A DNA stretch of 49,109 nt from positions 1-49,109 of the forward strand of contig JAMCYG010000016.1 of the NCBI GenBank assembly GCA_023473425.1. The letters are read 5' to 3'. The stretch is from Candidatus Martarchaeota archaeon. GTDB taxonomy: Archaea > Micrarchaeota > Micrarchaeia > Micrarchaeales > Micrarchaeaceae. This document shows positions 1 through 49,109 of this stretch, piece after piece. Position numbers and translations under genes: made by a program. The notes under the pieces were generated by a model. The model searched no databases. It had not been told where the DNA came from and saw nothing but the letters and a program-made list of their open reading frames with translations. Within the stretch, counting starts at the first letter, position 1. The number at the start of each line of letters is the position of its first letter.

Positions 1-7
1 TGACATG

Positions 8-138
8 CGCCAGGGTAGGGATTTGAACCCTAAAGCCCTTGCGGGCACCGGTTTACCTGTGCGCCATTTTTGCATCACTAATCAGCTCTTGAGGCAAAAC
101 TTCAAGACCGGCGCGTTACCAGATTCTGCCACCCTGGC
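8..138 (-). tRNA. tRNA-Ser (anticodon UGA), with intron
   Basis: The minus strand folds into a class II tRNA. It has a 7-bp acceptor stem GCCAGGG/CCCTGGC, a T arm (TAGGG / CCCTA around TTCAAAT), a long variable arm (GCCC-GCAA-GGGC) and an anticodon stem CCGGT/ACCGG. After removal of a 47-nt insertion the anticodon loop reads CTTGAAA, giving UGA, which decodes UCA. The discriminator base is G and the variable arm is long; both fit tRNA-Ser rather than tRNA-Leu. CCA is not encoded. Isotype and anticodon are read directly; the exact intron ends are inferred. Confidence 0.88.
54..100 (-). other. Archaeal tRNA intron (position 37/38)
   Basis: Forty-seven bases interrupt the anticodon loop after position 37, the commonest archaeal site. 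A bulge-helix-bulge can be drawn: the exon segment CTTG pairs with CAGG near the intron 3' end (one G-U pair), flanked by three-base bulges AAG and TAA. Cutting after the second base of each bulge gives the loop CTTGAAA. The outer intron helix is imperfect, so this is a relaxed rather than textbook motif. Confidence 0.7.
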
Positions 139-202
139 ATGTGTAAAGTATTTCTGTCATAATATTTTATAGTTTGCCATAGATTACTAAGATAGTGTTC
201 TA

Positions 203-835
203 ATGAGAGGCGCTGATGCAGTCACCCTATCAAGGCTGCCAATAATAGTTGCGATAGTCTACCTCATCCTAGTGAAGTTCAACCCTATTGTGACAATACT
301 GCTAATAATACTTGTCACCGTGCTCGATGCAGTTGACGGCATGGTGGCCGTATGGTCTTCAAGCGGTGGCAGGATAGGATTTATAGAATATACAAGTGCC
401 GCGCTTGGAAATCCTAATATGAAGGCTCTGGTGAAGAAGTATAAGCAGGGCATATCAAAGACTGCGAAGCATGGTCCCAGGATGGACATAGCCGGCGATA
501 GGATAATTGAGTACCTATTGTGGATAGTGTTCACTTATACGGGTATAGTCCCTCTGGCAGTACTTATAATCATAGTTATAAGGCACTCCTTTGCCGATGC
601 ACTTATGGGTGCGAGGGGCACTTCGTCCAAGATGAAGACGCGCGCAGCGTCATGGCTCTACAGCTCTAACGCAAGCAGGTTCGCAATCAACGTTCTCAAA
701 CTTGTCACATTCTCATATCTAGTGCTGGTATATGTTTCCGGATATTCGCTGCTTGTAGGATACGTGCTCATCGGGCTGCTGGCAGCCTTCATAGTAGTAA
801 GGGGTGCGGCTGAAATATACGAGAGTATAGGGTAA
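203..835 (+). CDS. CDP-alcohol phosphatidyltransferase family membrane protein
   Basis: An integral membrane enzyme of 210 residues, predicted to transfer a phosphatidyl/archaetidyl group from a CDP-activated lipid to a polar alcohol. The N terminus has the family-like T-L-S-R stretch. The metal-binding signature is present in two parts: D42-x2-D45-G46-x2-A49, then G91-x3-D95-x3-D99. In ordinary members these parts are separated by about nine residues; here 41 residues lie between them, an insertion of about 32 residues. At least four hydrophobic helices follow. Archaeal members make archaetidylserine, archaetidylglycerol or inositol lipids, and the acceptor cannot be told from sequence. It lies alone, converging on a small minus-strand gene. 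Confidence 0.78.
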   Translation: MRGADAVTLSRLPIIVAIVYLILVKFNPIVTILLIILVTVLDAVDGMVAVWSSSGGRIGFIEYTSAALGNPNMKALVKKYKQGISKTAKHGPRMDIAGDRIIEYLLWIVFTYTGIVPLAVLIIIVIRHSFADALMGARGTSSKMKTRAASWLYSSNASRFAINVLKLVTFSYLVLVYVSGYSLLVGYVLIGLLAAFIVVRGAAEIYESIG

Positions 836-850
836 TCGCGGCTTATCTGT

Positions 851-1225
851 CTACTGCTCCCCCTGGAGCTGAGATTCCCTGCATTCTATTCCGAACTTAT
901 GGTCCACCCTCTGCGCTATGCTGCCTGTTTCATCGTACAGGAATGCAGTCACATTGACTTCATATGTGTCTGGGAAGCTGTTTCCAGAGGTATAAACCTT
1001 TATTTTCTTCTCTGCGCTGCCATTTGGCTTGATTATGCCTACTTTGGTCAGGCCGTTCTTGAGGTCCCGCCCACGCGCGAGCGTAAGAGGTGGTGCAACC
1101 TTGACTTCGCACTCGCACCAGTAAAGCGCATCGCTATCATTCTTGAAAGAGAGAGAAACTGAAGCCTCATTTCTGGCAAATGCCTTCATAACAGGAGGAT
1201 CCACGTCCACGTTGATATCGACCAT
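851..1225 (-). CDS. Small Ig-like beta-sandwich protein of unknown function
   Basis: Not recognised as a named family. The 124-residue protein has no signal peptide or membrane helix. Its alternating hydrophobic pattern, an early D-V-D-P-P segment, and a strand series ending in D-T-Y-E-V-N-V resemble the immunoglobulin-like/CARDB beta-sandwich domains common in archaea. There are three cysteines (two in a C-E-C pair), too few to assign a metal site. The ATG start at 1225 is preceded by a short AT-rich intergenic stretch shared with the divergent gene at 1310. Function unknown; the fold is my inference. Confidence 0.6.
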   Translation of the reverse strand: MVDINVDVDPPVMKAFARNEASVSLSFKNDSDALYWCECEVKVAPPLTLARGRDLKNGLTKVGIIKPNGSAEKKIKVYTSGNSFPDTYEVNVTAFLYDETGSIAQRVDHKFGIECRESQLQGEQ

Positions 1226-1309
1226 AATATCACGCCAATGATTAGCAATTTATTTATAGATGCCATGTATAAATGAACATAAAAGCTTATAGGGATTCCA
1301 GGGAGCGGC

Positions 1310-1768
1310 ATGCCGATAAACGAATCGAAACTTATAGAGAGGAGCATAACCCTTAGGAACATGCGCCTGACGAAAGAAGTTACCGAGACAAGAAGGTCGC
1401 TCGTCAGATGGCTCGCCCTTGCGCTAGGCGTTATAAATCCTGGTGAGTCGAGGTATGGCGTTATCGCGGTGCTGGATACAATGCTCTACTTCCAGTTTAA
1501 TAAAAAGGAGGATCCAAACGTAAAGGACATGCTAGAATATATAGGCGAGGCGTGGGAGCCTATGAACGAGAAGACGCTTAGATACCATCTACTTCAGCTC
1601 AAAAAAAGCAACATATTAAATAACTCTAAGGGCAAGTATTACTTCTCTCAGCCCACTGTGGGGGATAGGTATGACGAACGCGCATGGCTCGACAGCTATT
1701 TCATGCGCGAGGTAGATCCAATAAAAGAGAAGATCGCCGTTGCCATGAGAGAGCTGAAAGGTAGGTAA
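1310..1768 (+). CDS. Winged-helix-like conserved hypothetical protein
   Basis: A 152-residue soluble, basic protein. The middle (about residues 45-120) has the helix-helix-helix-hairpin pattern of a winged helix: a helix ending in L-R-Y-H-L-L-Q-L-K, then S-N-I-L, then K-G-K-Y-Y-F as the wing. This suggests DNA or RNA binding, but no named family is recognised. It sits divergently from the Ig-like protein and 30 bases before the surface protein gene, so the pair may be co-transcribed. Start ATG is at 1310. Confidence 0.65.
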   Translation: MPINESKLIERSITLRNMRLTKEVTETRRSLVRWLALALGVINPGESRYGVIAVLDTMLYFQFNKKEDPNVKDMLEYIGEAWEPMNEKTLRYHLLQLKKSNILNNSKGKYYFSQPTVGDRYDERAWLDSYFMREVDPIKEKIAVAMRELKGR

Positions 1769-1798
1769 CTGCGCGCAGTGCAGCGTAACGTGATTTCA

Positions 1799-3490
1799 AT
1801 GAGATTCAATAGAACTAACATACTAGTCTATGTGGTAATAGCAGTAGTGGTCCTTGCGGCAGTGTTCTTCGTGGCAAGAAACCTGATAAACCCTGCATAC
1901 AGCGTTGTAGTATCAATGTCTGCTTACATGCCTAACAGCATATACCCATTCAATGTTACAGTGTTCAGGGTCAACGTCACTAATACTGGTTCCTCGCAGA
2001 TAAAGGATATGCCCCTTGGATTCTACGTCAACGACAATGAGACGCACTTTTACAATGTTACAGTTCCGCCGCACGAGAGCGCTAACCTCAACATAACATA
2101 CACATTCGGGAATCCTGGAAACTACACATTCAAAGCTGTAGCAGATCCCGGTATGATAACCAAGATAAGCGACAGGCAGCACGCAACTGCAACCATATCC
2201 GGAATTCATGTCAATATCCCTATATCTCCAAACTTCTACACTCCTATGCCTAACGGGACTGCTTCATCCAATAATTTCTTCGCATTCTCCCAGAGAGGCA
2301 TCTATGCTGCTGTGGCCATAGCACAGAGCTTTGGCCTGAACAATCTGACTAGCATATTCTCCAACAATATGTACCTAGGAGAGCTCGCATCGATAATAAA
2401 TGACATGAGCGGCGCTACGGTCTCGTATAAGAACGGAACCACAATAAGCTCGGTCTGGATGCAGGGCAGCCTCTCGCCATTCTGGGTTAACTACTCACTC
2501 GGCGCATACCACATAAAGGCCAATGCGATAAAGAAGGGCAACGGCATGATGTATTACTACAGCAATAACGGAACACTAACCTGCGCCTTCTATCAATCGG
2601 GCTGGACCAGGCTGCTGGAATACGGCAATCCGGGCAACACTGTTGCAGCTAACGCGTGCTCTAACATAAATGCCACGTACAAGAACGACTTCAACACGAG
2701 CCTTGTGGCATCACTAAATGCAAGCCACGTTTACAATTACACTGAAAGCCTAGTATACAAGAATTCGACAGGCCTTGGCGAAGCTGTAACTGCAGGCCCT
2801 AACAATACGACCCGCCTTGCCAACTTCTACCAGAATGGCTTTGGCACCTTCATATCCGTGGTCACAAGGCACAACAGGCTGAATGTCAGCGCACTAAAAC
2901 TGAACTGCCTCGGCCTGGTATATTCCTCAAATTCTGTCAATGCCTGCTCCTCAATAATATTGCCCGTCTCAAACAGCATAGCGTCCGGCTTCAACATGCT
3001 CAACACCACAGAGGTGCTGCCAAATTATACCCTGACACTGTATTCGATAGTCAACCAGACAAATCTGCTTTCTGCGCACTATAGCGCCATATCTCTGTTC
3101 AACTCTACAGCCAACACCTTAGGACCTTCCGCTCCATGGTCAAGCGCATTCAAGAACACGTGCAGCCTTGGCAGCAACTCGATAGGGTGCTCAGTAAACG
3201 GCTTCAACTTCTCCACTAATACTGCCAGCATATCTATAAAGAATGGGATGAGTTCATCAGTGAAGCTTGACAGCATAGCCTGCTCCATGTACATAAACGG
3301 TACTGCTGAGAAACTGAATGAGACCATACTGCCAGGCGCATCAAAGAATGTCACAGTGGGGTGCACTACCATACCGGTACCTGTTTTCAGCGCGTTCGAT
3401 ATATACAATCTCACTACTGGATACACGTACGGTGGCTCAACCTACACCCTCCACGGCAGCCTTAACATAACGAACTTCTTCCAAGGATGA
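1799..3490 (+). CDS. Membrane-anchored, Asn/Ser/Thr-rich surface protein
   Basis: A roughly 563-residue protein with one N-terminal transmembrane helix (about residues 8-26, V/A/F-rich) and a long extracellular region dense in N-x-S/T sequons, as expected for a glycosylated archaeal surface protein. Residues about 40-130 look like an Ig-fold/CARDB domain (V-N-V-T-N-T-G motif). Six or more scattered cysteines could form disulfides. I chose ATG 1799 because GTGAT lies four bases upstream, the spacing seen at other genes here; in-frame GTG codons at 1778 and 1790 are alternatives. No enzymatic motif is visible, so the function is unknown. Confidence 0.72.
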   Translation: MRFNRTNILVYVVIAVVVLAAVFFVARNLINPAYSVVVSMSAYMPNSIYPFNVTVFRVNVTNTGSSQIKDMPLGFYVNDNETHFYNVTVPPHESANLNITYTFGNPGNYTFKAVADPGMITKISDRQHATATISGIHVNIPISPNFYTPMPNGTASSNNFFAFSQRGIYAAVAIAQSFGLNNLTSIFSNNMYLGELASIINDMSGATVSYKNGTTISSVWMQGSLSPFWVNYSLGAYHIKANAIKKGNGMMYYYSNNGTLTCAFYQSGWTRLLEYGNPGNTVAANACSNINATYKNDFNTSLVASLNASHVYNYTESLVYKNSTGLGEAVTAGPNNTTRLANFYQNGFGTFISVVTRHNRLNVSALKLNCLGLVYSSNSVNACSSIILPVSNSIASGFNMLNTTEVLPNYTLTLYSIVNQTNLLSAHYSAISLFNSTANTLGPSAPWSSAFKNTCSLGSNSIGCSVNGFNFSTNTASISIKNGMSSSVKLDSIACSMYINGTAEKLNETILPGASKNVTVGCTTIPVPVFSAFDIYNLTTGYTYGGSTYTLHGSLNITNFFQG

Positions 3491-3520
3491 AGCAGGATGA
3501 AGCTGTGGAGAGACCGAGCA

Positions 3521-3784
3521 TCACAGGTTCATGAAATCCTTCATCCCTAGTCCCTTAGGGAACGCCCGCTGGCCGCCCGCCTCAACAGGCAGGCCCGTCT
3601 CCTCGGCAAGCCTGAGAATCTCTGACATGTCCATGGTTCTATGGGTGTAGAGCTCGGTGAAATGGTCAGACCCAATGTCAACTCTCTTTACTGTGAATGT
3701 GAGCATCTGCAGCATTCCGGATCTCTTGACCCGTGCCCTGAACGTGCCGGCTAAAATGATCCTATGCGCAATATCGCTAATCAT
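3521..3784 (-). CDS. Small hypothetical protein (87 aa)
   Basis: A compact basic protein with no membrane segment and no motif I recognise. It has predicted beta strands (about residues 8-40) and a helix (S-E-I-L-R-L-A-E-E-T-G). It is divergent from nuoH with about 70 bases between the starts, so the two may share a regulatory region, and convergent with the surface protein gene. Coding status rests on its clean ATG start, its fit between neighbours and no competing frame. Confidence 0.5.
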   Translation of the reverse strand: MISDIAHRIILAGTFRARVKRSGMLQMLTFTVKRVDIGSDHFTELYTHRTMDMSEILRLAEETGLPVEAGGQRAFPKGLGMKDFMNL

Positions 3785-3854
3785 GACTCCACCAACGATG
3801 CAATGATTAATAATCTATCACAAACAATAAAAACTCGAAGCATGGTGACTCTGC

Positions 3855-4898
3855 ATGGATATTAGCTCTATTGCAATTAAATCATACTTTTCTTCAGTTT
3901 ATGGGCTCCTATATCCATACCTTGGCAGCAGTGTGGCAAATGAAGCGCTGTCATTGCTGATAGGCATCGCGGTTTTCTGCATAATACTGGCCATAATGAT
4001 ATCGCTTTTCGGCATAATGTATGGCTGGGCCGAAAGAAAGGTGATAGCCAGGATGCAGTCGAGGCACGGCCCTACATATCTCGGGAAATTCGGCCTGCTG
4101 CAGAACGTTGCAGACCTGATAAAGCTGCTGTCAAAAGAGAACATACTGCCGGACAAAGCTGATAGGCGCATATTCCCGTTTGTGCTGCCTGCCGTTTTCG
4201 CCTCGTTTGCATTGATGCTGGCGTTCACCCCATTCACTCCATCGTTCGTAGGCATAGACACAAGCGTCGCTGTCATACTGGTCTTTGCGCTGCTTTCCAT
4301 TTCCCCTATTCTAATGTTCCTGGCCGGATGGACTAGCGGCAACAAGTATGGCTCGATAAGCGCGCAGAGGTCTGTTGCAATAATGATAAGCTACGAGATA
4401 CCGCTGATGTTGGTGGTTGTAGCAGCAGCCATGTCGGCTCACAGCCTCAATTTCATGAGCATAGTGAGCTCGCAGACACACCTGTGGAACATAGTAGCAA
4501 TGCCGATAGGTTTCGTTGTTTTCTTCGTAGTGCTTCTTGCAGAGCTAGAAAGGCCACCATTCGACCTGAAGGAGGCAGACAGCGAACTGATATCTGGCTG
4601 GCTAACTGATGTCAGCCCGCCGTACTATGCACTGGCCCTGTTGCTGGACTACGCACGAATGCTATTCGGCGTGCTTGTAATTTCTGTGATATTCCTTGGC
4701 GGCTGGCTCGGCCCTGCCCCGCTGCCGCCATATGCGTGGATGGCCATAAAGGTGGTGCTCCTCTCAGCAATAATAATAGCGTTCAGGGGCACATTCTTCA
4801 GGATGAGGCTCGACAGGCTCATAAGGGCAGGATGGAACTATCTGATGCCTCTTTCGATTCTGAACCTCTTGATAACATTTTTATTGTTTGTAAGGTAA
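3855..4898 (+). CDS. nuoH: NADH-quinone oxidoreductase subunit H (NuoH-like)
   Basis: Membrane subunit that forms much of the quinone pocket and joins the peripheral and membrane arms of complex I. The 347 residues carry about eight hydrophobic helices. Family motifs are clear: E60-R-K followed by R-H-G-P (residues 70-73), F-G-L-L-Q near 79-83, and the acidic loop E232-R-P-P-F-D-L ending in A-D-S-E-L-I-S-G. This is the first gene of a seven-gene block; nuoI follows 18 bases later. No nuoA-D genes precede it. The electron donor is not known because the input module is absent from the window. Confidence 0.95.
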   Translation: MDISSIAIKSYFSSVYGLLYPYLGSSVANEALSLLIGIAVFCIILAIMISLFGIMYGWAERKVIARMQSRHGPTYLGKFGLLQNVADLIKLLSKENILPDKADRRIFPFVLPAVFASFALMLAFTPFTPSFVGIDTSVAVILVFALLSISPILMFLAGWTSGNKYGSISAQRSVAIMISYEIPLMLVVVAAAMSAHSLNFMSIVSSQTHLWNIVAMPIGFVVFFVVLLAELERPPFDLKEADSELISGWLTDVSPPYYALALLLDYARMLFGVLVISVIFLGGWLGPAPLPPYAWMAIKVVLLSAIIIAFRGTFFRMRLDRLIRAGWNYLMPLSILNLLITFLLFVR

Positions 4899-4916
4899 GC
4901 GTTAATGGTGTGGTAG

Positions 4917-5288
4917 ATGGCTGTACAGGTAATAAGCCCTCTGGTTGAGGTGGCAAAGCAGGCGTTCCGCAAGCCGACCACTATAGAGTTTCCTGAGCAA
5001 CAGGAGCGCAGGACCGATAACTACAACGGCAAGCACAAGCTCGATATGAAGACATGCATAAGCTGCGGTGCATGCGCTAGGATATGCCCCAACCAGACAA
5101 TAACCATGGTAGACACCGATACAGAGAGGGGCACGAAGAAGATGCCTGAGATAAACTGGGAAAGGTGCCTGTTCTGCGCACTGTGTGAAGAGGTGTGCCC
5201 TACCGACTGCTTGATACTGACAAAGCAGACCGACTATGAGGTGTATGATCGCCGCGATCTCATAAAGAGGCCGGAAGAGCTCGAATAG
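4917..5288 (+). CDS. nuoI: NADH-quinone oxidoreductase subunit I (2x[4Fe-4S] ferredoxin)
   Basis: Peripheral-arm subunit that carries electrons to the last cluster before quinone. Two C-x2-C-x2-C-x3-C-P motifs bind two [4Fe-4S] clusters (N6a/N6b-like): C47, C50, C53, C57 and C84, C87, C90, C94. At 123 residues it is at the short end of the family. GGTG lies just upstream of the ATG. It is the only iron-sulfur subunit of the complex present here, embedded between membrane-arm genes as in many nuo/fpo operons. Confidence 0.95.
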   Translation: MAVQVISPLVEVAKQAFRKPTTIEFPEQQERRTDNYNGKHKLDMKTCISCGACARICPNQTITMVDTDTERGTKKMPEINWERCLFCALCEEVCPTDCLILTKQTDYEVYDRRDLIKRPEELE

Positions 5289-5313
5289 ACTCAAATAGAG
5301 TTTGTGTGGTTAA

Positions 5314-5796
5314 ATGTACTTATGGGTGTTCGCGTTAGTCGCCTTTCTTGAGCTAGCTGCAGCCGTGTCAGTTTACCTGCTCAAAAGTGTCATGCATGCG
5401 ACCATCGCGCTGGCCATGGTTTTTCTGTTTAACTCGCTCATGTTCCTGGTGCTTGGCCAGCCGCTGTTGGCGGTTATACAGGCTTTCGTAGTGATAGGCG
5501 GTATAGCTACATACTTAATAGTGGGCACGGCCACTGCCCAAAGGGTGGGATTCAAGCACGTAAGGGTTTCGGTGTTCGTAGCAATGCTTCTTCTCTTCAC
5601 TACAGTGCTTAACTATTCGATATACGGTACTAACTTCTCCAGCCTTCCAAAGAACAGCTTCTCAGCCACTGGAATAGAGGCCATGCTTTCGAGCATAGGG
5701 CTGCTGTATATTATAGTGCTCATGCTGTTCGGCGTGTCTATCGGATCGATAGTATTGTTCAAGAGGTTCAAGAAGATTGAGGCAAGAGGGGAATGA
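5314..5796 (+). CDS. nuoJ: NADH-quinone oxidoreductase subunit J
   Basis: A 160-residue, five-helix membrane protein with the NuoJ hallmark helix 3 (Q-A-F-V-V-I-G-G-I-A-T-Y), which contains the pi-bulge segment important for coupling. The last helix ends in I-G-S-I-V-L-F-K-R-F. Start ATG 5314. Its stop is one base before the nuoK start, implying coupled translation. Confidence 0.92.
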   Translation: MYLWVFALVAFLELAAAVSVYLLKSVMHATIALAMVFLFNSLMFLVLGQPLLAVIQAFVVIGGIATYLIVGTATAQRVGFKHVRVSVFVAMLLLFTTVLNYSIYGTNFSSLPKNSFSATGIEAMLSSIGLLYIIVLMLFGVSIGSIVLFKRFKKIEARGE

Positions 5797-5797
5797 G

Positions 5798-6097
5798 ATG
5801 AGCATGCTTCTGTTCTTGATACTGTCTCTCGAGGTCTTTGCGGTAGGGCTAAGTGGCCTCATAGCAAGCAGGCATTTCCTCATAATGGTATTCTCGATAG
5901 AGCTGATGCTAGTCTCCAGCACCCTTGTAGCCACCACCTTCTACTACTACGGCGTCAGCTCTAATATAGGCATATTCCTTTTTGCAGTGTGGGCAGTCAT
6001 GGCGTCAGAAGTTATTGCAGTTGTTGCTGTGTACAGATACCTTCAGAGGGCTGATACAGGCATGGATGTGAAGAAGCTTTCGGATATGAAGTGGTAG
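5798..6097 (+). CDS. nuoK: NADH-quinone oxidoreductase subunit K
   Basis: A 99-residue, three-helix membrane subunit homologous to MrpC. Both functionally important membrane glutamates are visible, in F-S-I-E-L-M-L and in M-A-S-E-V-I-A. I place the start at ATG 5798, one base after the nuoJ stop and with GAATGAG just upstream; an upstream extension overlapping nuoJ is possible but would give an atypical N terminus. nuoL begins one base after its stop codon. Confidence 0.93.
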   Translation: MSMLLFLILSLEVFAVGLSGLIASRHFLIMVFSIELMLVSSTLVATTFYYYGVSSNIGIFLFAVWAVMASEVIAVVAVYRYLQRADTGMDVKKLSDMKW

Positions 6098-6098
6098 C

Positions 6099-7907
6099 AT
6101 GCTCGCAATTTTAGTCATAGCGCCGCTGATCGTCTCATCCATTCTAGCGCTGCTGCTCATCAGGCACGGCACTATAGTGAAGTATGTGTCACTCATCGGG
6201 AGTCTTGGGTCTCTCGCATTTATTTATGCCGTGTCGCAGAATGCCGTATCGGCGCAGAGCATGCATTGGTTCAGCATAGGCAGCCTGACTGTCAATATAG
6301 CGACATATACATATCCGCTGAACATGCTCCTGCTGTGGCTCGTTGGCATAATTACCCCTTTGATATTTTCGTATTCCATAGGATTCATGGAGAGGAACAG
6401 TGAGCAGGGCAGGTTCTTCTTCGAGATGGGGCTGTTCGCTTCCGGCATGATGCTGTTCGCCATTGCTGGCAGCCTGATAACAATGTTCATAGGCTGGGAG
6501 CTGCTCGGAATAACAAGCTACCTTCTCATAGGCTTCTGGTATGCAAAGTCCGATGCAGCTCCTGCAGCGAGGAAGGCGATAACTATAGTGCTGTTCGGGG
6601 ACATACTGATGCTTATAGCCATAGTAATGATATGGAATTCTTATCACACGTTCAGCATAGGGCAGATAGTATCCAATCCCAGCAATGCTCTGTATATACC
6701 ATTGCTGCTGATCATGGTTGCAGCGTTCACCAAGTCTGCTCAGTTCCCGTTCCATGAGTGGCTGCCTGCAGCAATGGCCGGGCCGACTCCGGTATCGGCA
6801 TTCCTGCACTCCTCCACAATGGTAAAAGCAGGCGTATTTCTTATCGCATCGCTGTTTACGCTCTACATGGATGCACATTTGCTTCCTGTGATACTTATAG
6901 TGGGCTTAATCAGTGCAGCATTCGGGGCATCTAACGCCGCAGCCGAGAGGCACATAAAGAAGATACTGGCATATTCAACAATCGAGGACCTGGGCCTGAT
7001 GTTCGTTGCCCTCGGCCTCGGTGCATTCGCCGCTGCGGTTCTTCTCTTCATAGTGCAGGCGTTCTACAAGGCGCTGCTGTTCATGGATGCAGGCGCCCTT
7101 ATGCGCACAAACAGCGAGAACTACGACATATTTCGCATCTATGGCGCTAGGATGAAGAAGACTTTGCTGGTCGCAACCCTGTTCGGCGTGGTGTCAATTG
7201 CCGGAATATTCCCTCTCGGAGGATTCTTCGCAAAGGCATCGATAGGATCCGCTGCTGCATCTACGAATCTCATTGCATATATGGTACTGTTGGCAATCGA
7301 GCTTGTTACAGGGTTCTACATATTCCGCTGGTATATAATCCCGATGCGCTCCCCCCCACAGTCTGATACAACGCGCATGCGGAACTCCTACAAGCTGCTG
7401 CCAAAAAGCATGATCGCGCCATCGATAATACTTTCTGCGCTTACGGCCGCCTCTGCCCTGGCCTATTATTACCTGCCTATAATATTGACCCAATCGCCTT
7501 ACGTGCCTGGCTATGTATTCGGCGCATATACTGGCGCAGCGCCTACGATAGGCATAGCAGATGCTGCTGCGGAGACGGCATTCATAGCTATAGGCGCGTA
7601 TGCCGCTTATCTGTTGTATTCACGGCGCAGGGCGCCAGCTCTGTACACTCACAGGCTGCTAAGCCGCGCTGTGTACAACGCGCCTCTGGTCAACAGGGCG
7701 TACTCCGCGTTTGCAGCCGCGTTTGCAGCCATAGGCTCTGGCATATACTGGTTCGACTCAGTGCTGTACTCTATTTTCAGGGCCGTTGCACTCTCGGCCA
7801 TTGAGATGGGTGCTGTTCTCAGGAGGATGGTCAACGGGCAGACCAGTACGTACCTTCTCGCGTTCGCCTTAGGCGTGGTTATAATCATAATGCTTTATGT
7901 GAAGTAG
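6099..7907 (+). CDS. nuoL: NADH-quinone oxidoreductase subunit L (antiporter-like)
   Basis: The 602-residue distal antiporter-like subunit, of near-normal length and with a C-terminal extension containing the lateral helix and a final anchor. The key charged residues are retained: E134 in the helix-5 motif G-W-E-L-L-G and K212 in T-K-S-A-Q-F-P-F-H-E-W-L-P, the equivalents of E. coli E144 and K229. H219 is also present. Translation is probably coupled to nuoK (one-base gap). This retention contrasts with the two following antiporter-like subunits. Confidence 0.95.
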   Translation: MLAILVIAPLIVSSILALLLIRHGTIVKYVSLIGSLGSLAFIYAVSQNAVSAQSMHWFSIGSLTVNIATYTYPLNMLLLWLVGIITPLIFSYSIGFMERNSEQGRFFFEMGLFASGMMLFAIAGSLITMFIGWELLGITSYLLIGFWYAKSDAAPAARKAITIVLFGDILMLIAIVMIWNSYHTFSIGQIVSNPSNALYIPLLLIMVAAFTKSAQFPFHEWLPAAMAGPTPVSAFLHSSTMVKAGVFLIASLFTLYMDAHLLPVILIVGLISAAFGASNAAAERHIKKILAYSTIEDLGLMFVALGLGAFAAAVLLFIVQAFYKALLFMDAGALMRTNSENYDIFRIYGARMKKTLLVATLFGVVSIAGIFPLGGFFAKASIGSAAASTNLIAYMVLLAIELVTGFYIFRWYIIPMRSPPQSDTTRMRNSYKLLPKSMIAPSIILSALTAASALAYYYLPIILTQSPYVPGYVFGAYTGAAPTIGIADAAAETAFIAIGAYAAYLLYSRRRAPALYTHRLLSRAVYNAPLVNRAYSAFAAAFAAIGSGIYWFDSVLYSIFRAVALSAIEMGAVLRRMVNGQTSTYLLAFALGVVIIIMLYVK

Positions 7908-7914
7908 TTGTTGG

Positions 7915-9324
7915 ATGATGCAAATGCAAGGCGCGCTTATGCTTGTGACGTTCCTTCCGTTCGTGTTTCTAGCCGTAGCCCTGATTGTTGACAAAGAGCG
8001 CAGTCTTGCGGCAGCCGCCATATCCAGCGCAGTGTCCATGGCTATCCTGATATATATTACAGTGTTCTCTTCCATCAATGCAACCGAGTCATTCAGCTAC
8101 ATATCTATCATACCTATCTCGTTCACTCTGCGCCTTAGCCCCGCTTCATTCATGCTGCTCATAATGTCATACATAGTGCTGATAGCCGCTTCAATAGCAG
8201 GTAACCACGAGAGGCAGTCTCAGAAGCTTGCGGCATCTCTCATACTTCTGCTTCAGGTGGCAGCTTCCGGGCTTTTCCTCTCCGGCAACCTGTTCTTATA
8301 TTTCATATTCTGGGACGTAGGAGTAGTTTCCTCATTCTTCTTCCTATATTCGCTTGGTTCGCCGCAGAGGGGCCCAGCCGCGATGAAGTTCCTTATATAC
8401 GAGATGTTCGCAAGCGTATTCCTCCTTCTAGGCATAATAACAATCTATTTCGGCACGCCCGTTCATTCGTTCAACATAGCATATATAGCTGCGCACGCAG
8501 CGTCTATTCCCGTTGCGTCGCAGATCACAGTGTTCGTGCTTCTCGCTGTAGCGTTCCTGACAAATATGGGCATATTCCCACTCCACTTCTGGCTCCCTGA
8601 TGCATATACCGAGGCATCTACGCAAGGATCGATGGTTCTCTCAGCGATACTCTCGAAGTTCGGTGCATTCGGCATATTTCTGCTGTTCGCTATCCTGCCT
8701 GCAGGCGCAGAGTTGGCGAAATATATAGCGCTTCTTGGAGGCATATCGGCATTTTATGCGGCATTCCTTATGATGAGCCACAAGGACATAAAGCGCGTCA
8801 TGTCCTACACATCTATAATGGAAATGGGGATAATACTAATAGGGCTCAGCTCACTCAATGTCATAGGAACCTATGGTGCCATCTACGCTATGCTTGCTCA
8901 TGGGTTGACAATAGCGCTCATGTTCCTGGCTGCCGGCTCTATGGTGCATGTTTTTGGCACTCGTGACATAAGGACTCTTGCCGGAATGGTCTCAAACGCA
9001 AAGGCAGCTGCGTACTCATTCCTGCTTTCTACATTTGCAGCGACAGGGCTGCCTCTTACTACAGGATTCATCGCTGACCTTCTGATATTCATAGGCGCCT
9101 ACTCTGCCTTCGGCATTCTCGGTGTGGTGCCCCTGCTGGCTATAGTGCTGTTCGGCGCATATATGTACTTTGCCATAGAGAAGTCTGTCCTATCGACTAA
9201 GAAGGAATCTGTGGCAGTGGCGCGCACAAGCAATGGTCAGGCATTCGGCTACGCCCTGCTTGTCGGGTCTATACTGCTCTTCGGCATGTTTCCGTTCCTG
9301 CTGCTCGGTCTGGTAAAAATATGA
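7915..9324 (+). CDS. nuoM: NADH-quinone oxidoreductase subunit M (antiporter-like), altered key residues
   Basis: A 469-residue antiporter-like subunit of about 14 helices. Family motifs W-L-P-D-A-Y and G-S-M-V-L-S-A-I-L-S-K (helix-8 lysine) are present. By motif alignment the helix-5 glutamate is aspartate (D134 in F-W-D-V-G), and the helix-7 lysine that normally precedes the P-x-H-x-W-L-P-D segment is asparagine (N217). Starts at 7915, 7918 or 7924 are all possible. Assignment to NuoM rather than NuoN rests on order and length; another MrpD-like label would not change the conclusion. Confidence 0.92.
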   Translation: MMQMQGALMLVTFLPFVFLAVALIVDKERSLAAAAISSAVSMAILIYITVFSSINATESFSYISIIPISFTLRLSPASFMLLIMSYIVLIAASIAGNHERQSQKLAASLILLLQVAASGLFLSGNLFLYFIFWDVGVVSSFFFLYSLGSPQRGPAAMKFLIYEMFASVFLLLGIITIYFGTPVHSFNIAYIAAHAASIPVASQITVFVLLAVAFLTNMGIFPLHFWLPDAYTEASTQGSMVLSAILSKFGAFGIFLLFAILPAGAELAKYIALLGGISAFYAAFLMMSHKDIKRVMSYTSIMEMGIILIGLSSLNVIGTYGAIYAMLAHGLTIALMFLAAGSMVHVFGTRDIRTLAGMVSNAKAAAYSFLLSTFAATGLPLTTGFIADLLIFIGAYSAFGILGVVPLLAIVLFGAYMYFAIEKSVLSTKKESVAVARTSNGQAFGYALLVGSILLFGMFPFLLLGLVKI

Positions 9325-9334
9325 TGGTGCAAAA

Positions 9335-10759
9335 ATGTATTCCATTTCAATCGGATATGTGATAATCGCCTTAATCGCGCTCATTCCAATAGGTGCAACT
9401 GCCGGCCTTTTCGCAAAAAGGAAGAAGGCGTGGTTTTACACAAGCGCAACCCTTCTTGTTACAATCGCGCTACTCTCCCTGTTCCTTCTGGCATACCAAG
9501 CCAGCTTCACCCTGCTGCAGATATTCAGGTTCTACCCATTCTCAGAGCTTATGACCGCAGTTTTTGCATTCCTGCTAATAGCTATCGATGCTCTATCCTA
9601 TGAATACTCGGCTGACTTCATCTCATTTTCCCTGTTCTTCGGACTCTCAATAACAGGCATGCTCCTCGTCGTGATGGCCAACTCTCTGATAACCCTGCTC
9701 ATAGGACTAGAGCTCATGGGTGTACCTACAGTTTTCATGATTCTTGCACATGGCCGCAGGCATATAGAGGCCGCAATAAAGCTTTTCGTGCTCAGTGCGC
9801 TCGCAATCTCCCTGCTGGCGTTTGCGATAGCCTTGGTATCGGTTTACAATCCAACGCTCTCGATAAGCGCTGCTCTGGAAGCGAGCCCATTGGCGAGTAC
9901 TGGCGTGCTACTTCCACTGGCAATTGTGCTATTTGCAGCAGCGCTTCTGACTGAGGCGGCTGCGTTCCCTTTCAACCTCTGGGTGCCTGATGTCTACGAA
10001 GGCGCACCAGGGCACGTAACTGCCATGCTGGCTGGCATAAACAAGAAGGTTGCGTTTGTAGCGCTTATAGAAGTATTCTTCTCCATGATATTATATTTCG
10101 GTTACGCTTTTCAGCCGATATTCGTACTGCTGTCCGTAGCAACTATGTTCTTCGGCAATCTGGTCGCGCTTGTGCAGACCAATGTCAAGAGGATGATGGC
10201 GTATTCGTCCATATCGCAGGCCGGTTACATACTGGTGGGAATATCAGCGTCAACCGCAGCCGGACTCTCTTCCAGCATATTCTACATGATCGCGCATGCG
10301 GTCATGATAATAGGCGCATTCACAGTAATTATATGGCTTGATGGGAAAAACATAAGGACAGTCAACGAGTACTCTGGCGTGTGGTCGAAGAACCCGCTGG
10401 CCGCATTCTCCCTTACGGTATTCATGCTGTCGATGATAGGTGTTCCGCCGCTGATCGGCTTCATAGGCAAGTTCCTGCTGTTCTCAAGTGCAGTAGGCGC
10501 CAACCTGCTTTACCTGGCATTCCTCGGCATAATAAACAGCGTGATATCGGTGTACTACTATGCCAGGGTAATCCTCTCCATGTATGCCGGAAGGCGGTAT
10601 GAGCGCAAGGTGAGGATGGCAGACATCGTATCAGTTGTGGTAATAACCATGCTGGTAGTGACATTTGCGTTCGGAATATTTCCCGGGCCGCTGATGCACG
10701 CTACCTCGCTCGCAGGCAATTCGGTAATCAGTGCATGGCCGGCTCCTGGTGCTCCATGA
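9335..10759 (+). CDS. nuoN: NADH-quinone oxidoreductase subunit N (antiporter-like), altered key residue
   Basis: A 474-residue antiporter-like subunit that closes the operon. E126 in G-L-E-L-M-G matches the helix-5 glutamate, and K237/K238 sit where the helix-8 lysine is expected. The helix-7 lysine position is occupied by E207 (L-T-E-A-A-A-F-P-F-N), and the usual following histidine is N214. W-V-P-D-V-Y-E-G-A-P is typical of NuoN. GGTG lies five bases before the ATG. The stop is 12 bases from the convergent reductase gene, so the operon ends here. Confidence 0.93.
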   Translation: MYSISIGYVIIALIALIPIGATAGLFAKRKKAWFYTSATLLVTIALLSLFLLAYQASFTLLQIFRFYPFSELMTAVFAFLLIAIDALSYEYSADFISFSLFFGLSITGMLLVVMANSLITLLIGLELMGVPTVFMILAHGRRHIEAAIKLFVLSALAISLLAFAIALVSVYNPTLSISAALEASPLASTGVLLPLAIVLFAAALLTEAAAFPFNLWVPDVYEGAPGHVTAMLAGINKKVAFVALIEVFFSMILYFGYAFQPIFVLLSVATMFFGNLVALVQTNVKRMMAYSSISQAGYILVGISASTAAGLSSSIFYMIAHAVMIIGAFTVIIWLDGKNIRTVNEYSGVWSKNPLAAFSLTVFMLSMIGVPPLIGFIGKFLLFSSAVGANLLYLAFLGIINSVISVYYYARVILSMYAGRRYERKVRMADIVSVVVITMLVVTFAFGIFPGPLMHATSLAGNSVISAWPAPGAP

Positions 10760-10771
10760 CCCTGCCGGCTC

Positions 10772-11875
10772 TCAGTCTATCAAGCCGAAAGTGAGAAAGC
10801 TTCTGAGCATGCGCATAGGCCTGTCCATATCACCATGCCTGCTGAAGAACCTCTCGAAGCCAAGATGTCTCATCATGGAGAACGTGGCGCCAAGGTATGG
10901 ATCTCCCACAGAGGAATAGTACCTGTGTATGATGCTGTGCATCTTCAAATCGGCGCCATAAATCTTCCTCCATGCTGTTTCATACTCTGCAAGCCTGCCT
11001 TCATTGCGAGCTGCCCTGCTGACATATTCAGCAAGTATCCTGGCGCAGCCAACGCCAAAAACTATCCCGCCGCCAGTAGTGGCCTTTACCTGGCCTGCTG
11101 CATCTCCCACAAGTGCCGTATTTCCTATTACAGTACGTGACCTCTGCTTTAGTGGTATCATGCTTGCATAACCATCGTGAATTCTGCTTCTATCAATGCC
11201 TTTTATAGCTCCTGAATCGATAAGCATGTCAAATGCCTTCCTACTAGTCATCCTCTGCTTCTCACCTACCCCTATCCCTATCTCAATGTGATTTGCAGAA
11301 TATGGTACTATCCATCCGAATAGCCCATTTGATACCTTTTTCGAGAAGAATATGTCTACCAAATCATCGTCTATGGCTTCTGTAGTCTCTGCTTCAGCCT
11401 TGTAGGTGAGCACACGCTCACTTATCTTTGGGAATCCGAGCACGCTTGCCACATTTGATACTGCACCATCAGCTCCAATCAGTATGGTGTTGCCTGAATC
11501 CTGTATCTCAGAAATGCGTTCCCTTCCAAGCCTCTCGCCCAGATGAATTTTAACCCCTACCTTCCTGGCCATCCTCTCGGCAGACTTGACTAGCAAGCCT
11601 CTGTCTACCACATACGCTTCGACCTTGCTTGACTTTACTGTAAGTGTCGAGCCTGCCGCATGCAGCCTTGCCCCGCTGAGCGGGTTTACTACAGCTTCGG
11701 AATACTCTATGCCTGTGCTCTTAAGCCCTCTTACTGATATTATTCCAGAAGCCTTCGGTGCACCCTCTTCGACAGACTTCTTTGAGTCGTAGACATCCAC
11801 GTCTATGCCTCTTTCAGCTATGAATCTGGCCGCGCTCAGCCCGACTATACCTGCGCCTACCACTACTACGTCCAT
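10772..11875 (-). CDS. Geranylgeranyl reductase family FAD protein
   Basis: A 367-residue flavoprotein of the family that saturates isoprenoid chains of archaeal membrane lipids (digeranylgeranylglycerophospholipid reductase), acting at the membrane with an unidentified reductant. The N-terminal dinucleotide-binding motif G-A-G-I-V-G (residues 7-12) leads into a Rossmann fold with an acidic strand end (V-Y-D-S-K). The second FAD motif G-D-A-A-G-Q followed by T-T-G-G-G-I is characteristic of this family. ATG start at 11875. It stands alone on the minus strand; related members reduce free geranylgeranyl-PP, so substrate is inferred. Confidence 0.87.
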   Translation of the reverse strand: MDVVVVGAGIVGLSAARFIAERGIDVDVYDSKKSVEEGAPKASGIISVRGLKSTGIEYSEAVVNPLSGARLHAAGSTLTVKSSKVEAYVVDRGLLVKSAERMARKVGVKIHLGERLGRERISEIQDSGNTILIGADGAVSNVASVLGFPKISERVLTYKAEAETTEAIDDDLVDIFFSKKVSNGLFGWIVPYSANHIEIGIGVGEKQRMTSRKAFDMLIDSGAIKGIDRSRIHDGYASMIPLKQRSRTVIGNTALVGDAAGQVKATTGGGIVFGVGCARILAEYVSRAARNEGRLAEYETAWRKIYGADLKMHSIIHRYYSSVGDPYLGATFSMMRHLGFERFFSRHGDMDRPMRMLRSFLTFGLID

Positions 11876-11951
11876 AGTATGGCTACCCTGCAGCTATATA
11901 AAGGCAAGACTTATATTTATATTGTGTTTATTAGGTTAAAGAGGAGATTGC

Positions 11952-12296
11952 ACGGCGAAAAAAGGTAATGCTAAGCCGGCCAAGGCCGAGCGCAAGACAT
12001 CTGGCAGTAGCCTTGACATACATCCGATAATAGAGATACAGAACATAGTGGCCAACGCAGAGCTGCACGCCACAGTGGATCTGTATGCGCTTTCCAAAGG
12101 GGTGAAATCCGTCGACTATGAGCCCGAGCAGTTTCCAGGCGCCATATTTAGGATAGACAACCCTAAGGCTGTGATAATACTTTTCAAGAATGGCAAGATG
12201 ATATGCACTGGCACCAATTCAGAAGAGAACATAAAGAAGGTTCTCGACTATGCCGCCAAAACGATAGCCAAGTATGTAATATCTGTTGAAAAGTGA
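11952..12296 (+). CDS. Single-repeat TATA-binding-protein-like protein (half TBP)
   Basis: Encodes one TBP repeat of about 80 residues after a basic tail (A-K-K-G-N-A-K-P-A-K). The core reads I-E-I-Q-N-I-V, then Y-E-P-E-Q-F-P-G, N-P-K-A-V-I-I-L-F-K-N-G-K, C-T-G and N-S-E-E. This is closer to the second repeat of archaeal TBP than to the first. Both phenylalanines matching the DNA-kinking pair (in Q-F-P-G and I-L-F-K) are present. A stop follows, then a gene on the other strand, so the other repeat is missing rather than frameshifted. No ATG/GTG/TTG occurs in frame before GTG 12048, which would cut off the first strand. ACG 11952 has GGAGAT three bases upstream and would give M-A-K-K. It could dimerise to mimic full TBP; that is inference. 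Confidence 0.75.
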   Translation, partial: TAKKGNAKPAKAERKTSGSSLDIHPIIEIQNIVANAELHATVDLYALSKGVKSVDYEPEQFPGAIFRIDNPKAVIILFKNGKMICTGTNSEENIKKVLDYAAKTIAKYVISVEK

Positions 12297-12302
12297 CCCA
12301 GG

Positions 12303-13430
12303 CTAATCCTTCATGGCCTTCTTCAGCTCTTTGTCGAAAGTGCGGAAGAATGCTTCCCAGGAATAGTGCTTCTTTACCCTATCAATGCCTCTCTTACCCA
12401 TACGCTCTGCTTCATCAGGATTCTGCGCAACGTATCCCATCTTTTCGGCCATCTCATCGGGACTGTCTACGAGGAATCCAGTCACTCCATCTACAACCGT
12501 TTCTCTTACACCTCCCTCTCTCACTGCTATTATCGGCTTGCCTGACGCCATTGACTCTACAGGGACTAGGCCGTAGTCCTCATCCATTGCAGTGAATAGC
12601 ACAGCAGTGGCATTGCTGTAGAGTCTTACCAGCTCATTGTCTTCAACATCGGTTTTTAGTTCTACATCCGGCACGCTTTTGGCCATGCGTTCTATAGTGT
12701 GGTAATAATCGCGATACATCGGATCCCTAGATACAGATCCGCACATAATAAGCCTGTATCCTGGATTGCTGGTCCTAAACCTCTCGAATGCATGTATCGC
12801 ATATTCCTGCCTTTTGTTCGGAGAAAACCTCGACGGGTACAAGAAGTATTTCTCATCGCCCTTGTTCGAATACCTTGAACTGTCCACGCCGCCATTCAGG
12901 GCAATTACATCTTTTCTGCCATAATACTTCTCTATCCTTGCCTTTGTGTTTGTGCTGTTGGCTATTATATGCTTTATATTCTTGACTACTGACCTATCAA
13001 TCATTCTCATAGCCATGGCACCTGCAGCATAAACGGGCCTGTTCCATGGCTTCCTGAGCGATAGCCTATACTTGTACAGATCATATATCTCTCTCATGGG
13101 TGTGTGGCAGTACCAAAGCACACGCTCATTATTCCTTCTAACCCAGTGGCTTGGCGCTACCTGCGCGTTTATCACGTCATAGTCCTCCTTTATTTTGAGT
13201 TTGTAGAATCCAATCCCGTAACTGAGCCCCTGAAATGCCCTATTGTAAGGCAGCAAGCTGCTGCGGCCGCCAATGACCCTGATATCCAGATCCTCAAATT
13301 CCTCGAAAGTGTTCTTCTTGTCATATTCTATTGTATATATTACCGCATCGTAGTGCTGTGCAATTTTCAGCAGTACTCTCTCTGCGCCTCCCCTGAGCGT
13401 CAGGTTTGACTGCGTCATTACGAGCTTCAA
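12303..13430 (-). CDS. GT4-family glycosyltransferase
   Basis: A 375-residue GT-B fold enzyme, probably cytoplasmic or membrane-associated, transferring a sugar from a nucleotide donor to a lipid or glycan. The N-terminal half has G-G-A-E-R-V-L-L and W-Y-C-H-T-P-M-R, typical of WbaZ-like mannosyltransferases. The C-terminal donor-site half has P-S-R-F-S-P-N-K-R and E-D-Y-G-L-V-P-V-E-S-M-A-S-G-K-P, with the E-x7-E retaining motif. The start is TTG at 13430 with GGTG upstream; ATG four codons later is an alternative. Many N-glycosylation sequons in nearby surface proteins fit a role in S-layer or lipid glycan synthesis, but the substrate is unknown. Confidence 0.87.
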   Translation of the reverse strand: MKLVMTQSNLTLRGGAERVLLKIAQHYDAVIYTIEYDKKNTFEEFEDLDIRVIGGRSSLLPYNRAFQGLSYGIGFYKLKIKEDYDVINAQVAPSHWVRRNNERVLWYCHTPMREIYDLYKYRLSLRKPWNRPVYAAGAMAMRMIDRSVVKNIKHIIANSTNTKARIEKYYGRKDVIALNGGVDSSRYSNKGDEKYFLYPSRFSPNKRQEYAIHAFERFRTSNPGYRLIMCGSVSRDPMYRDYYHTIERMAKSVPDVELKTDVEDNELVRLYSNATAVLFTAMDEDYGLVPVESMASGKPIIAVREGGVRETVVDGVTGFLVDSPDEMAEKMGYVAQNPDEAERMGKRGIDRVKKHYSWEAFFRTFDKELKKAMKD

Positions 13431-13487
13431 TCAAGCACCAATAGAAAGGCTTAGCCCATAGAAGAATTTTATATTTTAGTATTTTAA

Positions 13488-13497
13488 CTATATATAC
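13488..13497 (+). promoter_or_regulatory. TATA-box candidate for srp54
   Basis: CTATATATAC-like element in an AT-rich gap, about 50 bases before the SRP54 ATG and outside any gene. It would put transcription start about 20 bases before translation start. Judged by eye only. Confidence 0.45.
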
Positions 13498-13541
13498 GCA
13501 AAACGCTAATTTTGAACGTTTAGCTTCAACAGTGATTGCTT

Positions 13542-14840
13542 ATGGATTTGGGCGAAGGCCTCAGGCAGGCCATAGCGAAGCTCTCAAGGGCAACTATAAT
13601 AGACGCCAAGACTGTAAAAGAGTTCACTAAAGAGCTGCAGAAGAGCCTTCTTAGCGCCGATGTAGAAGTAAGCTTAGTATTCCAGATATCAAAAGATATC
13701 GAGGCTGCTGCTCTGAAAAGCAGGCCTCCAACAGGGATAACGCCCAAGGACTACATAACTGACATAGTGTATAACAAGCTCGTAGACCTGATGGGCTCAA
13801 CTTACATTCCAGAAATGAAAAGCAAGCGCATACTTCTAATGGGTCTCTACGGCTCAGGGAAAACAACCACTGCGGTCAAGATAGCAAAATATTATCAGGA
13901 TAGGGGCATGAGTGCAGCAGTGATATGCTGCGATGTCACAAGGCCTGCTGCATATGAGCAGCTCGAAACGCTCGCTGCTCAAGCTAGCGTAACGTTCTTC
14001 GGCATAAAGGGCGAGAAGGACCCGGTAAAGGTACTCAAAGCCTCAATCCATCCGCTAAAAGGGAAGAATGTCGTGATATGTGACACCAGTGGTAGGAACG
14101 CGCTTGATGATGACCTGATCGGCGAGCTAAAAAGGGTGGCGAATGAGTTTAATGCAGACGAGAAGGTGCTCGTGGTCGGTGCAGATACCGGCCAGACAGC
14201 TGGGAGGCAGGCCAGAGAATTTGACTCTGCAGTGAAGATAAATGGAGTAGTAGTAACAAGGATGGACGGATCTGGAAAAGGCGGCGGGGCGATAAGTGCT
14301 GCTAACGCTGCGAAAGCCCATGTGATGTTCATAGGCACAGGAGAAAAGATGGGCAATATAGAGCCCTTCGACTCGCAGAAGTTCATCGGCTCGCTTCTCG
14401 GAATACCAGATATAGCTTCTCTCCTTGATAAAGTCAACAAGGCAGTGGCGGAAGCGAACATAAATCCAGAGGATATGCAAGCGGAAGAGCTGAATTTTGA
14501 AACATTTTACACCCAGCTAAAGGCGATGGGCCATATGGGCCCGCTTAGGAACGTTTTCGGCATGATGGGTGCGCCAGACATCCCAAAGGAGATGCTTGAT
14601 CAGGGTGAGGATCGCCTAAATAAGTTCAAGGTGATAATATCGTCGATGACACAGAATGAGAGGAAGGACGAGAAGCTGCTTCACAACCCAGAAAGGATAA
14701 AAAGAATAGCAGCAGGCAGCGGTACTACCGAGCACGACGTGCACATGCTGATATCGCAATTCAATAAGATGAAGAAGCTTTTCAATACGTTCAAGAATGA
14801 CAGAAGCTTCAAGAAGAGGTTTGCAAAGTTCGGAGTTTAA
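13542..14840 (+). CDS. srp54: Signal recognition particle 54 kDa protein
   Basis: GTPase that binds signal sequences emerging from the ribosome and docks on FtsY. The 432 residues contain the N domain, then the G domain: P-loop G-L-Y-G-S-G-K-T-T near residue 105, D-V-T-R-P-A-A, D-T-S-G-R, and a T-R-M-D guanine-specificity motif. G-x-G-x-K-G-G-G follows. The C-terminal M domain is methionine-rich with the RNA-binding S-G-T-T segment. It is near the usual archaeal length. ATG 13542 follows GTGAT by five bases; TTG 13536 overlaps that motif and is less likely. The DTSGR replaces the common DTAGR. The partner FtsY lies at 35.8 kb and SecY at 20.4 kb. Confidence 0.96.
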   Translation: MDLGEGLRQAIAKLSRATIIDAKTVKEFTKELQKSLLSADVEVSLVFQISKDIEAAALKSRPPTGITPKDYITDIVYNKLVDLMGSTYIPEMKSKRILLMGLYGSGKTTTAVKIAKYYQDRGMSAAVICCDVTRPAAYEQLETLAAQASVTFFGIKGEKDPVKVLKASIHPLKGKNVVICDTSGRNALDDDLIGELKRVANEFNADEKVLVVGADTGQTAGRQAREFDSAVKINGVVVTRMDGSGKGGGAISAANAAKAHVMFIGTGEKMGNIEPFDSQKFIGSLLGIPDIASLLDKVNKAVAEANINPEDMQAEELNFETFYTQLKAMGHMGPLRNVFGMMGAPDIPKEMLDQGEDRLNKFKVIISSMTQNERKDEKLLHNPERIKRIAAGSGTTEHDVHMLISQFNKMKKLFNTFKNDRSFKKRFAKFGV

Positions 14841-14901
14841 CGAGATAAAATCGTGGCAAATAAAAAGAAAGCAGGAAGAGAAAAACAACAATATTAAAAA
14901 T

Positions 14902-14920
14902 GGGTGGAAAAAAGCCACCC
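14902..14920 (-). terminator. Hairpin plus T-run terminator
   Basis: A perfect 6-bp stem GGGTGG/CCACCC with a 7-base loop. On the minus strand it is followed by a T-rich run (ATTTTTAATATT). It lies four bases beyond the stop of the lysine-rich mini-ORF, whose transcription it would end; it may also stop read-through from srp54. Confidence 0.6.
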
Positions 14921-14923
14921 AAG

Positions 14924-14998
14924 TTATCTCTTCCTCTTCTTAGAAGACTTTTTGGCCTTTGCCTTCTTAGTCTTCTTTGCCTTTTTCTTTGCTGCCAT
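14924..14998 (-). CDS. Lysine-rich 24-residue basic peptide
   Basis: A 24-codon ORF with ATG start and TAA stop, encoding M-A-A-K-K-K-A-K-K followed by more K/A/S/R residues. About 15 residues are lysine or arginine, like a histone H1 tail or a very small ribosomal protein. An AT-rich upstream stretch (ATTTAAATA) could be a TATA box, and a hairpin terminator sits immediately after the stop. No homology is claimed. A nucleic-acid-binding role is inferred from charge. It is bounded by convergent srp54 and the divergent DRG GTPase. The rest of the 295-base gap holds only promoter-like AT-rich DNA and a palindrome. Confidence 0.5.
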   Translation of the reverse strand: MAAKKKAKKTKKAKAKKSSKKRKR

Positions 14999-15086
14999 TT
15001 TATTCACTTTTATATCGATTTTCTAACGTAATAGAAATTATTTAAATACATATGCATCGCGTGCGCGATTAATATAAAACATGTTT

Positions 15087-15104
15087 ATCTTCATATATGA
15101 AGAT
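15087..15104. promoter_or_regulatory. 18-bp perfect palindrome, candidate operator
   Basis: ATCTTCATATATGAAGAT reads identically on both strands and contains a CATATATG core that could double as a TATA element. It ends 32 bases before the TTG start of the DRG GTPase, so a dimeric regulator here would overlap the promoter. No second copy was noticed. Confidence 0.45.
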
Positions 15105-15136
15105 TTACTAAGATAACAAAATATGGAAGTGATATC

Positions 15137-16246
15137 TTGGCACCTACGACCGCATCCAATATCGAGGACAAAATCGATGAGATGGAGAAAGAACGCCGTA
15201 AGATAACCAAGAATAAGGCTACAGAGAAGGGACTGAAATACCTAATGTCAAGAATAGCCAAAGCAAAGGAAGAACTGACAAGGGCAACACAAAGAAAGCA
15301 TGGGCAGGGATTTTTCGTAAAGAGAACTGGGGACAGGACGGTCGCGCTAATGGGGTTTCCCAGCGCGGGGAAATCGTCTCTACTCAACGCCCTTGCAAAT
15401 ACCAGTTCGAAGATAGCCGCCTACGAATTCACAACCACCACAATTATACCAGGGACTATGGTGTACAAGAATGCCCACATACAGATACTTGACATGCCTG
15501 GGATAATAGAAGAAGCGCATCTCGGTTCTGGGGGCGGAAGGACAGTTATATCCGCAGCGAAGGGTGTGGATCTCATGCTAATAGTATTAGACATCAACAA
15601 GATTGAAGACCTGGATATAATCCTCGATGAGATAGGAAGAATGGGCATACGCCTGAACCGGAAGAGGCCAAGCGTGATAGTGAATTCCAAGCAGAGTGGC
15701 GGGATAAAGGTCGAGAAGAATGAGTCGTCCATAAGCAAGCAGCACATAGAAGCGGTGCTAAAAGGTCTCGGGGTGCACAATGCAATTGTAAGCATAGGTA
15801 GCGAACTTGATGAGGAGGAGCTGATAGAAATCATATCAAACAGGGCTATGTACGCGAATGCAATAATAGCACTCAACAAGATAGACACGCGCGGCAATTA
15901 TGCCGAGATAGCATCACGCATTTCACAGAACCATGGCATACCAGTCATCCCGATAAGCGTAACGGAAAACATTAACATCGACAGGCTTAAAGCTGCCATA
16001 TACGAAAATCTTGACATAATCTCAGTATATTTCCAGCCGAAAGACAAGGATGAAATGCCAGTCCCATTTATATTGGACAAGGGTGCCACAGTGGGGGATG
16101 CCGCAGCGAAACTTCATACCGAGATATTTGACGAGCTGAAGTGCGCTTATGTTACTGGCCCGAGCGCAAAATTCAGGAGGCAGAGAGTTGGCATCGCACA
16201 CAGATTGATGGAGGGCGACACGGTAACATTTATAATCAAAAAGTGA
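15137..16246 (+). CDS. DRG/Obg-family GTPase with TGS domain
   Basis: A 369-residue translation-associated GTPase of the DRG group found across archaea and eukaryotes. It has an N-terminal helical hairpin (residues 8-55), P-loop G73-F-P-S-A-G-K-S-S, a T-T-T-I-I-P-G effector region, D118-M-P-G, and N-K-I-D for guanine recognition. A C-terminal TGS domain (about 290-368) ends V-T-F-I-I-K-K. A lysine-rich insertion (S-K-Q-S-G-G-I-K-V-E) splits the G domain as in other DRGs. Start TTG 15137 is preceded by GTGAT at three bases. An 18-bp palindrome lies just upstream. Confidence 0.92.
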   Translation: MAPTTASNIEDKIDEMEKERRKITKNKATEKGLKYLMSRIAKAKEELTRATQRKHGQGFFVKRTGDRTVALMGFPSAGKSSLLNALANTSSKIAAYEFTTTTIIPGTMVYKNAHIQILDMPGIIEEAHLGSGGGRTVISAAKGVDLMLIVLDINKIEDLDIILDEIGRMGIRLNRKRPSVIVNSKQSGGIKVEKNESSISKQHIEAVLKGLGVHNAIVSIGSELDEEELIEIISNRAMYANAIIALNKIDTRGNYAEIASRISQNHGIPVIPISVTENINIDRLKAAIYENLDIISVYFQPKDKDEMPVPFILDKGATVGDAAAKLHTEIFDELKCAYVTGPSAKFRRQRVGIAHRLMEGDTVTFIIKK

Positions 16247-16437
16247 GGCATGACTATTCGTCGCGCAATGATTCGAGAAGTGCGATACAAACAAAATTCG
16301 TAATCCTATATTAACTTTAAAATATCATCACCATGAATGCCAAATGCACGCAGCATTTGTCATATAGCCTTCCATCGGCATGAAACCAACGTCATAAATT
16401 TATATTTTGAATATGTCAGCTTAAAATCGGTGATATA

Positions 16438-16857
16438 TTGGCAATCAGATACTGGGAATTCGAAGATGCTCCGTTCAAGGAAAAGGTTAAGTCGGTTAAT
16501 GTAAAGGAGATCGCGAAAATATTCTTCGATAACGAAACTGAAGCATACCGGTTCGCCACAATCCTCTCAGAGGTAAAGAAGAGAAATGGGCTGCATTTGA
16601 AGGACATACCCCAGCATATACCGATCGCTACGGCGAAGAGGTACTTGGATTTTGCGGTAATGACCGGGCTCATAAAGCACGAGAACAATTCCTATATACT
16701 TACCGACAGATTCTCAAAGCCTTTTAGGAACATAGCCGCATATATAAAGGAGTGGATGGACGCTGAAACTCATGAAGATCTGGAGGCAGAATTTGCAAAT
16801 GCGCGCATAGAGAAGCAGAAGAAACGTGGCGGGAAAGTAAAAATCGACTACGAGTGA
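16438..16857 (+). CDS. Winged-helix-like hypothetical protein
   Basis: A 139-residue soluble protein with TTG start; GGTGAT lies three bases upstream. Residues about 35-95 look like a winged helix: a helix with A-T-I-L-S-E-V, a recognition-like helix I-P-I-A-T-A-K-R-Y-L-D-F-A, then T-G-L-I-K-H-E and a wing N-N-S-Y-I-L-T. The C terminus is charged and lysine-rich. It is probably a nucleic-acid-binding regulator but no family is recognised. The 190-base gap upstream has AT-rich promoter-like sequence and no other gene that I can support. Confidence 0.62.
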   Translation: MAIRYWEFEDAPFKEKVKSVNVKEIAKIFFDNETEAYRFATILSEVKKRNGLHLKDIPQHIPIATAKRYLDFAVMTGLIKHENNSYILTDRFSKPFRNIAAYIKEWMDAETHEDLEAEFANARIEKQKKRGGKVKIDYE

Positions 16858-16943
16858 CACCTGCCAAAACCGAAACAGCAGCACACCATCCATTTCCGAT
16901 ATTAGGCAGGATAGACAGGGATGCCTTGTAACAATTTTTTATG

Positions 16944-17018
16944 CGGGCCCGGCGGGATTTGAACCCGCGACCGTCAGCTTAGAAGGCTGCTGCTCTGTCC
17001 AAGCTGAGCTACGGGCCC
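16944..17018 (-). tRNA. tRNA-Arg (anticodon UCU)
   Basis: A 75-nt cloverleaf on the minus strand: acceptor GGGCCCG/CGGGCCC, D arm GTAGCTCAG, anticodon loop CTTCTAA giving UCU (reads AGA/AGG), T arm GCGGG-TTCAAAT-CCCGC, discriminator G. CCA is not encoded. No intron. Its first base directly follows the stop codon of tatD. Confidence 0.93.
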
Positions 17019-17816
17019 CTATATCTTTCTAATACCTATTGTACCTCCTATCTTGAAGAACCTCTTAGTGTTGGCCGTAGTCAACGCAGCAGCCTCATCG
17101 TATCCCATGCCTTTAATGTCTGCAATTATCCTTATAGACTCTTCGACACTTTTAGGGCTACTGCCAGCAGCCGGAGAATCGCTCTCAGCCATTATACTAG
17201 AAAGGTCTATTATCTTCAGCGCCCTGCTCCTTTTAGCGGATTTTTGCGGGGGCACCGATACCATATACCCAAGCTCATTTATACGCGCAGCGTGCTCCTC
17301 ATCGCCCTCAAAGAAATGCAGATGTGCACTTTTTACACCCTTCTCTTCAAGTATATCCAGCACATCGCCTATTGCACTTCGCGAATGAATCGAAAGCGGC
17401 TTTCCAAGCTCTAGAGCGATATCTATCATCTTCTCGAAGATCTTGTGCTGCCTGGTCAGCTGCGCCGGGCTTTCTGATATTACATAGTCAAGGCCCACTT
17501 CACCTATTGCAACTATCCTGTCGCTGTTGCTCCTTATCATGTTGAGGTTAAACTCCACCTCATCATCCATCATCGATACTGCATGCTGCGGATCTATCCC
17601 AAGCGCAGGGAATACATGCCGCCCATCTGAAATCGACAGCGTTTTTATATTTGACATCGTGTCAACGCCGTTAGTAACGATTATGTTAACCCCATAGCCT
17701 AAGGCTTCCATAGCAATATCATTTCCTTCAAACAGGTCGAGGTGGCAGTGAGCATCAGCTAGCTCCACCCTCTGCACCGTACTTGTCTGATCAGCCATAA
17801 CAGTTTTCATAGCCAT
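17019..17816 (-). CDS. TatD-family metal-dependent hydrolase
   Basis: A 265-residue TIM-barrel amidohydrolase-type enzyme, likely a DNase or a nucleotide/tRNA quality-control hydrolase. The metal-site motifs are complete: D-A-H-C-H-L-D, G-E-V-G-L-D, the histidine in S-I-H-S-R, H-L-H-F-F-E-G, and A-E-S-D-S-P in place of the usual E-T-D-S-P. Three ATG codons lie close together at the N terminus (17816, 17810, 17798). The TAG stop abuts the first base of tRNA-Arg, so the tRNA must be cut from a shared transcript or have an internal promoter. Confidence 0.88.
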   Translation of the reverse strand: MAMKTVMADQTSTVQRVELADAHCHLDLFEGNDIAMEALGYGVNIIVTNGVDTMSNIKTLSISDGRHVFPALGIDPQHAVSMMDDEVEFNLNMIRSNSDRIVAIGEVGLDYVISESPAQLTRQHKIFEKMIDIALELGKPLSIHSRSAIGDVLDILEEKGVKSAHLHFFEGDEEHAARINELGYMVSVPPQKSAKRSRALKIIDLSSIMAESDSPAAGSSPKSVEESIRIIADIKGMGYDEAAALTTANTKRFFKIGGTIGIRKI

Positions 17817-17916
17817 AGGGCTGCACCGCTGCTAACAATAGGCATACTCTTAAACGCATTAAAAACATAAATATTAACACATATTAAACTACATGAATAG
17901 TGATAAGTGATATACA

Positions 17917-18840
17917 ATGTCAAACCCATACAAATACAGCACAATTGTGCTGGCTGTCGCTCTGGCGCTGCTACTGATATACAACATCTACACTAATGTA
18001 AACATCGGCCCTAAGTTCGGCCAAACTACGAGCGGCATAGGCACTCCTCTTTCAGCATCGGAGCTTTCAGTGATAAACAATGCTTCAGAATCCAATTTCA
18101 TCACCGCAGGCAACATGCTACTTAATGGCACACTGTCAGATCCAGTAATGCTTTCAAAGAACCCGCAGGTAAAGCCATATGTGATAGGCGGGAAACAGAG
18201 CGTAATATACATAGGTGCCATATCATGCATATATTGCGGCGAGAACAGATGGGCAATGGCCCTCGCGCTCTCGCGCTTCGGCAACTTCAGCAAATTATTC
18301 ATAGGCTACAGCAGTTTCGGTGACGGGGACATTCCAACGCTTTACTGGACGCATGATAATTATACCGCGCCAGGGGTTGGGTACGGCAACTACTATTCGA
18401 GCAGCTACATCAACTTCATATCTGCTGATTATGATTCTAATATAACCCAAGGATTCCAGCTGCCTGCAATCTCCGACCCACTAATATACTATATACAGCG
18501 CGCACCTAACGCCACATACGCTGGGGCAATGGCGTACATGAATTCTACCAACAACTTCACAGGAACCCCGTTCACCCTCTGGGGATCCTCACTCAATCTT
18601 GGCGCCGATGGGATAGTGTTCGGCAACACAACACCAACCTCTTCCAAGCTCCCGCTCACTTACATGACGCACCAGCAGGTTTTCAACCAGCTCAAATCAT
18701 TTAATGATCAGTTCGCGTATGCAGAGTATGCTGCTGCAGACGTCTATGTCGCTCAGGTGTGTGCATCACTTAATGGTAGCATGCCATCGATATGCAATTC
18801 TAACACTATAACCGCAATAGAGGGAAAACTGGGTATATAA
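17917..18840 (+). CDS. DUF929-type membrane-anchored thiol-redox-like protein
   Basis: A 307-residue protein with an N-terminal transmembrane helix (about residues 8-25) and an outer domain bearing C104-I-Y-C107 in the context G-A-I-S-C-I-Y-C-G-E-N-R-W-A. This context is characteristic of DUF929, a thioredoxin/DsbA-like archaeal family. The CxxC would be expected to handle thiols or disulfides outside the membrane; two further cysteines near the C terminus may pair. There are many N-x-S/T sequons. The stop is one base from the next gene, a small membrane protein with a CGC motif, so the two are probably co-translated. Biochemical role is inferred. Confidence 0.75.
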   Translation: MSNPYKYSTIVLAVALALLLIYNIYTNVNIGPKFGQTTSGIGTPLSASELSVINNASESNFITAGNMLLNGTLSDPVMLSKNPQVKPYVIGGKQSVIYIGAISCIYCGENRWAMALALSRFGNFSKLFIGYSSFGDGDIPTLYWTHDNYTAPGVGYGNYYSSSYINFISADYDSNITQGFQLPAISDPLIYYIQRAPNATYAGAMAYMNSTNNFTGTPFTLWGSSLNLGADGIVFGNTTPTSSKLPLTYMTHQQVFNQLKSFNDQFAYAEYAAADVYVAQVCASLNGSMPSICNSNTITAIEGKLGI

Positions 18841-18841
18841 A

Positions 18842-19387
18842 ATGAAGATAGGCAGCATGCTTAAGAGAATTTACACTCCAAAGTACCTGGCAATAAACCT
18901 AGTCGCTGCAATAGCATATTTTCTTTTCATCTCTTTTCTGCTGCGCTATCAGAATTACGGTACGCTAATAGTAAGTGTGCCGATGTATATACTCTACCTG
19001 CTTTCTATCACGGCATCCATAAGCTTGACTATCGGGATATATTCCATAGGAAACACGAGAAACAACCATGCAAAAGGGGCAGGCAGCACTGCCGGAACTG
19101 CTACTACTTTTGTTGGCAGCTTAGTTGGAGGATGCGGATGTCATGCCCCTATCCTTGTTTCCGTTATAGCACTGTTCGGCTTTGGCAGCGCTGCATTCCC
19201 GATTGATGTGCTTCTGACAGAAAATGCTACTCCGATATTCATGGTCCTTATAATTATAAATATTGCAATATCGATATACTATCTTAATAGACTCTCAAAT
19301 CAGAAATGTCAAATAGACAGGCGATCCAATGGCAGGGGTAAAAACGAAAGCGAAGGCGAAGGAAAAGCGGTCCGCGGCACACCATAA
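18842..19387 (+). CDS. Four-helix membrane protein with CGC motif
   Basis: A 181-residue membrane protein with about four helices (near residues 17-35, 40-68, 88-115, 130-150). Between helices two and three lies G-G-C98-G-C100-H-A-P, placing a cysteine pair at a membrane edge, loosely like the cysteine-proline sites of MerT-type transporters. Translation is probably coupled to the DUF929 gene. A thiol-redox or metal-handling partnership is plausible but unproven. The hydrophilic tail overlaps the next gene by 59 bases in another frame. I do not recognise the family. Confidence 0.65.
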   Translation: MKIGSMLKRIYTPKYLAINLVAAIAYFLFISFLLRYQNYGTLIVSVPMYILYLLSITASISLTIGIYSIGNTRNNHAKGAGSTAGTATTFVGSLVGGCGCHAPILVSVIALFGFGSAAFPIDVLLTENATPIFMVLIIINIAISIYYLNRLSNQKCQIDRRSNGRGKNESEGEGKAVRGTP

Positions 19388-20369
19388 GCCGAAAAGCCAT
19401 GGTAAAATCGCAAAAATAGCCTGGCGGACTAACGCGCAATATTCACGCCAAGCTGGCCCAGCCATACGTGATTTGGACGATGCAATGCTATACAGCATAC
19501 TTACCGGCTCGCAGACACGCAGCGTGAGCAGATTGTCTTTGGAACTCGTATCTGCAATAAGTGCAATGGCAAGCAATACCCTCGACATGGATTACAAACA
19601 TGGCATTCGCATAGGAAGGAAACTGTTTAACATGGTAAGTTCTGCGAAACAATACTCGTGGTACGGTGAAGCTATACCTGACCTTGTCAATTTCATGGAG
19701 AAAGCAGGCTACGGCGCAGTCACATACAAAATATTTCCATTCTCCATATCGGTAAGGGTGCACCAGGACTCCCACAACATTAGCACAAAAGCACATACTT
19801 TCGAGGCAGGGATGATATCTGGTTTCCTTACAGCAGCTAAGGGCCAGCTGGTAAATGTAAACGAATCTATGTGTGCATCAGACGGCGCGGATTACTGCGA
19901 TTTTGTCACTTCCGATTCCAGGCTCATAGAGCCGCGTACTGCATCATCAGAAATGGTTTACAGAGCACTGCAGGAAGCGCAGGCAGTGCCACCCGAATTG
20001 AAGCGAGAGTATTATGCGCTTGCTACCTCTGGCGTATCCGGTGAGCACATAAACGCTCTTGGCGATGCTGCCTTCTCAATGGGGGCCGAGATAGGGCATA
20101 GGATAGCCAAAATGGAAAGCGGCAGCCCTACAGAATCAGTCCTAAAGGTCATAAAGGCCGCATACCCATGCGCAGTAAGTGTTAAAAGGATAAGCCCAAC
20201 AAATGTAAAAGTAAGCTTTGACCAAATGAGTTCAAGGAAAGGCGTCGTAGAACTTATGCGCCGCTTCGTTGAAGGGGTGTTATCTTCTGCTTTAGGGGTG
20301 GAAGTGTTCAAAGACAGCATAAGTGCGGCGAAAGGCAACTCTTACAGCATGACAGTTAAGATAAAGTGA
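19329..20369 (+). CDS. Tandem V4R-domain protein
   Basis: A 346-residue soluble protein with a lysine-rich N terminus (residues 1-35). Residues about 85-200 form a V4R (4-vinyl reductase-type) domain, with the hallmark C182-x7-C190-D-F after H-T-F-E-A-G. V4R domains bind small ligands or metals in sensors and in bacteriochlorophyll reductase accessory proteins. Residues about 230-345 repeat the same order (G-A-E-I-G-H, V-S-V-K-R, G-V-V-E, F-V-E-G, V-F-K-D-S) but lack the cysteines, implying a degenerate second copy. The ATG at 19329 overlaps the previous gene; the next in-frame ATG would remove the basic tail. It lies 31 bases before secY. Confidence 0.72.
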   Translation: MAGVKTKAKAKEKRSAAHHKPKSHGKIAKIAWRTNAQYSRQAGPAIRDLDDAMLYSILTGSQTRSVSRLSLELVSAISAMASNTLDMDYKHGIRIGRKLFNMVSSAKQYSWYGEAIPDLVNFMEKAGYGAVTYKIFPFSISVRVHQDSHNISTKAHTFEAGMISGFLTAAKGQLVNVNESMCASDGADYCDFVTSDSRLIEPRTASSEMVYRALQEAQAVPPELKREYYALATSGVSGEHINALGDAAFSMGAEIGHRIAKMESGSPTESVLKVIKAAYPCAVSVKRISPTNVKVSFDQMSSRKGVVELMRRFVEGVLSSALGVEVFKDSISAAKGNSYSMTVKIK

Positions 20370-20400
20370 ATCAAAGCAGTGTCGCAGTTCTGGTGTTCGC

Positions 20401-21858
20401 GTGGTGTCTCTCGCATTTATTGATAAAATCTCCCCATTCATACCCTCGATAAAGGGCCCAAAAAATCCGCTCTCCCTAAGAGAAAAGATGTATTGGACTG
20501 GGGCAATCATACTGCTTTACTTTGTGCTGTACAATACCTATGCTGTAGGCGTAAACCAACAGAGCGTTTCCCAGCCTGCACTGCAGCTGATAAGCATAAT
20601 ATTTGCTGCAAAGATAGGTAGCCTGATAACTGTCGGAATAGGGCCGATAGTGCTTTCAAGCATAGTGCTGCAGCTCCTCTCAGGTTCAGGCATACTGAAC
20701 ATTGACATGAATGACATGCAGCAGAAATCCAGGTTCCAGGCTGTGCAGAAGCTGGCTGCCATAGCCATAGCCGTAATTGAAGCTGTAGTTTACGTGGCTA
20801 CCGGCTTCGTTCCGATAAGCAGCCCGTCCGCGTTCTTGTTCGTTGCGGCGCAGCTCGCTGTAGGCGCGGTTATAATCGTGTATCTCGATGAGATGATGAC
20901 CAAGTATGGCATCAGCTCTGGGATAAACATCTTCATAGCCAGCGGCGTCTCATACGCCATAGTCGGGGGAACTGCTGGTGTGATAATACCTGAGGTAATA
21001 TCTGCTATCCAGGCGGGCGGAGCAGCTGCCATATCAAACGCAATAATGGCGTTCGGGCCGCTTATATTCGCCATGCTGATATTCGTAGTCAGCATATACT
21101 TCTTCGAGATGAAGGTCGAGCTTCCGCTTGCATTTGAGCAACTCAGAGGGGTTGGTGGGAGGCTCCCTATACCCTTCCTTTACGTATCTGTCTTGCCTGT
21201 CATATTGGCAACGTCTCTCATAGAAAGTATGACCTTCTGGTTCCGGTTCCTGGCAGGAGTCCACGGATCGCTTGCCAATCTGGCGAAATTCATAGCATTC
21301 TACCAGTCTACTGGCACATCTCTCCAGCTAAGCGGGGGCATAGCATATCTGATATCCCCTTCATTCCCGCTTCCATACAGCGCATCGTATGGCGGCATAG
21401 GGAGCTATTCAACATATTTCACATATCTTGCAACACACACCACGCAGCTATTCTTGCCATGGGGAGGCATGGTTTTGGTACCAGAATGGATACACGTCAT
21501 AATCTACACGGTAGTGCTGATGCTGCTATGCGTAGTGTTCGGTAAGTTCTGGATAGAGATGACCGGCCAGAGCCCCAAGAACCTTGCCGATCAGATAGGC
21601 AGCATGGGTTGGCAGATTCCTGGGTTCAGGAGGGACCCGAGAATCGTCGAGAATGTACTTAATAGATACATACCTACAGTAACTGTGCTTGGCAGCCTGT
21701 TTGTCGGCCTTCTCGCTGCAGTCGCAACGCTTACAGGCGCTATAGGCACCGGAATCGGCATACTCCTCACTGTAGGCATAATATACATGCTGTACCAGCA
21801 GCTGCTGCAGGAGAACCTGTATGATACATATCCAGTGCTGCAGAAGCTAGTCAAATGA
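20401..21858 (+). CDS. secY: Preprotein translocase subunit SecY
   Basis: The 485-residue, ten-helix protein-conducting channel of the plasma membrane. It opens with the archaeal SecY pattern (F-I-P-S-I before an amphipathic helix, then R-E-K-M-Y-W-T). The plug-region G-S-G-I-L-N, P-I-P-F-L-Y-V-S-V-L-P, and W-I-E-M-T-G-Q-S-P-K-N-L-A near the C terminus are conserved. GTG start at 20401. Unusually for archaea it sits behind a V4R protein rather than at the end of a ribosomal protein operon. SecE/SecG are not in the window; SRP54 and FtsY are. Confidence 0.95.
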   Translation: MVSLAFIDKISPFIPSIKGPKNPLSLREKMYWTGAIILLYFVLYNTYAVGVNQQSVSQPALQLISIIFAAKIGSLITVGIGPIVLSSIVLQLLSGSGILNIDMNDMQQKSRFQAVQKLAAIAIAVIEAVVYVATGFVPISSPSAFLFVAAQLAVGAVIIVYLDEMMTKYGISSGINIFIASGVSYAIVGGTAGVIIPEVISAIQAGGAAAISNAIMAFGPLIFAMLIFVVSIYFFEMKVELPLAFEQLRGVGGRLPIPFLYVSVLPVILATSLIESMTFWFRFLAGVHGSLANLAKFIAFYQSTGTSLQLSGGIAYLISPSFPLPYSASYGGIGSYSTYFTYLATHTTQLFLPWGGMVLVPEWIHVIIYTVVLMLLCVVFGKFWIEMTGQSPKNLADQIGSMGWQIPGFRRDPRIVENVLNRYIPTVTVLGSLFVGLLAAVATLTGAIGTGIGILLTVGIIYMLYQQLLQENLYDTYPVLQKLVK

Positions 21859-21947
21859 GCAAAGCAGCTCATACTCTAGCGAAAAGGAGATAGCTGCCGC
21901 TAAGATTTCAACAAAAGGGAAAAAAGCAGAGGTCTAGGCTAAGCTCC

Positions 21948-22061
21948 TCAGAGCTTGCCTACTCTCCTCTTCTGCGCTCTCCTGAGTCTCTTCCTCCTCT
22001 TCTTGAGCCATTTCCAGCGCATTCTTCCTTTCTTCTTCCATTTCCTAGGAATGCCTCCCAA
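21948..22061 (-). CDS. rpl41e: Ribosomal protein eL41
   Basis: A tiny, extremely basic protein whose C-terminal 24 residues start [13 protein letters not shown], matching the single-helix eL41 of archaea and eukaryotes. It bridges the two ribosomal subunits. I start it at TTG 22061 (37 residues, beginning M-G-G-I-P-R-K-W) because GTGAT lies three bases upstream, the spacing seen before the TTG starts at 15137 and 16438. The internal ATG at 22022 would give the classical 24-residue form. It converges with secY, and a T6 run lies about 25 bases past its stop. Confidence 0.75.
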
Positions 22062-22249
22062 AATATCACTCTGCCTAAATCACATTGGGATTGTAGAATT
22101 TAATCCGCAACGACAAGTGCTATTATTAATATCTTTAGAATTTAAAAGCTTTGCTTACTGCTCCGAATGGCGCAAACCACGGCTTCTAGTATAACATATA
22201 TAAATTGGCGAATGCATACTATCTGTAATTACCGACAGAGTGTGGTCAA

Positions 22250-23275
22250 ATGAAGCGCTTTGCTATTGCATGGACGGCCATAGTTGTGATAATACTTATA
22301 CTCGCATACCTGGTGACGGGATTCCATTTTCCTAACATAAACCTGTTCCCAGGAACCACGACTACAGTGCAGCCTAATGCAACAATACCAACCACTACTA
22401 TAGGTTACATAGTGCCGTGCAGCAACCTGTACATGCAGGAGTCATTACCTAATTCAACCAATGCAATATACTGCTCATCTAACGGAAACACAATCGGCCT
22501 TTGGGTCGCAGCAGGCCAATATGCGAGCGAGAATGTAAAGATAGTTGGTAAGGATAATATCACGTATGTGAACCAGACTGCAAAGTATTCATGCCTTACC
22601 TTCTACGACAACTATACTCTCCCAATACAGGACTACACTGTATTTTTGACCACAGGCAAGAAAATATCATCCAGCCAGTGCCAGAAAGCGGTAGCTCAAA
22701 TGAACTCGTCAACCACTCCTCCTATCAACAAAGTATATCAATTTGTGTACAATGGAAACTTCTCCAATGGGGCGTACACAGGTTGGAACGTAACGGGCAA
22801 GGGCTTCGGGACAGCACCGCTTAACATAACATACGCAAACCAGAACAACTGCTACATAAACAAGCCCTTTACCAACTACAACGGAACGTATGCGGCATCA
22901 ACATATCACTGCGGCACTAGCGTGACGTTCGGCAACCTAACATCAAGCCCATTCCTTGTTACTGCTGCGTACCTGAACTTCAAGGTAATAAGCTCGGAGA
23001 ACAATGGTTTGTACATAGAAATACTCTCATCGTCTAACAAACCTATTACTACGGTGCACTACAGCACCTACAACCTGTCACAGGCCAACTCTACCCCGTC
23101 TAAATTTATGAACGCGTCTATACCGCTGTTCGGCCTCTACGGATCAGCAGTGAAGGTCAGGATAGTGTCCGCTACCCTTTCACAGCAGAGGTTTATAGCA
23201 GCGACCAACTTCATGATGTCGAACACCCCAGAACAGGACCCTGGTATAGTGGTCAACATGAGCACTACAAAGTGA
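22250..23275 (+). CDS. Membrane-anchored Asn/Thr-rich surface protein
   Basis: A 341-residue protein with an N-terminal transmembrane helix (about residues 5-25), a Thr/Pro/Asn linker (T-T-T-V-Q-P-N-A-T), then an extracellular domain rich in N-x-S/T sequons, tyrosines and paired cysteines. Residues about 165-335 resemble a carbohydrate-binding-like beta-sandwich (G-N-F-S-N-G-A-Y-T-G-W-N-V opening), but this is only a pattern impression. A TATA-like ACATATATAAAT lies about 50 bases upstream. Function unknown; its composition resembles the surface protein at 1.8-3.5 kb. Confidence 0.68.
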   Translation: MKRFAIAWTAIVVIILILAYLVTGFHFPNINLFPGTTTTVQPNATIPTTTIGYIVPCSNLYMQESLPNSTNAIYCSSNGNTIGLWVAAGQYASENVKIVGKDNITYVNQTAKYSCLTFYDNYTLPIQDYTVFLTTGKKISSSQCQKAVAQMNSSTTPPINKVYQFVYNGNFSNGAYTGWNVTGKGFGTAPLNITYANQNNCYINKPFTNYNGTYAASTYHCGTSVTFGNLTSSPFLVTAAYLNFKVISSENNGLYIEILSSSNKPITTVHYSTYNLSQANSTPSKFMNASIPLFGLYGSAVKVRIVSATLSQQRFIAATNFMMSNTPEQDPGIVVNMSTTK

Positions 23276-23342
23276 TTTCCTGCAGAATCTGACTCTACTT
23301 CCGCTTCATGGAGGAAGAGCCCCAAGATGGCTATTTTCCAGA

Positions 23343-24377
23343 ATGGTTAAACTAAGCGGGCTTATAACAGAAGCCATAATCGATGAGTACGGTGCCGAGT
23401 GGCTCGTCGACAGGCTGGCTGATCCACAGTGGTTTCAGGCCCTCTCGTGCGCGGTCGGATACGACTGGCACAGCAGCGGCACCACCACCGTAATGATCGG
23501 TGCGCTGAAGGAGGCGCTCAACTGCAAATCCGACATATACATAGCCGGCGGCAAGGGTAAAGCCGGCACTGAGACCCCGACTTTTATAGACGCAGGCGCT
23601 GATTATCTTTCGATTCCTTCAGCTGCAGACGCATTCAAGGACTTGAGCAGAACTGTTGCAAAAGTGGATTCGGCTCTGGTGTATGACGATATAGGTATAT
23701 ATCATCATGCTTTTATCTTCTCCAAAAACAGGTCTTGGAGCGTCGTACAGCAAGGTATGATTGGAAAGTCGTCTACAGCTGTAAGATTCCAGGTGTCCGG
23801 CAAGAACGTGGACGCAAAGGACATCACTAATGAGACCAATGCTGCTGTCGGATCATCGCTGCATAGAACCACCATCGATCTGACATTCTCACGCAATACA
23901 GATATCAAGGCAAAGAGCCTCGAGCTGGTCAATGAGGACATCGGTAAGATACTGGGTTTTAATCCCAGCGTGTACAGGCTCCCTGCCAGGCACGAAATAA
24001 TTGACTGCGACATATCTGATAGGGCCAAGAAGATGCTCAAGGCTGCCAGCGACCTTAGCCCGGAATCTTACGCTGAACTTATGAAGATAAAGGGTATAGG
24101 CAGGAAAACGCTTAGATCTCTAGCCATCATATCTTCTCTCATATACGGCGAGGAGATATACAAAAGAGATCCGATATCGTATTCCTACAACATTGGAGGC
24201 AAGGACGGCATCCCTTACAGAATAAGCTTAAAAAGATACGATGACGTTATCAGAAATCTGGAGGACATGGTATCTGGCTCTAAGATCGATAAGTATGAAG
24301 GCCATAGGGTACTGAAGAGGCTCAGTGCCGAGCTCAACAGGGCATACGAAAGCGCCGGAGGGTTTCGCGCTGTGTGA
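23343..24377 (+). CDS. DUF763 domain protein
   Basis: A 344-residue protein of the DUF763 family, widespread in archaea and of unknown biochemistry. Recognisable signatures are I-A-G-G-K-G-K-A-G with T-P, and the aromatic/His segment Y-D-D-I-G-I-Y-H-H-A-F-I-F-S. The C-terminal third contains I-K-G-I-G-R-K-T-L-R, a helix-hairpin-helix-like G-I-G motif that suggests DNA binding. Its stop is four bases before cysS, so the two are likely one transcript. The ATG start is at 23343. Confidence 0.83.
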   Translation: MVKLSGLITEAIIDEYGAEWLVDRLADPQWFQALSCAVGYDWHSSGTTTVMIGALKEALNCKSDIYIAGGKGKAGTETPTFIDAGADYLSIPSAADAFKDLSRTVAKVDSALVYDDIGIYHHAFIFSKNRSWSVVQQGMIGKSSTAVRFQVSGKNVDAKDITNETNAAVGSSLHRTTIDLTFSRNTDIKAKSLELVNEDIGKILGFNPSVYRLPARHEIIDCDISDRAKKMLKAASDLSPESYAELMKIKGIGRKTLRSLAIISSLIYGEEIYKRDPISYSYNIGGKDGIPYRISLKRYDDVIRNLEDMVSGSKIDKYEGHRVLKRLSAELNRAYESAGGFRAV

Positions 24378-24381
24378 TTGA

Positions 24382-25806
24382 ATGACTCTTGTAATATACA
24401 ACACATCTCTAAGGGGAAAGGAAGAATTCAAGCCCATGCATGGCGCCAGCGTCAGCATGTTCGTTTGCGGCCAGACCCCATACGACGACGCGCATTTGGG
24501 GCATGCGAAGACGTACATATGCTTCGACATAGTGGTGAGATGGCTGCGCCACCTTGGCTATAATGTCAAGTACGTTCAAAACATAACTGACATAGAGGAT
24601 AAGATCATTGCTAGGGCTCGTGAAAGGAAGATTGACGCCTTCGAGCTGGAAGCATACTACGAAAAGAGGTTTATGGAAGACATGGATGCAATCGGAGTCA
24701 GAAAGAATGTGGATCAGTACCCACACTCGCACGACTATATAAAGCAGATAGCTGAACAGATACAGGCCCTGGCGGACAATGGTTATGCGTACTCTGTTGG
24801 CGGGGATGTGTATTATGATGTCTCTAAGTTTGAGGACTACACGAAGCTCTCAGGCATGAAAATTGAAGACCTTGTAAAGCACAGGATAGAACCAGACGAA
24901 AGGAAGCGCAATGTATACGACTTTGCACTATGGAAGGAGAAGAAGCCGGGAGAGCCGTTTTGGGATATAGAGCTTAAGTTCGACGGCGAGAAAAGGAAGT
25001 TCTCTGGCAGGCCTGGCTGGCATATAGAGGACACAGCAATGACTGATGCAATATTCGGCCACCAGTACGACATACACGGGGGTGCCAGCGAGCTGATATT
25101 CCCACACCATACGAACGAGATCGCGCAGTCAGAAGCCGCATATGGAGTAAAGCCCATGGTCAAGTACTGGATGCACACAGGGGTGGTGAACATCGGTGGC
25201 GAGAAGATGAGCAAGAGCCTGCACAATTTCATCACGATAAGGGAGGCCCTAGCCGCATATTCTCCAGAGACGCTAAGGTTTTTCATGGCGTCAACCCACT
25301 ACAGGAAGGAGATAAACTACACCGATCAGCTTGTTGGAGAGGCCAGGCTCAGGCTGAATCACATATACAGGGACCTCGGAATGTTCTATAATGCGCAGGA
25401 GAATGGAGAGCAGCCTGAAGACGACTTGATGCTGCTGCTCTCGGGATTCGAGGATGAGTTCAATGCGGCGATGAATGATGACTTTAACACACCCGTGGCA
25501 CTCATGTCCCTATCAAACTTCGTCGCCAAGCTGGCGGCAATCTCTAAGAGCAGAAAGTCTGTGCATCGTGAAGAGAAAGAGGAAATAATATCAAGGGTAA
25601 GATCGCTTGCATCAGTCATAGGAATACTCGAAACAGATGCATACAAGGAGGCCCTGCCGAAGGACGCAGCTGATCTCATCGCAGAAAGGGAGGAAATGAG
25701 GAAGAAGGGTGACTATGCTGGGGCAGATGCACTGAGGGAAAGACTCAAGAAAGAGTTCGGCATATTCGTAGAAGACACGAAGTCCGGCACGATCTGGTAC
25801 AAATAG
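24382..25806 (+). CDS. cysS: Cysteine-tRNA ligase
   Basis: A class I aminoacyl-tRNA synthetase of 474 residues that charges tRNA-Cys. H38-L-G-H41 is the HIGH motif, and G-E-K-M-S-K-S is the KMSKS loop. The zinc/cysteine-selecting site is present: C30 in F-V-C-G-Q-T, the G-W-H-I-E segment, and the pair of histidines in F-P-H-H-T-N-E. The anticodon-binding helical domain occupies the C terminus. Start ATG 24382 overlaps nothing and lies four bases after DUF763. Presence of CysRS means the SepRS/SepCysS route is not required. Confidence 0.97.
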   Translation: MTLVIYNTSLRGKEEFKPMHGASVSMFVCGQTPYDDAHLGHAKTYICFDIVVRWLRHLGYNVKYVQNITDIEDKIIARARERKIDAFELEAYYEKRFMEDMDAIGVRKNVDQYPHSHDYIKQIAEQIQALADNGYAYSVGGDVYYDVSKFEDYTKLSGMKIEDLVKHRIEPDERKRNVYDFALWKEKKPGEPFWDIELKFDGEKRKFSGRPGWHIEDTAMTDAIFGHQYDIHGGASELIFPHHTNEIAQSEAAYGVKPMVKYWMHTGVVNIGGEKMSKSLHNFITIREALAAYSPETLRFFMASTHYRKEINYTDQLVGEARLRLNHIYRDLGMFYNAQENGEQPEDDLMLLLSGFEDEFNAAMNDDFNTPVALMSLSNFVAKLAAISKSRKSVHREEKEEIISRVRSLASVIGILETDAYKEALPKDAADLIAEREEMRKKGDYAGADALRERLKKEFGIFVEDTKSGTIWYK

Positions 25807-25835
25807 CCCACAGACCGGCTACCTTGGTTCACACA

Positions 25836-26912
25836 TCACGCAAGATCTGTGAAAACTTCATCCAGGTCCTCAACAGTGTCGAACTTCTCTATAGCCCTCT
25901 TTATGCCTTCAGTTGTGTACTCTGGGAACTCTACCCCGCTGACCACTATCATTATCCTTATCGAGTCTTTCTGCAGGTTCTCGTCTACCCTAGCTCCCCA
26001 CTTGAGCATCGCATCTGTGCTTATCCTGCTCGCAACCTCCTGAAATATCGTCTCGGCCTCTCTGAGCGTCAGGCTATCGCTGCCTATTATGTTTATCAGG
26101 GCCTTCTTTGCGGTAGAGAGATCCACCTCCAGCATCGGGCTCTTTATGGCATTCTCTATAGCGACTACGGCCCTGCTCTGGCCTTTCGTAGCCATGCCTT
26201 CCCCTGTGCCTATTACCGAGTAGCCTGAATCGCGCAGAACGCTTTTCAGGTCCGCAAAGTCTATGTTAACCATGCCTGGTTTTGTTATCATTTCTACAAT
26301 ACCCTTGGCTGCGCTTGCTAGTACCTCGTCGCACACCCTGAATGCCATGTTGAGCGGCATGTCTGGCGCCACGGAAAGCAGCCTGTCATTGTGTATAATT
26401 ATTATCGAGTCAGTCACTCTCTTTATCTTTGCGAGCCCTTCAAGGGCATTCCTCATCCTCGTCTTCCCTTCGCTGGAGAACGGGAGCGTCACTATCGCCG
26501 TTACCAGCGCGCCAGCTTCCTTTGCCTCATGGGCTATTGTGGCTATCGAGCCTGTACCAGTTCCGCCTCCCAAGCCGCAAGTTACGAAGACCATCTGAGC
26601 GTCATTAAGCATGTGCCTTATCTCGTCCTTGCTTTCCATTGCCGCTTCTTCTCCTATCTTTATGTCGCTGCCTGCGCCAAGGCCCCTGGTGAGCTTCTTT
26701 CCGAGCAGCAGCTTCCTGTCTGCTTTCATCTTCACTAGGTGCGCCGCATCTGTGTTCATGGATACAAGGGTGGCACCCTGCACCCCTATCGTATTCAGCC
26801 TCGTAATCGTGTTGCTGCCGCTCCCTCCGGTGCCTACTATGTATATCTTTGGCTTAGAACTCTCGATAAACTTGAGTATCTCCTCGTCATCTGGGCTGAC
26901 TGATTCTACCAT
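25836..26912 (-). CDS. ftsZ: Cell division protein FtsZ
   Basis: A tubulin-like GTPase forming the division ring. The Rossmann start I-V-G-T-G-G-S-G-S-N-T, N-T-D-A-A, the tubulin signature G-G-G-T-G-T-G-S and the T7 region N-I-D-F-A-D-L-K (with D for GTP hydrolysis) are all present. A short variable tail ends E-D-L-D-E-V-F-T-D, perhaps a SepF/anchor contact. I start at ATG 26912 because GGAGGT lies seven bases upstream, rather than at TTG 26951. About 358 residues, normal for FtsZ1-type archaeal proteins. Confidence 0.96.
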   Translation of the reverse strand: MVESVSPDDEEILKFIESSKPKIYIVGTGGSGSNTITRLNTIGVQGATLVSMNTDAAHLVKMKADRKLLLGKKLTRGLGAGSDIKIGEEAAMESKDEIRHMLNDAQMVFVTCGLGGGTGTGSIATIAHEAKEAGALVTAIVTLPFSSEGKTRMRNALEGLAKIKRVTDSIIIIHNDRLLSVAPDMPLNMAFRVCDEVLASAAKGIVEMITKPGMVNIDFADLKSVLRDSGYSVIGTGEGMATKGQSRAVVAIENAIKSPMLEVDLSTAKKALINIIGSDSLTLREAETIFQEVASRISTDAMLKWGARVDENLQKDSIRIMIVVSGVEFPEYTTEGIKRAIEKFDTVEDLDEVFTDLA

Positions 26913-26919
26913 GTCCTTA

Positions 26920-26925
26920 CCTCCG
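26920..26925 (-). promoter_or_regulatory. ftsZ: Strong Shine-Dalgarno (GGAGGT) that sets the ftsZ start
   Basis: GGAGGT on the minus strand, seven bases before ATG 26912. It is among the clearest full-length Shine-Dalgarno sites in the window and argues against the upstream in-frame TTG at 26951. Confidence 0.7.
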
Positions 26926-26984
26926 AACTGATCTAAGAATATTCTCTGCAAAAGGATATAAAGTATACTACTTCTCTCGGGCTT

Positions 26985-28244
26985 TCAGTCAGCCAACTCT
27001 ATGGTGTCTCCGACTTTCGGTGCGTATGCCTCGAATCCCTCATTGCGCAGGCCTGCTGCGAACTCTCTCGTCGCTTCAGCCTCGCCATGCACGCATATTA
27101 CAGTGTTCGGGGCGCTTGCCCTTATGTATTCGTGCAGATCAGCGTCTCCAGCGTGCGCCGAGAAGTCGAACTTTGTCACCGGCACACCAACCTTTATCCT
27201 ATTTCCGTTGTCTACTATGTATCCCTTTTCGAGGAGCGTTCTGCCGTTTGTGCCTTCTACCTGGTAGCCGGTTAAGAAGACCTGAGAGTCGCTGTTCATA
27301 TGTTTGATGTATTCGATAGCGGGCCCGCCATTTAGCATGCCTGCGGTCGTCACTACTATTGAAGGCTCTTCAAGTATGCGCCGCCTCTGTGTTCGGTCCT
27401 CCACCCAATTTATACCCTCTGCTGCGTTGTTGAGAAGTTCCTTGTCCGATATGGCGTCTGGATGTTTCATTATTATCTTCGTAGCCTCCTTCGCCATACC
27501 GTCAAGATATGCGTACTCTATCAATCCGTGCTTGTATAGCATAGCAATTATCTCCTGGCTCCTGCCTATGGCAAATGCAGGCACAAGTGCAGTGCCTCCA
27601 TTGTCGAGCGTCTCTTTTATCATTTCTATGAAGCTGTTGATAAGCTGGCTCCTGTTGGCATGCTCTCTTCCTGCATATGTGGACTCTATAATGAGCACGT
27701 CAGATTTGACCTTCTTCGCCCCGGAATGGAGATATTGGTGCTGCACCTTGAAATCTCCAGTGTAAACTATCCTGCGGTTCTCCTTGGCATTATGCCTTTC
27801 GACCAGCGTTATTGCGCTGCCGCATATGTGTCCAGCATCATACATTGAGATTGAGTAGTTGCCGAATCCGTAAGGCTTCTCGTATTGCATGCGCACGTAC
27901 CTGTTGACCATCGTTCCAAGCTGCTTCTTATGGAAGCGGGGATGCCTGTGCTCCTTCTTCGCTATGCTGAGCGCATCTTCGAGCAGCAAGTCAGAAAGCA
28001 TAAGCGTGCCTTCGGTGCCGAACGTCGGCACCGACTGTTCGGTATATATCACGGGAACCGACCCGCTGTGGTCCAGATGTGCGTGGCTCAGGAGTACAGC
28101 ATCGACATTTGGTACTTTTATCGGATAATCCATCTGGTTGTCCTCGATTTTTATGCCATAATCAAAGACGAAAGAGCGTTCATCCCTTACCATTATAGCC
28201 GAGCGGCCTACTTCTGAAGCGCCTCCGTAGAAATGCAGTTTCAT
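26985..28244 (-). CDS. Beta-CASP metallo-beta-lactamase ribonuclease (aCPSF2-like)
   Basis: A 419-residue RNA-processing enzyme, probably an exo/endoribonuclease of the archaeal CPSF2 group. Metal motifs: S-H-A-H-L-D-H-S-G (motif 2), C-G-S with preceding D-A-G-H (motif 3), and Y-T-G-D-F (motif 4). The beta-CASP insert carries E-S-T-Y-A-G-R and A-G-M-L-N-G-G-P. G-Y-Q-V-E-G-T is near the end, and a late histidine sits in C-V-H-G-E. There is no N-terminal KH domain, unlike aCPSF1. ATG 28244 begins M-K-L-H-F-Y-G-G-A; in-frame codons farther upstream are probably untranslated. Confidence 0.9.
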   Translation of the reverse strand: MKLHFYGGASEVGRSAIMVRDERSFVFDYGIKIEDNQMDYPIKVPNVDAVLLSHAHLDHSGSVPVIYTEQSVPTFGTEGTLMLSDLLLEDALSIAKKEHRHPRFHKKQLGTMVNRYVRMQYEKPYGFGNYSISMYDAGHICGSAITLVERHNAKENRRIVYTGDFKVQHQYLHSGAKKVKSDVLIIESTYAGREHANRSQLINSFIEMIKETLDNGGTALVPAFAIGRSQEIIAMLYKHGLIEYAYLDGMAKEATKIIMKHPDAISDKELLNNAAEGINWVEDRTQRRRILEEPSIVVTTAGMLNGGPAIEYIKHMNSDSQVFLTGYQVEGTNGRTLLEKGYIVDNGNRIKVGVPVTKFDFSAHAGDADLHEYIRASAPNTVICVHGEAEATREFAAGLRNEGFEAYAPKVGDTIELAD

Positions 28245-28323
28245 CACGAACCACTTTGAAATACAGTTATGTACCAATGCGAGGGTCGCAGGTTTGGCGA
28301 TTAATTAAGCATGTCTGCTATAA

Positions 28324-28333
28324 ACATATAAAT
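28324..28333 (+). promoter_or_regulatory. TATA-box candidate
   Basis: An ACATATAAAT-like element 41-50 bases before the ATG at 28374, in the divergent gap between the beta-CASP RNase and the wHTH/acetyl-CoA synthetase genes. It gives a predicted leader of about 20 bases. By-eye assignment. Confidence 0.4.
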
Positions 28334-28373
28334 GCATTTATGGTTTCTCTTATATTATATAGCGGGATGTGCG

Positions 28374-29150
28374 ATGCCTGACGAGCCAAACTTCATGGAC
28401 CTTGTTACACTTCTCAGGATAAAACCTGACAGTACTGTTGAAAGATTCGGATCTGCCATAAACTCATCCTTCTTCGATGCATCTAATGTCCTTGGCACGC
28501 TGAAGCAGAAAGGGCTCATAGACTTTACTACAATATTCGGCAGCCAGAATGCGATCACTATAACCGATCTGGGCAAGCAGCTCATAAGTGAAGCGGAGAT
28601 GAAAGCGCCAACACTGTTCGACCATCTCGACATGGAAATACTCAAACAGCTTTCGGGTGGTAAGAGATCGATAACTGACTTATCCGGAGCGGTCAATGTC
28701 ACACCGAAGGATCTGGCAATGCACTTATACAAGATGTCAGCCCAGCAGTATCTTGACTATGAACTCTCGAGTGGGAAGCTGAGCATAATGCTTACCGAAA
28801 AGGGCTTTATGCAGGTCAAGCAAGGCATGCCCGTTCAAGCTCAATCTGCGCAAGGTCTCGTCCAGTCTAATCCGCAGGAGCCGGCTGTGCCTGATAGGCC
28901 TGTAGCGTCGCAAGTGCAGCAGCAAATGGCACAGCAGACTGCGCCTGCCCAGCCACAGCCGCCACAACAGGGAATGCAGAATCACTCAGCTGCGCCTAAG
29001 GGTGCAAAGCAGGAGGAGTTCCCAGAGCTTGACGATTTGGAGAAGAAGATAAAGGCCGACAGGAGCAGGAGAAAAATGAAGTCGTTAGCCATAGTTATAA
29101 TTCTGATAGTAATAGCACTGCTTGCCCTTCTATACATGGGGGTAATATAA
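28374..29150 (+). CDS. Tail-anchored tandem winged-helix-like protein
   Basis: A 258-residue protein from ATG 28374. Residues about 1-75 and 80-150 each look like a winged helix (V-L-G-T-L-K-Q-K-G-L-I and I-T-D-L-S-G-A-V-N-V-T-P-K-D-L). They are followed by a Gln/Pro/Ala-rich linker (about 155-205), a charged coiled segment (D-D-L-E-K-K-I-K), and a C-terminal transmembrane helix (about 237-256). This predicts a cytoplasmic, possibly nucleic-acid-binding domain tethered to the membrane by its tail. It precedes the acetyl-CoA synthetase genes by 37 bases and may share their transcript. Family not recognised. Confidence 0.68.
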   Translation: MPDEPNFMDLVTLLRIKPDSTVERFGSAINSSFFDASNVLGTLKQKGLIDFTTIFGSQNAITITDLGKQLISEAEMKAPTLFDHLDMEILKQLSGGKRSITDLSGAVNVTPKDLAMHLYKMSAQQYLDYELSSGKLSIMLTEKGFMQVKQGMPVQAQSAQGLVQSNPQEPAVPDRPVASQVQQQMAQQTAPAQPQPPQQGMQNHSAAPKGAKQEEFPELDDLEKKIKADRSRRKMKSLAIVIILIVIALLALLYMGVI

Positions 29151-29187
29151 GTGCAAGTGCACGGCTGATCGTTTGTTGGATGGTCGA

Positions 29188-29802
29188 ATGGTAAAGCAAT
29201 TGGAGTACATGAAAGCCGAGGAGCTTCTCAACATGTATGGGATAAGGGTCGTACCTGCGAAGTATGTGAAGAGTGCCGAAGAAGCACTTAGGTTTTCTGA
29301 GGGTGAAGCGATAGTCCTGAAAGCCATACCATCAAAGCCTGCACATAAGTCTAAGAATGGCATGGTTGCAGTAGACCTGAAGACACAGGACGAGATAAGG
29401 AATGGCTTTAACAAGGTAAGGAAGGCCGCCCATAAGTTTGCGCCTTATAAAATACTCGCGCAGAAAATGATCAAAGGCACTGAAATAATAATAGGAGGCA
29501 AGCAGGACTCGCAGTTCGGTAAACTGGTGCTCATCGGACTCGGTGGTGTTAACGTTGAGGTGTTCAGGGACTTCTCACTGAGGCTGTGCCCAATAACTAC
29601 CTACGACGCAGAATCTATGATAATGCAGCTGAAGTCCAGAAGCATAATTGCGGGGAATGACAAGCAGTTCAGAATGCTGAAAGAGCTTCTCCTCAAGACG
29701 TCGAAGCTCATGAGTGACAATGATATAAGCGAGCTGGACCTGAACCCAGTAATATTGCATGACGATACATATCATGCAGTTGATCTAAGAATAATAGAGT
29801 GA
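29188..29802 (+). CDS. acdB: Acetyl-CoA synthetase (ADP-forming), beta subunit
   Basis: The ATP-grasp subunit of the archaeal enzyme that turns acyl-CoA, ADP and phosphate into acid, CoA and ATP. About 204 residues from ATG 29188. Visible are the ATP-grasp start A-E-E-L-L-N-M-Y-G-I-R, V-L-K-A-I-P (nucleotide lysine), H-K-S-K-N-G-M-V, the G-G-K-Q-D-S-Q-F-G loop, and the metal-binding E-L-D-L-N-P-V near the end. The alpha subunit follows after seven bases. Such subunits occur fused or separate; here they are separate. Confidence 0.92.
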   Translation: MVKQLEYMKAEELLNMYGIRVVPAKYVKSAEEALRFSEGEAIVLKAIPSKPAHKSKNGMVAVDLKTQDEIRNGFNKVRKAAHKFAPYKILAQKMIKGTEIIIGGKQDSQFGKLVLIGLGGVNVEVFRDFSLRLCPITTYDAESMIMQLKSRSIIAGNDKQFRMLKELLLKTSKLMSDNDISELDLNPVILHDDTYHAVDLRIIE

Positions 29803-29809
29803 TGGTAGA

Positions 29810-31240
29810 ATGGGAAATAAGGCAGTGGGATCTGCTTCGAACGGATCGAAGGTCGGTAGCTATAAGAGCCTAGACATAATGATGAATCCCAAGAGCGTTG
29901 CGGTTATAGGCGCATCGAACAATCCCGACAAGGTGGGCCATATAATACTGCAGAACTACCTTGACGAGGGATACGGCGGCAAGATATACCCTATAAACAA
30001 CAAGAGTGAAGGCAGCATACTTGGGCTGAGAGCGTATAAGAGCATCAGGGATGTAAAGGCCCAGATAGATCTTGCAGTTGTGGCAATACCCGCTCAGGCA
30101 GTTCCTGCTGCAATCAGGGACTGCGGAGTTGCAGGTGTGAAATCTGCTATAGTAGTCAGCGGCGGATTCGCTGAGGTAGGGAATGTCAAACTTCAGGAAG
30201 AAATGATGTCAATAGCCAGGAAGTTTTCCATACCGATAATAGGCCCCAACTGCCTCGGCGTCACCGACCCTAAGTCGAGGGTTAATACAATGTTCCTGCC
30301 CTCTTTCAAGATAGACAAACCAAAAGTTGGTGGAGTAAGCTTTGCATCCCAAAGCGGTGCGGTTGGCAGCTCTATATTTGACCTTATAGCGCACGAAGGA
30401 TTTGGGCTTGCAAAGTTCATATCTTACGGCAATGCCGCTGATATAGATGAAGTCGACATAATAGAGTATCTTGCAAACGACAAGGACACGAAGGTAATAG
30501 TATTCTACCTTGAAGGTGTCAAGCGCGGGAGGGAATTCTTCGAAGCGGCGAAAAGGGCAAGCCAAGTCAAGCCTACTGTGATTATAAAGGGTGGGATAAC
30601 CGAGGAGGGGGCCCAAGCAGCACACTCCCACACGGCTTCGCTTGCAGGAAGCTATGAGGCATATGAAGCGATGTTTAGGCAGGCTGGCTTTGCAATAGCA
30701 AAGGATATGCAAGAGCTTCTCGACTATGCGAAGATATTCGACACCCAGCCGCTCACTACGGGGAACAGGATAGCAATAATCACAAACGGCGGCGGTACCG
30801 GAGTAATTGCAACAGATGCAATATATCAGAACGGCCTTTCCCTCGCAACCCTATCAAAGGAGTCTAATGCGGCACTCAGAAAGGTGATGCCTCCTATAGT
30901 AAACATAAGGCAACCCCTCGACATGGCCGGAGATGCTGATGACAAAAGGTTTGCAGCAGCCCTGTCTACAATAAGCGCAGATCCAAATGTTGATGCAATA
31001 ATAGTTATAGCACTGTTCCAGACTCCTGGTGCTGACTCTAGAGTGGCAGCTACCATATCCCACTACAACGGCGTGATAAAAAAGCCGCTCGTGGTAGTCA
31101 GCATAGGCGGCAGCTACACAGAGGTGCACAAGAACATGCTTGAGAGCACAGGTGTCCCGGTATACTCAAGCCCCGGCGCCGCAGCCAGGTCTCTTGCCGC
31201 GCTCATAAACTATTCGAAGTATAGGAAGGGTGTACTGTGA
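29810..31240 (+). CDS. acdA: Acetyl-CoA synthetase (ADP-forming), alpha subunit
   Basis: The 476-residue catalytic subunit. Its CoA-binding domain opens with P-K-S-V-A-V-I-G-A-S-N-N-P. The succinyl-CoA-synthetase-like domains carry G-P-N-C-L-G and S-Q-S-G-A-V-G-S. The phosphorylated histidine lies in H-S-H-T-A-S-L-A-G. N-G-G-G-T-G-V is in the third domain. With acdB it gives substrate-level ATP from acyl-CoA produced by amino-acid or sugar breakdown. Its stop overlaps the start of the aminotransferase (TGATG), so amino-acid fermentation is the likeliest context. Confidence 0.95.
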   Translation: MGNKAVGSASNGSKVGSYKSLDIMMNPKSVAVIGASNNPDKVGHIILQNYLDEGYGGKIYPINNKSEGSILGLRAYKSIRDVKAQIDLAVVAIPAQAVPAAIRDCGVAGVKSAIVVSGGFAEVGNVKLQEEMMSIARKFSIPIIGPNCLGVTDPKSRVNTMFLPSFKIDKPKVGGVSFASQSGAVGSSIFDLIAHEGFGLAKFISYGNAADIDEVDIIEYLANDKDTKVIVFYLEGVKRGREFFEAAKRASQVKPTVIIKGGITEEGAQAAHSHTASLAGSYEAYEAMFRQAGFAIAKDMQELLDYAKIFDTQPLTTGNRIAIITNGGGTGVIATDAIYQNGLSLATLSKESNAALRKVMPPIVNIRQPLDMAGDADDKRFAAALSTISADPNVDAIIVIALFQTPGADSRVAATISHYNGVIKKPLVVVSIGGSYTEVHKNMLESTGVPVYSSPGAAARSLAALINYSKYRKGVL

Positions 31241-32580
31241 TGGCCGAAGTCAAGATAACCAAAAAGAGCATGGACGTTATTGCAAGGGATTCGAAGGTGA
31301 TGATTACCACCACAAGGGAGTCGTATCCGTTCGTAGCGGATCATGCGAATGGAGACTTCGTGTATGATATAGATGGCAACAGGTTCATAGACTTCTCCAC
31401 GTTTATAGCCGTCTACACTATGGGCGAAAATGGCCTTCCGGAGGTCAGGAGGGCGGTTAAGGAGCAGGTCGACAAGCTGATGCATTCCGCATTTACTGAT
31501 TTCTACGCCGAACTGCCTGTCAGGTTTACCGAATCGCTCCTCAAAATGTTCCCGAGCGGCTTTGGCCGCGTCTTCCTGTCAAACTCTGGCACAGAGGCCA
31601 ACGAGGCCGCGCTCAAGTTTGCCAGGCTTTTCACCAAGCGCCAGTACATGCTAGCGTTCTATGGTGCATTCCACGGCAGGTCAAAGGGATCGCTGGCGCT
31701 CACTGCAAGCAACTTCGTACAGCGCTCCTCGTTCGGACCGTACTCAGACACCGTGCACGTGCCATTCGCCTACTGCTACAGGTGCCCGTTCAAGCAGACT
31801 TATCCGGAATGTGGCTTCGCATGCGTGGACTACATAAAGAAGTACCCTCTCTCAAAGGAGATGAATCCTAAAGACGTCGCAGCCATGATTGTCGAGCCCA
31901 TTCAGGGCGAAGGCGGTTATATAGTGCCGCCTAAGGACTATTTCAAGGAGCTGAAGTCGCTGCTCGACGAGAGCGGAATATTGCTGATATCAGACGAAGT
32001 TCAGGCAGGCTATATGCGCACAGGTAAGTTCCTTGCAATGGACAATTTCGGTGTTACTGCTGATATATACACAATGGCCAAGGCGCTTGGCGCCGGCCTG
32101 CCATTGGGCGCGACAATAACTAGAAAATCCCTCGGCGACATACCAAAAGGAGCGCATGCGTCCACATTTGGCGGCAATCTGGTCTCAGTAGCTGCGGCTA
32201 ACGCATCACTCTCGCACCTCAAGAGGAATGCCAACAGCATAAAGCGGCAGATCGCCTCGAAATCAAGGATAATTATGAAGAGGCTCAACTCCATGAAGGA
32301 GCGCTATGAAATAATAGGCGACGTCAGGGGTATCGGTTTGATGATCGGGGTTGAGCTTGTGCGCGATAAGCGCACTAAGATGCCAGCAATGAAGGAACGC
32401 GAGAGCATACTCGGCGAATGTTTCGCCAATGGCCTGCTACTGCTACCTGCTGGGACCTCCACTATAAGGATAATACCTGCAGCTACGATAAGCGTTGAGC
32501 ACTTAGAAAAGGGCCTGGATATATTTGAGGATGCCGTGGCTCATGCTGACAAGGGAATGCGCCGCAGCTCACGCTCCTGA
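31240..32580 (+). CDS. Class-III PLP aminotransferase (4-aminobutyrate/ornithine type)
   Basis: A 446-residue fold-type I PLP enzyme, COG0160-like. S-N-S-G-T-E-A-N-E (residues 114-122) holds the cofactor phosphate. Y-G-A-F-H-G-R follows, then E-P-I-Q-G-E-G-G, D252-E-V-Q-A-G-Y-M-R-T-G, and Schiff-base lysine K281 in M-A-K-A-L-G-A-G. A four-cysteine insert (C-Y-R-C-P ... E-C-G-F-A-C, 179-195) is common in archaeal members. Substrate could be GABA, ornithine, lysine, or a branched amino acid (racemase-type relatives exist). Translationally coupled to acdA. It overlaps the convergent thioesterase by 12 bases. Confidence 0.9.
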   Translation: MAEVKITKKSMDVIARDSKVMITTTRESYPFVADHANGDFVYDIDGNRFIDFSTFIAVYTMGENGLPEVRRAVKEQVDKLMHSAFTDFYAELPVRFTESLLKMFPSGFGRVFLSNSGTEANEAALKFARLFTKRQYMLAFYGAFHGRSKGSLALTASNFVQRSSFGPYSDTVHVPFAYCYRCPFKQTYPECGFACVDYIKKYPLSKEMNPKDVAAMIVEPIQGEGGYIVPPKDYFKELKSLLDESGILLISDEVQAGYMRTGKFLAMDNFGVTADIYTMAKALGAGLPLGATITRKSLGDIPKGAHASTFGGNLVSVAAANASLSHLKRNANSIKRQIASKSRIIMKRLNSMKERYEIIGDVRGIGLMIGVELVRDKRTKMPAMKERESILGECFANGLLLLPAGTSTIRIIPAATISVEHLEKGLDIFEDAVAHADKGMRRSSRS

Positions 32581-32976
32581 TACGAGATATTTGGCGAGCC
32601 TGGTCGGTATATTCGTCGCTTTCCAGCGCCTGCGGTCTATGGCTACCTGAACTATGTGGCCACTGCATATCCTCACGCCCTTCCTCCTTATATTAAAGTC
32701 AAACCTTAGGGCCTTCTTTGATATCATGCTCGCGACAAGGGATACTGAAAGCCTGTCCCCGAGTTTTGCCGGCTTGTAGTACTGCGCCTGCGATTCGACC
32801 ACTACGAACCACACCTTGCTGTCAAAAAGAGGGTAGTTGATGCCGACCGCCTTCGACATGAATTTCTCGGCAGAATCGGTGAAGAAGCGATAGTAGCCAG
32901 CGTAGTGCACCACGCCCTGCGCATCGGTGTCATAGATCCTGACATAGTCGTTGAAAACAAAGCTTTTTGTTGCCAT
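32569..32976 (-). CDS. Hotdog-fold acyl-CoA thioesterase (4HBT type)
   Basis: About 135 residues. The start region carries the 4-hydroxybenzoyl-CoA thioesterase signature R-I-Y-D-T-D-A-Q-G-V-V-H-Y-A-G-Y (catalytic Asp in the D-x-D-x-x-G-V-V-H motif), and strands with V-E-S-Q-A-Q-Y follow. It would hydrolyse a short acyl- or aromatic-CoA. ATG 32976 begins M-A-T-K-S-F-V. It converges on the aminotransferase with a 12-base overlap. Neighbourhood with ADP-forming acyl-CoA synthetase suggests acyl-CoA turnover, but the substrate is unknown. Confidence 0.85.
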   Translation of the reverse strand: MATKSFVFNDYVRIYDTDAQGVVHYAGYYRFFTDSAEKFMSKAVGINYPLFDSKVWFVVVESQAQYYKPAKLGDRLSVSLVASMISKKALRFDFNIRRKGVRICSGHIVQVAIDRRRWKATNIPTRLAKYLVSGA

Positions 32977-33158
32977 GGTACTAATTAGAATGCAACCATT
33001 ATAAAATTGTGCAAAGGAGCTTTCCGCCAAAGCCATGGGCACATCGAGTTGAGCTAATATCACGGAATCTGCCACTAAGCGGTGAAAGAAACATTAAATA
33101 TGTTTTTGGTCTAATAATTAGCGCTATATCCTAAGGTATCCGGCACATTCGGGTACGA

Positions 33159-33166
33159 ATATATAG
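33159..33166 (+). promoter_or_regulatory. TATA-box candidate of the eS19-ftsY gene cluster
   Basis: ATATATAG about 36-43 bases before the eS19 ATG (33202), in the 225-base divergent gap, predicting a leader of about 15 bases. A second AT-rich element (ATTAAATATG near 33091) could serve instead. The rest of the gap shows nothing I can support. Confidence 0.45.
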
Positions 33167-33201
33167 TTAAGGCAGACAACAGACAATCAAGCGTGTATTA
33201 C

Positions 33202-33612
33202 ATGTCCACAGTATATGAAGCGAATGGTCAAGAGCTGGTAAAGCTTGCGGCGGAGAGGCTAAAGGACAAGCTGAAGAAGCCTGAATACGTCTCATTCGTG
33301 AAGAGCGGAGTCAGCAGGGAGAGGATTCCGCAGAGCCCTGACTTCTGGTATGAACGCAGCGCCTCAATACTGAGGCAGGTGTACCTTAATGGGCCCGTTG
33401 GCGTAGAGAGGCTAAGGTCCAAGTACGGCAGCAAGAAGCAGCACGTAGTCCATCGTATGCACACTAAGAAGGCAGGAGGCAGCATAATCAGGGATGCGCT
33501 GCAGTCGTTGGAGGAGCAGGGTTTCGTGAAGAAGACCAAGACCGGTAGGGTAATAACCCCGAAGGGCAAATCGTTCATGGACAAGATAAGCTCCGAGATA
33601 TCCAAGAAGTGA
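33202..33612 (+). CDS. rps19e: Ribosomal protein eS19
   Basis: A 136-residue small-subunit protein with the eS19 winged-helix pattern: D-F-W-Y-E-R-S-A-S-I-L-R, G-P-V-G-V-E-R-L-R, G-G-S-I-I-R-D-A-L-Q-S-L-E and a C-terminal G-R-V-I-T-P-K-G. Start ATG 33202; a GTG three codons upstream is less likely. PDCD5 follows after six bases, the order found in many archaea. Confidence 0.95.
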   Translation: MSTVYEANGQELVKLAAERLKDKLKKPEYVSFVKSGVSRERIPQSPDFWYERSASILRQVYLNGPVGVERLRSKYGSKKQHVVHRMHTKKAGGSIIRDALQSLEEQGFVKKTKTGRVITPKGKSFMDKISSEISKK

Positions 33613-33618
33613 AGCGAG

Positions 33619-33933
33619 ATGAGTCCTGAGGATGATCAAGAGGATCAAGAGGAGAAGAGGTATAAGAAGAGGATGGCCGAGCTGATAAAGAGCCAGCAGC
33701 TCGAGCAACAGAAAAAGGAGATACTGAGGAAGTTCCTGGATGACGAGGCGTACGAGCGTGTAATGAACATAAGGCTAACCAACAACGAACTGTATGATCA
33801 GCTTGTTAACGTAATAATATCTCTGGCGCAGAACAACAGGCTCAACTCAAAGATAACCAACGAGCAGCTGAAAGGCCTAATAACGCGTCTGACATTCAAG
33901 CCAGAAACTAAAATTGAGTTCAAGAGGAAATGA
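33619..33933 (+). CDS. PDCD5-family DNA-binding protein
   Basis: A 104-residue helical-bundle protein of the PDCD5/TFAR19 family. It has an acidic N terminus, a long basic helix (K-R-Y-K-K-R-M-A-E-L), then L-D-D-E-A-Y-E-R-V-M-N-I-R-L and Q-N-N-R-L-N-S-K-I-T. Archaeal members bind DNA weakly and travel with translation genes. Its place between eS19 and eL39 supports the call. Confidence 0.93.
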   Translation: MSPEDDQEDQEEKRYKKRMAELIKSQQLEQQKKEILRKFLDDEAYERVMNIRLTNNELYDQLVNVIISLAQNNRLNSKITNEQLKGLITRLTFKPETKIEFKRK

Positions 33934-33946
33934 AAGGTGCGGCAGC

Positions 33947-34108
33947 ATGTCGAAAAAGTCAAACACGAAAAAGAGAATGCTTGTGAAGGCTAAGAGGAAG
34001 TCCAGGCGCATACCTGTGCTCGTTGTTGTCAGGACGCACAAGAAGATATCTAGCAACAAGTTCAGTAGGAATTGGAGGAGCAGGAAGCTAAAGCTAAAGC
34101 AGAAGTAA
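33947..34108 (+). CDS. rpl39e: Ribosomal protein eL39
   Basis: A 53-residue basic large-subunit protein lining the exit tunnel. Signature A-K-R-K-S-R-R-I-P-V-L-V-V-V-R-T and later N-W-R-S-R-K-L-K. ATG 33947 has GGTG seven bases upstream; codons farther upstream in the frame overlap the PDCD5 stop and are not expected to be translated. Confidence 0.93.
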   Translation: MSKKSNTKKRMLVKAKRKSRRIPVLVVVRTHKKISSNKFSRNWRSRKLKLKQK

Positions 34109-34121
34109 TAAGGTGTAGAAA

Positions 34122-34598
34122 ATGGCAAGCAGAATAATAACGATAAACATGAGAAAGTATCTTTCTACCCAACCCAGAACTAGGAGAATAAAGAGGTCTA
34201 TGAGATACCTGCGTGAGAGGATAGCGCACTATACCAAGACTGATGAGGCGAACGTAAGGATAAGCGATGAGCTCAACAAGATGATGTTCAAGCACTACAT
34301 AAAGTCTATGAAGCCGGTCAAGGTATCAGTCGAGATATCGGAAGGCATAACAAAAGTAGGCCTTTTCAAGGATGCAACCAAACCTACATCGGCCCAAGCC
34401 CAGGCGCATGCTGCGCCTTCCTCAAACTCTGCCTCGCCGCAGAAGGAAAAGGCTGCGCAGAAGGAGCAGAAAGAGCCTAAGGGGTCTGCAGCAAAACCTG
34501 CAGTAAAGCCTGGTATTGGGAAGAACCAGAAGTCACCATCAGTACCTGGCGCCGCGCCAGGCAAGAAGCAGGCTGCCGAAGGCGCAACTCAGAAGTGA
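34122..34598 (+). CDS. rpl31e: Ribosomal protein eL31 with long low-complexity tail
   Basis: Residues 1-85 are eL31: I-T-I-N-M-R-K-Y, R-T-R-R-I-K-R-S-M-R-Y-L-R-E-R-I, and V-R-I-S-D-E-L-N. They are followed by about 75 residues of Ala/Pro/Lys/Gln/Ser-rich sequence, whereas most archaeal eL31 end near 90 residues. The tail is in frame with no stop or shift and ends 26 bases before aif6. GGTG lies six bases before the ATG. Confidence 0.93.
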   Translation: MASRIITINMRKYLSTQPRTRRIKRSMRYLRERIAHYTKTDEANVRISDELNKMMFKHYIKSMKPVKVSVEISEGITKVGLFKDATKPTSAQAQAHAAPSSNSASPQKEKAAQKEQKEPKGSAAKPAVKPGIGKNQKSPSVPGAAPGKKQAAEGATQK

Positions 34599-34623
34599 GC
34601 ACGCCAGCAAACGGTGTGCGAAA

Positions 34624-35295
34624 ATGGATATACATAAGCATAACATAAAGGGAAATGACTCTGTCGGCGCCTTCGCCTCCCTTACTGACACTCTACTTTT
34701 CTTGAGCCCGACTATGAATTCAGAGGCCGGGAAAAGGCTTTCCGAGGAGCTTGCAGTAAAGGCTGTGCCAATCTCCATATGCGAATCTGATCTGCTTGGC
34801 ATATGGTGCAGGGCAAATTCCAAGGGCATGCTGATACCTGATATGGTAAGCGACGAGGAAAAGGCGCTTATAAGCAGCATCGGGGTAGATTTGAGAGTAG
34901 AGGTACTCCAGAGCAGGCTTAACGCGGTCGGCAACAACGTTCTGGCGAACGACAGGATAGCAATAATAAATCCGAACTACTCTACTGAAGAAGCGAAGGT
35001 TATAAGCGACGTGCTAGGCGTCGAAACTGTAAAGATGGCGATAGGTGGATTTAAGACGGTCGGTGCCAACAACATACTCACCAACAAAGGGGCGGTCCTA
35101 AACAACAGGTGCACTGACGACGAAATGGAAAGAGTGAAGGAGCTAACTGGTTTTCAGCCTGTGCGAAGCACCGCAAGCACCGGGGCGCTCAGCGTGGGCC
35201 TATCTGTGCTCGCTAATTCCAGAGCTGCTCTTTTCGGCGAGCTTACCACGGGATACGAGATGGCGAGGATAATTGACTCGCTTGAAGGCGAATGA
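34624..35295 (+). CDS. eif6: Translation initiation factor aIF6
   Basis: A 223-residue pentein-fold anti-association factor that binds the large ribosomal subunit. The repeating pattern shows N-x-V-G-x-x-x-L-x-N-D (V-G-N-N-V-L-A-N-D, V-G-A-N-N-I-L-T-N) and a final G-L-S-V-L-A-N-S-R-A-A-L-F-G. ATG 34624 is preceded by GGTG; the same frame is open upstream across the eL31 tail but that part is not aIF6. Confidence 0.95.
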   Translation: MDIHKHNIKGNDSVGAFASLTDTLLFLSPTMNSEAGKRLSEELAVKAVPISICESDLLGIWCRANSKGMLIPDMVSDEEKALISSIGVDLRVEVLQSRLNAVGNNVLANDRIAIINPNYSTEEAKVISDVLGVETVKMAIGGFKTVGANNILTNKGAVLNNRCTDDEMERVKELTGFQPVRSTASTGALSVGLSVLANSRAALFGELTTGYEMARIIDSLEGE

Positions 35296-35363
35296 CATAA
35301 GAGATAAAAAATGCGCATGGCAAATACTATTTGCTAGTTTAGCTAGTTTAAGAAGTGATGATA

Positions 35364-35807
35364 ATGGCAGCAAAACCTAACCCGGCTGGATCAAAATCCG
35401 ACATCTCTAGGGAGATGGACGAGCTCAGATATGTTCAGCAGATGTACCAGAACCAGTACTACATACTGACGCAGCAGCTTGAAGAGATTACCGTCGCATA
35501 CGCTGAAACTTCTAGGACCAAGGAAGCGATAGACAATATGGCTAAGCTCAAGAACGATAGCTCCATGATACCTATAGGCTCTGGCTTCTACGTGGCAGGA
35601 AAGCTCAGCAATGATAAGGAGGTGCTGGCACCTATCGGGGCTGCATATGCAGTGAAGATGGAAGCTTCGTCTGCAAAGGCACTCCTCAGCAGGATGTCAT
35701 CACGGTACAACGAGCAGATCATCAAGCTATCCAATGCAAAAAAGAACACAGAGGGCGCTATAAACGAGATATCATACAGGCTGAACGAGCTGGTGCAGCA
35801 CATATGA
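35364..35807 (+). CDS. pfdA: Prefoldin alpha subunit
   Basis: A 147-residue chaperone subunit: two long coiled-coil helices (about 15-60 and 100-145) joined by beta strands with I-P-I-G-S-G-F-Y-V-A-G-K-L. It delivers unfolded proteins to the thermosome. ATG 35364 with GTGAT four bases upstream; ATG 35358 is an alternative. In many archaea eL20 (LX) lies between aif6 and pfdA; here there is a 68-base gap with no gene. Confidence 0.92.
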   Translation: MAAKPNPAGSKSDISREMDELRYVQQMYQNQYYILTQQLEEITVAYAETSRTKEAIDNMAKLKNDSSMIPIGSGFYVAGKLSNDKEVLAPIGAAYAVKMEASSAKALLSRMSSRYNEQIIKLSNAKKNTEGAINEISYRLNELVQHI

Positions 35808-35827
35808 AGCTCGGATGAGTGATAAGT

Positions 35828-37078
35828 ATGTTCGAAGGCATCAGGAAGAGGCTTTCAGAAGCTATAAAGCAGGCCGTCAAGCGCGAAAATGTTGAAGAGC
35901 GCAGGCCCGCACCTGAAGAAGATGAAGAGGAGCTAGAAGACGTTGCAGAAGGCCCTGAAAAACCGAATGAAGAGAGTACAGAAAGAGAAACGGAAGAGAG
36001 TTCTGAAGAAAACAGCACCGATGTTGCTGTTCAGCCTGAACCTGCTTATCCTGAAGATATAGAAGCAAGTAAAGAAAAGGAAGATGCTGCCGCAGAGCCT
36101 GAGACCAAAGAGGAGGCCCCTGAAAAGGTTGAAAAGCAGAGGAACCCTAGCAGCAGTCCAAGCTCACAGCCAGATGTAAAAATATCAAAGATTACAAAAC
36201 TGAAGGGAGTATTCTCGGGAACTGTAAGGCTCAGCGATTCCGACATAGAAAGGTTCAGTGACGCCATGATGACATCGCTGCTCCAGTCAGATGTCTCTTT
36301 CAATACTGCCACTGCATTTACCGAAGACCTAAAGGAAAAGCTGAAGGAGAGAATGCCGTCTAAGAACATAGAATCGGAACTGGTCAAGAAGGTAAGAGCA
36401 TCATTAATGGACGTCCTCAACAGCGTAGGCGAAGGGGTTGATATATTTGCGTTCATTGATAAGAGAGTGGCAGATGGCGTCAAACCTGTAAAGATATTGT
36501 TCCTCGGCCCAAACGGCACAGGCAAAACTACTACGATAGGTAAGGTTGCATACGCGCTCAAGAAGAAGAACGAATCTGTCGTTCTTTCAGCGAGCGACAC
36601 ATTCAGGGCTGCTGCTATAGAGCAGACTGAGTATCATGCGGCTAAGATAGGGGTGCCGGTAGTGAAGAGCAAGTACGGCGCCGATCCTGCCAGTGTTGCG
36701 TTCGACGCGATAAACTACGCTACGGCGCATTCGATAGACGTGGTGCTTATCGACAGCGCAGGCAGGCAGGAGACAAATAAGAACCTTTTATCCGAGGTAT
36801 CAAAGATGGTCAGGGTAACAAAGCCGGACCTAACAATATACGTGGGCGAAAGCACATCGGGCAACGCTATAGAAAACCAGGTTTCAGAGTTCAAGAAGAG
36901 CGTCAAGATAGACGGCATAATACTCACAAAGATGGACTGCGATGCAAAGGGCGGAGGTGCGATATCCATAGCGCACGCTACGGGCATACCTATAATATAT
37001 CTAGGCACAGGCGAGGCGTACGATGCGCTTATGAGATACACCCCTAAATACGTGGTAGATTCGGTGCTCCCAGAATAG
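35828..37078 (+). CDS. ftsY: Signal recognition particle receptor FtsY
   Basis: A 416-residue SRP receptor. Residues about 15-110 are a highly acidic, Glu-rich A domain that contacts membrane and translocon. The N and G domains follow: P-loop F-L-G-P-N-G-T-G-K-T-T-T, S-D-T-F-R-A-A-A-I-E-Q, D-S-A-G-R-Q (the common form is D-T-A-G-R), and T-K-M-D with G-G-G-A-I-S. ATG 35828 has GTGAT four bases upstream. It closes the eS19-to-ftsY cluster. Confidence 0.96.
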   Translation: MFEGIRKRLSEAIKQAVKRENVEERRPAPEEDEEELEDVAEGPEKPNEESTERETEESSEENSTDVAVQPEPAYPEDIEASKEKEDAAAEPETKEEAPEKVEKQRNPSSSPSSQPDVKISKITKLKGVFSGTVRLSDSDIERFSDAMMTSLLQSDVSFNTATAFTEDLKEKLKERMPSKNIESELVKKVRASLMDVLNSVGEGVDIFAFIDKRVADGVKPVKILFLGPNGTGKTTTIGKVAYALKKKNESVVLSASDTFRAAAIEQTEYHAAKIGVPVVKSKYGADPASVAFDAINYATAHSIDVVLIDSAGRQETNKNLLSEVSKMVRVTKPDLTIYVGESTSGNAIENQVSEFKKSVKIDGIILTKMDCDAKGGGAISIAHATGIPIIYLGTGEAYDALMRYTPKYVVDSVLPE

Positions 37079-37106
37079 TGCGCGCATGCGTGCATACGAG
37101 AATTGA

Positions 37107-37114
37107 TTTATAAG
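37107..37114 (+). promoter_or_regulatory. TATA-box candidate of the secretion ATPase gene
   Basis: TTTATAAG 50-58 bases before ATG 37165, in the gap after ftsY, giving a predicted leader of about 28 bases. Confidence 0.45.
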
Positions 37115-37164
37115 TTCTCTTCTCTTACTTTATAGCAGCAGGTGCAGTATAGGCTAGTGGTTTT

Positions 37165-38478
37165 ATGGATGGTTACGTCGCTGATATGGAGGCAAGGATA
37201 ACTAAGGAGCTGAAAGGTAAGTTTGTCACGGTGGTTGACGATGCGAAAAGGAGCGCTCTGATAGAGGCCGCAGCGAAGAGCATAGATCCTAAGATAAGCA
37301 GCGCCCAGATAAGCGAAATCATGAAAGACATGTATGATATGGGTGTGATAGCTCCACTGCTAGTTGACCCCAACGTAGAAGACATAATGATAAACAACAC
37401 AAAAAACATATTCGTGTATGACAGCAGGGAGGGGCAGAAGAAGCTAGAAAGCAAGTTCAGTAGTCCCGAAGAGCTCGAGAAATTCGTCAACAAGATGAAG
37501 CTCTATGCAACGAACGAGGCTGCCCAGGGGAGCATAATGGACGTGCACCTGCCGACAGGCAGCAGGGCCAACATAATAGCGTCGCCCCTTGGCTATGACA
37601 TAACAATAAGAAACTTCAAAGGCAACCCGATGAGCATAATCGACCTGATAAACTCTGGCGAGATGGATTACCAGATAGCTGCAAGGCTCTGGCTGTATGT
37701 TGACGGCTTCAAGATAAGGCCAGCCAACATACTAATAGGAGGCATGCCTGCTTCTGGGAAGACCACTCTGCTCAACGCTATGTTCTCGTTCTTTAGGCCC
37801 GAACAAAGGATTGTAACAATAGAAGAGACGTATGAGCTCGATACGCGCACGCAGGAAAACTGTGTCAGGCTGGAGACAAGCGATACGATGCCTATGGTAG
37901 AGCTCGTCAAGAATGCGCTCAGGATGAGGCCGGACATGATAATAATCGGAGAGGTCCGCGGCGAAGAGGCAAACGACATGATAACGGCCATGAACATAGG
38001 TAAGATAGCGATGGGTACAATACACGCGTCTTCTGGCAGGGATGTGATAAACAGGCTGCAACACACTCCGATGAACGTCCCGAAAGACATAATCCCAGTA
38101 ATAGACGCAGTGATCAACACTGGAGTAGTCTACGAGAATGGCATACCAGTTAGGAAGGTTATAGAGATATCCGAGATATCCGGCATAGAGTCGCAGGTGC
38201 TGCTCTCCGATCTGTACAAGTTCGATTACAAGACCAGGGCAGGGTCGCCAATATTGCCGAGCGTCACTTACAGGGATAGCCTGTCCAAGGCGACTGGGGT
38301 GCCCCCTTCAGACATACTCGCTGAGGAAGAGGTTCGTGCCGCTATACTTCAGAAGCTGAACCAGCTGGGCAAGAAGGATATCAAGAGCATAAGCGAGGTC
38401 GTGCGCGACTACTATGACAATCCTGAGAGAACCCTATCTGCGCTGGAACTCAACCTTTCGCCAGTCGTGCGCATCTGA
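37165..38478 (+). CDS. Type II/IV secretion (archaeal pilus-type) ATPase
   Basis: A 437-residue hexameric ATPase of the GspE/VirB11/PilT superfamily that powers pilus or archaellum-like assembly. N-terminal domain with V-D-P-N-V-E-D-I-M-I-N. Walker A at 192-201 (G-G-M-P-A-S-G-K-T-T), Asp box V-T-I-E-E-T-Y-E-L, Walker B-like M-I-I-I-G-E-V-R-G-E-E, and His box G-T-I-H-A-S-S. No TadC/FlaJ-like membrane platform or prepilin gene adjoins it; downstream is a convergent gene. Confidence 0.92.
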   Translation: MDGYVADMEARITKELKGKFVTVVDDAKRSALIEAAAKSIDPKISSAQISEIMKDMYDMGVIAPLLVDPNVEDIMINNTKNIFVYDSREGQKKLESKFSSPEELEKFVNKMKLYATNEAAQGSIMDVHLPTGSRANIIASPLGYDITIRNFKGNPMSIIDLINSGEMDYQIAARLWLYVDGFKIRPANILIGGMPASGKTTLLNAMFSFFRPEQRIVTIEETYELDTRTQENCVRLETSDTMPMVELVKNALRMRPDMIIIGEVRGEEANDMITAMNIGKIAMGTIHASSGRDVINRLQHTPMNVPKDIIPVIDAVINTGVVYENGIPVRKVIEISEISGIESQVLLSDLYKFDYKTRAGSPILPSVTYRDSLSKATGVPPSDILAEEEVRAAILQKLNQLGKKDIKSISEVVRDYYDNPERTLSALELNLSPVVRI

Positions 38479-38493
38479 GCGCAGCACACAGCA

Positions 38494-39642
38494 TCACGGA
38501 AGGTACTCTTTGTTTCTTATCTTCTCACGGATGTAGTCGTCTATGAATGTCAGCCTTGGCCCCTGCAAAGTATCCTGCTCCAGCTTAGTTTTTGTCTTTA
38601 TTACCTTCTTCAGCTCTTCAACCCATTCCTTGTGCTTGTTTATCCATGGGTATCCGAGCATCTCCTGCGCCCTCTTCAGGTCTACCTCGGATGCCCTCAT
38701 CGTCATCTTCTTAAGAAAGTCGTATTTTTCCAGATCCGACATGGTTACGCCTATGAACTTGGCGCTCGGAGTAGCTATATCGCTGCCTATGTATGCGAGG
38801 TTTATGCTGCCTGTCTTTATTGTCCAGTATATGTACCAGCCCCAGGCATCGCCGTCGTTGAAGACATAGACTGGCAGGCCCATGTCTGATAGCTTCCTTA
38901 TTATTCTCCTGGTGCCTCTAGTTGCCTGCCCTTGCGGTGATATCAGTATGCAATTCTCCTTCTGCCAGAATCTGTCCTCGTTGAGCCTCTGCCACACGGC
39001 GTCCTTCTCGACTACTAGCACGTACTTCGCTTTTACATCCACAAACTCTATGTCGTGGTCTACGTCGCTCGGTATTGCCCACCCGCTCCTACCCATCCTG
39101 CTGGTGTCTATCTCTAGCCTCTCATTGCCGAAGCTATCCATTACCTTCATGTCGCCTGCCAGGACTCCTCTCCTAGTAGCGTTGAGATTGAGGTCCTCCC
39201 TCTTCACGTTTAGCGCAACTTCAAGGTCCTCGATAAGCGGATTCGACTCTCCCTGCTCATTGAATATGTTCTCATCGATGTCCTCTCCAAGTGAGTACTT
39301 CAATTGGTAGAAGAGGCCCCTTATGCTGGTGTGCAGGTTCTCAGTCACAAACTTGTAGCACTTGGCAGCAACAGCTATCGTCTGCATGAACCTTTTAGCC
39401 TGGCCCACATTCACGAACGTCCTTTCCTCTGTTGAGTCGCCCAGCTTCAGTATGCCCTCCTTATCGTCATATATGACATTCGATTTTGTCCTGCTTGTTG
39501 TAACTATTTTCGGGTTCTCCTTCCTGTCTATGGACTTTATTATGCCTTCAGCTAATCCTTCCAGCTCAGCCTTAGCCCTTTTATCATCCTTTTCAGGGCT
39601 TTTAGGAAGTGTCGCCTTTCCTGCGCCCTCAGCCCTTTTCAT
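38494..39642 (-). CDS. top6A: DNA topoisomerase VI subunit A
   Basis: A 382-residue Spo11-like DNA-cleaving subunit. The winged-helix catalytic motif [11 protein letters not shown] puts the active tyrosine at about Y112. The Toprim domain has V-V-E-K-D-A-V and F-N-D-G-D-A-W-G-W. The first ~40 residues are lysine-rich. Start ATG 39642 overlaps the end of lonB by 14 bases, implying coupled translation. Subunit B, often adjacent, is not in the window. Confidence 0.94.
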
Positions 39643-41566
39643 ACTTCCTCAGCTCACGTATAAGTGCATCACGCCTGCTGCTGGGCTTTATCGCTACATG
39701 CAGCACGTCGGCAAATGTCTTTACTGATATTATCTTTATCCTCTTCGTCATGCTCTTCGGGAGTGATATATCCTCCCTGTTGCCCGCAGGCACTATGAGC
39801 TTCTTCATGCCTGCATTTATCGCAGCTTCTGCCTTTGCGCTCACTCCCCCTACAGGTAGCACTTCGCCCCTCACCGAAAGTGAACCGGTCATCGCTGCGG
39901 ACTGATCTACAGGCAGGTTTTCCATCGCTGAAAGTATGCTGACAGCTATCGATATGCTGGCGCTGTCGCCCTCTATGCCCTCATAGGTCTGAAGGAACTG
40001 CACATGCATGTCGTAGTTTGAGACATCCTTGCCCATGTGCTTCTTTATTACCGCGCTCACGTTCTTCACTGCTTCATTGGCTATCTTGCCCAGCCTTCCG
40101 GTGGGTATGAACTTGCCCTCTGACCTCGAGCTTGCCGGAGTGACTTCTGCGACTATTGGTATTACTATGCCTGCTAGAGTCGACGACGCCGAACCTATGA
40201 CTGCCAGGCCGTTTACCTTACCGATGTTGAAGCCACGTGTGCGGAATACCTTGTAATCCTTCCTGAAATCTATTTCCTGCCCGACTATCTGGGCCTCGAT
40301 AGACGAGGCAAGCGCCTTAGCGTCGCTGACTTCCTTGGCTGTCACCATCTTCTTACCGCGCTCCACGGCAAGGTCGCCTGCAGCCCTAACGAGGCCTCCG
40401 AGGTCCCTAAGTATGAGGGTCAGTTTGCCTTTTCTGCCTGCGCGTTTTCTCGCCTCATCTATTATTGCGCCAACAGCGTCCTTGTCGAAGCTCGGTATCT
40501 TGCCATCCTTCTTTACTTCCTGCGCGACGAACCTGGCAAACAGCTCACGGTCCTTTGCATTGTCATCTATAGTTGAATCCATATACACTTCGTAGCCGTA
40601 TCCGCGTATTCTCGATCTGAGCGCGGGGTGCATGTTCTGTATGTCCTGCATGTTGCCTGCCGCTATTAGTATGAAGTCGCATGGCACTGGTTCAGTCTTT
40701 ACCAGTGCGCCGGAGCTCATCTCGCTTTGCCCTGTTATTGGATATTTCTTCTCCTGCATAGCTGTGAGCAGCTCCTGTTGCGCCCTCATATCCAAGCTTG
40801 ATATCTCATCTATGAACAGTACGCCCTTGTTCGCTTTATGAACCGCGCCACTCTCAACTCTGAGGTGCGCAGGTGTTCCTAAGCCTCCGGTCTGCAGCGG
40901 ATCGTGGCGCACGTCCCCGAAGAGCGCGCCGGCCTTGCTTCCTGTAGCGTCAACGAAAGGCGCATGTGTCATGCCTGTGTTGTCTACTATAAGCTTAGGC
41001 TCGTCTACGGCCGAACCGAATCCTGGCATGCCTCCTCTCCTGGTTAAGCCGCCGATGAAAAGTACCATTGATCCAAATATCATTATCCCGAGCATCAGTG
41101 CAGCCAGCACTATTATCTCGTATCCACTAAAGAATCCGCTTAGCGACAGGGCGAAAAGTATTATGACTAGCACCATCACTATTGGGGTGACTATCGATCC
41201 GCCCATGCCTACATTAGTTTTGTTCTTCATCCTTTCCTTCAAGAGCAGCTGCCTGCCCTGCCCTGCTTCGTTCTTCTTGTCGTGACCGTCCCCCTCCGGA
41301 TACGTTTTTACAGTCTTTATCAAAGGCATATTTTCGTCGTTGGGGTTCCTATAAACGAGCACGTCTTCTAGGTCAGCAGCTGGAAGCATCTCTGCCATCG
41401 CCTGTGCCATCATGGTTTTTCCAGTGCCTGGAGAACCTATGAGCAGCACATTCCTACCCTGCCTGGCAGCCTTCTTTATTATCTCAACGGCTTTCTGCTG
41501 CCCGACCACCTGGTCGATAAGCTTGTCTGGTATGCTTATATCCTTTGTCGTCTTGAAGTTTGCCAT
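39629..41566 (-). CDS. lonB: Archaeal membrane ATP-dependent protease LonB
   Basis: A 645-residue membrane-anchored AAA+ protease. Walker A G-S-P-G-T-G-K-T (44-51), then two transmembrane helices (about 125-175) inserted between Walker A and Walker B (G-V-L-F-I-D-E-I), the arrangement specific to LonB. The C-terminal protease domain has catalytic S535 in E-G-D-S-A-S-I and K578 in V-S-A-K-A-E. ATG 41566 chosen; upstream in-frame codon would add three residues. Confidence 0.96.
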
Positions 41567-41620
41567 GTATATCATTCGCCGCGGCCGCTAAGCATGCATT
41601 AGATACTTCCCACTTTATCT

Positions 41621-41630
41621 CTTATATATC
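41621..41630 (-). promoter_or_regulatory. TATA-box candidate of lonB-top6A
   Basis: On the minus strand AGATATATAA, with purine-rich AGAA before it as a possible BRE, about 55-64 bases before the lonB ATG. It shares a 168-base divergent gap with the uL29 promoter. Confidence 0.45.
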
Positions 41631-41696
41631 TTTCTGCGCATACTTTGAGGGCAAGTTATTATAATGTACAGCGTCATCTTGCATCTTGCAAAAGGC

Positions 41697-41706
41697 TTTA
41701 ATATAT
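41697..41706 (+). promoter_or_regulatory. TATA-box candidate of the uL29-aIF1 genes
   Basis: TTTAATATAT about 29-38 bases before GTG 41735; transcription would start within about ten bases of translation, giving a nearly leaderless mRNA. Confidence 0.5.
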
Positions 41707-41734
41707 AGAAGCACAAACACATTAACACAGACAG

Positions 41735-41941
41735 GTGTTTAACATAAAGATCAAGGACATAAGGGCGCTGAACGAGAACGAGCTGAAGAACAGGATGAAC
41801 GATCTTGTTCTTGAGCTGCAGATCGAGAAGAGCAAGGTCGCCTCGACGGGGGTCTCAAGCAAGGTCGTCAAGTCTAGAGAGATCAGGAGGACTATAGCTA
41901 GGATAAAGACGGTGCTAAATGAAAGGGGTGCGACTAAGTAA
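41735..41941 (+). CDS. rpl29: Ribosomal protein uL29
   Basis: A 68-residue two-helix large-subunit protein located near the tunnel exit. Pattern R-A-L-N-E-N-E-L-K-N-R and R-E-I-R-R-T-I-A-R-I-K-T-V-L-N-E-R is typical. GTG start at 41735. The stop codon is immediately followed by the ATG of aIF1 with no spacer, a gene pair kept in many archaeal ribosomal operons. Confidence 0.93.
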   Translation: MFNIKIKDIRALNENELKNRMNDLVLELQIEKSKVASTGVSSKVVKSREIRRTIARIKTVLNERGATK

Positions 41942-42256
41942 ATGGCGGACATTTGCCCTAAGTGCGGATTGCCTAAGGAAATATGCGTGTGCCAGGTCCT
42001 CGAAAGGGAAACCGAAACGAAGATCAGGATATACACGAAGAAGGCGAAGTTCAGGAAGGTCGTCACCGTCATCGAAGGTATACCAACAAGCGAGCTTGAG
42101 CAGACCGCAAAGAGCATAAAGAGAGTACTTGCAACTGGCGGCACCTACAAGAGCGACGAAGGTATAATTGAGCTGCAGGGAGACCACAAGGACAAGGCGA
42201 AGAATGCCCTAATAAGCATAGGCTATGCGGAATCCGCTATAGACGTCGCTGCGTAA
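41942..42256 (+). CDS. Translation initiation factor aIF1 (SUI1)
   Basis: A 104-residue start-codon selection factor. The N terminus carries a zinc-like C-P-K-C-G-L-P-K-E-I-C-V-C; the SUI1 core shows V-V-T-V-I-E-G, L-A-T-G-G-T-Y and I-I-E-L-Q-G-D-H. It begins directly after the uL29 stop. Confidence 0.94.
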   Translation: MADICPKCGLPKEICVCQVLERETETKIRIYTKKAKFRKVVTVIEGIPTSELEQTAKSIKRVLATGGTYKSDEGIIELQGDHKDKAKNALISIGYAESAIDVAA

Positions 42257-42315
42257 GCGTGTTGTAAAGAGATTTAATACTCCCCAGCTATATCCATGCA
42301 TCCTGGTGCAACCTC

Positions 42316-43302
42316 ATGGCAGTGATCGGGATAGAGAGCAGCGCACATACCCTTGGAGTGGGCATATCCGAAAATGGAAAGGTCCTTGCGAATGCCCGCG
42401 AGATGTACAGCATAGGAAGCGGCGGAATGATTCCTATGAAAGTGGCCGACTTCCATGCCGGCAATGTGCGCAAGGTAGTCAGGAGCGCATTGAGAGAAGC
42501 CGGCCTGAAACTATCTGATATAACAGCAATAGGCTACACAAAGGGACCAGGGATAGGACCATGCCTCAGGGTGGCCCAGGTTGCAGCAAAGACTATCGCT
42601 GCACAGTACCACATACCTATTTTTCCTGTAAATCACGCGATAGCCCACATAGAAATAACCAAGCAGCTATTTCATTCAAGTGACCCGCTGACGCTTTACG
42701 TTAGTGGCGGGAACTCCCAGATTGTTGCGCTAGACAGCGAGCCGTATATGCACTACAAGGTTTACGGGGAGACTTTTGACATAGGCGTAGGCAACATGAT
42801 CGACAGCTTCGCGAGGGAAGCGAAGCTCACTCCTGCATGGGGGTCCACGGTCGCCAAGGTTGCCCAAGGCGGAAAATACGTAGAGATGCCGTACAGCGTG
42901 AAGGGCATGGACTTTACCTTTACTGGCTTGCTCACGCACGCCACAAAGGTCCTGCATTCCGGTACTGTGAATCTCAGGGACGTAGCATACTCACTACAGG
43001 AGACTGCGTTCGCCATGTTGGTTGAAGCGATGGAAAGAGCGCTGTTTCTCACTTCCAAGAAGGATGTCACTCTCTGCGGCGGAGTGGCCCAAAGCACACG
43101 CCTTCAGGAGATGCTCAAGGGCATGGCAAGATCTCATGGGACTAGATTCTTCGTCGCGCCGAATGAGTACAATGCCGATAATGGAGCGATGATTGCAGTA
43201 GTGGCCGAGAAGATGCATGAGTCAGGCATTAAGTGTCCCATTAGTGCATGCACGGTCGACCAGAAATACAGGATAGACAGCGTGAGGGTGGCATGGCAGT
43301 GA
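42316..43302 (+). CDS. kae1: KEOPS subunit Kae1 (tRNA t6A threonylcarbamoyltransferase)
   Basis: A 328-residue ASKHA-fold enzyme making t6A37 on ANN-decoding tRNAs. The metal histidines are H107 and H111 (N-H-A-I-A-H). It also has G-I-E-S-S-A-H at the start, V-S-G-G-N-S-Q, and C-G-G-V-A-Q-S. Its last ten bases overlap the start of bud32. In many archaea the two are one fused gene; here they are separate. Confidence 0.95.
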   Translation: MAVIGIESSAHTLGVGISENGKVLANAREMYSIGSGGMIPMKVADFHAGNVRKVVRSALREAGLKLSDITAIGYTKGPGIGPCLRVAQVAAKTIAAQYHIPIFPVNHAIAHIEITKQLFHSSDPLTLYVSGGNSQIVALDSEPYMHYKVYGETFDIGVGNMIDSFAREAKLTPAWGSTVAKVAQGGKYVEMPYSVKGMDFTFTGLLTHATKVLHSGTVNLRDVAYSLQETAFAMLVEAMERALFLTSKKDVTLCGGVAQSTRLQEMLKGMARSHGTRFFVAPNEYNADNGAMIAVVAEKMHESGIKCPISACTVDQKYRIDSVRVAWQ

Positions 43303-43922
43303 AGAAGATAGGGGAGGGTGCAGAAGCGATCATCTACACTACGAGATTCATGTCTCGAAGTGCAGTGCTGAAGAGGAGGATGCCTAAAAACTACAGGGCC
43401 CGCGCCATAGACGAGCTGCTTAGGCGCCAGAGGACTAAGAATGAGGCCCGCGCCATAGCTCTTGCCCACGAATCTGGAGTAAGGTCGCCAGAGCTGCTGC
43501 TCGTCGCTGATTATGAAATACTGATGGGTGTGATGCGCGGCACAATGCTCTCTAATTATATGCGCAAGAGCAAAAAGGAAATGCGCAGCATTATGCGCGA
43601 GATAGGCAAAGCGGCAGCGCTCATGCACAATGCAGGTCTGGCGCACGGCGACTACACTCCTGCCAACATAATCATCAGCGGCAGTCATGCAGGTGTCATA
43701 GATTTCGGCCTGGCCACAATGCTGCCTTCAACGGAAGACAAGGCCATGGACCTGATACTGATGAAGAGGTCGGTATCTCCTAGTGATTACAGGACTGTAG
43801 AAACAGCGTACAGGAAATTTAGCTCTGATTCTGCAAAGGTGCTGAACCGTGTCAGTTCGATAGAGAGGCGGGGCAGATACAAAACCCGGACACTTGAGAC
43901 TTTTAGTTCTAAGGGCGTTTGA
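43293..43922 (+). CDS. bud32: KEOPS subunit Bud32 (atypical kinase/ATPase)
   Basis: A 209-residue small RIO-like kinase that stimulates Kae1. N-terminal G-E-G-A-E-A-I-I replaces the usual glycine loop. The catalytic segment has H-G-D120-Y-T-P-A-N125, and D137-F-G-L-A binds metal. ATG 43293 lies within the end of kae1 (10-base overlap), indicating translational coupling. Converges with the zinc-finger membrane gene, 7 bases apart. Confidence 0.94.
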   Translation: MAVKKIGEGAEAIIYTTRFMSRSAVLKRRMPKNYRARAIDELLRRQRTKNEARAIALAHESGVRSPELLLVADYEILMGVMRGTMLSNYMRKSKKEMRSIMREIGKAAALMHNAGLAHGDYTPANIIISGSHAGVIDFGLATMLPSTEDKAMDLILMKRSVSPSDYRTVETAYRKFSSDSAKVLNRVSSIERRGRYKTRTLETFSSKGV

Positions 43923-43929
43923 GCAGGCG

Positions 43930-44823
43930 TCAGAATCTTCCGGCGCTAGGCCACTCCACCTGCACGTCGTTTGCCGCATACGGCATTGGTGTCTCGCTAG
44001 TGTAATATACTCTAGAGTATGCCAGTGCGACTATCGCGGCAAAGGACACGCCTCCAAGAACCGCAACGTACAACAGGCCTGTGCTCAGATATTCATAGCT
44101 TGCAATTGACGCCATGAATACGCCAGACAGTATTCCTAGTGCGAATCCCTTCGGTGAATTTAACAGTATAAGCACACCTGCTATCAATCCCAGGAATGCG
44201 AAGAGCGCTTCTACGAGCACGGCGAAGTACACCAACGTAGCCTTCGACATGAATTCGAAGAATCCAACCTGGTTCGCAAAGCTTATTATGTAGGACAGTT
44301 GCGCATATGAGTAATAAACATACAGCGCGAAAACTGCTATGAAAAGTGCAGCGGCTATCATGCTCAGGTTCCCGTATTTGGCAGTTATGGTATCTGCGTT
44401 CTTCGTACCAACCTTATCTATGTCCTCAAGGCAATAATACCTGCCGTTGTACTCCTCTATATCCTCAAAGCAGAATGCCCTGTGGCAGTAGCTGCATACA
44501 GCGTATGCGCTCCTCCACGGATGCCAGACACAGTACATACCCTTCGCTGCGTCTATGCTGTCCTCCTCCGCCCTGGTCAGCTTGCCTTTCCTCTCAGAGA
44601 GCGCCTGACCTACCTCGAGCTCCTCAGCCTCCTCAACTGCTGCCTCTCCTGGAGCCTTATACACGACTGTACGCGGCGCCTCCTCTTCCTCCGCCTCTTC
44701 AGCCTCGGGCGCTGTCTCCTCTGCCTTGGCTGGCTTTCTCTGCGGTGCCCTTTTCGCTCCGCCCTTCTTAAGACTTTTCCTCTCCCTGAATATGAGGAGG
44801 TCCTCATCAGGGTCTATGGCCAT
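43930..44823 (-). CDS. Zinc-finger multispanning membrane protein
   Basis: A roughly 297-residue protein. Residues 1-90 are low-complexity, Glu/Ala/Lys-rich and cytoplasmic-looking. Residues about 95-135 have a B-box/LIM-like zinc site (C-V-W-H-P, C-S-Y-C, C-F-E-D-I, Y-Y-C-L-E-D). Four or so transmembrane helices fill 150-275, then a short tail ends W-P-S-A-G-R-F. Its ATG overlaps the eS26 stop (TGATG), so the two are coupled. Function unknown; a ribosome- or protein-handling role is only suggested by its partner. Confidence 0.7.
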   Translation of the reverse strand: MAIDPDEDLLIFRERKSLKKGGAKRAPQRKPAKAEETAPEAEEAEEEEAPRTVVYKAPGEAAVEEAEELEVGQALSERKGKLTRAEEDSIDAAKGMYCVWHPWRSAYAVCSYCHRAFCFEDIEEYNGRYYCLEDIDKVGTKNADTITAKYGNLSMIAAALFIAVFALYVYYSYAQLSYIISFANQVGFFEFMSKATLVYFAVLVEALFAFLGLIAGVLILLNSPKGFALGILSGVFMASIASYEYLSTGLLYVAVLGGVSFAAIVALAYSRVYYTSETPMPYAANDVQVEWPSAGRF

Positions 44824-45068
44824 CAAATTCCCCTTCTAGCAGCCCTATTTATCGCATCCCTCTTCTTCTTTTCGAAGATTCCCCTGTGCTTTGCGCAGCT
44901 TATACAATAGTATACCTTCATCCGCTCGAAGAACCTGACATCGTTCGCGGTCTTGAGCTCCGTGCTGAAGCTCACTCCTTTCTCGTATGCGACTGCCTTG
45001 TCCCTCGGCACCTTACGGCCGCAAGACTCGCAGGTGACCAGAGTTGACTTTCCTCTCAAAACAAACAC
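44823..45068 (-). CDS. rps26e: Ribosomal protein eS26
   Basis: An 81-residue small-subunit protein with a zinc site formed by C13-x2-C16 and C55-x2-C58. The context C-E-S-C-G-R-K-V-P-R-D-K-A-V and V-Y-Y-C-I-S-C-A-K-H matches eS26, which lies near the mRNA exit channel. GTG start at 45068. Present in only some archaeal lineages. Confidence 0.88.
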   Translation of the reverse strand: MFVLRGKSTLVTCESCGRKVPRDKAVAYEKGVSFSTELKTANDVRFFERMKVYYCISCAKHRGIFEKKKRDAINRAARRGI

Positions 45069-45153
45069 CTATCTTTATAATATCAAATCAAAAGGATTAA
45101 TAACCATTTTGCAAAATCCCTATTTGTCTGATACAGGATTGTAAGTGTTTAAA

Positions 45154-45756
45154 ATGCGCGCATACATAATGTCCGAATCTCCGGAGGGTGCGATAAGCGT
45201 ATCCAATGCGGTAAGCTCAAGCGGCTCAACTCCCATAATATCCAACAGGCGCGCTAAGGGCTACAGGGAGATGCTTGATGAGATAGCCTCGCAGGCCGGA
45301 TCCTATGATCTGTTCTTCATGGTCACCTCTGATCCAGTCAATGCATCAATAGATGCCAACAAGCGGCCAGGCATAAGGGCATATTTCTGCGACAACCAGA
45401 AATATGTAAGTATGAGCCGTGATGCAGGCGCCAACGTGATAATATTCGACCTTAGGACTGTTGGCAGGCCGGAATACGCAGACATAATATCCAGCATAGT
45501 TAGCACTTCAATCCCGAGCAGGGCAGCGACAGGCATACAAAAAATCATACCTTTCGGGAAGCAGACAGCGCAGGCCGGCCCTGCTTATACGCAGCCGCAG
45601 CAGGCCAAAACCCAGAAGCGCGCTGTGATCGACCCGAAGCCAAAGAGCAAGGGCAGGGAGAAAGAACCAGAAGAGGAGCCGGAGCCCAGTGCGCCATCCC
45701 AGAAGCAGAGGACTGGCCTGTTCGGCAAGCTAAAAGATTCACTCGGCATAGAATAA
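45154..45756 (+). CDS. RpiB/LacAB-fold-like protein lacking the catalytic loop
   Basis: About 200 residues from ATG 45154. Residues 52-123 align by pattern with ribose-5-phosphate isomerase B: S-I-D-A-N-K-R-P-G-I-R-A (66-76), C79, S-R-D-A-G-A-N-V-I, and a following helix. The family's catalytic G-T-G-x-G loop is replaced by V-T-S-D-P-V-N (57-63), and the N-terminal D-H-A-G motif is absent. The C-terminal 70 residues are a Pro/Lys/Glu-rich disordered tail. Probably not an isomerase; perhaps a ligand-binding or regulatory relic. GTG 45145 is an alternative start. The XRE regulator follows after 20 bases. Confidence 0.6.
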   Translation: MRAYIMSESPEGAISVSNAVSSSGSTPIISNRRAKGYREMLDEIASQAGSYDLFFMVTSDPVNASIDANKRPGIRAYFCDNQKYVSMSRDAGANVIIFDLRTVGRPEYADIISSIVSTSIPSRAATGIQKIIPFGKQTAQAGPAYTQPQQAKTQKRAVIDPKPKSKGREKEPEEEPEPSAPSQKQRTGLFGKLKDSLGIE

Positions 45757-45776
45757 ACTTTTCACGCTAACCTGGT

Positions 45777-46124
45777 GTGCAGTTGTACGCTGATTGTGCT
45801 AAGCTTACGAGGATATCCATACCTGCATCGAGACTGGCAATCGCGATAGAGCTGAGGCGTTCGGGAAAGATGAGCCAGGCAGATATTGCATCTCTGCTTG
45901 GGGTGGCACAGGCCTCGATAAGCAAGTATGAGAATGGGAAGCTTTCCGGCACGATCTCTGAGCTAGCACGCTACATAATCGACCGCGGCATCGCCGATAA
46001 GGCAGTAAGCAGCATATCGCGAAATACTAGCAAGAGCTCGGTGGCAAAGGAGATAGACCTGCTTGCCTCGTCAAGCCGCGTGTTCAGGAAGGCGTCAGCG
46101 CTTGTTTCTGCTATCAGGCACTGA
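45777..46124 (+). CDS. XRE-family helix-turn-helix regulator
   Basis: A 115-residue DNA-binding protein. The HTH (about residues 24-60) reads M-S-Q-A-D-I-A-S-L-L-G-V-A-Q-A-S-I-S-K-Y-E and is complete; a helical C-terminal part may dimerise. Starts at GTG 45777 or TTG 45783 (GGTG lies upstream). It may regulate itself or the RpiB-like gene. Its 3' end overlaps the convergent translin gene by 30 bases. Confidence 0.83.
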   Translation: MQLYADCAKLTRISIPASRLAIAIELRRSGKMSQADIASLLGVAQASISKYENGKLSGTISELARYIIDRGIADKAVSSISRNTSKSSVAKEIDLLASSSRVFRKASALVSAIRH

Positions 46125-46703
46125 TGCACGCCCTGCGAGGTCGCTGCCTATCTGCTCTATCTGTATTCTTGCCACATCCTGCTTTCTCCTAAATCCGTTT
46201 ATGACAGCGTCGGGGAACCTGAGCCCTCGCGTAGAATCGTATATGTCTGTCATGTGCCTATAGTACTTTTCCGCGCGCTGATAGTTCCCGGCCCTGAGCT
46301 CCTCGAGCGCCTCCCTCTTCAGCTCTCCAACCACATCGAGAAGGCCGAGGAGGTACTGTTCCGGCTCTATTCCGATCTCGTCCATTTTTGGTATCTCATC
46401 GCGGCGTACTATACCGTATAAGCAGTAAGCCTCAGCATACTCCTGGTATGCCTGGGAAGACTGGCTCTTGAAGCTGCCATCGATTTTCTCCAGCCTTTTC
46501 AGGTCGGACCTTATCCTCGTCAGTAGGGCTTCAGAGCCCTTCTCATCGCCCTTATGCAGCAGGGTTATTGAATTGGAGCAGTCCCTGACAATCATCCTAG
46601 TCAACGTGAGCACGCTGTCAAAGTCCTTCTGCTTTGACTCAAGATGCTCTATGGCCCTGCTTATATCGTTCTCTATTGATGTCCTACCCTTAGCTTTTGC
46701 CAT
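46095..46703 (-). CDS. Translin-family protein
   Basis: A 202-residue all-helical protein. The family core is visible: Y-Q-E-Y-A-E-A-Y-C-L-Y, Q-Y-L-L-G-L-L-D-V-V-G-E-L-K-R, and Y-R-H-M-T-D-I-Y. Archaeal translins form octamers that bind single-stranded DNA/RNA and some cleave RNA. It follows ogg on the same strand with a four-base gap, so the three minus genes glyS-ogg-translin are likely co-transcribed. Confidence 0.88.
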   Translation of the reverse strand: MAKAKGRTSIENDISRAIEHLESKQKDFDSVLTLTRMIVRDCSNSITLLHKGDEKGSEALLTRIRSDLKRLEKIDGSFKSQSSQAYQEYAEAYCLYGIVRRDEIPKMDEIGIEPEQYLLGLLDVVGELKREALEELRAGNYQRAEKYYRHMTDIYDSTRGLRFPDAVINGFRRKQDVARIQIEQIGSDLAGRASVPDSRNKR

Positions 46704-46707
46704 TCAA

Positions 46708-47631
46708 TCACGAAAGTACTATGTTTGCATTCCTTATATCATTGGAGTCATGCAGGCTCTTGTAATTCCTCGAATAATGAAATAGATACTGCTGCGCATA
46801 TCCGGCGAGCCTGCCCCATCTCTCTTCTGCAAATGCGTGCAATACGTCTACGCCCTTCCTCTCCTTACCGAAGTATACACTTTCCAGCATGCGCTTTATC
46901 CACGTGTCTATCGGGAAGGCCTCCAGCTTGCCATATCCCATTAGCGCTATACAGTCTGCGACCTTGTCACCGACTCCGTCTATCTCCATTAGCGATTCCT
47001 TCAGCGAATCATACCCTTTTCTGCGCAGCCCGTACAGGTCCATGTTCTCTGAGCAGAATCGTGCCGCGCTCTCGAGATATCTCGCCCTGAAGCCTGCGCC
47101 TATGCTCCCCAAAACTTTGCTCCCCGCATCTGACATCTGTTCGCTCGTAGGGAAAGCCTTTCCAAGCATGTGCCCGTCACGGTCATACACTGGGCTTCCA
47201 AGTGCGTCTATGAGCCGCTTGGTTATCATCCTTATCCTCTTAACGTTGTTGAACTGCGATATTATGAAGCATACGGCTGTCTCCCACGGGTCGTTAAGTG
47301 TGAGCCTCATCCCTTTATACTCCTGTATTGCCTGGTCTATGAAACTGTCGGTGTTGATTCTACTGTATATATCCTCCATATCATCATCAAGCCTCAGCCT
47401 CTGCTTTACCTTGTATATTTTACTTGCACCAGAATCTGCAAGCACTATCCTGCCGTCTGCCACGGTGCCAGTGTGTGTGACGTCAAACTTTTCGTTTCCT
47501 TCGAAATAGACTAGCCTGCCATTCCCATAGAAATCTGCGTGAAACGTGAGCGGCTGCGCACTCTCGAACGTATCCTTCATGTTAAAGCAGTGTACTTCTT
47601 TCCCGAATGGCCTGCCTACAGACCTTTTCAT
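46708..47631 (-). CDS. ogg: 8-oxoguanine DNA glycosylase (OGG1 type)
   Basis: A 307-residue base-excision repair enzyme. It has an N-terminal OGG1-like beta domain, then N-D-P-W-E-T (about 113-118), and the HhH-GPD motif with catalytic K223 and D242 (G-V-G-D-K-V-A-D-C ... P-I-D-T-W-I). The length matches OGG1 rather than the shorter archaeal AGOG or OGG2. The start overlaps the glyS stop (ATGA). Confidence 0.92.
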   Translation of the reverse strand: MKRSVGRPFGKEVHCFNMKDTFESAQPLTFHADFYGNGRLVYFEGNEKFDVTHTGTVADGRIVLADSGASKIYKVKQRLRLDDDMEDIYSRINTDSFIDQAIQEYKGMRLTLNDPWETAVCFIISQFNNVKRIRMITKRLIDALGSPVYDRDGHMLGKAFPTSEQMSDAGSKVLGSIGAGFRARYLESAARFCSENMDLYGLRRKGYDSLKESLMEIDGVGDKVADCIALMGYGKLEAFPIDTWIKRMLESVYFGKERKGVDVLHAFAEERWGRLAGYAQQYLFHYSRNYKSLHDSNDIRNANIVLS

Positions 47632-49109
47632 GCTATTTCCTCGATCTTCGCTCTTGTCTGCTTTGCATCCTCTATGTTTCGCAATGTTACCGTATTGTCT
47701 TCGAGGCTCTGGAAATCTACGGTTATCGCCCTGCGCACGCCCACTTCGTCGGCCCTGGCATACCTCTTTCCTATGCTTCCAGTGCTGGAATAATATGCCC
47801 CTATCCCCTTGGACCTGAGCCGCTCTAGGATATCTTTCGCCATCGCGACCAGCTTCTCATCCTTCTGAAGAGGGAACACCGCATAGTCATAGGGCGCTAT
47901 GCTGCTGTTAAGCAGCATTACGTCCCATCCGCGCTCCTCATCGAAATAGTGCGAGTTGAAGAGCAGGGTCCACAGCATCCTATCAATCCCTATGCTGACC
48001 TCTATGACATGCGGCAGGACCTTCTTGCCATCAATGCTGATTGACATGTCTACTCCGGAATGCGCCTGATGGTTGGATAAGTCGAAATCCGTTCTGTAGG
48101 CTATACCTGTAATCTCCTCAAACCTGTTGTCTAAGCTGACTTCTACGTCTATGTTGCCTTTGGAATAGTGTGGCAACTCCTCCGGGAGCGCCTGCCTGAA
48201 CCTGACAGCGTCATCCTTGAATCCGACCAGCCTCAGGAATACAAGATACTTGTAGGCCAGATAGGCAAAAAGGGTGTTTGGTATTGCTCCGCAGTCGAGT
48301 GCTTCCTTTATAGTTGCGCTCTTCATACCCCTCCCCTTCCTTTGATCTTCAGCTGTCAGCAAGTTGATCTTTTCGCCCATGAATCCCTCATCTATGCTTT
48401 TCCCGTCTATGAATATTCCTTCAGCATCAGCATCAAAAAAGTATTCCAGCTCCATCTGCGAGAACTCCCTGAGCCTTATAAGCATCCTTCTTGGTGAAAT
48501 TTCATTCCTAAACGCCTTTCCGACTGTGCCTATTCCAATGGGCAGCTTCATTCCACCAGCTGAAAATATCTTCTTAAAATCTAGGAATATGCTCTGCGCG
48601 GTTTCCGGCCTGAGATAGCCTTTCACGGCCCCTTTCGGACCAACAGATACCTGCATCATCAGATTGAAAGGCTCTGCGTCTCCGAGCACACCCCCGCACT
48701 TGTTGCAGTTTATCTTATTCTCTTTGACCATCCTGTCAAGGTCCTTTGCAGTCGCACTTTTCAGCTTGTCTATCGATTCCGTGTCACCTTTCGACTCGAA
48801 GAACTCTTCTAACAGCTTGTCCACTCTGTAGCTGCTCTTACAGTCCTTGCAGTACACCAGATAATCGAAGAACTTCTCCACGTGCCCGCTGGCCTCGAAC
48901 ACCTTTTCCGGACCTATGACTGTAGTGTCTATCTCAACATTTCCCATGCCCTCTATGAAATAACGCCTCCATGCGCCTATCAAATTGTTTTTTATCCTGG
49001 TGCCCTCTGGACCCAAGTCGTAAAAACCGCTCATTTCCCCATACGCGCTGAAGGACGGTATCACAAGGTTCCTTCTTATGGCTAAGTTGATCAGCGCATC
49101 TATGTTCTG
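47628..49109 (-). CDS. glyS: Glycine-tRNA ligase, 5' end cut by window
   Basis: A class II synthetase of the archaeal/eukaryotic dimer type. The frame is open to the window edge: N-L-A-I-R-R-N-L-V-I-P-S-F-S-A-Y-G precedes G-F-Y-D-L-G-P-E-G, so a few N-terminal residues lie outside. Motif 2 (F-R-N-E-I-S-P-R) and motif 3 (G-I-D-R-M-L-W) are visible. A four-cysteine site (C-K-D-C ... C-N-K-C) is also present. The C-terminal anticodon domain ends I-E-E-I-A. First gene of a likely operon with ogg and translin. Confidence 0.95.
   Translation of the reverse strand, partial: QNIDALINLAIRRNLVIPSFSAYGEMSGFYDLGPEGTRIKNNLIGAWRRYFIEGMGNVEIDTTVIGPEKVFEASGHVEKFFDYLVYCKDCKSSYRVDKLLEEFFESKGDTESIDKLKSATAKDLDRMVKENKINCNKCGGVLGDAEPFNLMMQVSVGPKGAVKGYLRPETAQSIFLDFKKIFSAGGMKLPIGIGTVGKAFRNEISPRRMLIRLREFSQMELEYFFDADAEGIFIDGKSIDEGFMGEKINLLTAEDQRKGRGMKSATIKEALDCGAIPNTLFAYLAYKYLVFLRLVGFKDDAVRFRQALPEELPHYSKGNIDVEVSLDNRFEEITGIAYRTDFDLSNHQAHSGVDMSISIDGKKVLPHVIEVSIGIDRMLWTLLFNSHYFDEERGWDVMLLNSSIAPYDYAVFPLQKDEKLVAMAKDILERLRSKGIGAYYSSTGSIGKRYARADEVGVRRAITVDFQSLEDNTVTLRNIEDAKQTRAKIEEIA

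Follow-up and report, generated by a model that had tools for sequence, protein, structure and literature searches.

Loss of the TM5-Glu/TM7-Lys pair and retention of proton-route residues in NuoM and NuoN of an 11-subunit complex I from Micrarchaeota

In models of complex I, the pair of a TM5 glutamate and a TM7 lysine in the antiporter-like subunits is the switch that relays the signal along the membrane arm. The initial annotation of the window (the whole stretch of 49,109 nucleotides analyzed here) claimed that two of the three subunits, NuoM and NuoN, lack key residues of the proton path, among them the TM7 lysine, and suggested a changed stoichiometry or an adaptation to a steep pH gradient.

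The genes nuoH, I, J, K, L, M, and N follow one another in that order on the + strand (3855-10759). The first four (3855..6097) encode NuoH and NuoK with their coupling residues kept, namely the carboxylates of NuoH on the quinone side and both membrane glutamates of NuoK (E. coli E36 and E72). NuoJ (5314-5796) was assigned by its position and a weak alignment only; the tyrosine Y59 of E. coli is not conserved in it, and the window has VIGG for YAGA. The nuoA, B, C, and D genes lie together on another contig (C8) of the same genome, so that NuoA, B, C, D, H, I, J, K, L, M, and N are all encoded and the complex is of the 11-subunit type. No match to NuoF (PF01512) was found in the 0.73 Mb assembly, which is 89% complete, and the control genomes were positive. 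Complex I of 11 subunits without the NADH module has been reported for Micrarchaeota (PMC5864196) and Thermoplasmatales (PMC5155288), and ferredoxin was suggested as the electron source of the NuoEFG-less enzyme (PMC5864196, PMC5155288). The Thermoplasmatales complex (nuoABCDHIJJKLMN in Cuniculiplasma) has the same kinds of subunits and likewise no NADH module, but two J genes were reported there and one was seen here. The genome also encodes a flavoprotein resembling succinate dehydrogenase and a subunit of an A/V-type ATP synthase, and neither cytochrome bd (PF01654) nor heme-copper oxidase (PF00115) was found in its 89% complete assembly.

The three genes of interest are open on the + strand. 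By profile score the products of nuoL (6099..7907) and nuoN (9335..10759; 474 aa, intact) are NuoL and NuoN, and that of nuoM (7915..9324; 469 aa, intact) scored 272.8 bits with TIGR01972, above the cut-off. MAFFT alignment of NuoL, NuoM, and NuoN against E. coli, which was used for residue numbering, bore out the residue assignments of the initial annotation. In NuoM, D134 (8314..8316) and N217 (8563..8565) correspond to E. coli E144 and K234; in NuoN, E207 (9953..9955) and N214 (9974..9976) correspond to K217 and H224; NuoL keeps E134 (6498-6500) and K212 (6732-6734), the counterparts of E144 and K229. The canonical gate of a TM5 glutamate and a TM7 lysine was thus present in NuoL and absent from NuoM (D134/N217) and from NuoN (E126/E207), where the TM5 glutamate E126 (9710..9712; E. 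coli E133) is kept, and the claimed loss of the Glu-Lys pair in two of the three subunits held. The alignment disclosed further changes beyond those annotated: in NuoM the TM12 acid is D388 (9076..9078) for E407, the TM10 histidine H322 is replaced by E303 (8821..8823), and a TM6 acid, E163 (8401..8403; E. coli T178), covaries with N217 as described below; in NuoN, Q295 stands for H305, and an extra lysine, K238, follows the TM8 lysine K237 (10043..10048 for both; K237 is E. coli K247) in the NuoM/MbsH register.

Among the residues of the main proton route, the TM8 lysine and the TM12 lysine or acid are present in all three subunits: K248 (8656..8658; E. coli K265) and D388 in NuoM, K237 and K379 (10469..10471; E. 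coli K395) in NuoN, and K243 (6825-6827) and K379 (7233-7235) in NuoL. Compared with their bacterial counterparts, the NuoM and NuoN of the window share the fold, the TM8 lysine, the TM12 acid or lysine, the NuoN TM5 glutamate, and the L-M-N gene order; they differ by the TM7 Lys to Glu and His to Asn replacements and the extra TM8 lysine in NuoN, and by TM7 Lys to Asn, TM5 and TM12 Glu to Asp, TM10 His to Glu, and the new TM6 glutamate in NuoM. The initial annotation had described the replaced residues as central to proton translocation. This stands for the core gate pair, which is gone, and does not extend to the main route residues of TM8 and TM12, which are kept. Because they are kept, the change lies in the TM5-TM7 gating pair and not in the conduction path; judged by the aligned residues, the missing element is the gate.

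A compensating lysine within TM7 was sought in both proteins. In AlphaFold models built from 39-member alignments, NuoM N217 lies at the end of TM7a (H200-218; mean pLDDT 93.6) and NuoN E207 at the end of TM7a (H192-207; pLDDT 93.8), each just before the conserved proline break and at the normal position of the lysine; the structures closest to the models were solved NuoN and NuoM, with TM-scores of about 0.86-0.93. Neither model-defined TM7a contains a lysine or an arginine, and no lysine occurs elsewhere in either TM7. A lysine shifted inside the helix was therefore rejected, and the absence of such a residue agrees with the initial annotation. The oddness of the replacements was assessed by swapping single residues in silico and rescoring against NCBIfam models. 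Restoring lysine at NuoN 207 raised every listed NCBIfam NuoN model by about 2 to 4 bits (TIGR01770 from 157.1 to 161.4), with one exception, the MbsH-like model discussed below; restoring the histidine added 6.2 bits with TIGR01770, and lysine at NuoM 217 raised TIGR01972 from 166.7 to 170.5 (+3.8). As a control, loss of the kept TM8 lysine brought the NuoN and NuoM model scores down. These scores, together with recurrence in up to 73 related genomes, show that the residue changes are not due to chance.

NuoL, NuoM, and NuoN were extracted from 52 and then from up to 72 relatives belonging to two families of one order, that of the window (f1) and the other (f2). The gate changes are not peculiar to the genome of the window and are more general than the initial annotation stated. 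The TM7 position of NuoN is acidic in 67 of 68 genomes (E 52, D 15, G 1), in general in both families, and the histidine position (E. coli H224) is N in 64, D in 3, and S in 1 of the 68. The TM5 glutamate (70/70), the TM8 lysine (67/67), and the TM12 lysine (67/67) of NuoN are invariant in the window and the relatives, and the extra lysine K238 is present in 62 of 67. NuoM is more varied. Its TM5 acid is Asp in 53 of 55 f1 genomes and Glu in all 18 of f2; among the 55 f1 genomes its TM7 residue is N 37 times, K 17 times, and G once, and it is K throughout f2. The TM8 lysine is kept in 72 of 73 genomes, the TM12 position is an acid in 72 (Asp in 69 of 73), and in 72 of 73 an acid, E or D, has taken the place of the TM10 histidine. 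The NuoL gate is standard in nearly all relatives, and the NuoL TM12 lysine (E. coli K399) is kept in 54 of 55 f1 genomes. The charged axis has thus been altered at different elements in different branches.

Several features set f2 apart. In all 14 of its NuoL sequences (for example at loci L086, L076, L078, and L088) the TM12 lysine has given way to N, S, D, or A, and a second TM5 glutamate occurs in NuoM at the position of E. coli L147 in 18/18. Unlike the L-M-N order of f1, most f2 genomes carry nuoM away from an adjacent nuoL-nuoN pair, in many cases on the opposite strand or a different contig. An outgroup was sought in further families of the class and rejected, as the PF00361 homologs of five genomes resemble Mrp/hydrogenase-type proteins and none is a NuoN; the TM7 lysine was present in all six of these homologs with a readable TM7 motif. 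One partial NuoN relative turned up among viral contigs, and the relatives listed in a plasmid search were mainly bacterial. No report on the gate residues of Micrarchaeota complex I was found in the openly accessible literature.

The NuoN state has a precedent. In MbsH of Pyrococcus furiosus (PDB 6U8Y chain H), the stretch GLAVEAELFPLNAW...VVKAG carries E in place of K and N in place of H. Side by side, chain 6U8Y_H has GLAVEAELFPLNAWAPDAY...FVVKAG and the NuoN of the window LLTEAAAFPFNLWVPDVY...INKKVAF, and both show the TM7 glutamate followed by P-x-N in place of P-x-H (E207...PFN in NuoN, E219...PLN in MbsH). PRK08377, named NADH dehydrogenase subunit N, was the sole NCBIfam model shown for NuoN that lost score when the lysine or the histidine was restored, and it fits the MbsH type. 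In the MBS structure E219 and K393 lie at helix kinks, K250 lies on the axis, and MbsH superposes on Nqo14, which occupies the NuoN position (PMC7684303). Counted from the conserved tryptophan, the TM8 lysine is at +21 in E. coli NuoN (K247) and at +22 in NuoM (K265) and MbsH (K250); in this order NuoN carries a lysine at each of the two positions, K237 at +21 in all genomes and K238 at +22 in those 62 of 67. MbsH thus resembles the NuoN of the window in E for K, N for H, a TM8 lysine in the K238 register, and the TM12 lysine; unlike MbsH, the window protein also retains the NuoN-type TM8 lysine K237, and MBS has two antiporter-like subunits, compared with three here, and a sodium module. The likeness is local, because the protein scores as a NuoN: 282.4 bits with TIGR01770, under that model's own cut-off of 332.6, and 150.5 bits with PRK08377, whose cut-off of 645 it falls well short of. 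The NuoN double change is therefore found outside this order, in a subunit whose pumping is a proposal from structure and not a per-subunit measurement. Four genomes carry E207 with T, S, or L in the place of K238, so that a strict partnership of K238 with E207 was rejected.

Published mutants separate the two subunits. When Thermus modules were dissected, the Glu-Lys pairs proved to be about 14 and 22 A away from the main route, whose barrier they modulate; replacement of the pair glutamate raised proton conduction, and replacement of the middle or terminal lysine blocked it partly or fully (PMC11496545). The K217A variant of E. coli NuoN pumped fully in proteoliposomes (109%) with the electron rate roughly halved, E133A was near normal, and K247A and K395A, whose equivalents are both kept in the window, were severely reduced (PMC13073174). 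On these mutant data, including the full pumping of K217A, the NuoN variant would be easily compatible with pumping. NuoM is, by the same comparison, a real puzzle: its E141, K232, and E405 were essential for catalysis in Paracoccus denitrificans, and K263Q retained 18% activity (PMC9802314); the TM7 lysine is essential in E. coli too.

A possible answer came from a covariation scan of all columns of the three subunits against the state of NuoM TM7. A single column matched perfectly, the TM6 position of E. coli T178, which is Glu where TM7 has N or G and Ser where it has Lys (53/53, then 73/73 genomes). In the window this residue, E163, lies one helical turn (four residues) ahead of the site equivalent to NuoL D168 (E. 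coli D178), and with that spacing it should face the same way. In the pair network of NuoL (D166/K216 in Nqo12; PMC11496545), D168 supplies the acid. The coupled acid E163 is therefore the best candidate, on sequence grounds, for a replacement of the lost NuoM lysine. In the best tree 14 Lys-bearing f1 members are nested among the Asn-bearing ones, and a single origin of the NuoM asparagine was not rejected (p-AU 0.445), so the covariation probably rests on one branch: the Lys to Asn change with E163 was probably one evolutionary event and not many, possibly followed by joint reversal.

Selection on the proteins was gauged from dN/dS between the window and its sister genome (L 0.104, M 0.112, N 0.092) and in nearly all other close pairs (0.055-0.144 for the three subunits). 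NuoM and NuoN are under strong purifying selection, comparable to that on NuoL. One relative departs from this picture of conservation in its residues. In genome G027 (L058 and L105; NuoL/M/N at L058 562-5164, frames open), NuoL has lost H254 (L), K342 (T), and K399 (I); NuoM has S in TM5, G in TM7, Q in TM8, G in TM10, and Y in TM12; NuoN has G in TM7. Conserved charged residues were lost there at 13 of 41 sites and uncharged ones at 24 of 211 (Fisher p 0.0018), with NuoH, NuoK, and NuoD kept, and G027 may possibly carry a natural non-pumping complex I. The window and the other relatives showed no excess loss of charged residues.

Altogether we favor, with a probability of roughly 0.6, a working NuoEFG-less 11-subunit complex I membrane arm in which the gate has been rebuilt and the proton route kept, and we infer that the complex with the remodelled gate still pumps protons. 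The TM5-Glu/TM7-Lys gate would have been rebuilt in NuoN and in the NuoM of part of f1. In NuoN it would have become an acid-acid site (E126 with E207) with the extra TM8 lysine K238, in a layout resembling MbsH; in NuoM the TM5 acid D134 would stand without a lysine partner and the TM6 acid E163 would appear instead, and NuoL would retain the standard Glu-Lys pair. A proton-sharing carboxyl pair may then do the switching done elsewhere by ion-pair opening. A more far-reaching proposal, that the Glu-Lys pair is dispensable and that this order pumps with carboxyl pairs, TM5 with TM7 in NuoN and TM5 with the new TM6 acid in NuoM, we hold tentatively, at somewhat less than even odds. The altered stoichiometry or adaptation to a pH gradient suggested in the initial annotation is not required by the data.

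Other explanations of the same residues were weighed. The acidic NuoN TM7 could have been inherited, the gene cluster having come from a donor such as Thermoplasmata, and have no special meaning in Micrarchaeota; several Micrarchaeota energy genes cluster with Thermoplasmatales, which likewise have the NuoEFG-less complex (PMC5864196, PMC5155288), and both families of the order already have E or D in NuoN as the general state. This account seems unlikely, and the NuoM Lys to Asn change, being confined to part of f1, is not explained by a donor. That pumping has ceased in the NuoM and/or NuoN modules, giving fewer protons per electron pair as would suit a low-energy symbiont, seems quite unlikely to us, although the lysine equivalent to NuoM K234 is indispensable in P. 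denitrificans (PMC9802314) and in E. coli, G027 lacks nearly all protonatable gate and path residues of NuoM and several of NuoL in frames that stay open, and the energy yield may be low because no bd or heme-copper terminal oxidase was found in the genome of the window. Stoichiometry was unchanged at four protons in every active engineered ND4 variant of P. denitrificans (PMC9802314), the TM8/TM12 route residues are conserved in the NuoM and NuoN of almost all relatives, and selection on both is as strong as on NuoL.

Two further readings fared worse. Acid mine drainage and hot springs are the sources of the Micrarchaeota genomes described with this complex (PMC5864196). In acid habitats the replacements, which add acids or remove lysines, might adjust pKa values to a steep pH gradient. 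We consider this very unlikely, since the NuoL pair is kept, the NuoM of f2 retains both Glu and Lys, and MbsH of P. furiosus, a species that is no acidophile, shows the same pair of changes as NuoN. Decay of the antiporter-like subunits by drift in a reduced genome would accord with the small size of about 0.73 Mb and with the degenerate pump residues of G027; it was rejected on the dN/dS of about 0.1 in NuoM and NuoN, and the intact frames, the invariant route residues, and the lack of excess charged-residue loss in the window and the other relatives likewise make it extremely improbable.

The remodelled gate thus appears in an archaeal order that lacks the pair in one or two of three subunits, in combinations that vary by branch and under strong purifying selection. 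If the proposal of carboxyl-pair pumping were true, electrostatic-wave models would need a proton-sharing acid pair as a switch. The order also offers ready-made variants for laboratory enzymes, K217E+H224N+I248K in NuoN and K234N+T178E+E144D in NuoM, which would probe whether pumping or rate, or neither of them, depends on the pair.

Follow-up and report, generated by a model that had tools for sequence, protein, structure and literature searches.

The TATA-binding protein (TBP) is regarded as essential, and elsewhere it is a fused pair of similar halves, two lobes being needed to build the saddle of established TBP structures. In a study of 34 species the N and C repeats fall into two clean clades, pointing to one ancient duplication (PMC4910066). 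Single-lobe versions of TBP in archaea are referred to in one Methods sentence of a 2020 paper (PMC7221094), which cites Brindefalk et al. 2013; that passage names no lineage, and says nothing of genomes without a two-lobe TBP, of lobes pairing or fusing again, of paralogs or of a start codon. A single TBP-like domain that binds nucleic acid is also described as the N-domain of bacterial RNase HIII (DUF3378, PF11858; PMC4132731). For the Micrarchaeota, our literature search returned only statements of presence, with DPANN surveys saying that TBP is present, and no description of phylum-wide replacement, re-fusion or an ACG start was found in the literature searched. As far as that literature goes, it is new that much of the phylum has replaced its two-lobe TBP and that the form changes repeatedly at one locus; an A/B gene pair and a conserved ACG start are new as well.

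The TBP-A gene and its product

The window (the whole 49,109-nucleotide stretch of DNA that was analyzed) contains a gene, A, coding for a single-lobe TATA-binding protein, TBP-A (11952–12296, + strand), with 114 amino acids plus a stop; the assignment draws on Pfam, AlphaFold2, Foldseek and dN, and the frame translates as TAKKGNAK...YVISVEK before the stop. The original prediction of a single TBP repeat is borne out by one match (residues 27–108) that spans the whole Pfam TBP model (positions 2–85 of 85) and scores 88.6 bits against a cut-off of 22.9 (E 2.5e-25), placing the TBP lobe (PF00352) at 12030–12275 (+). The sole other family named, DUF3378 of RNase HIII, stays below its cut-off (13.6 of 27 bits), and the 114-residue protein has no RNase domain; the best match is thus to TBP and not to a helix-grip family outside it, an alternative that had been raised. 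Among solved structures the nearest in sequence are archaeal TBPs, with a match to each of their repeats.

The AlphaFold2 model is a confident single lobe (mean pLDDT 88.4, with block means of at least 90 from residue 31 to residue 110), and the predicted fold superimposes on one lobe of solved TBPs (e.g. human) with an rmsd of 0.8–0.9 Å over about 82 columns; all 44 Foldseek matches in the PDB at E≤0.001 are TBPs. The lobe is preceded by a basic N-terminal tail of about 24 residues (11955–12023, +), as predicted, which is variable among orthologs and has low pLDDT. The chain does not contain two tandem lobes, and a convergent glycosyltransferase gene (12303–13430, −; assigned by profile) begins 7 bases past the stop at 12296, so there is no space for a second lobe and a missed repeat is excluded, as had been argued. 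By sequence comparison TBP-A is under strong purifying selection, because two members of the genus differ with a dN of 0.011 against synonymous differences near saturation (pS 0.75). Elsewhere in the window, an Rfam tRNA match of 131 bases (8–138, −) with no ARAGORN call is probably an intron-bearing tRNA gene.

DNA and TFB contacts

TBP-A retains the residues by which known TBPs contact DNA (N31, V33, F61, F78, K82, I84 and T86), comprising the characteristic Asn, Val, two Phe, Lys and Thr; the DNA-kinking phenylalanines F61 and F78, both noted in the original prediction, are invariant in 39 aligned sequences. The stirrup YEPEQFPG (12117–12140, +), which includes the kinking F61, is likewise invariant in the alignment, and its residues E57 and E59 correspond to the TFB contacts of the canonical C-lobe. 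E57 is present in 100% of canonical C-lobes and Micrarchaeota lobes, and is replaced by D, N or H in most canonical N-lobes. YEPEQFPG is the C-lobe form of the stirrup and is found in every Micrarchaeota lobe sampled; a symmetric saddle would therefore offer a TFB site at each end. The partner TFB is ordinary: one protein carries both cyclin repeats in 9/9 genomes tested, including that of the window.

TATA boxes are evident as well. In a genome with a single TBP gene (G027), TATTTATA occurs upstream of genes 11 times against 0.6 expected, with a small peak 30–39 nt before start codons, and in three related genomes TATA boxes are frequent 30–50 nt upstream of start codons. As a test of a symmetric TBP, TATA symmetry is uninformative, because genomes with one gene, two genes or a two-lobe TBP all have TATAAATA about as often as its reverse complement.

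Start codon and upstream signals

The gene boundary at 11952 in the original prediction stands, although there is no ATG, GTG or TTG there and the ACG start behind a Shine-Dalgarno sequence had been overlooked. ACG is a very rare start codon. We infer that translation of A initiates at the ACG at 11952–11954 (+), which lies 5 nt past the Shine-Dalgarno sequence GAGGAG (11941–11946, +) and has no in-frame ATG, GTG or TTG between it and the domain core; a TATA box, TATTTATA, begins 38 nt upstream of the ACG (11914–11921, +). A mechanical open reading frame start at a GTG (12048) was rejected, as it falls within the first strand of the domain. A geranylgeranyl-reductase-family gene (10772–11875, −; TIGR02032 E 6e-43, slightly below cut-off) is transcribed divergently from A and has its own TATA-like site, TTTATATA in minus-strand letters (11895–11902, −).

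Orthologs of A have similar signals, with GGTG(A/G/T) or GAGG at a similar distance from the ACG. A Shine-Dalgarno sequence is followed by ACG at 3–9 nt in 39/85 distinct orthologs, or about 38 without L066, where the pairing looks spurious; as the orthologs are related, these counts are not independent events. The spacing is nearly fixed in the anchored set, which includes L077, L087, L054, L059, L028, L027 and L052; at least 12 of the 85 have no canonical start codon at all ahead of the domain core, and in several a stop codon lies immediately 5′ of the ACG. In 36/39 orthologs the ACG is followed by a codon for Ala, Ser or Pro, and only 18% of Thr codons within A domains are ACG. The same scan gives three anchored ACA codons, all within the tail or domain and none at the start. 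B genes (see below) and fused genes have ATG, GTG or TTG starts, and five anchored ACG codons in the B set, within or ahead of the tail, look like chance. A limited literature search turned up no account of archaeal genes starting with ACG. For a gene of core transcription, so weak a start points to translation as the step that may set the level of A, and the ACG is possibly a means of translational control.

TBP genes across the Micrarchaeota

The genome containing the window is a Micrarchaeota draft (735 kb, 27 contigs, 89% complete). A six-frame search of the whole genome for the TBP family gives two matches only, both single-lobe, namely A and a second gene, B, on contig 4; no two-lobe TBP was found there or in one-contig relatives, and the genome has no better TBP candidate than A and B. 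The suggestion that A could modulate transcription while a normal two-repeat TBP is encoded at another place is thus not supported, since the search gave only a second single-lobe gene. B adjoins a gene that we read from its sequence as coding for ribosomal protein L21e (rpl21e).

TBP matches are present in 155/164 genomes of the order, nearly all as separate single-lobe frames. Genomes of family f1 with matches have single-lobe genes, usually two, including the one-contig genomes G009, G010 and G106, and family f2 genomes have one or two; some f2 genomes keep B and have no A, so A is dispensable there. The single repeat is widespread at class level (146 genomes, completeness ≥80%), with single-lobe TBPs in 15 of the 24 families sampled (f1, f2, f4, f5, f6, f7, f9, f11, f13, f15, f16, f17, f18, f20 and f23) and two-lobe TBPs in nine (f3, f8, f10, f12, f14, f19, f21, f22 and f24); a phylum-level search added no further classes. 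Several genomes have exactly one single-lobe TBP gene and nothing else, among them G027 (one contig, 93%), G025 (97%) and G168 (100%), these completeness values being estimates. With TBP regarded as essential, it appears that a homodimer must do the job in such genomes, because the saddle needs two lobes and no other candidate is seen in them.

Most of the genomes were assembled from metagenomes, and a few depart from these patterns. G016 (92% complete) gives no TBP match, probably through missing sequence, and G011 has an extra two-lobe TBP (C43, L003) besides its single-lobe genes, which is probably contamination because its sequence is canonical, its lobes join the canonical ones in the tree and its flank has no rpl21e. 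Some f7 genomes (G177, G183 and G186; e.g. L132, L134, L137, L162 and L163) code for three separate single-lobe TBPs.

The two genes occupy distinct loci. An rpl21e gene lies directly upstream of 15/16 f1 B genes, 35/37 f2 genes and most single-lobe genes of other families, and also of all 20 two-lobe genes in L185–L204 (20/20); because rpl21e is upstream in both forms, single- and two-lobe TBPs appear to alternate at one orthologous locus. The A locus is marked by its two neighbors, with the geranylgeranyl-reductase-family gene upstream in 55/84 cases and the glycosyltransferase gene downstream in 73/86, among loci with enough flank. The original prediction had allowed that relatives might have a full two-repeat gene at the position of A; none do, and the two-repeat TBPs of other Micrarchaeota families are at the rpl21e locus of the other half-gene.

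Evolutionary history of the lobes

In a tree of 108 lobes (88 columns and few canonical TBPs, with seven residues of the M. jannaschii N-lobe masked), all Micrarchaeota lobes, whether single or either half of a fused protein, form one clan (UFBoot 100) that stands apart from the canonical N and C lobes. A vertical history of the Micrarchaeota lobes, N with N and C with C, is rejected (AU p 0.004), and the phylum breaks the two-clade N/C pattern of PMC4910066. Topology tests used full searches; an IQ-TREE --fast run was discarded (free tree +30 log units over the clan tree). The description of A as second-repeat-like holds for profiles, where 9/10 NCBIfam two-repeat TBP models align their second repeat with it, but the phylogeny does not make it a canonical second repeat.

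Lobe-lobe identity in fused Micrarchaeota TBPs is mostly 49–74%, with one divergent case at 37%, compared with 39–54% in canonical archaea. In two fused f12 proteins (L194 and L200) the lobes share 74% identity and cluster with each other in the tree, suggesting recent re-duplication inside the gene or, as the alternative, gene conversion between the fused lobes.

A tree of RNA polymerase B (weakly supported in parts of its backbone, and with f15 dropped because the wrong ORF was sampled) has its earliest branch among single-lobe families and places two-lobe families in three positions. Parsimony at equal costs requires three gains from a single-lobe ancestor versus five losses from a two-lobe one, a balance that reverses when a gain costs twice a loss. 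The ancestral TBP was most likely single-lobe, with the two-lobe form arising again in some families. We note that RNA polymerase B itself appears to be split in most Micrarchaeota (L279–L307), with a second half of about 600–640 aa, and that the f20 gene (L297) is a long open frame of 1111 aa.

Derivation of the ancestral single lobe from the N half, from the C half or from a state before their split gives AU p values of 0.61, 0.38 and 0.38, respectively, and the topology that keeps the Micrarchaeota lobes, the canonical N-lobes and the canonical C-lobes in three clans of their own survives the test (AU p 0.38); the 88 columns do not separate loss of one lobe from a pre-duplication state. It is quite improbable that the Micrarchaeota single-lobe TBP is a survivor predating the duplication behind the classical two-lobe TBP; if it were, the ancestral homodimeric factor would still be driving transcription in these cells. 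The original idea of a homodimer mimicking an ancestral TBP keeps its first part, and on firmer ground than was then known, in that a dimer fits and some relatives have a single lobe as their only TBP; a relic that was never duplicated is a possible reading, though not the one we prefer.

Relationship of A and B

A is a single clan that includes the second genes of f2. A fuller tree search makes that clan the sister group of the B genes from this order, and A is therefore most likely the product of a duplication of B within the order. The two differ at positions that distinguish canonical lobes. At position 30, in strand 1, canonical N-lobes have Glu and canonical C-lobes Gln; f2 B genes have Glu in 97% and A genes Gln in 82%. 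At position 74, which we take to correspond to yeast Val203, a groove-facing residue used in altered-specificity mutants, canonical N-lobes have Ala and canonical C-lobes Val; B has Ala, and A has Val in 74%. This signal comprises two alignment columns and eight canonical TBPs, four of them haloarchaeal, and the alignment has no clear column with the reverse N/C pattern between A and B. The B lobes of f1, normally accompanied by A in the same genome, have mostly lost Glu30, and lone B lobes keep it. Our best guess, because A is C-lobe-like and B N-lobe-like at positions 30 and 74, is that A and B split the C and N roles and would form an A:B heterodimer.

A proposed heterodimeric TBP

We propose that A is one half of a TBP whose halves are separate polypeptides and which forms an A:B heterodimeric saddle; taken as a whole, we consider this proposal rather probable. 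From the lobe and its conservation, the two-lobe TBP not being detected, the sister gene, the ordinary TFB and the TATA boxes, all observed directly, we infer dimerization, A:B pairing and initiation at ACG. In many Micrarchaeota families the TBP gene at the rpl21e locus is single-lobe, and where its product is the sole TBP it would pair with itself into a ten-stranded saddle. Within this order the gene would have been duplicated, B staying by rpl21e and A lying between the geranylgeranyl-reductase and glycosyltransferase genes. A and B would then most likely lie next to each other, joined by their first strands in a heterodimeric saddle, with B in the N-lobe role and A in the C-lobe role; insertion of F61 and F78 from both lobes would bend TATA boxes, and the ordinary TFB would meet the YEPEQFPG stirrup. 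Counting against the proposal are the small number of columns and canonical TBPs behind the pairing signal, the f2 genomes that keep B without A, and the 89% completeness of the genome, as a two-lobe TBP may sit in the missing part of this strain, although one-contig relatives show none.

Homodimers of A could instead be an alternative TBP for a subset of promoters, with B homodimers serving the remainder, an arrangement comparable to the multiple TBPs of haloarchaea. Relatives that make do with B alone must have B homodimers, and A retains the full set of DNA- and TFB-contact residues and forms a clan of its own; we nonetheless find this arrangement doubtful, given the contrasting lobe types of A and B at positions 30 and 74 and the loss from most f1 B genes of the E30 that lone B lobes keep. 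Still less likely is that A is a modulator that binds B or DNA to block or tune initiation and is kept low by its ACG start. The non-canonical start in many orthologs does suggest low or controlled translation, and several f2 genomes have B without A, but there is no sequence sign of a lost DNA or TFB surface, and the lobe is under strong purifying selection.

The differences at positions 30 and 74, together with profile alignments that favor the second repeat for A, could also reflect a true split, in which one ordinary TBP was cut in two, its C-lobe giving A and its N-lobe giving B. Such a descent is very improbable, since a tree with A beside canonical C and the other Micrarchaeota lobes beside canonical N is rejected (AU p 0.025; a tree with A alone moved beside canonical C is marginal, AU p 0.075), and the Micrarchaeota-wide residues A64, I65, K79, N80 and I84 are common to A and B. 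Since the genome is a draft in 27 contigs, A might be an assembly artefact or a truncated gene, but single lobes in more than 100 genomes, some of them one-contig, with conserved neighbors, refute this and leave it next to no chance.

Implications and comparison with known systems

With half-TBPs in most sampled families, the assumed homodimeric ancestor of TBP becomes testable using living proteins, and the question arises of how promoter direction is set by a symmetric TBP saddle. The findings also suggest that lobes have fused anew, that they have differentiated as separate genes and that a gene at the core of transcription has a conserved ACG start. They may explain gaps in annotation, because curated TBP models demand two-lobe scores.

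Among described systems, TBP-A is closest to the two-lobe archaeal TBPs (PF00352; S. acidocaldarius 1mp9, M. jannaschii 2z8u and P. woesei 1ais/1pcz), with which it shares the lobe fold and the residues contacting DNA and TFB. It differs from them in having one lobe and not two in tandem, in scoring 69–90 bits where the NCBIfam TBP models require 181–347, and in belonging to a group in which the C-lobe type of stirrup is universal among the lobes sampled. Like the N-domain of RNase HIII it has one TBP-like domain, but it has no RNase domain. The two-lobe TBPs of the nine Micrarchaeota families listed above share the rpl21e locus of B and belong to the same clan as TBP-A, and differ from it in that their lobes are fused; these lobes are usually more alike than those of canonical archaea.
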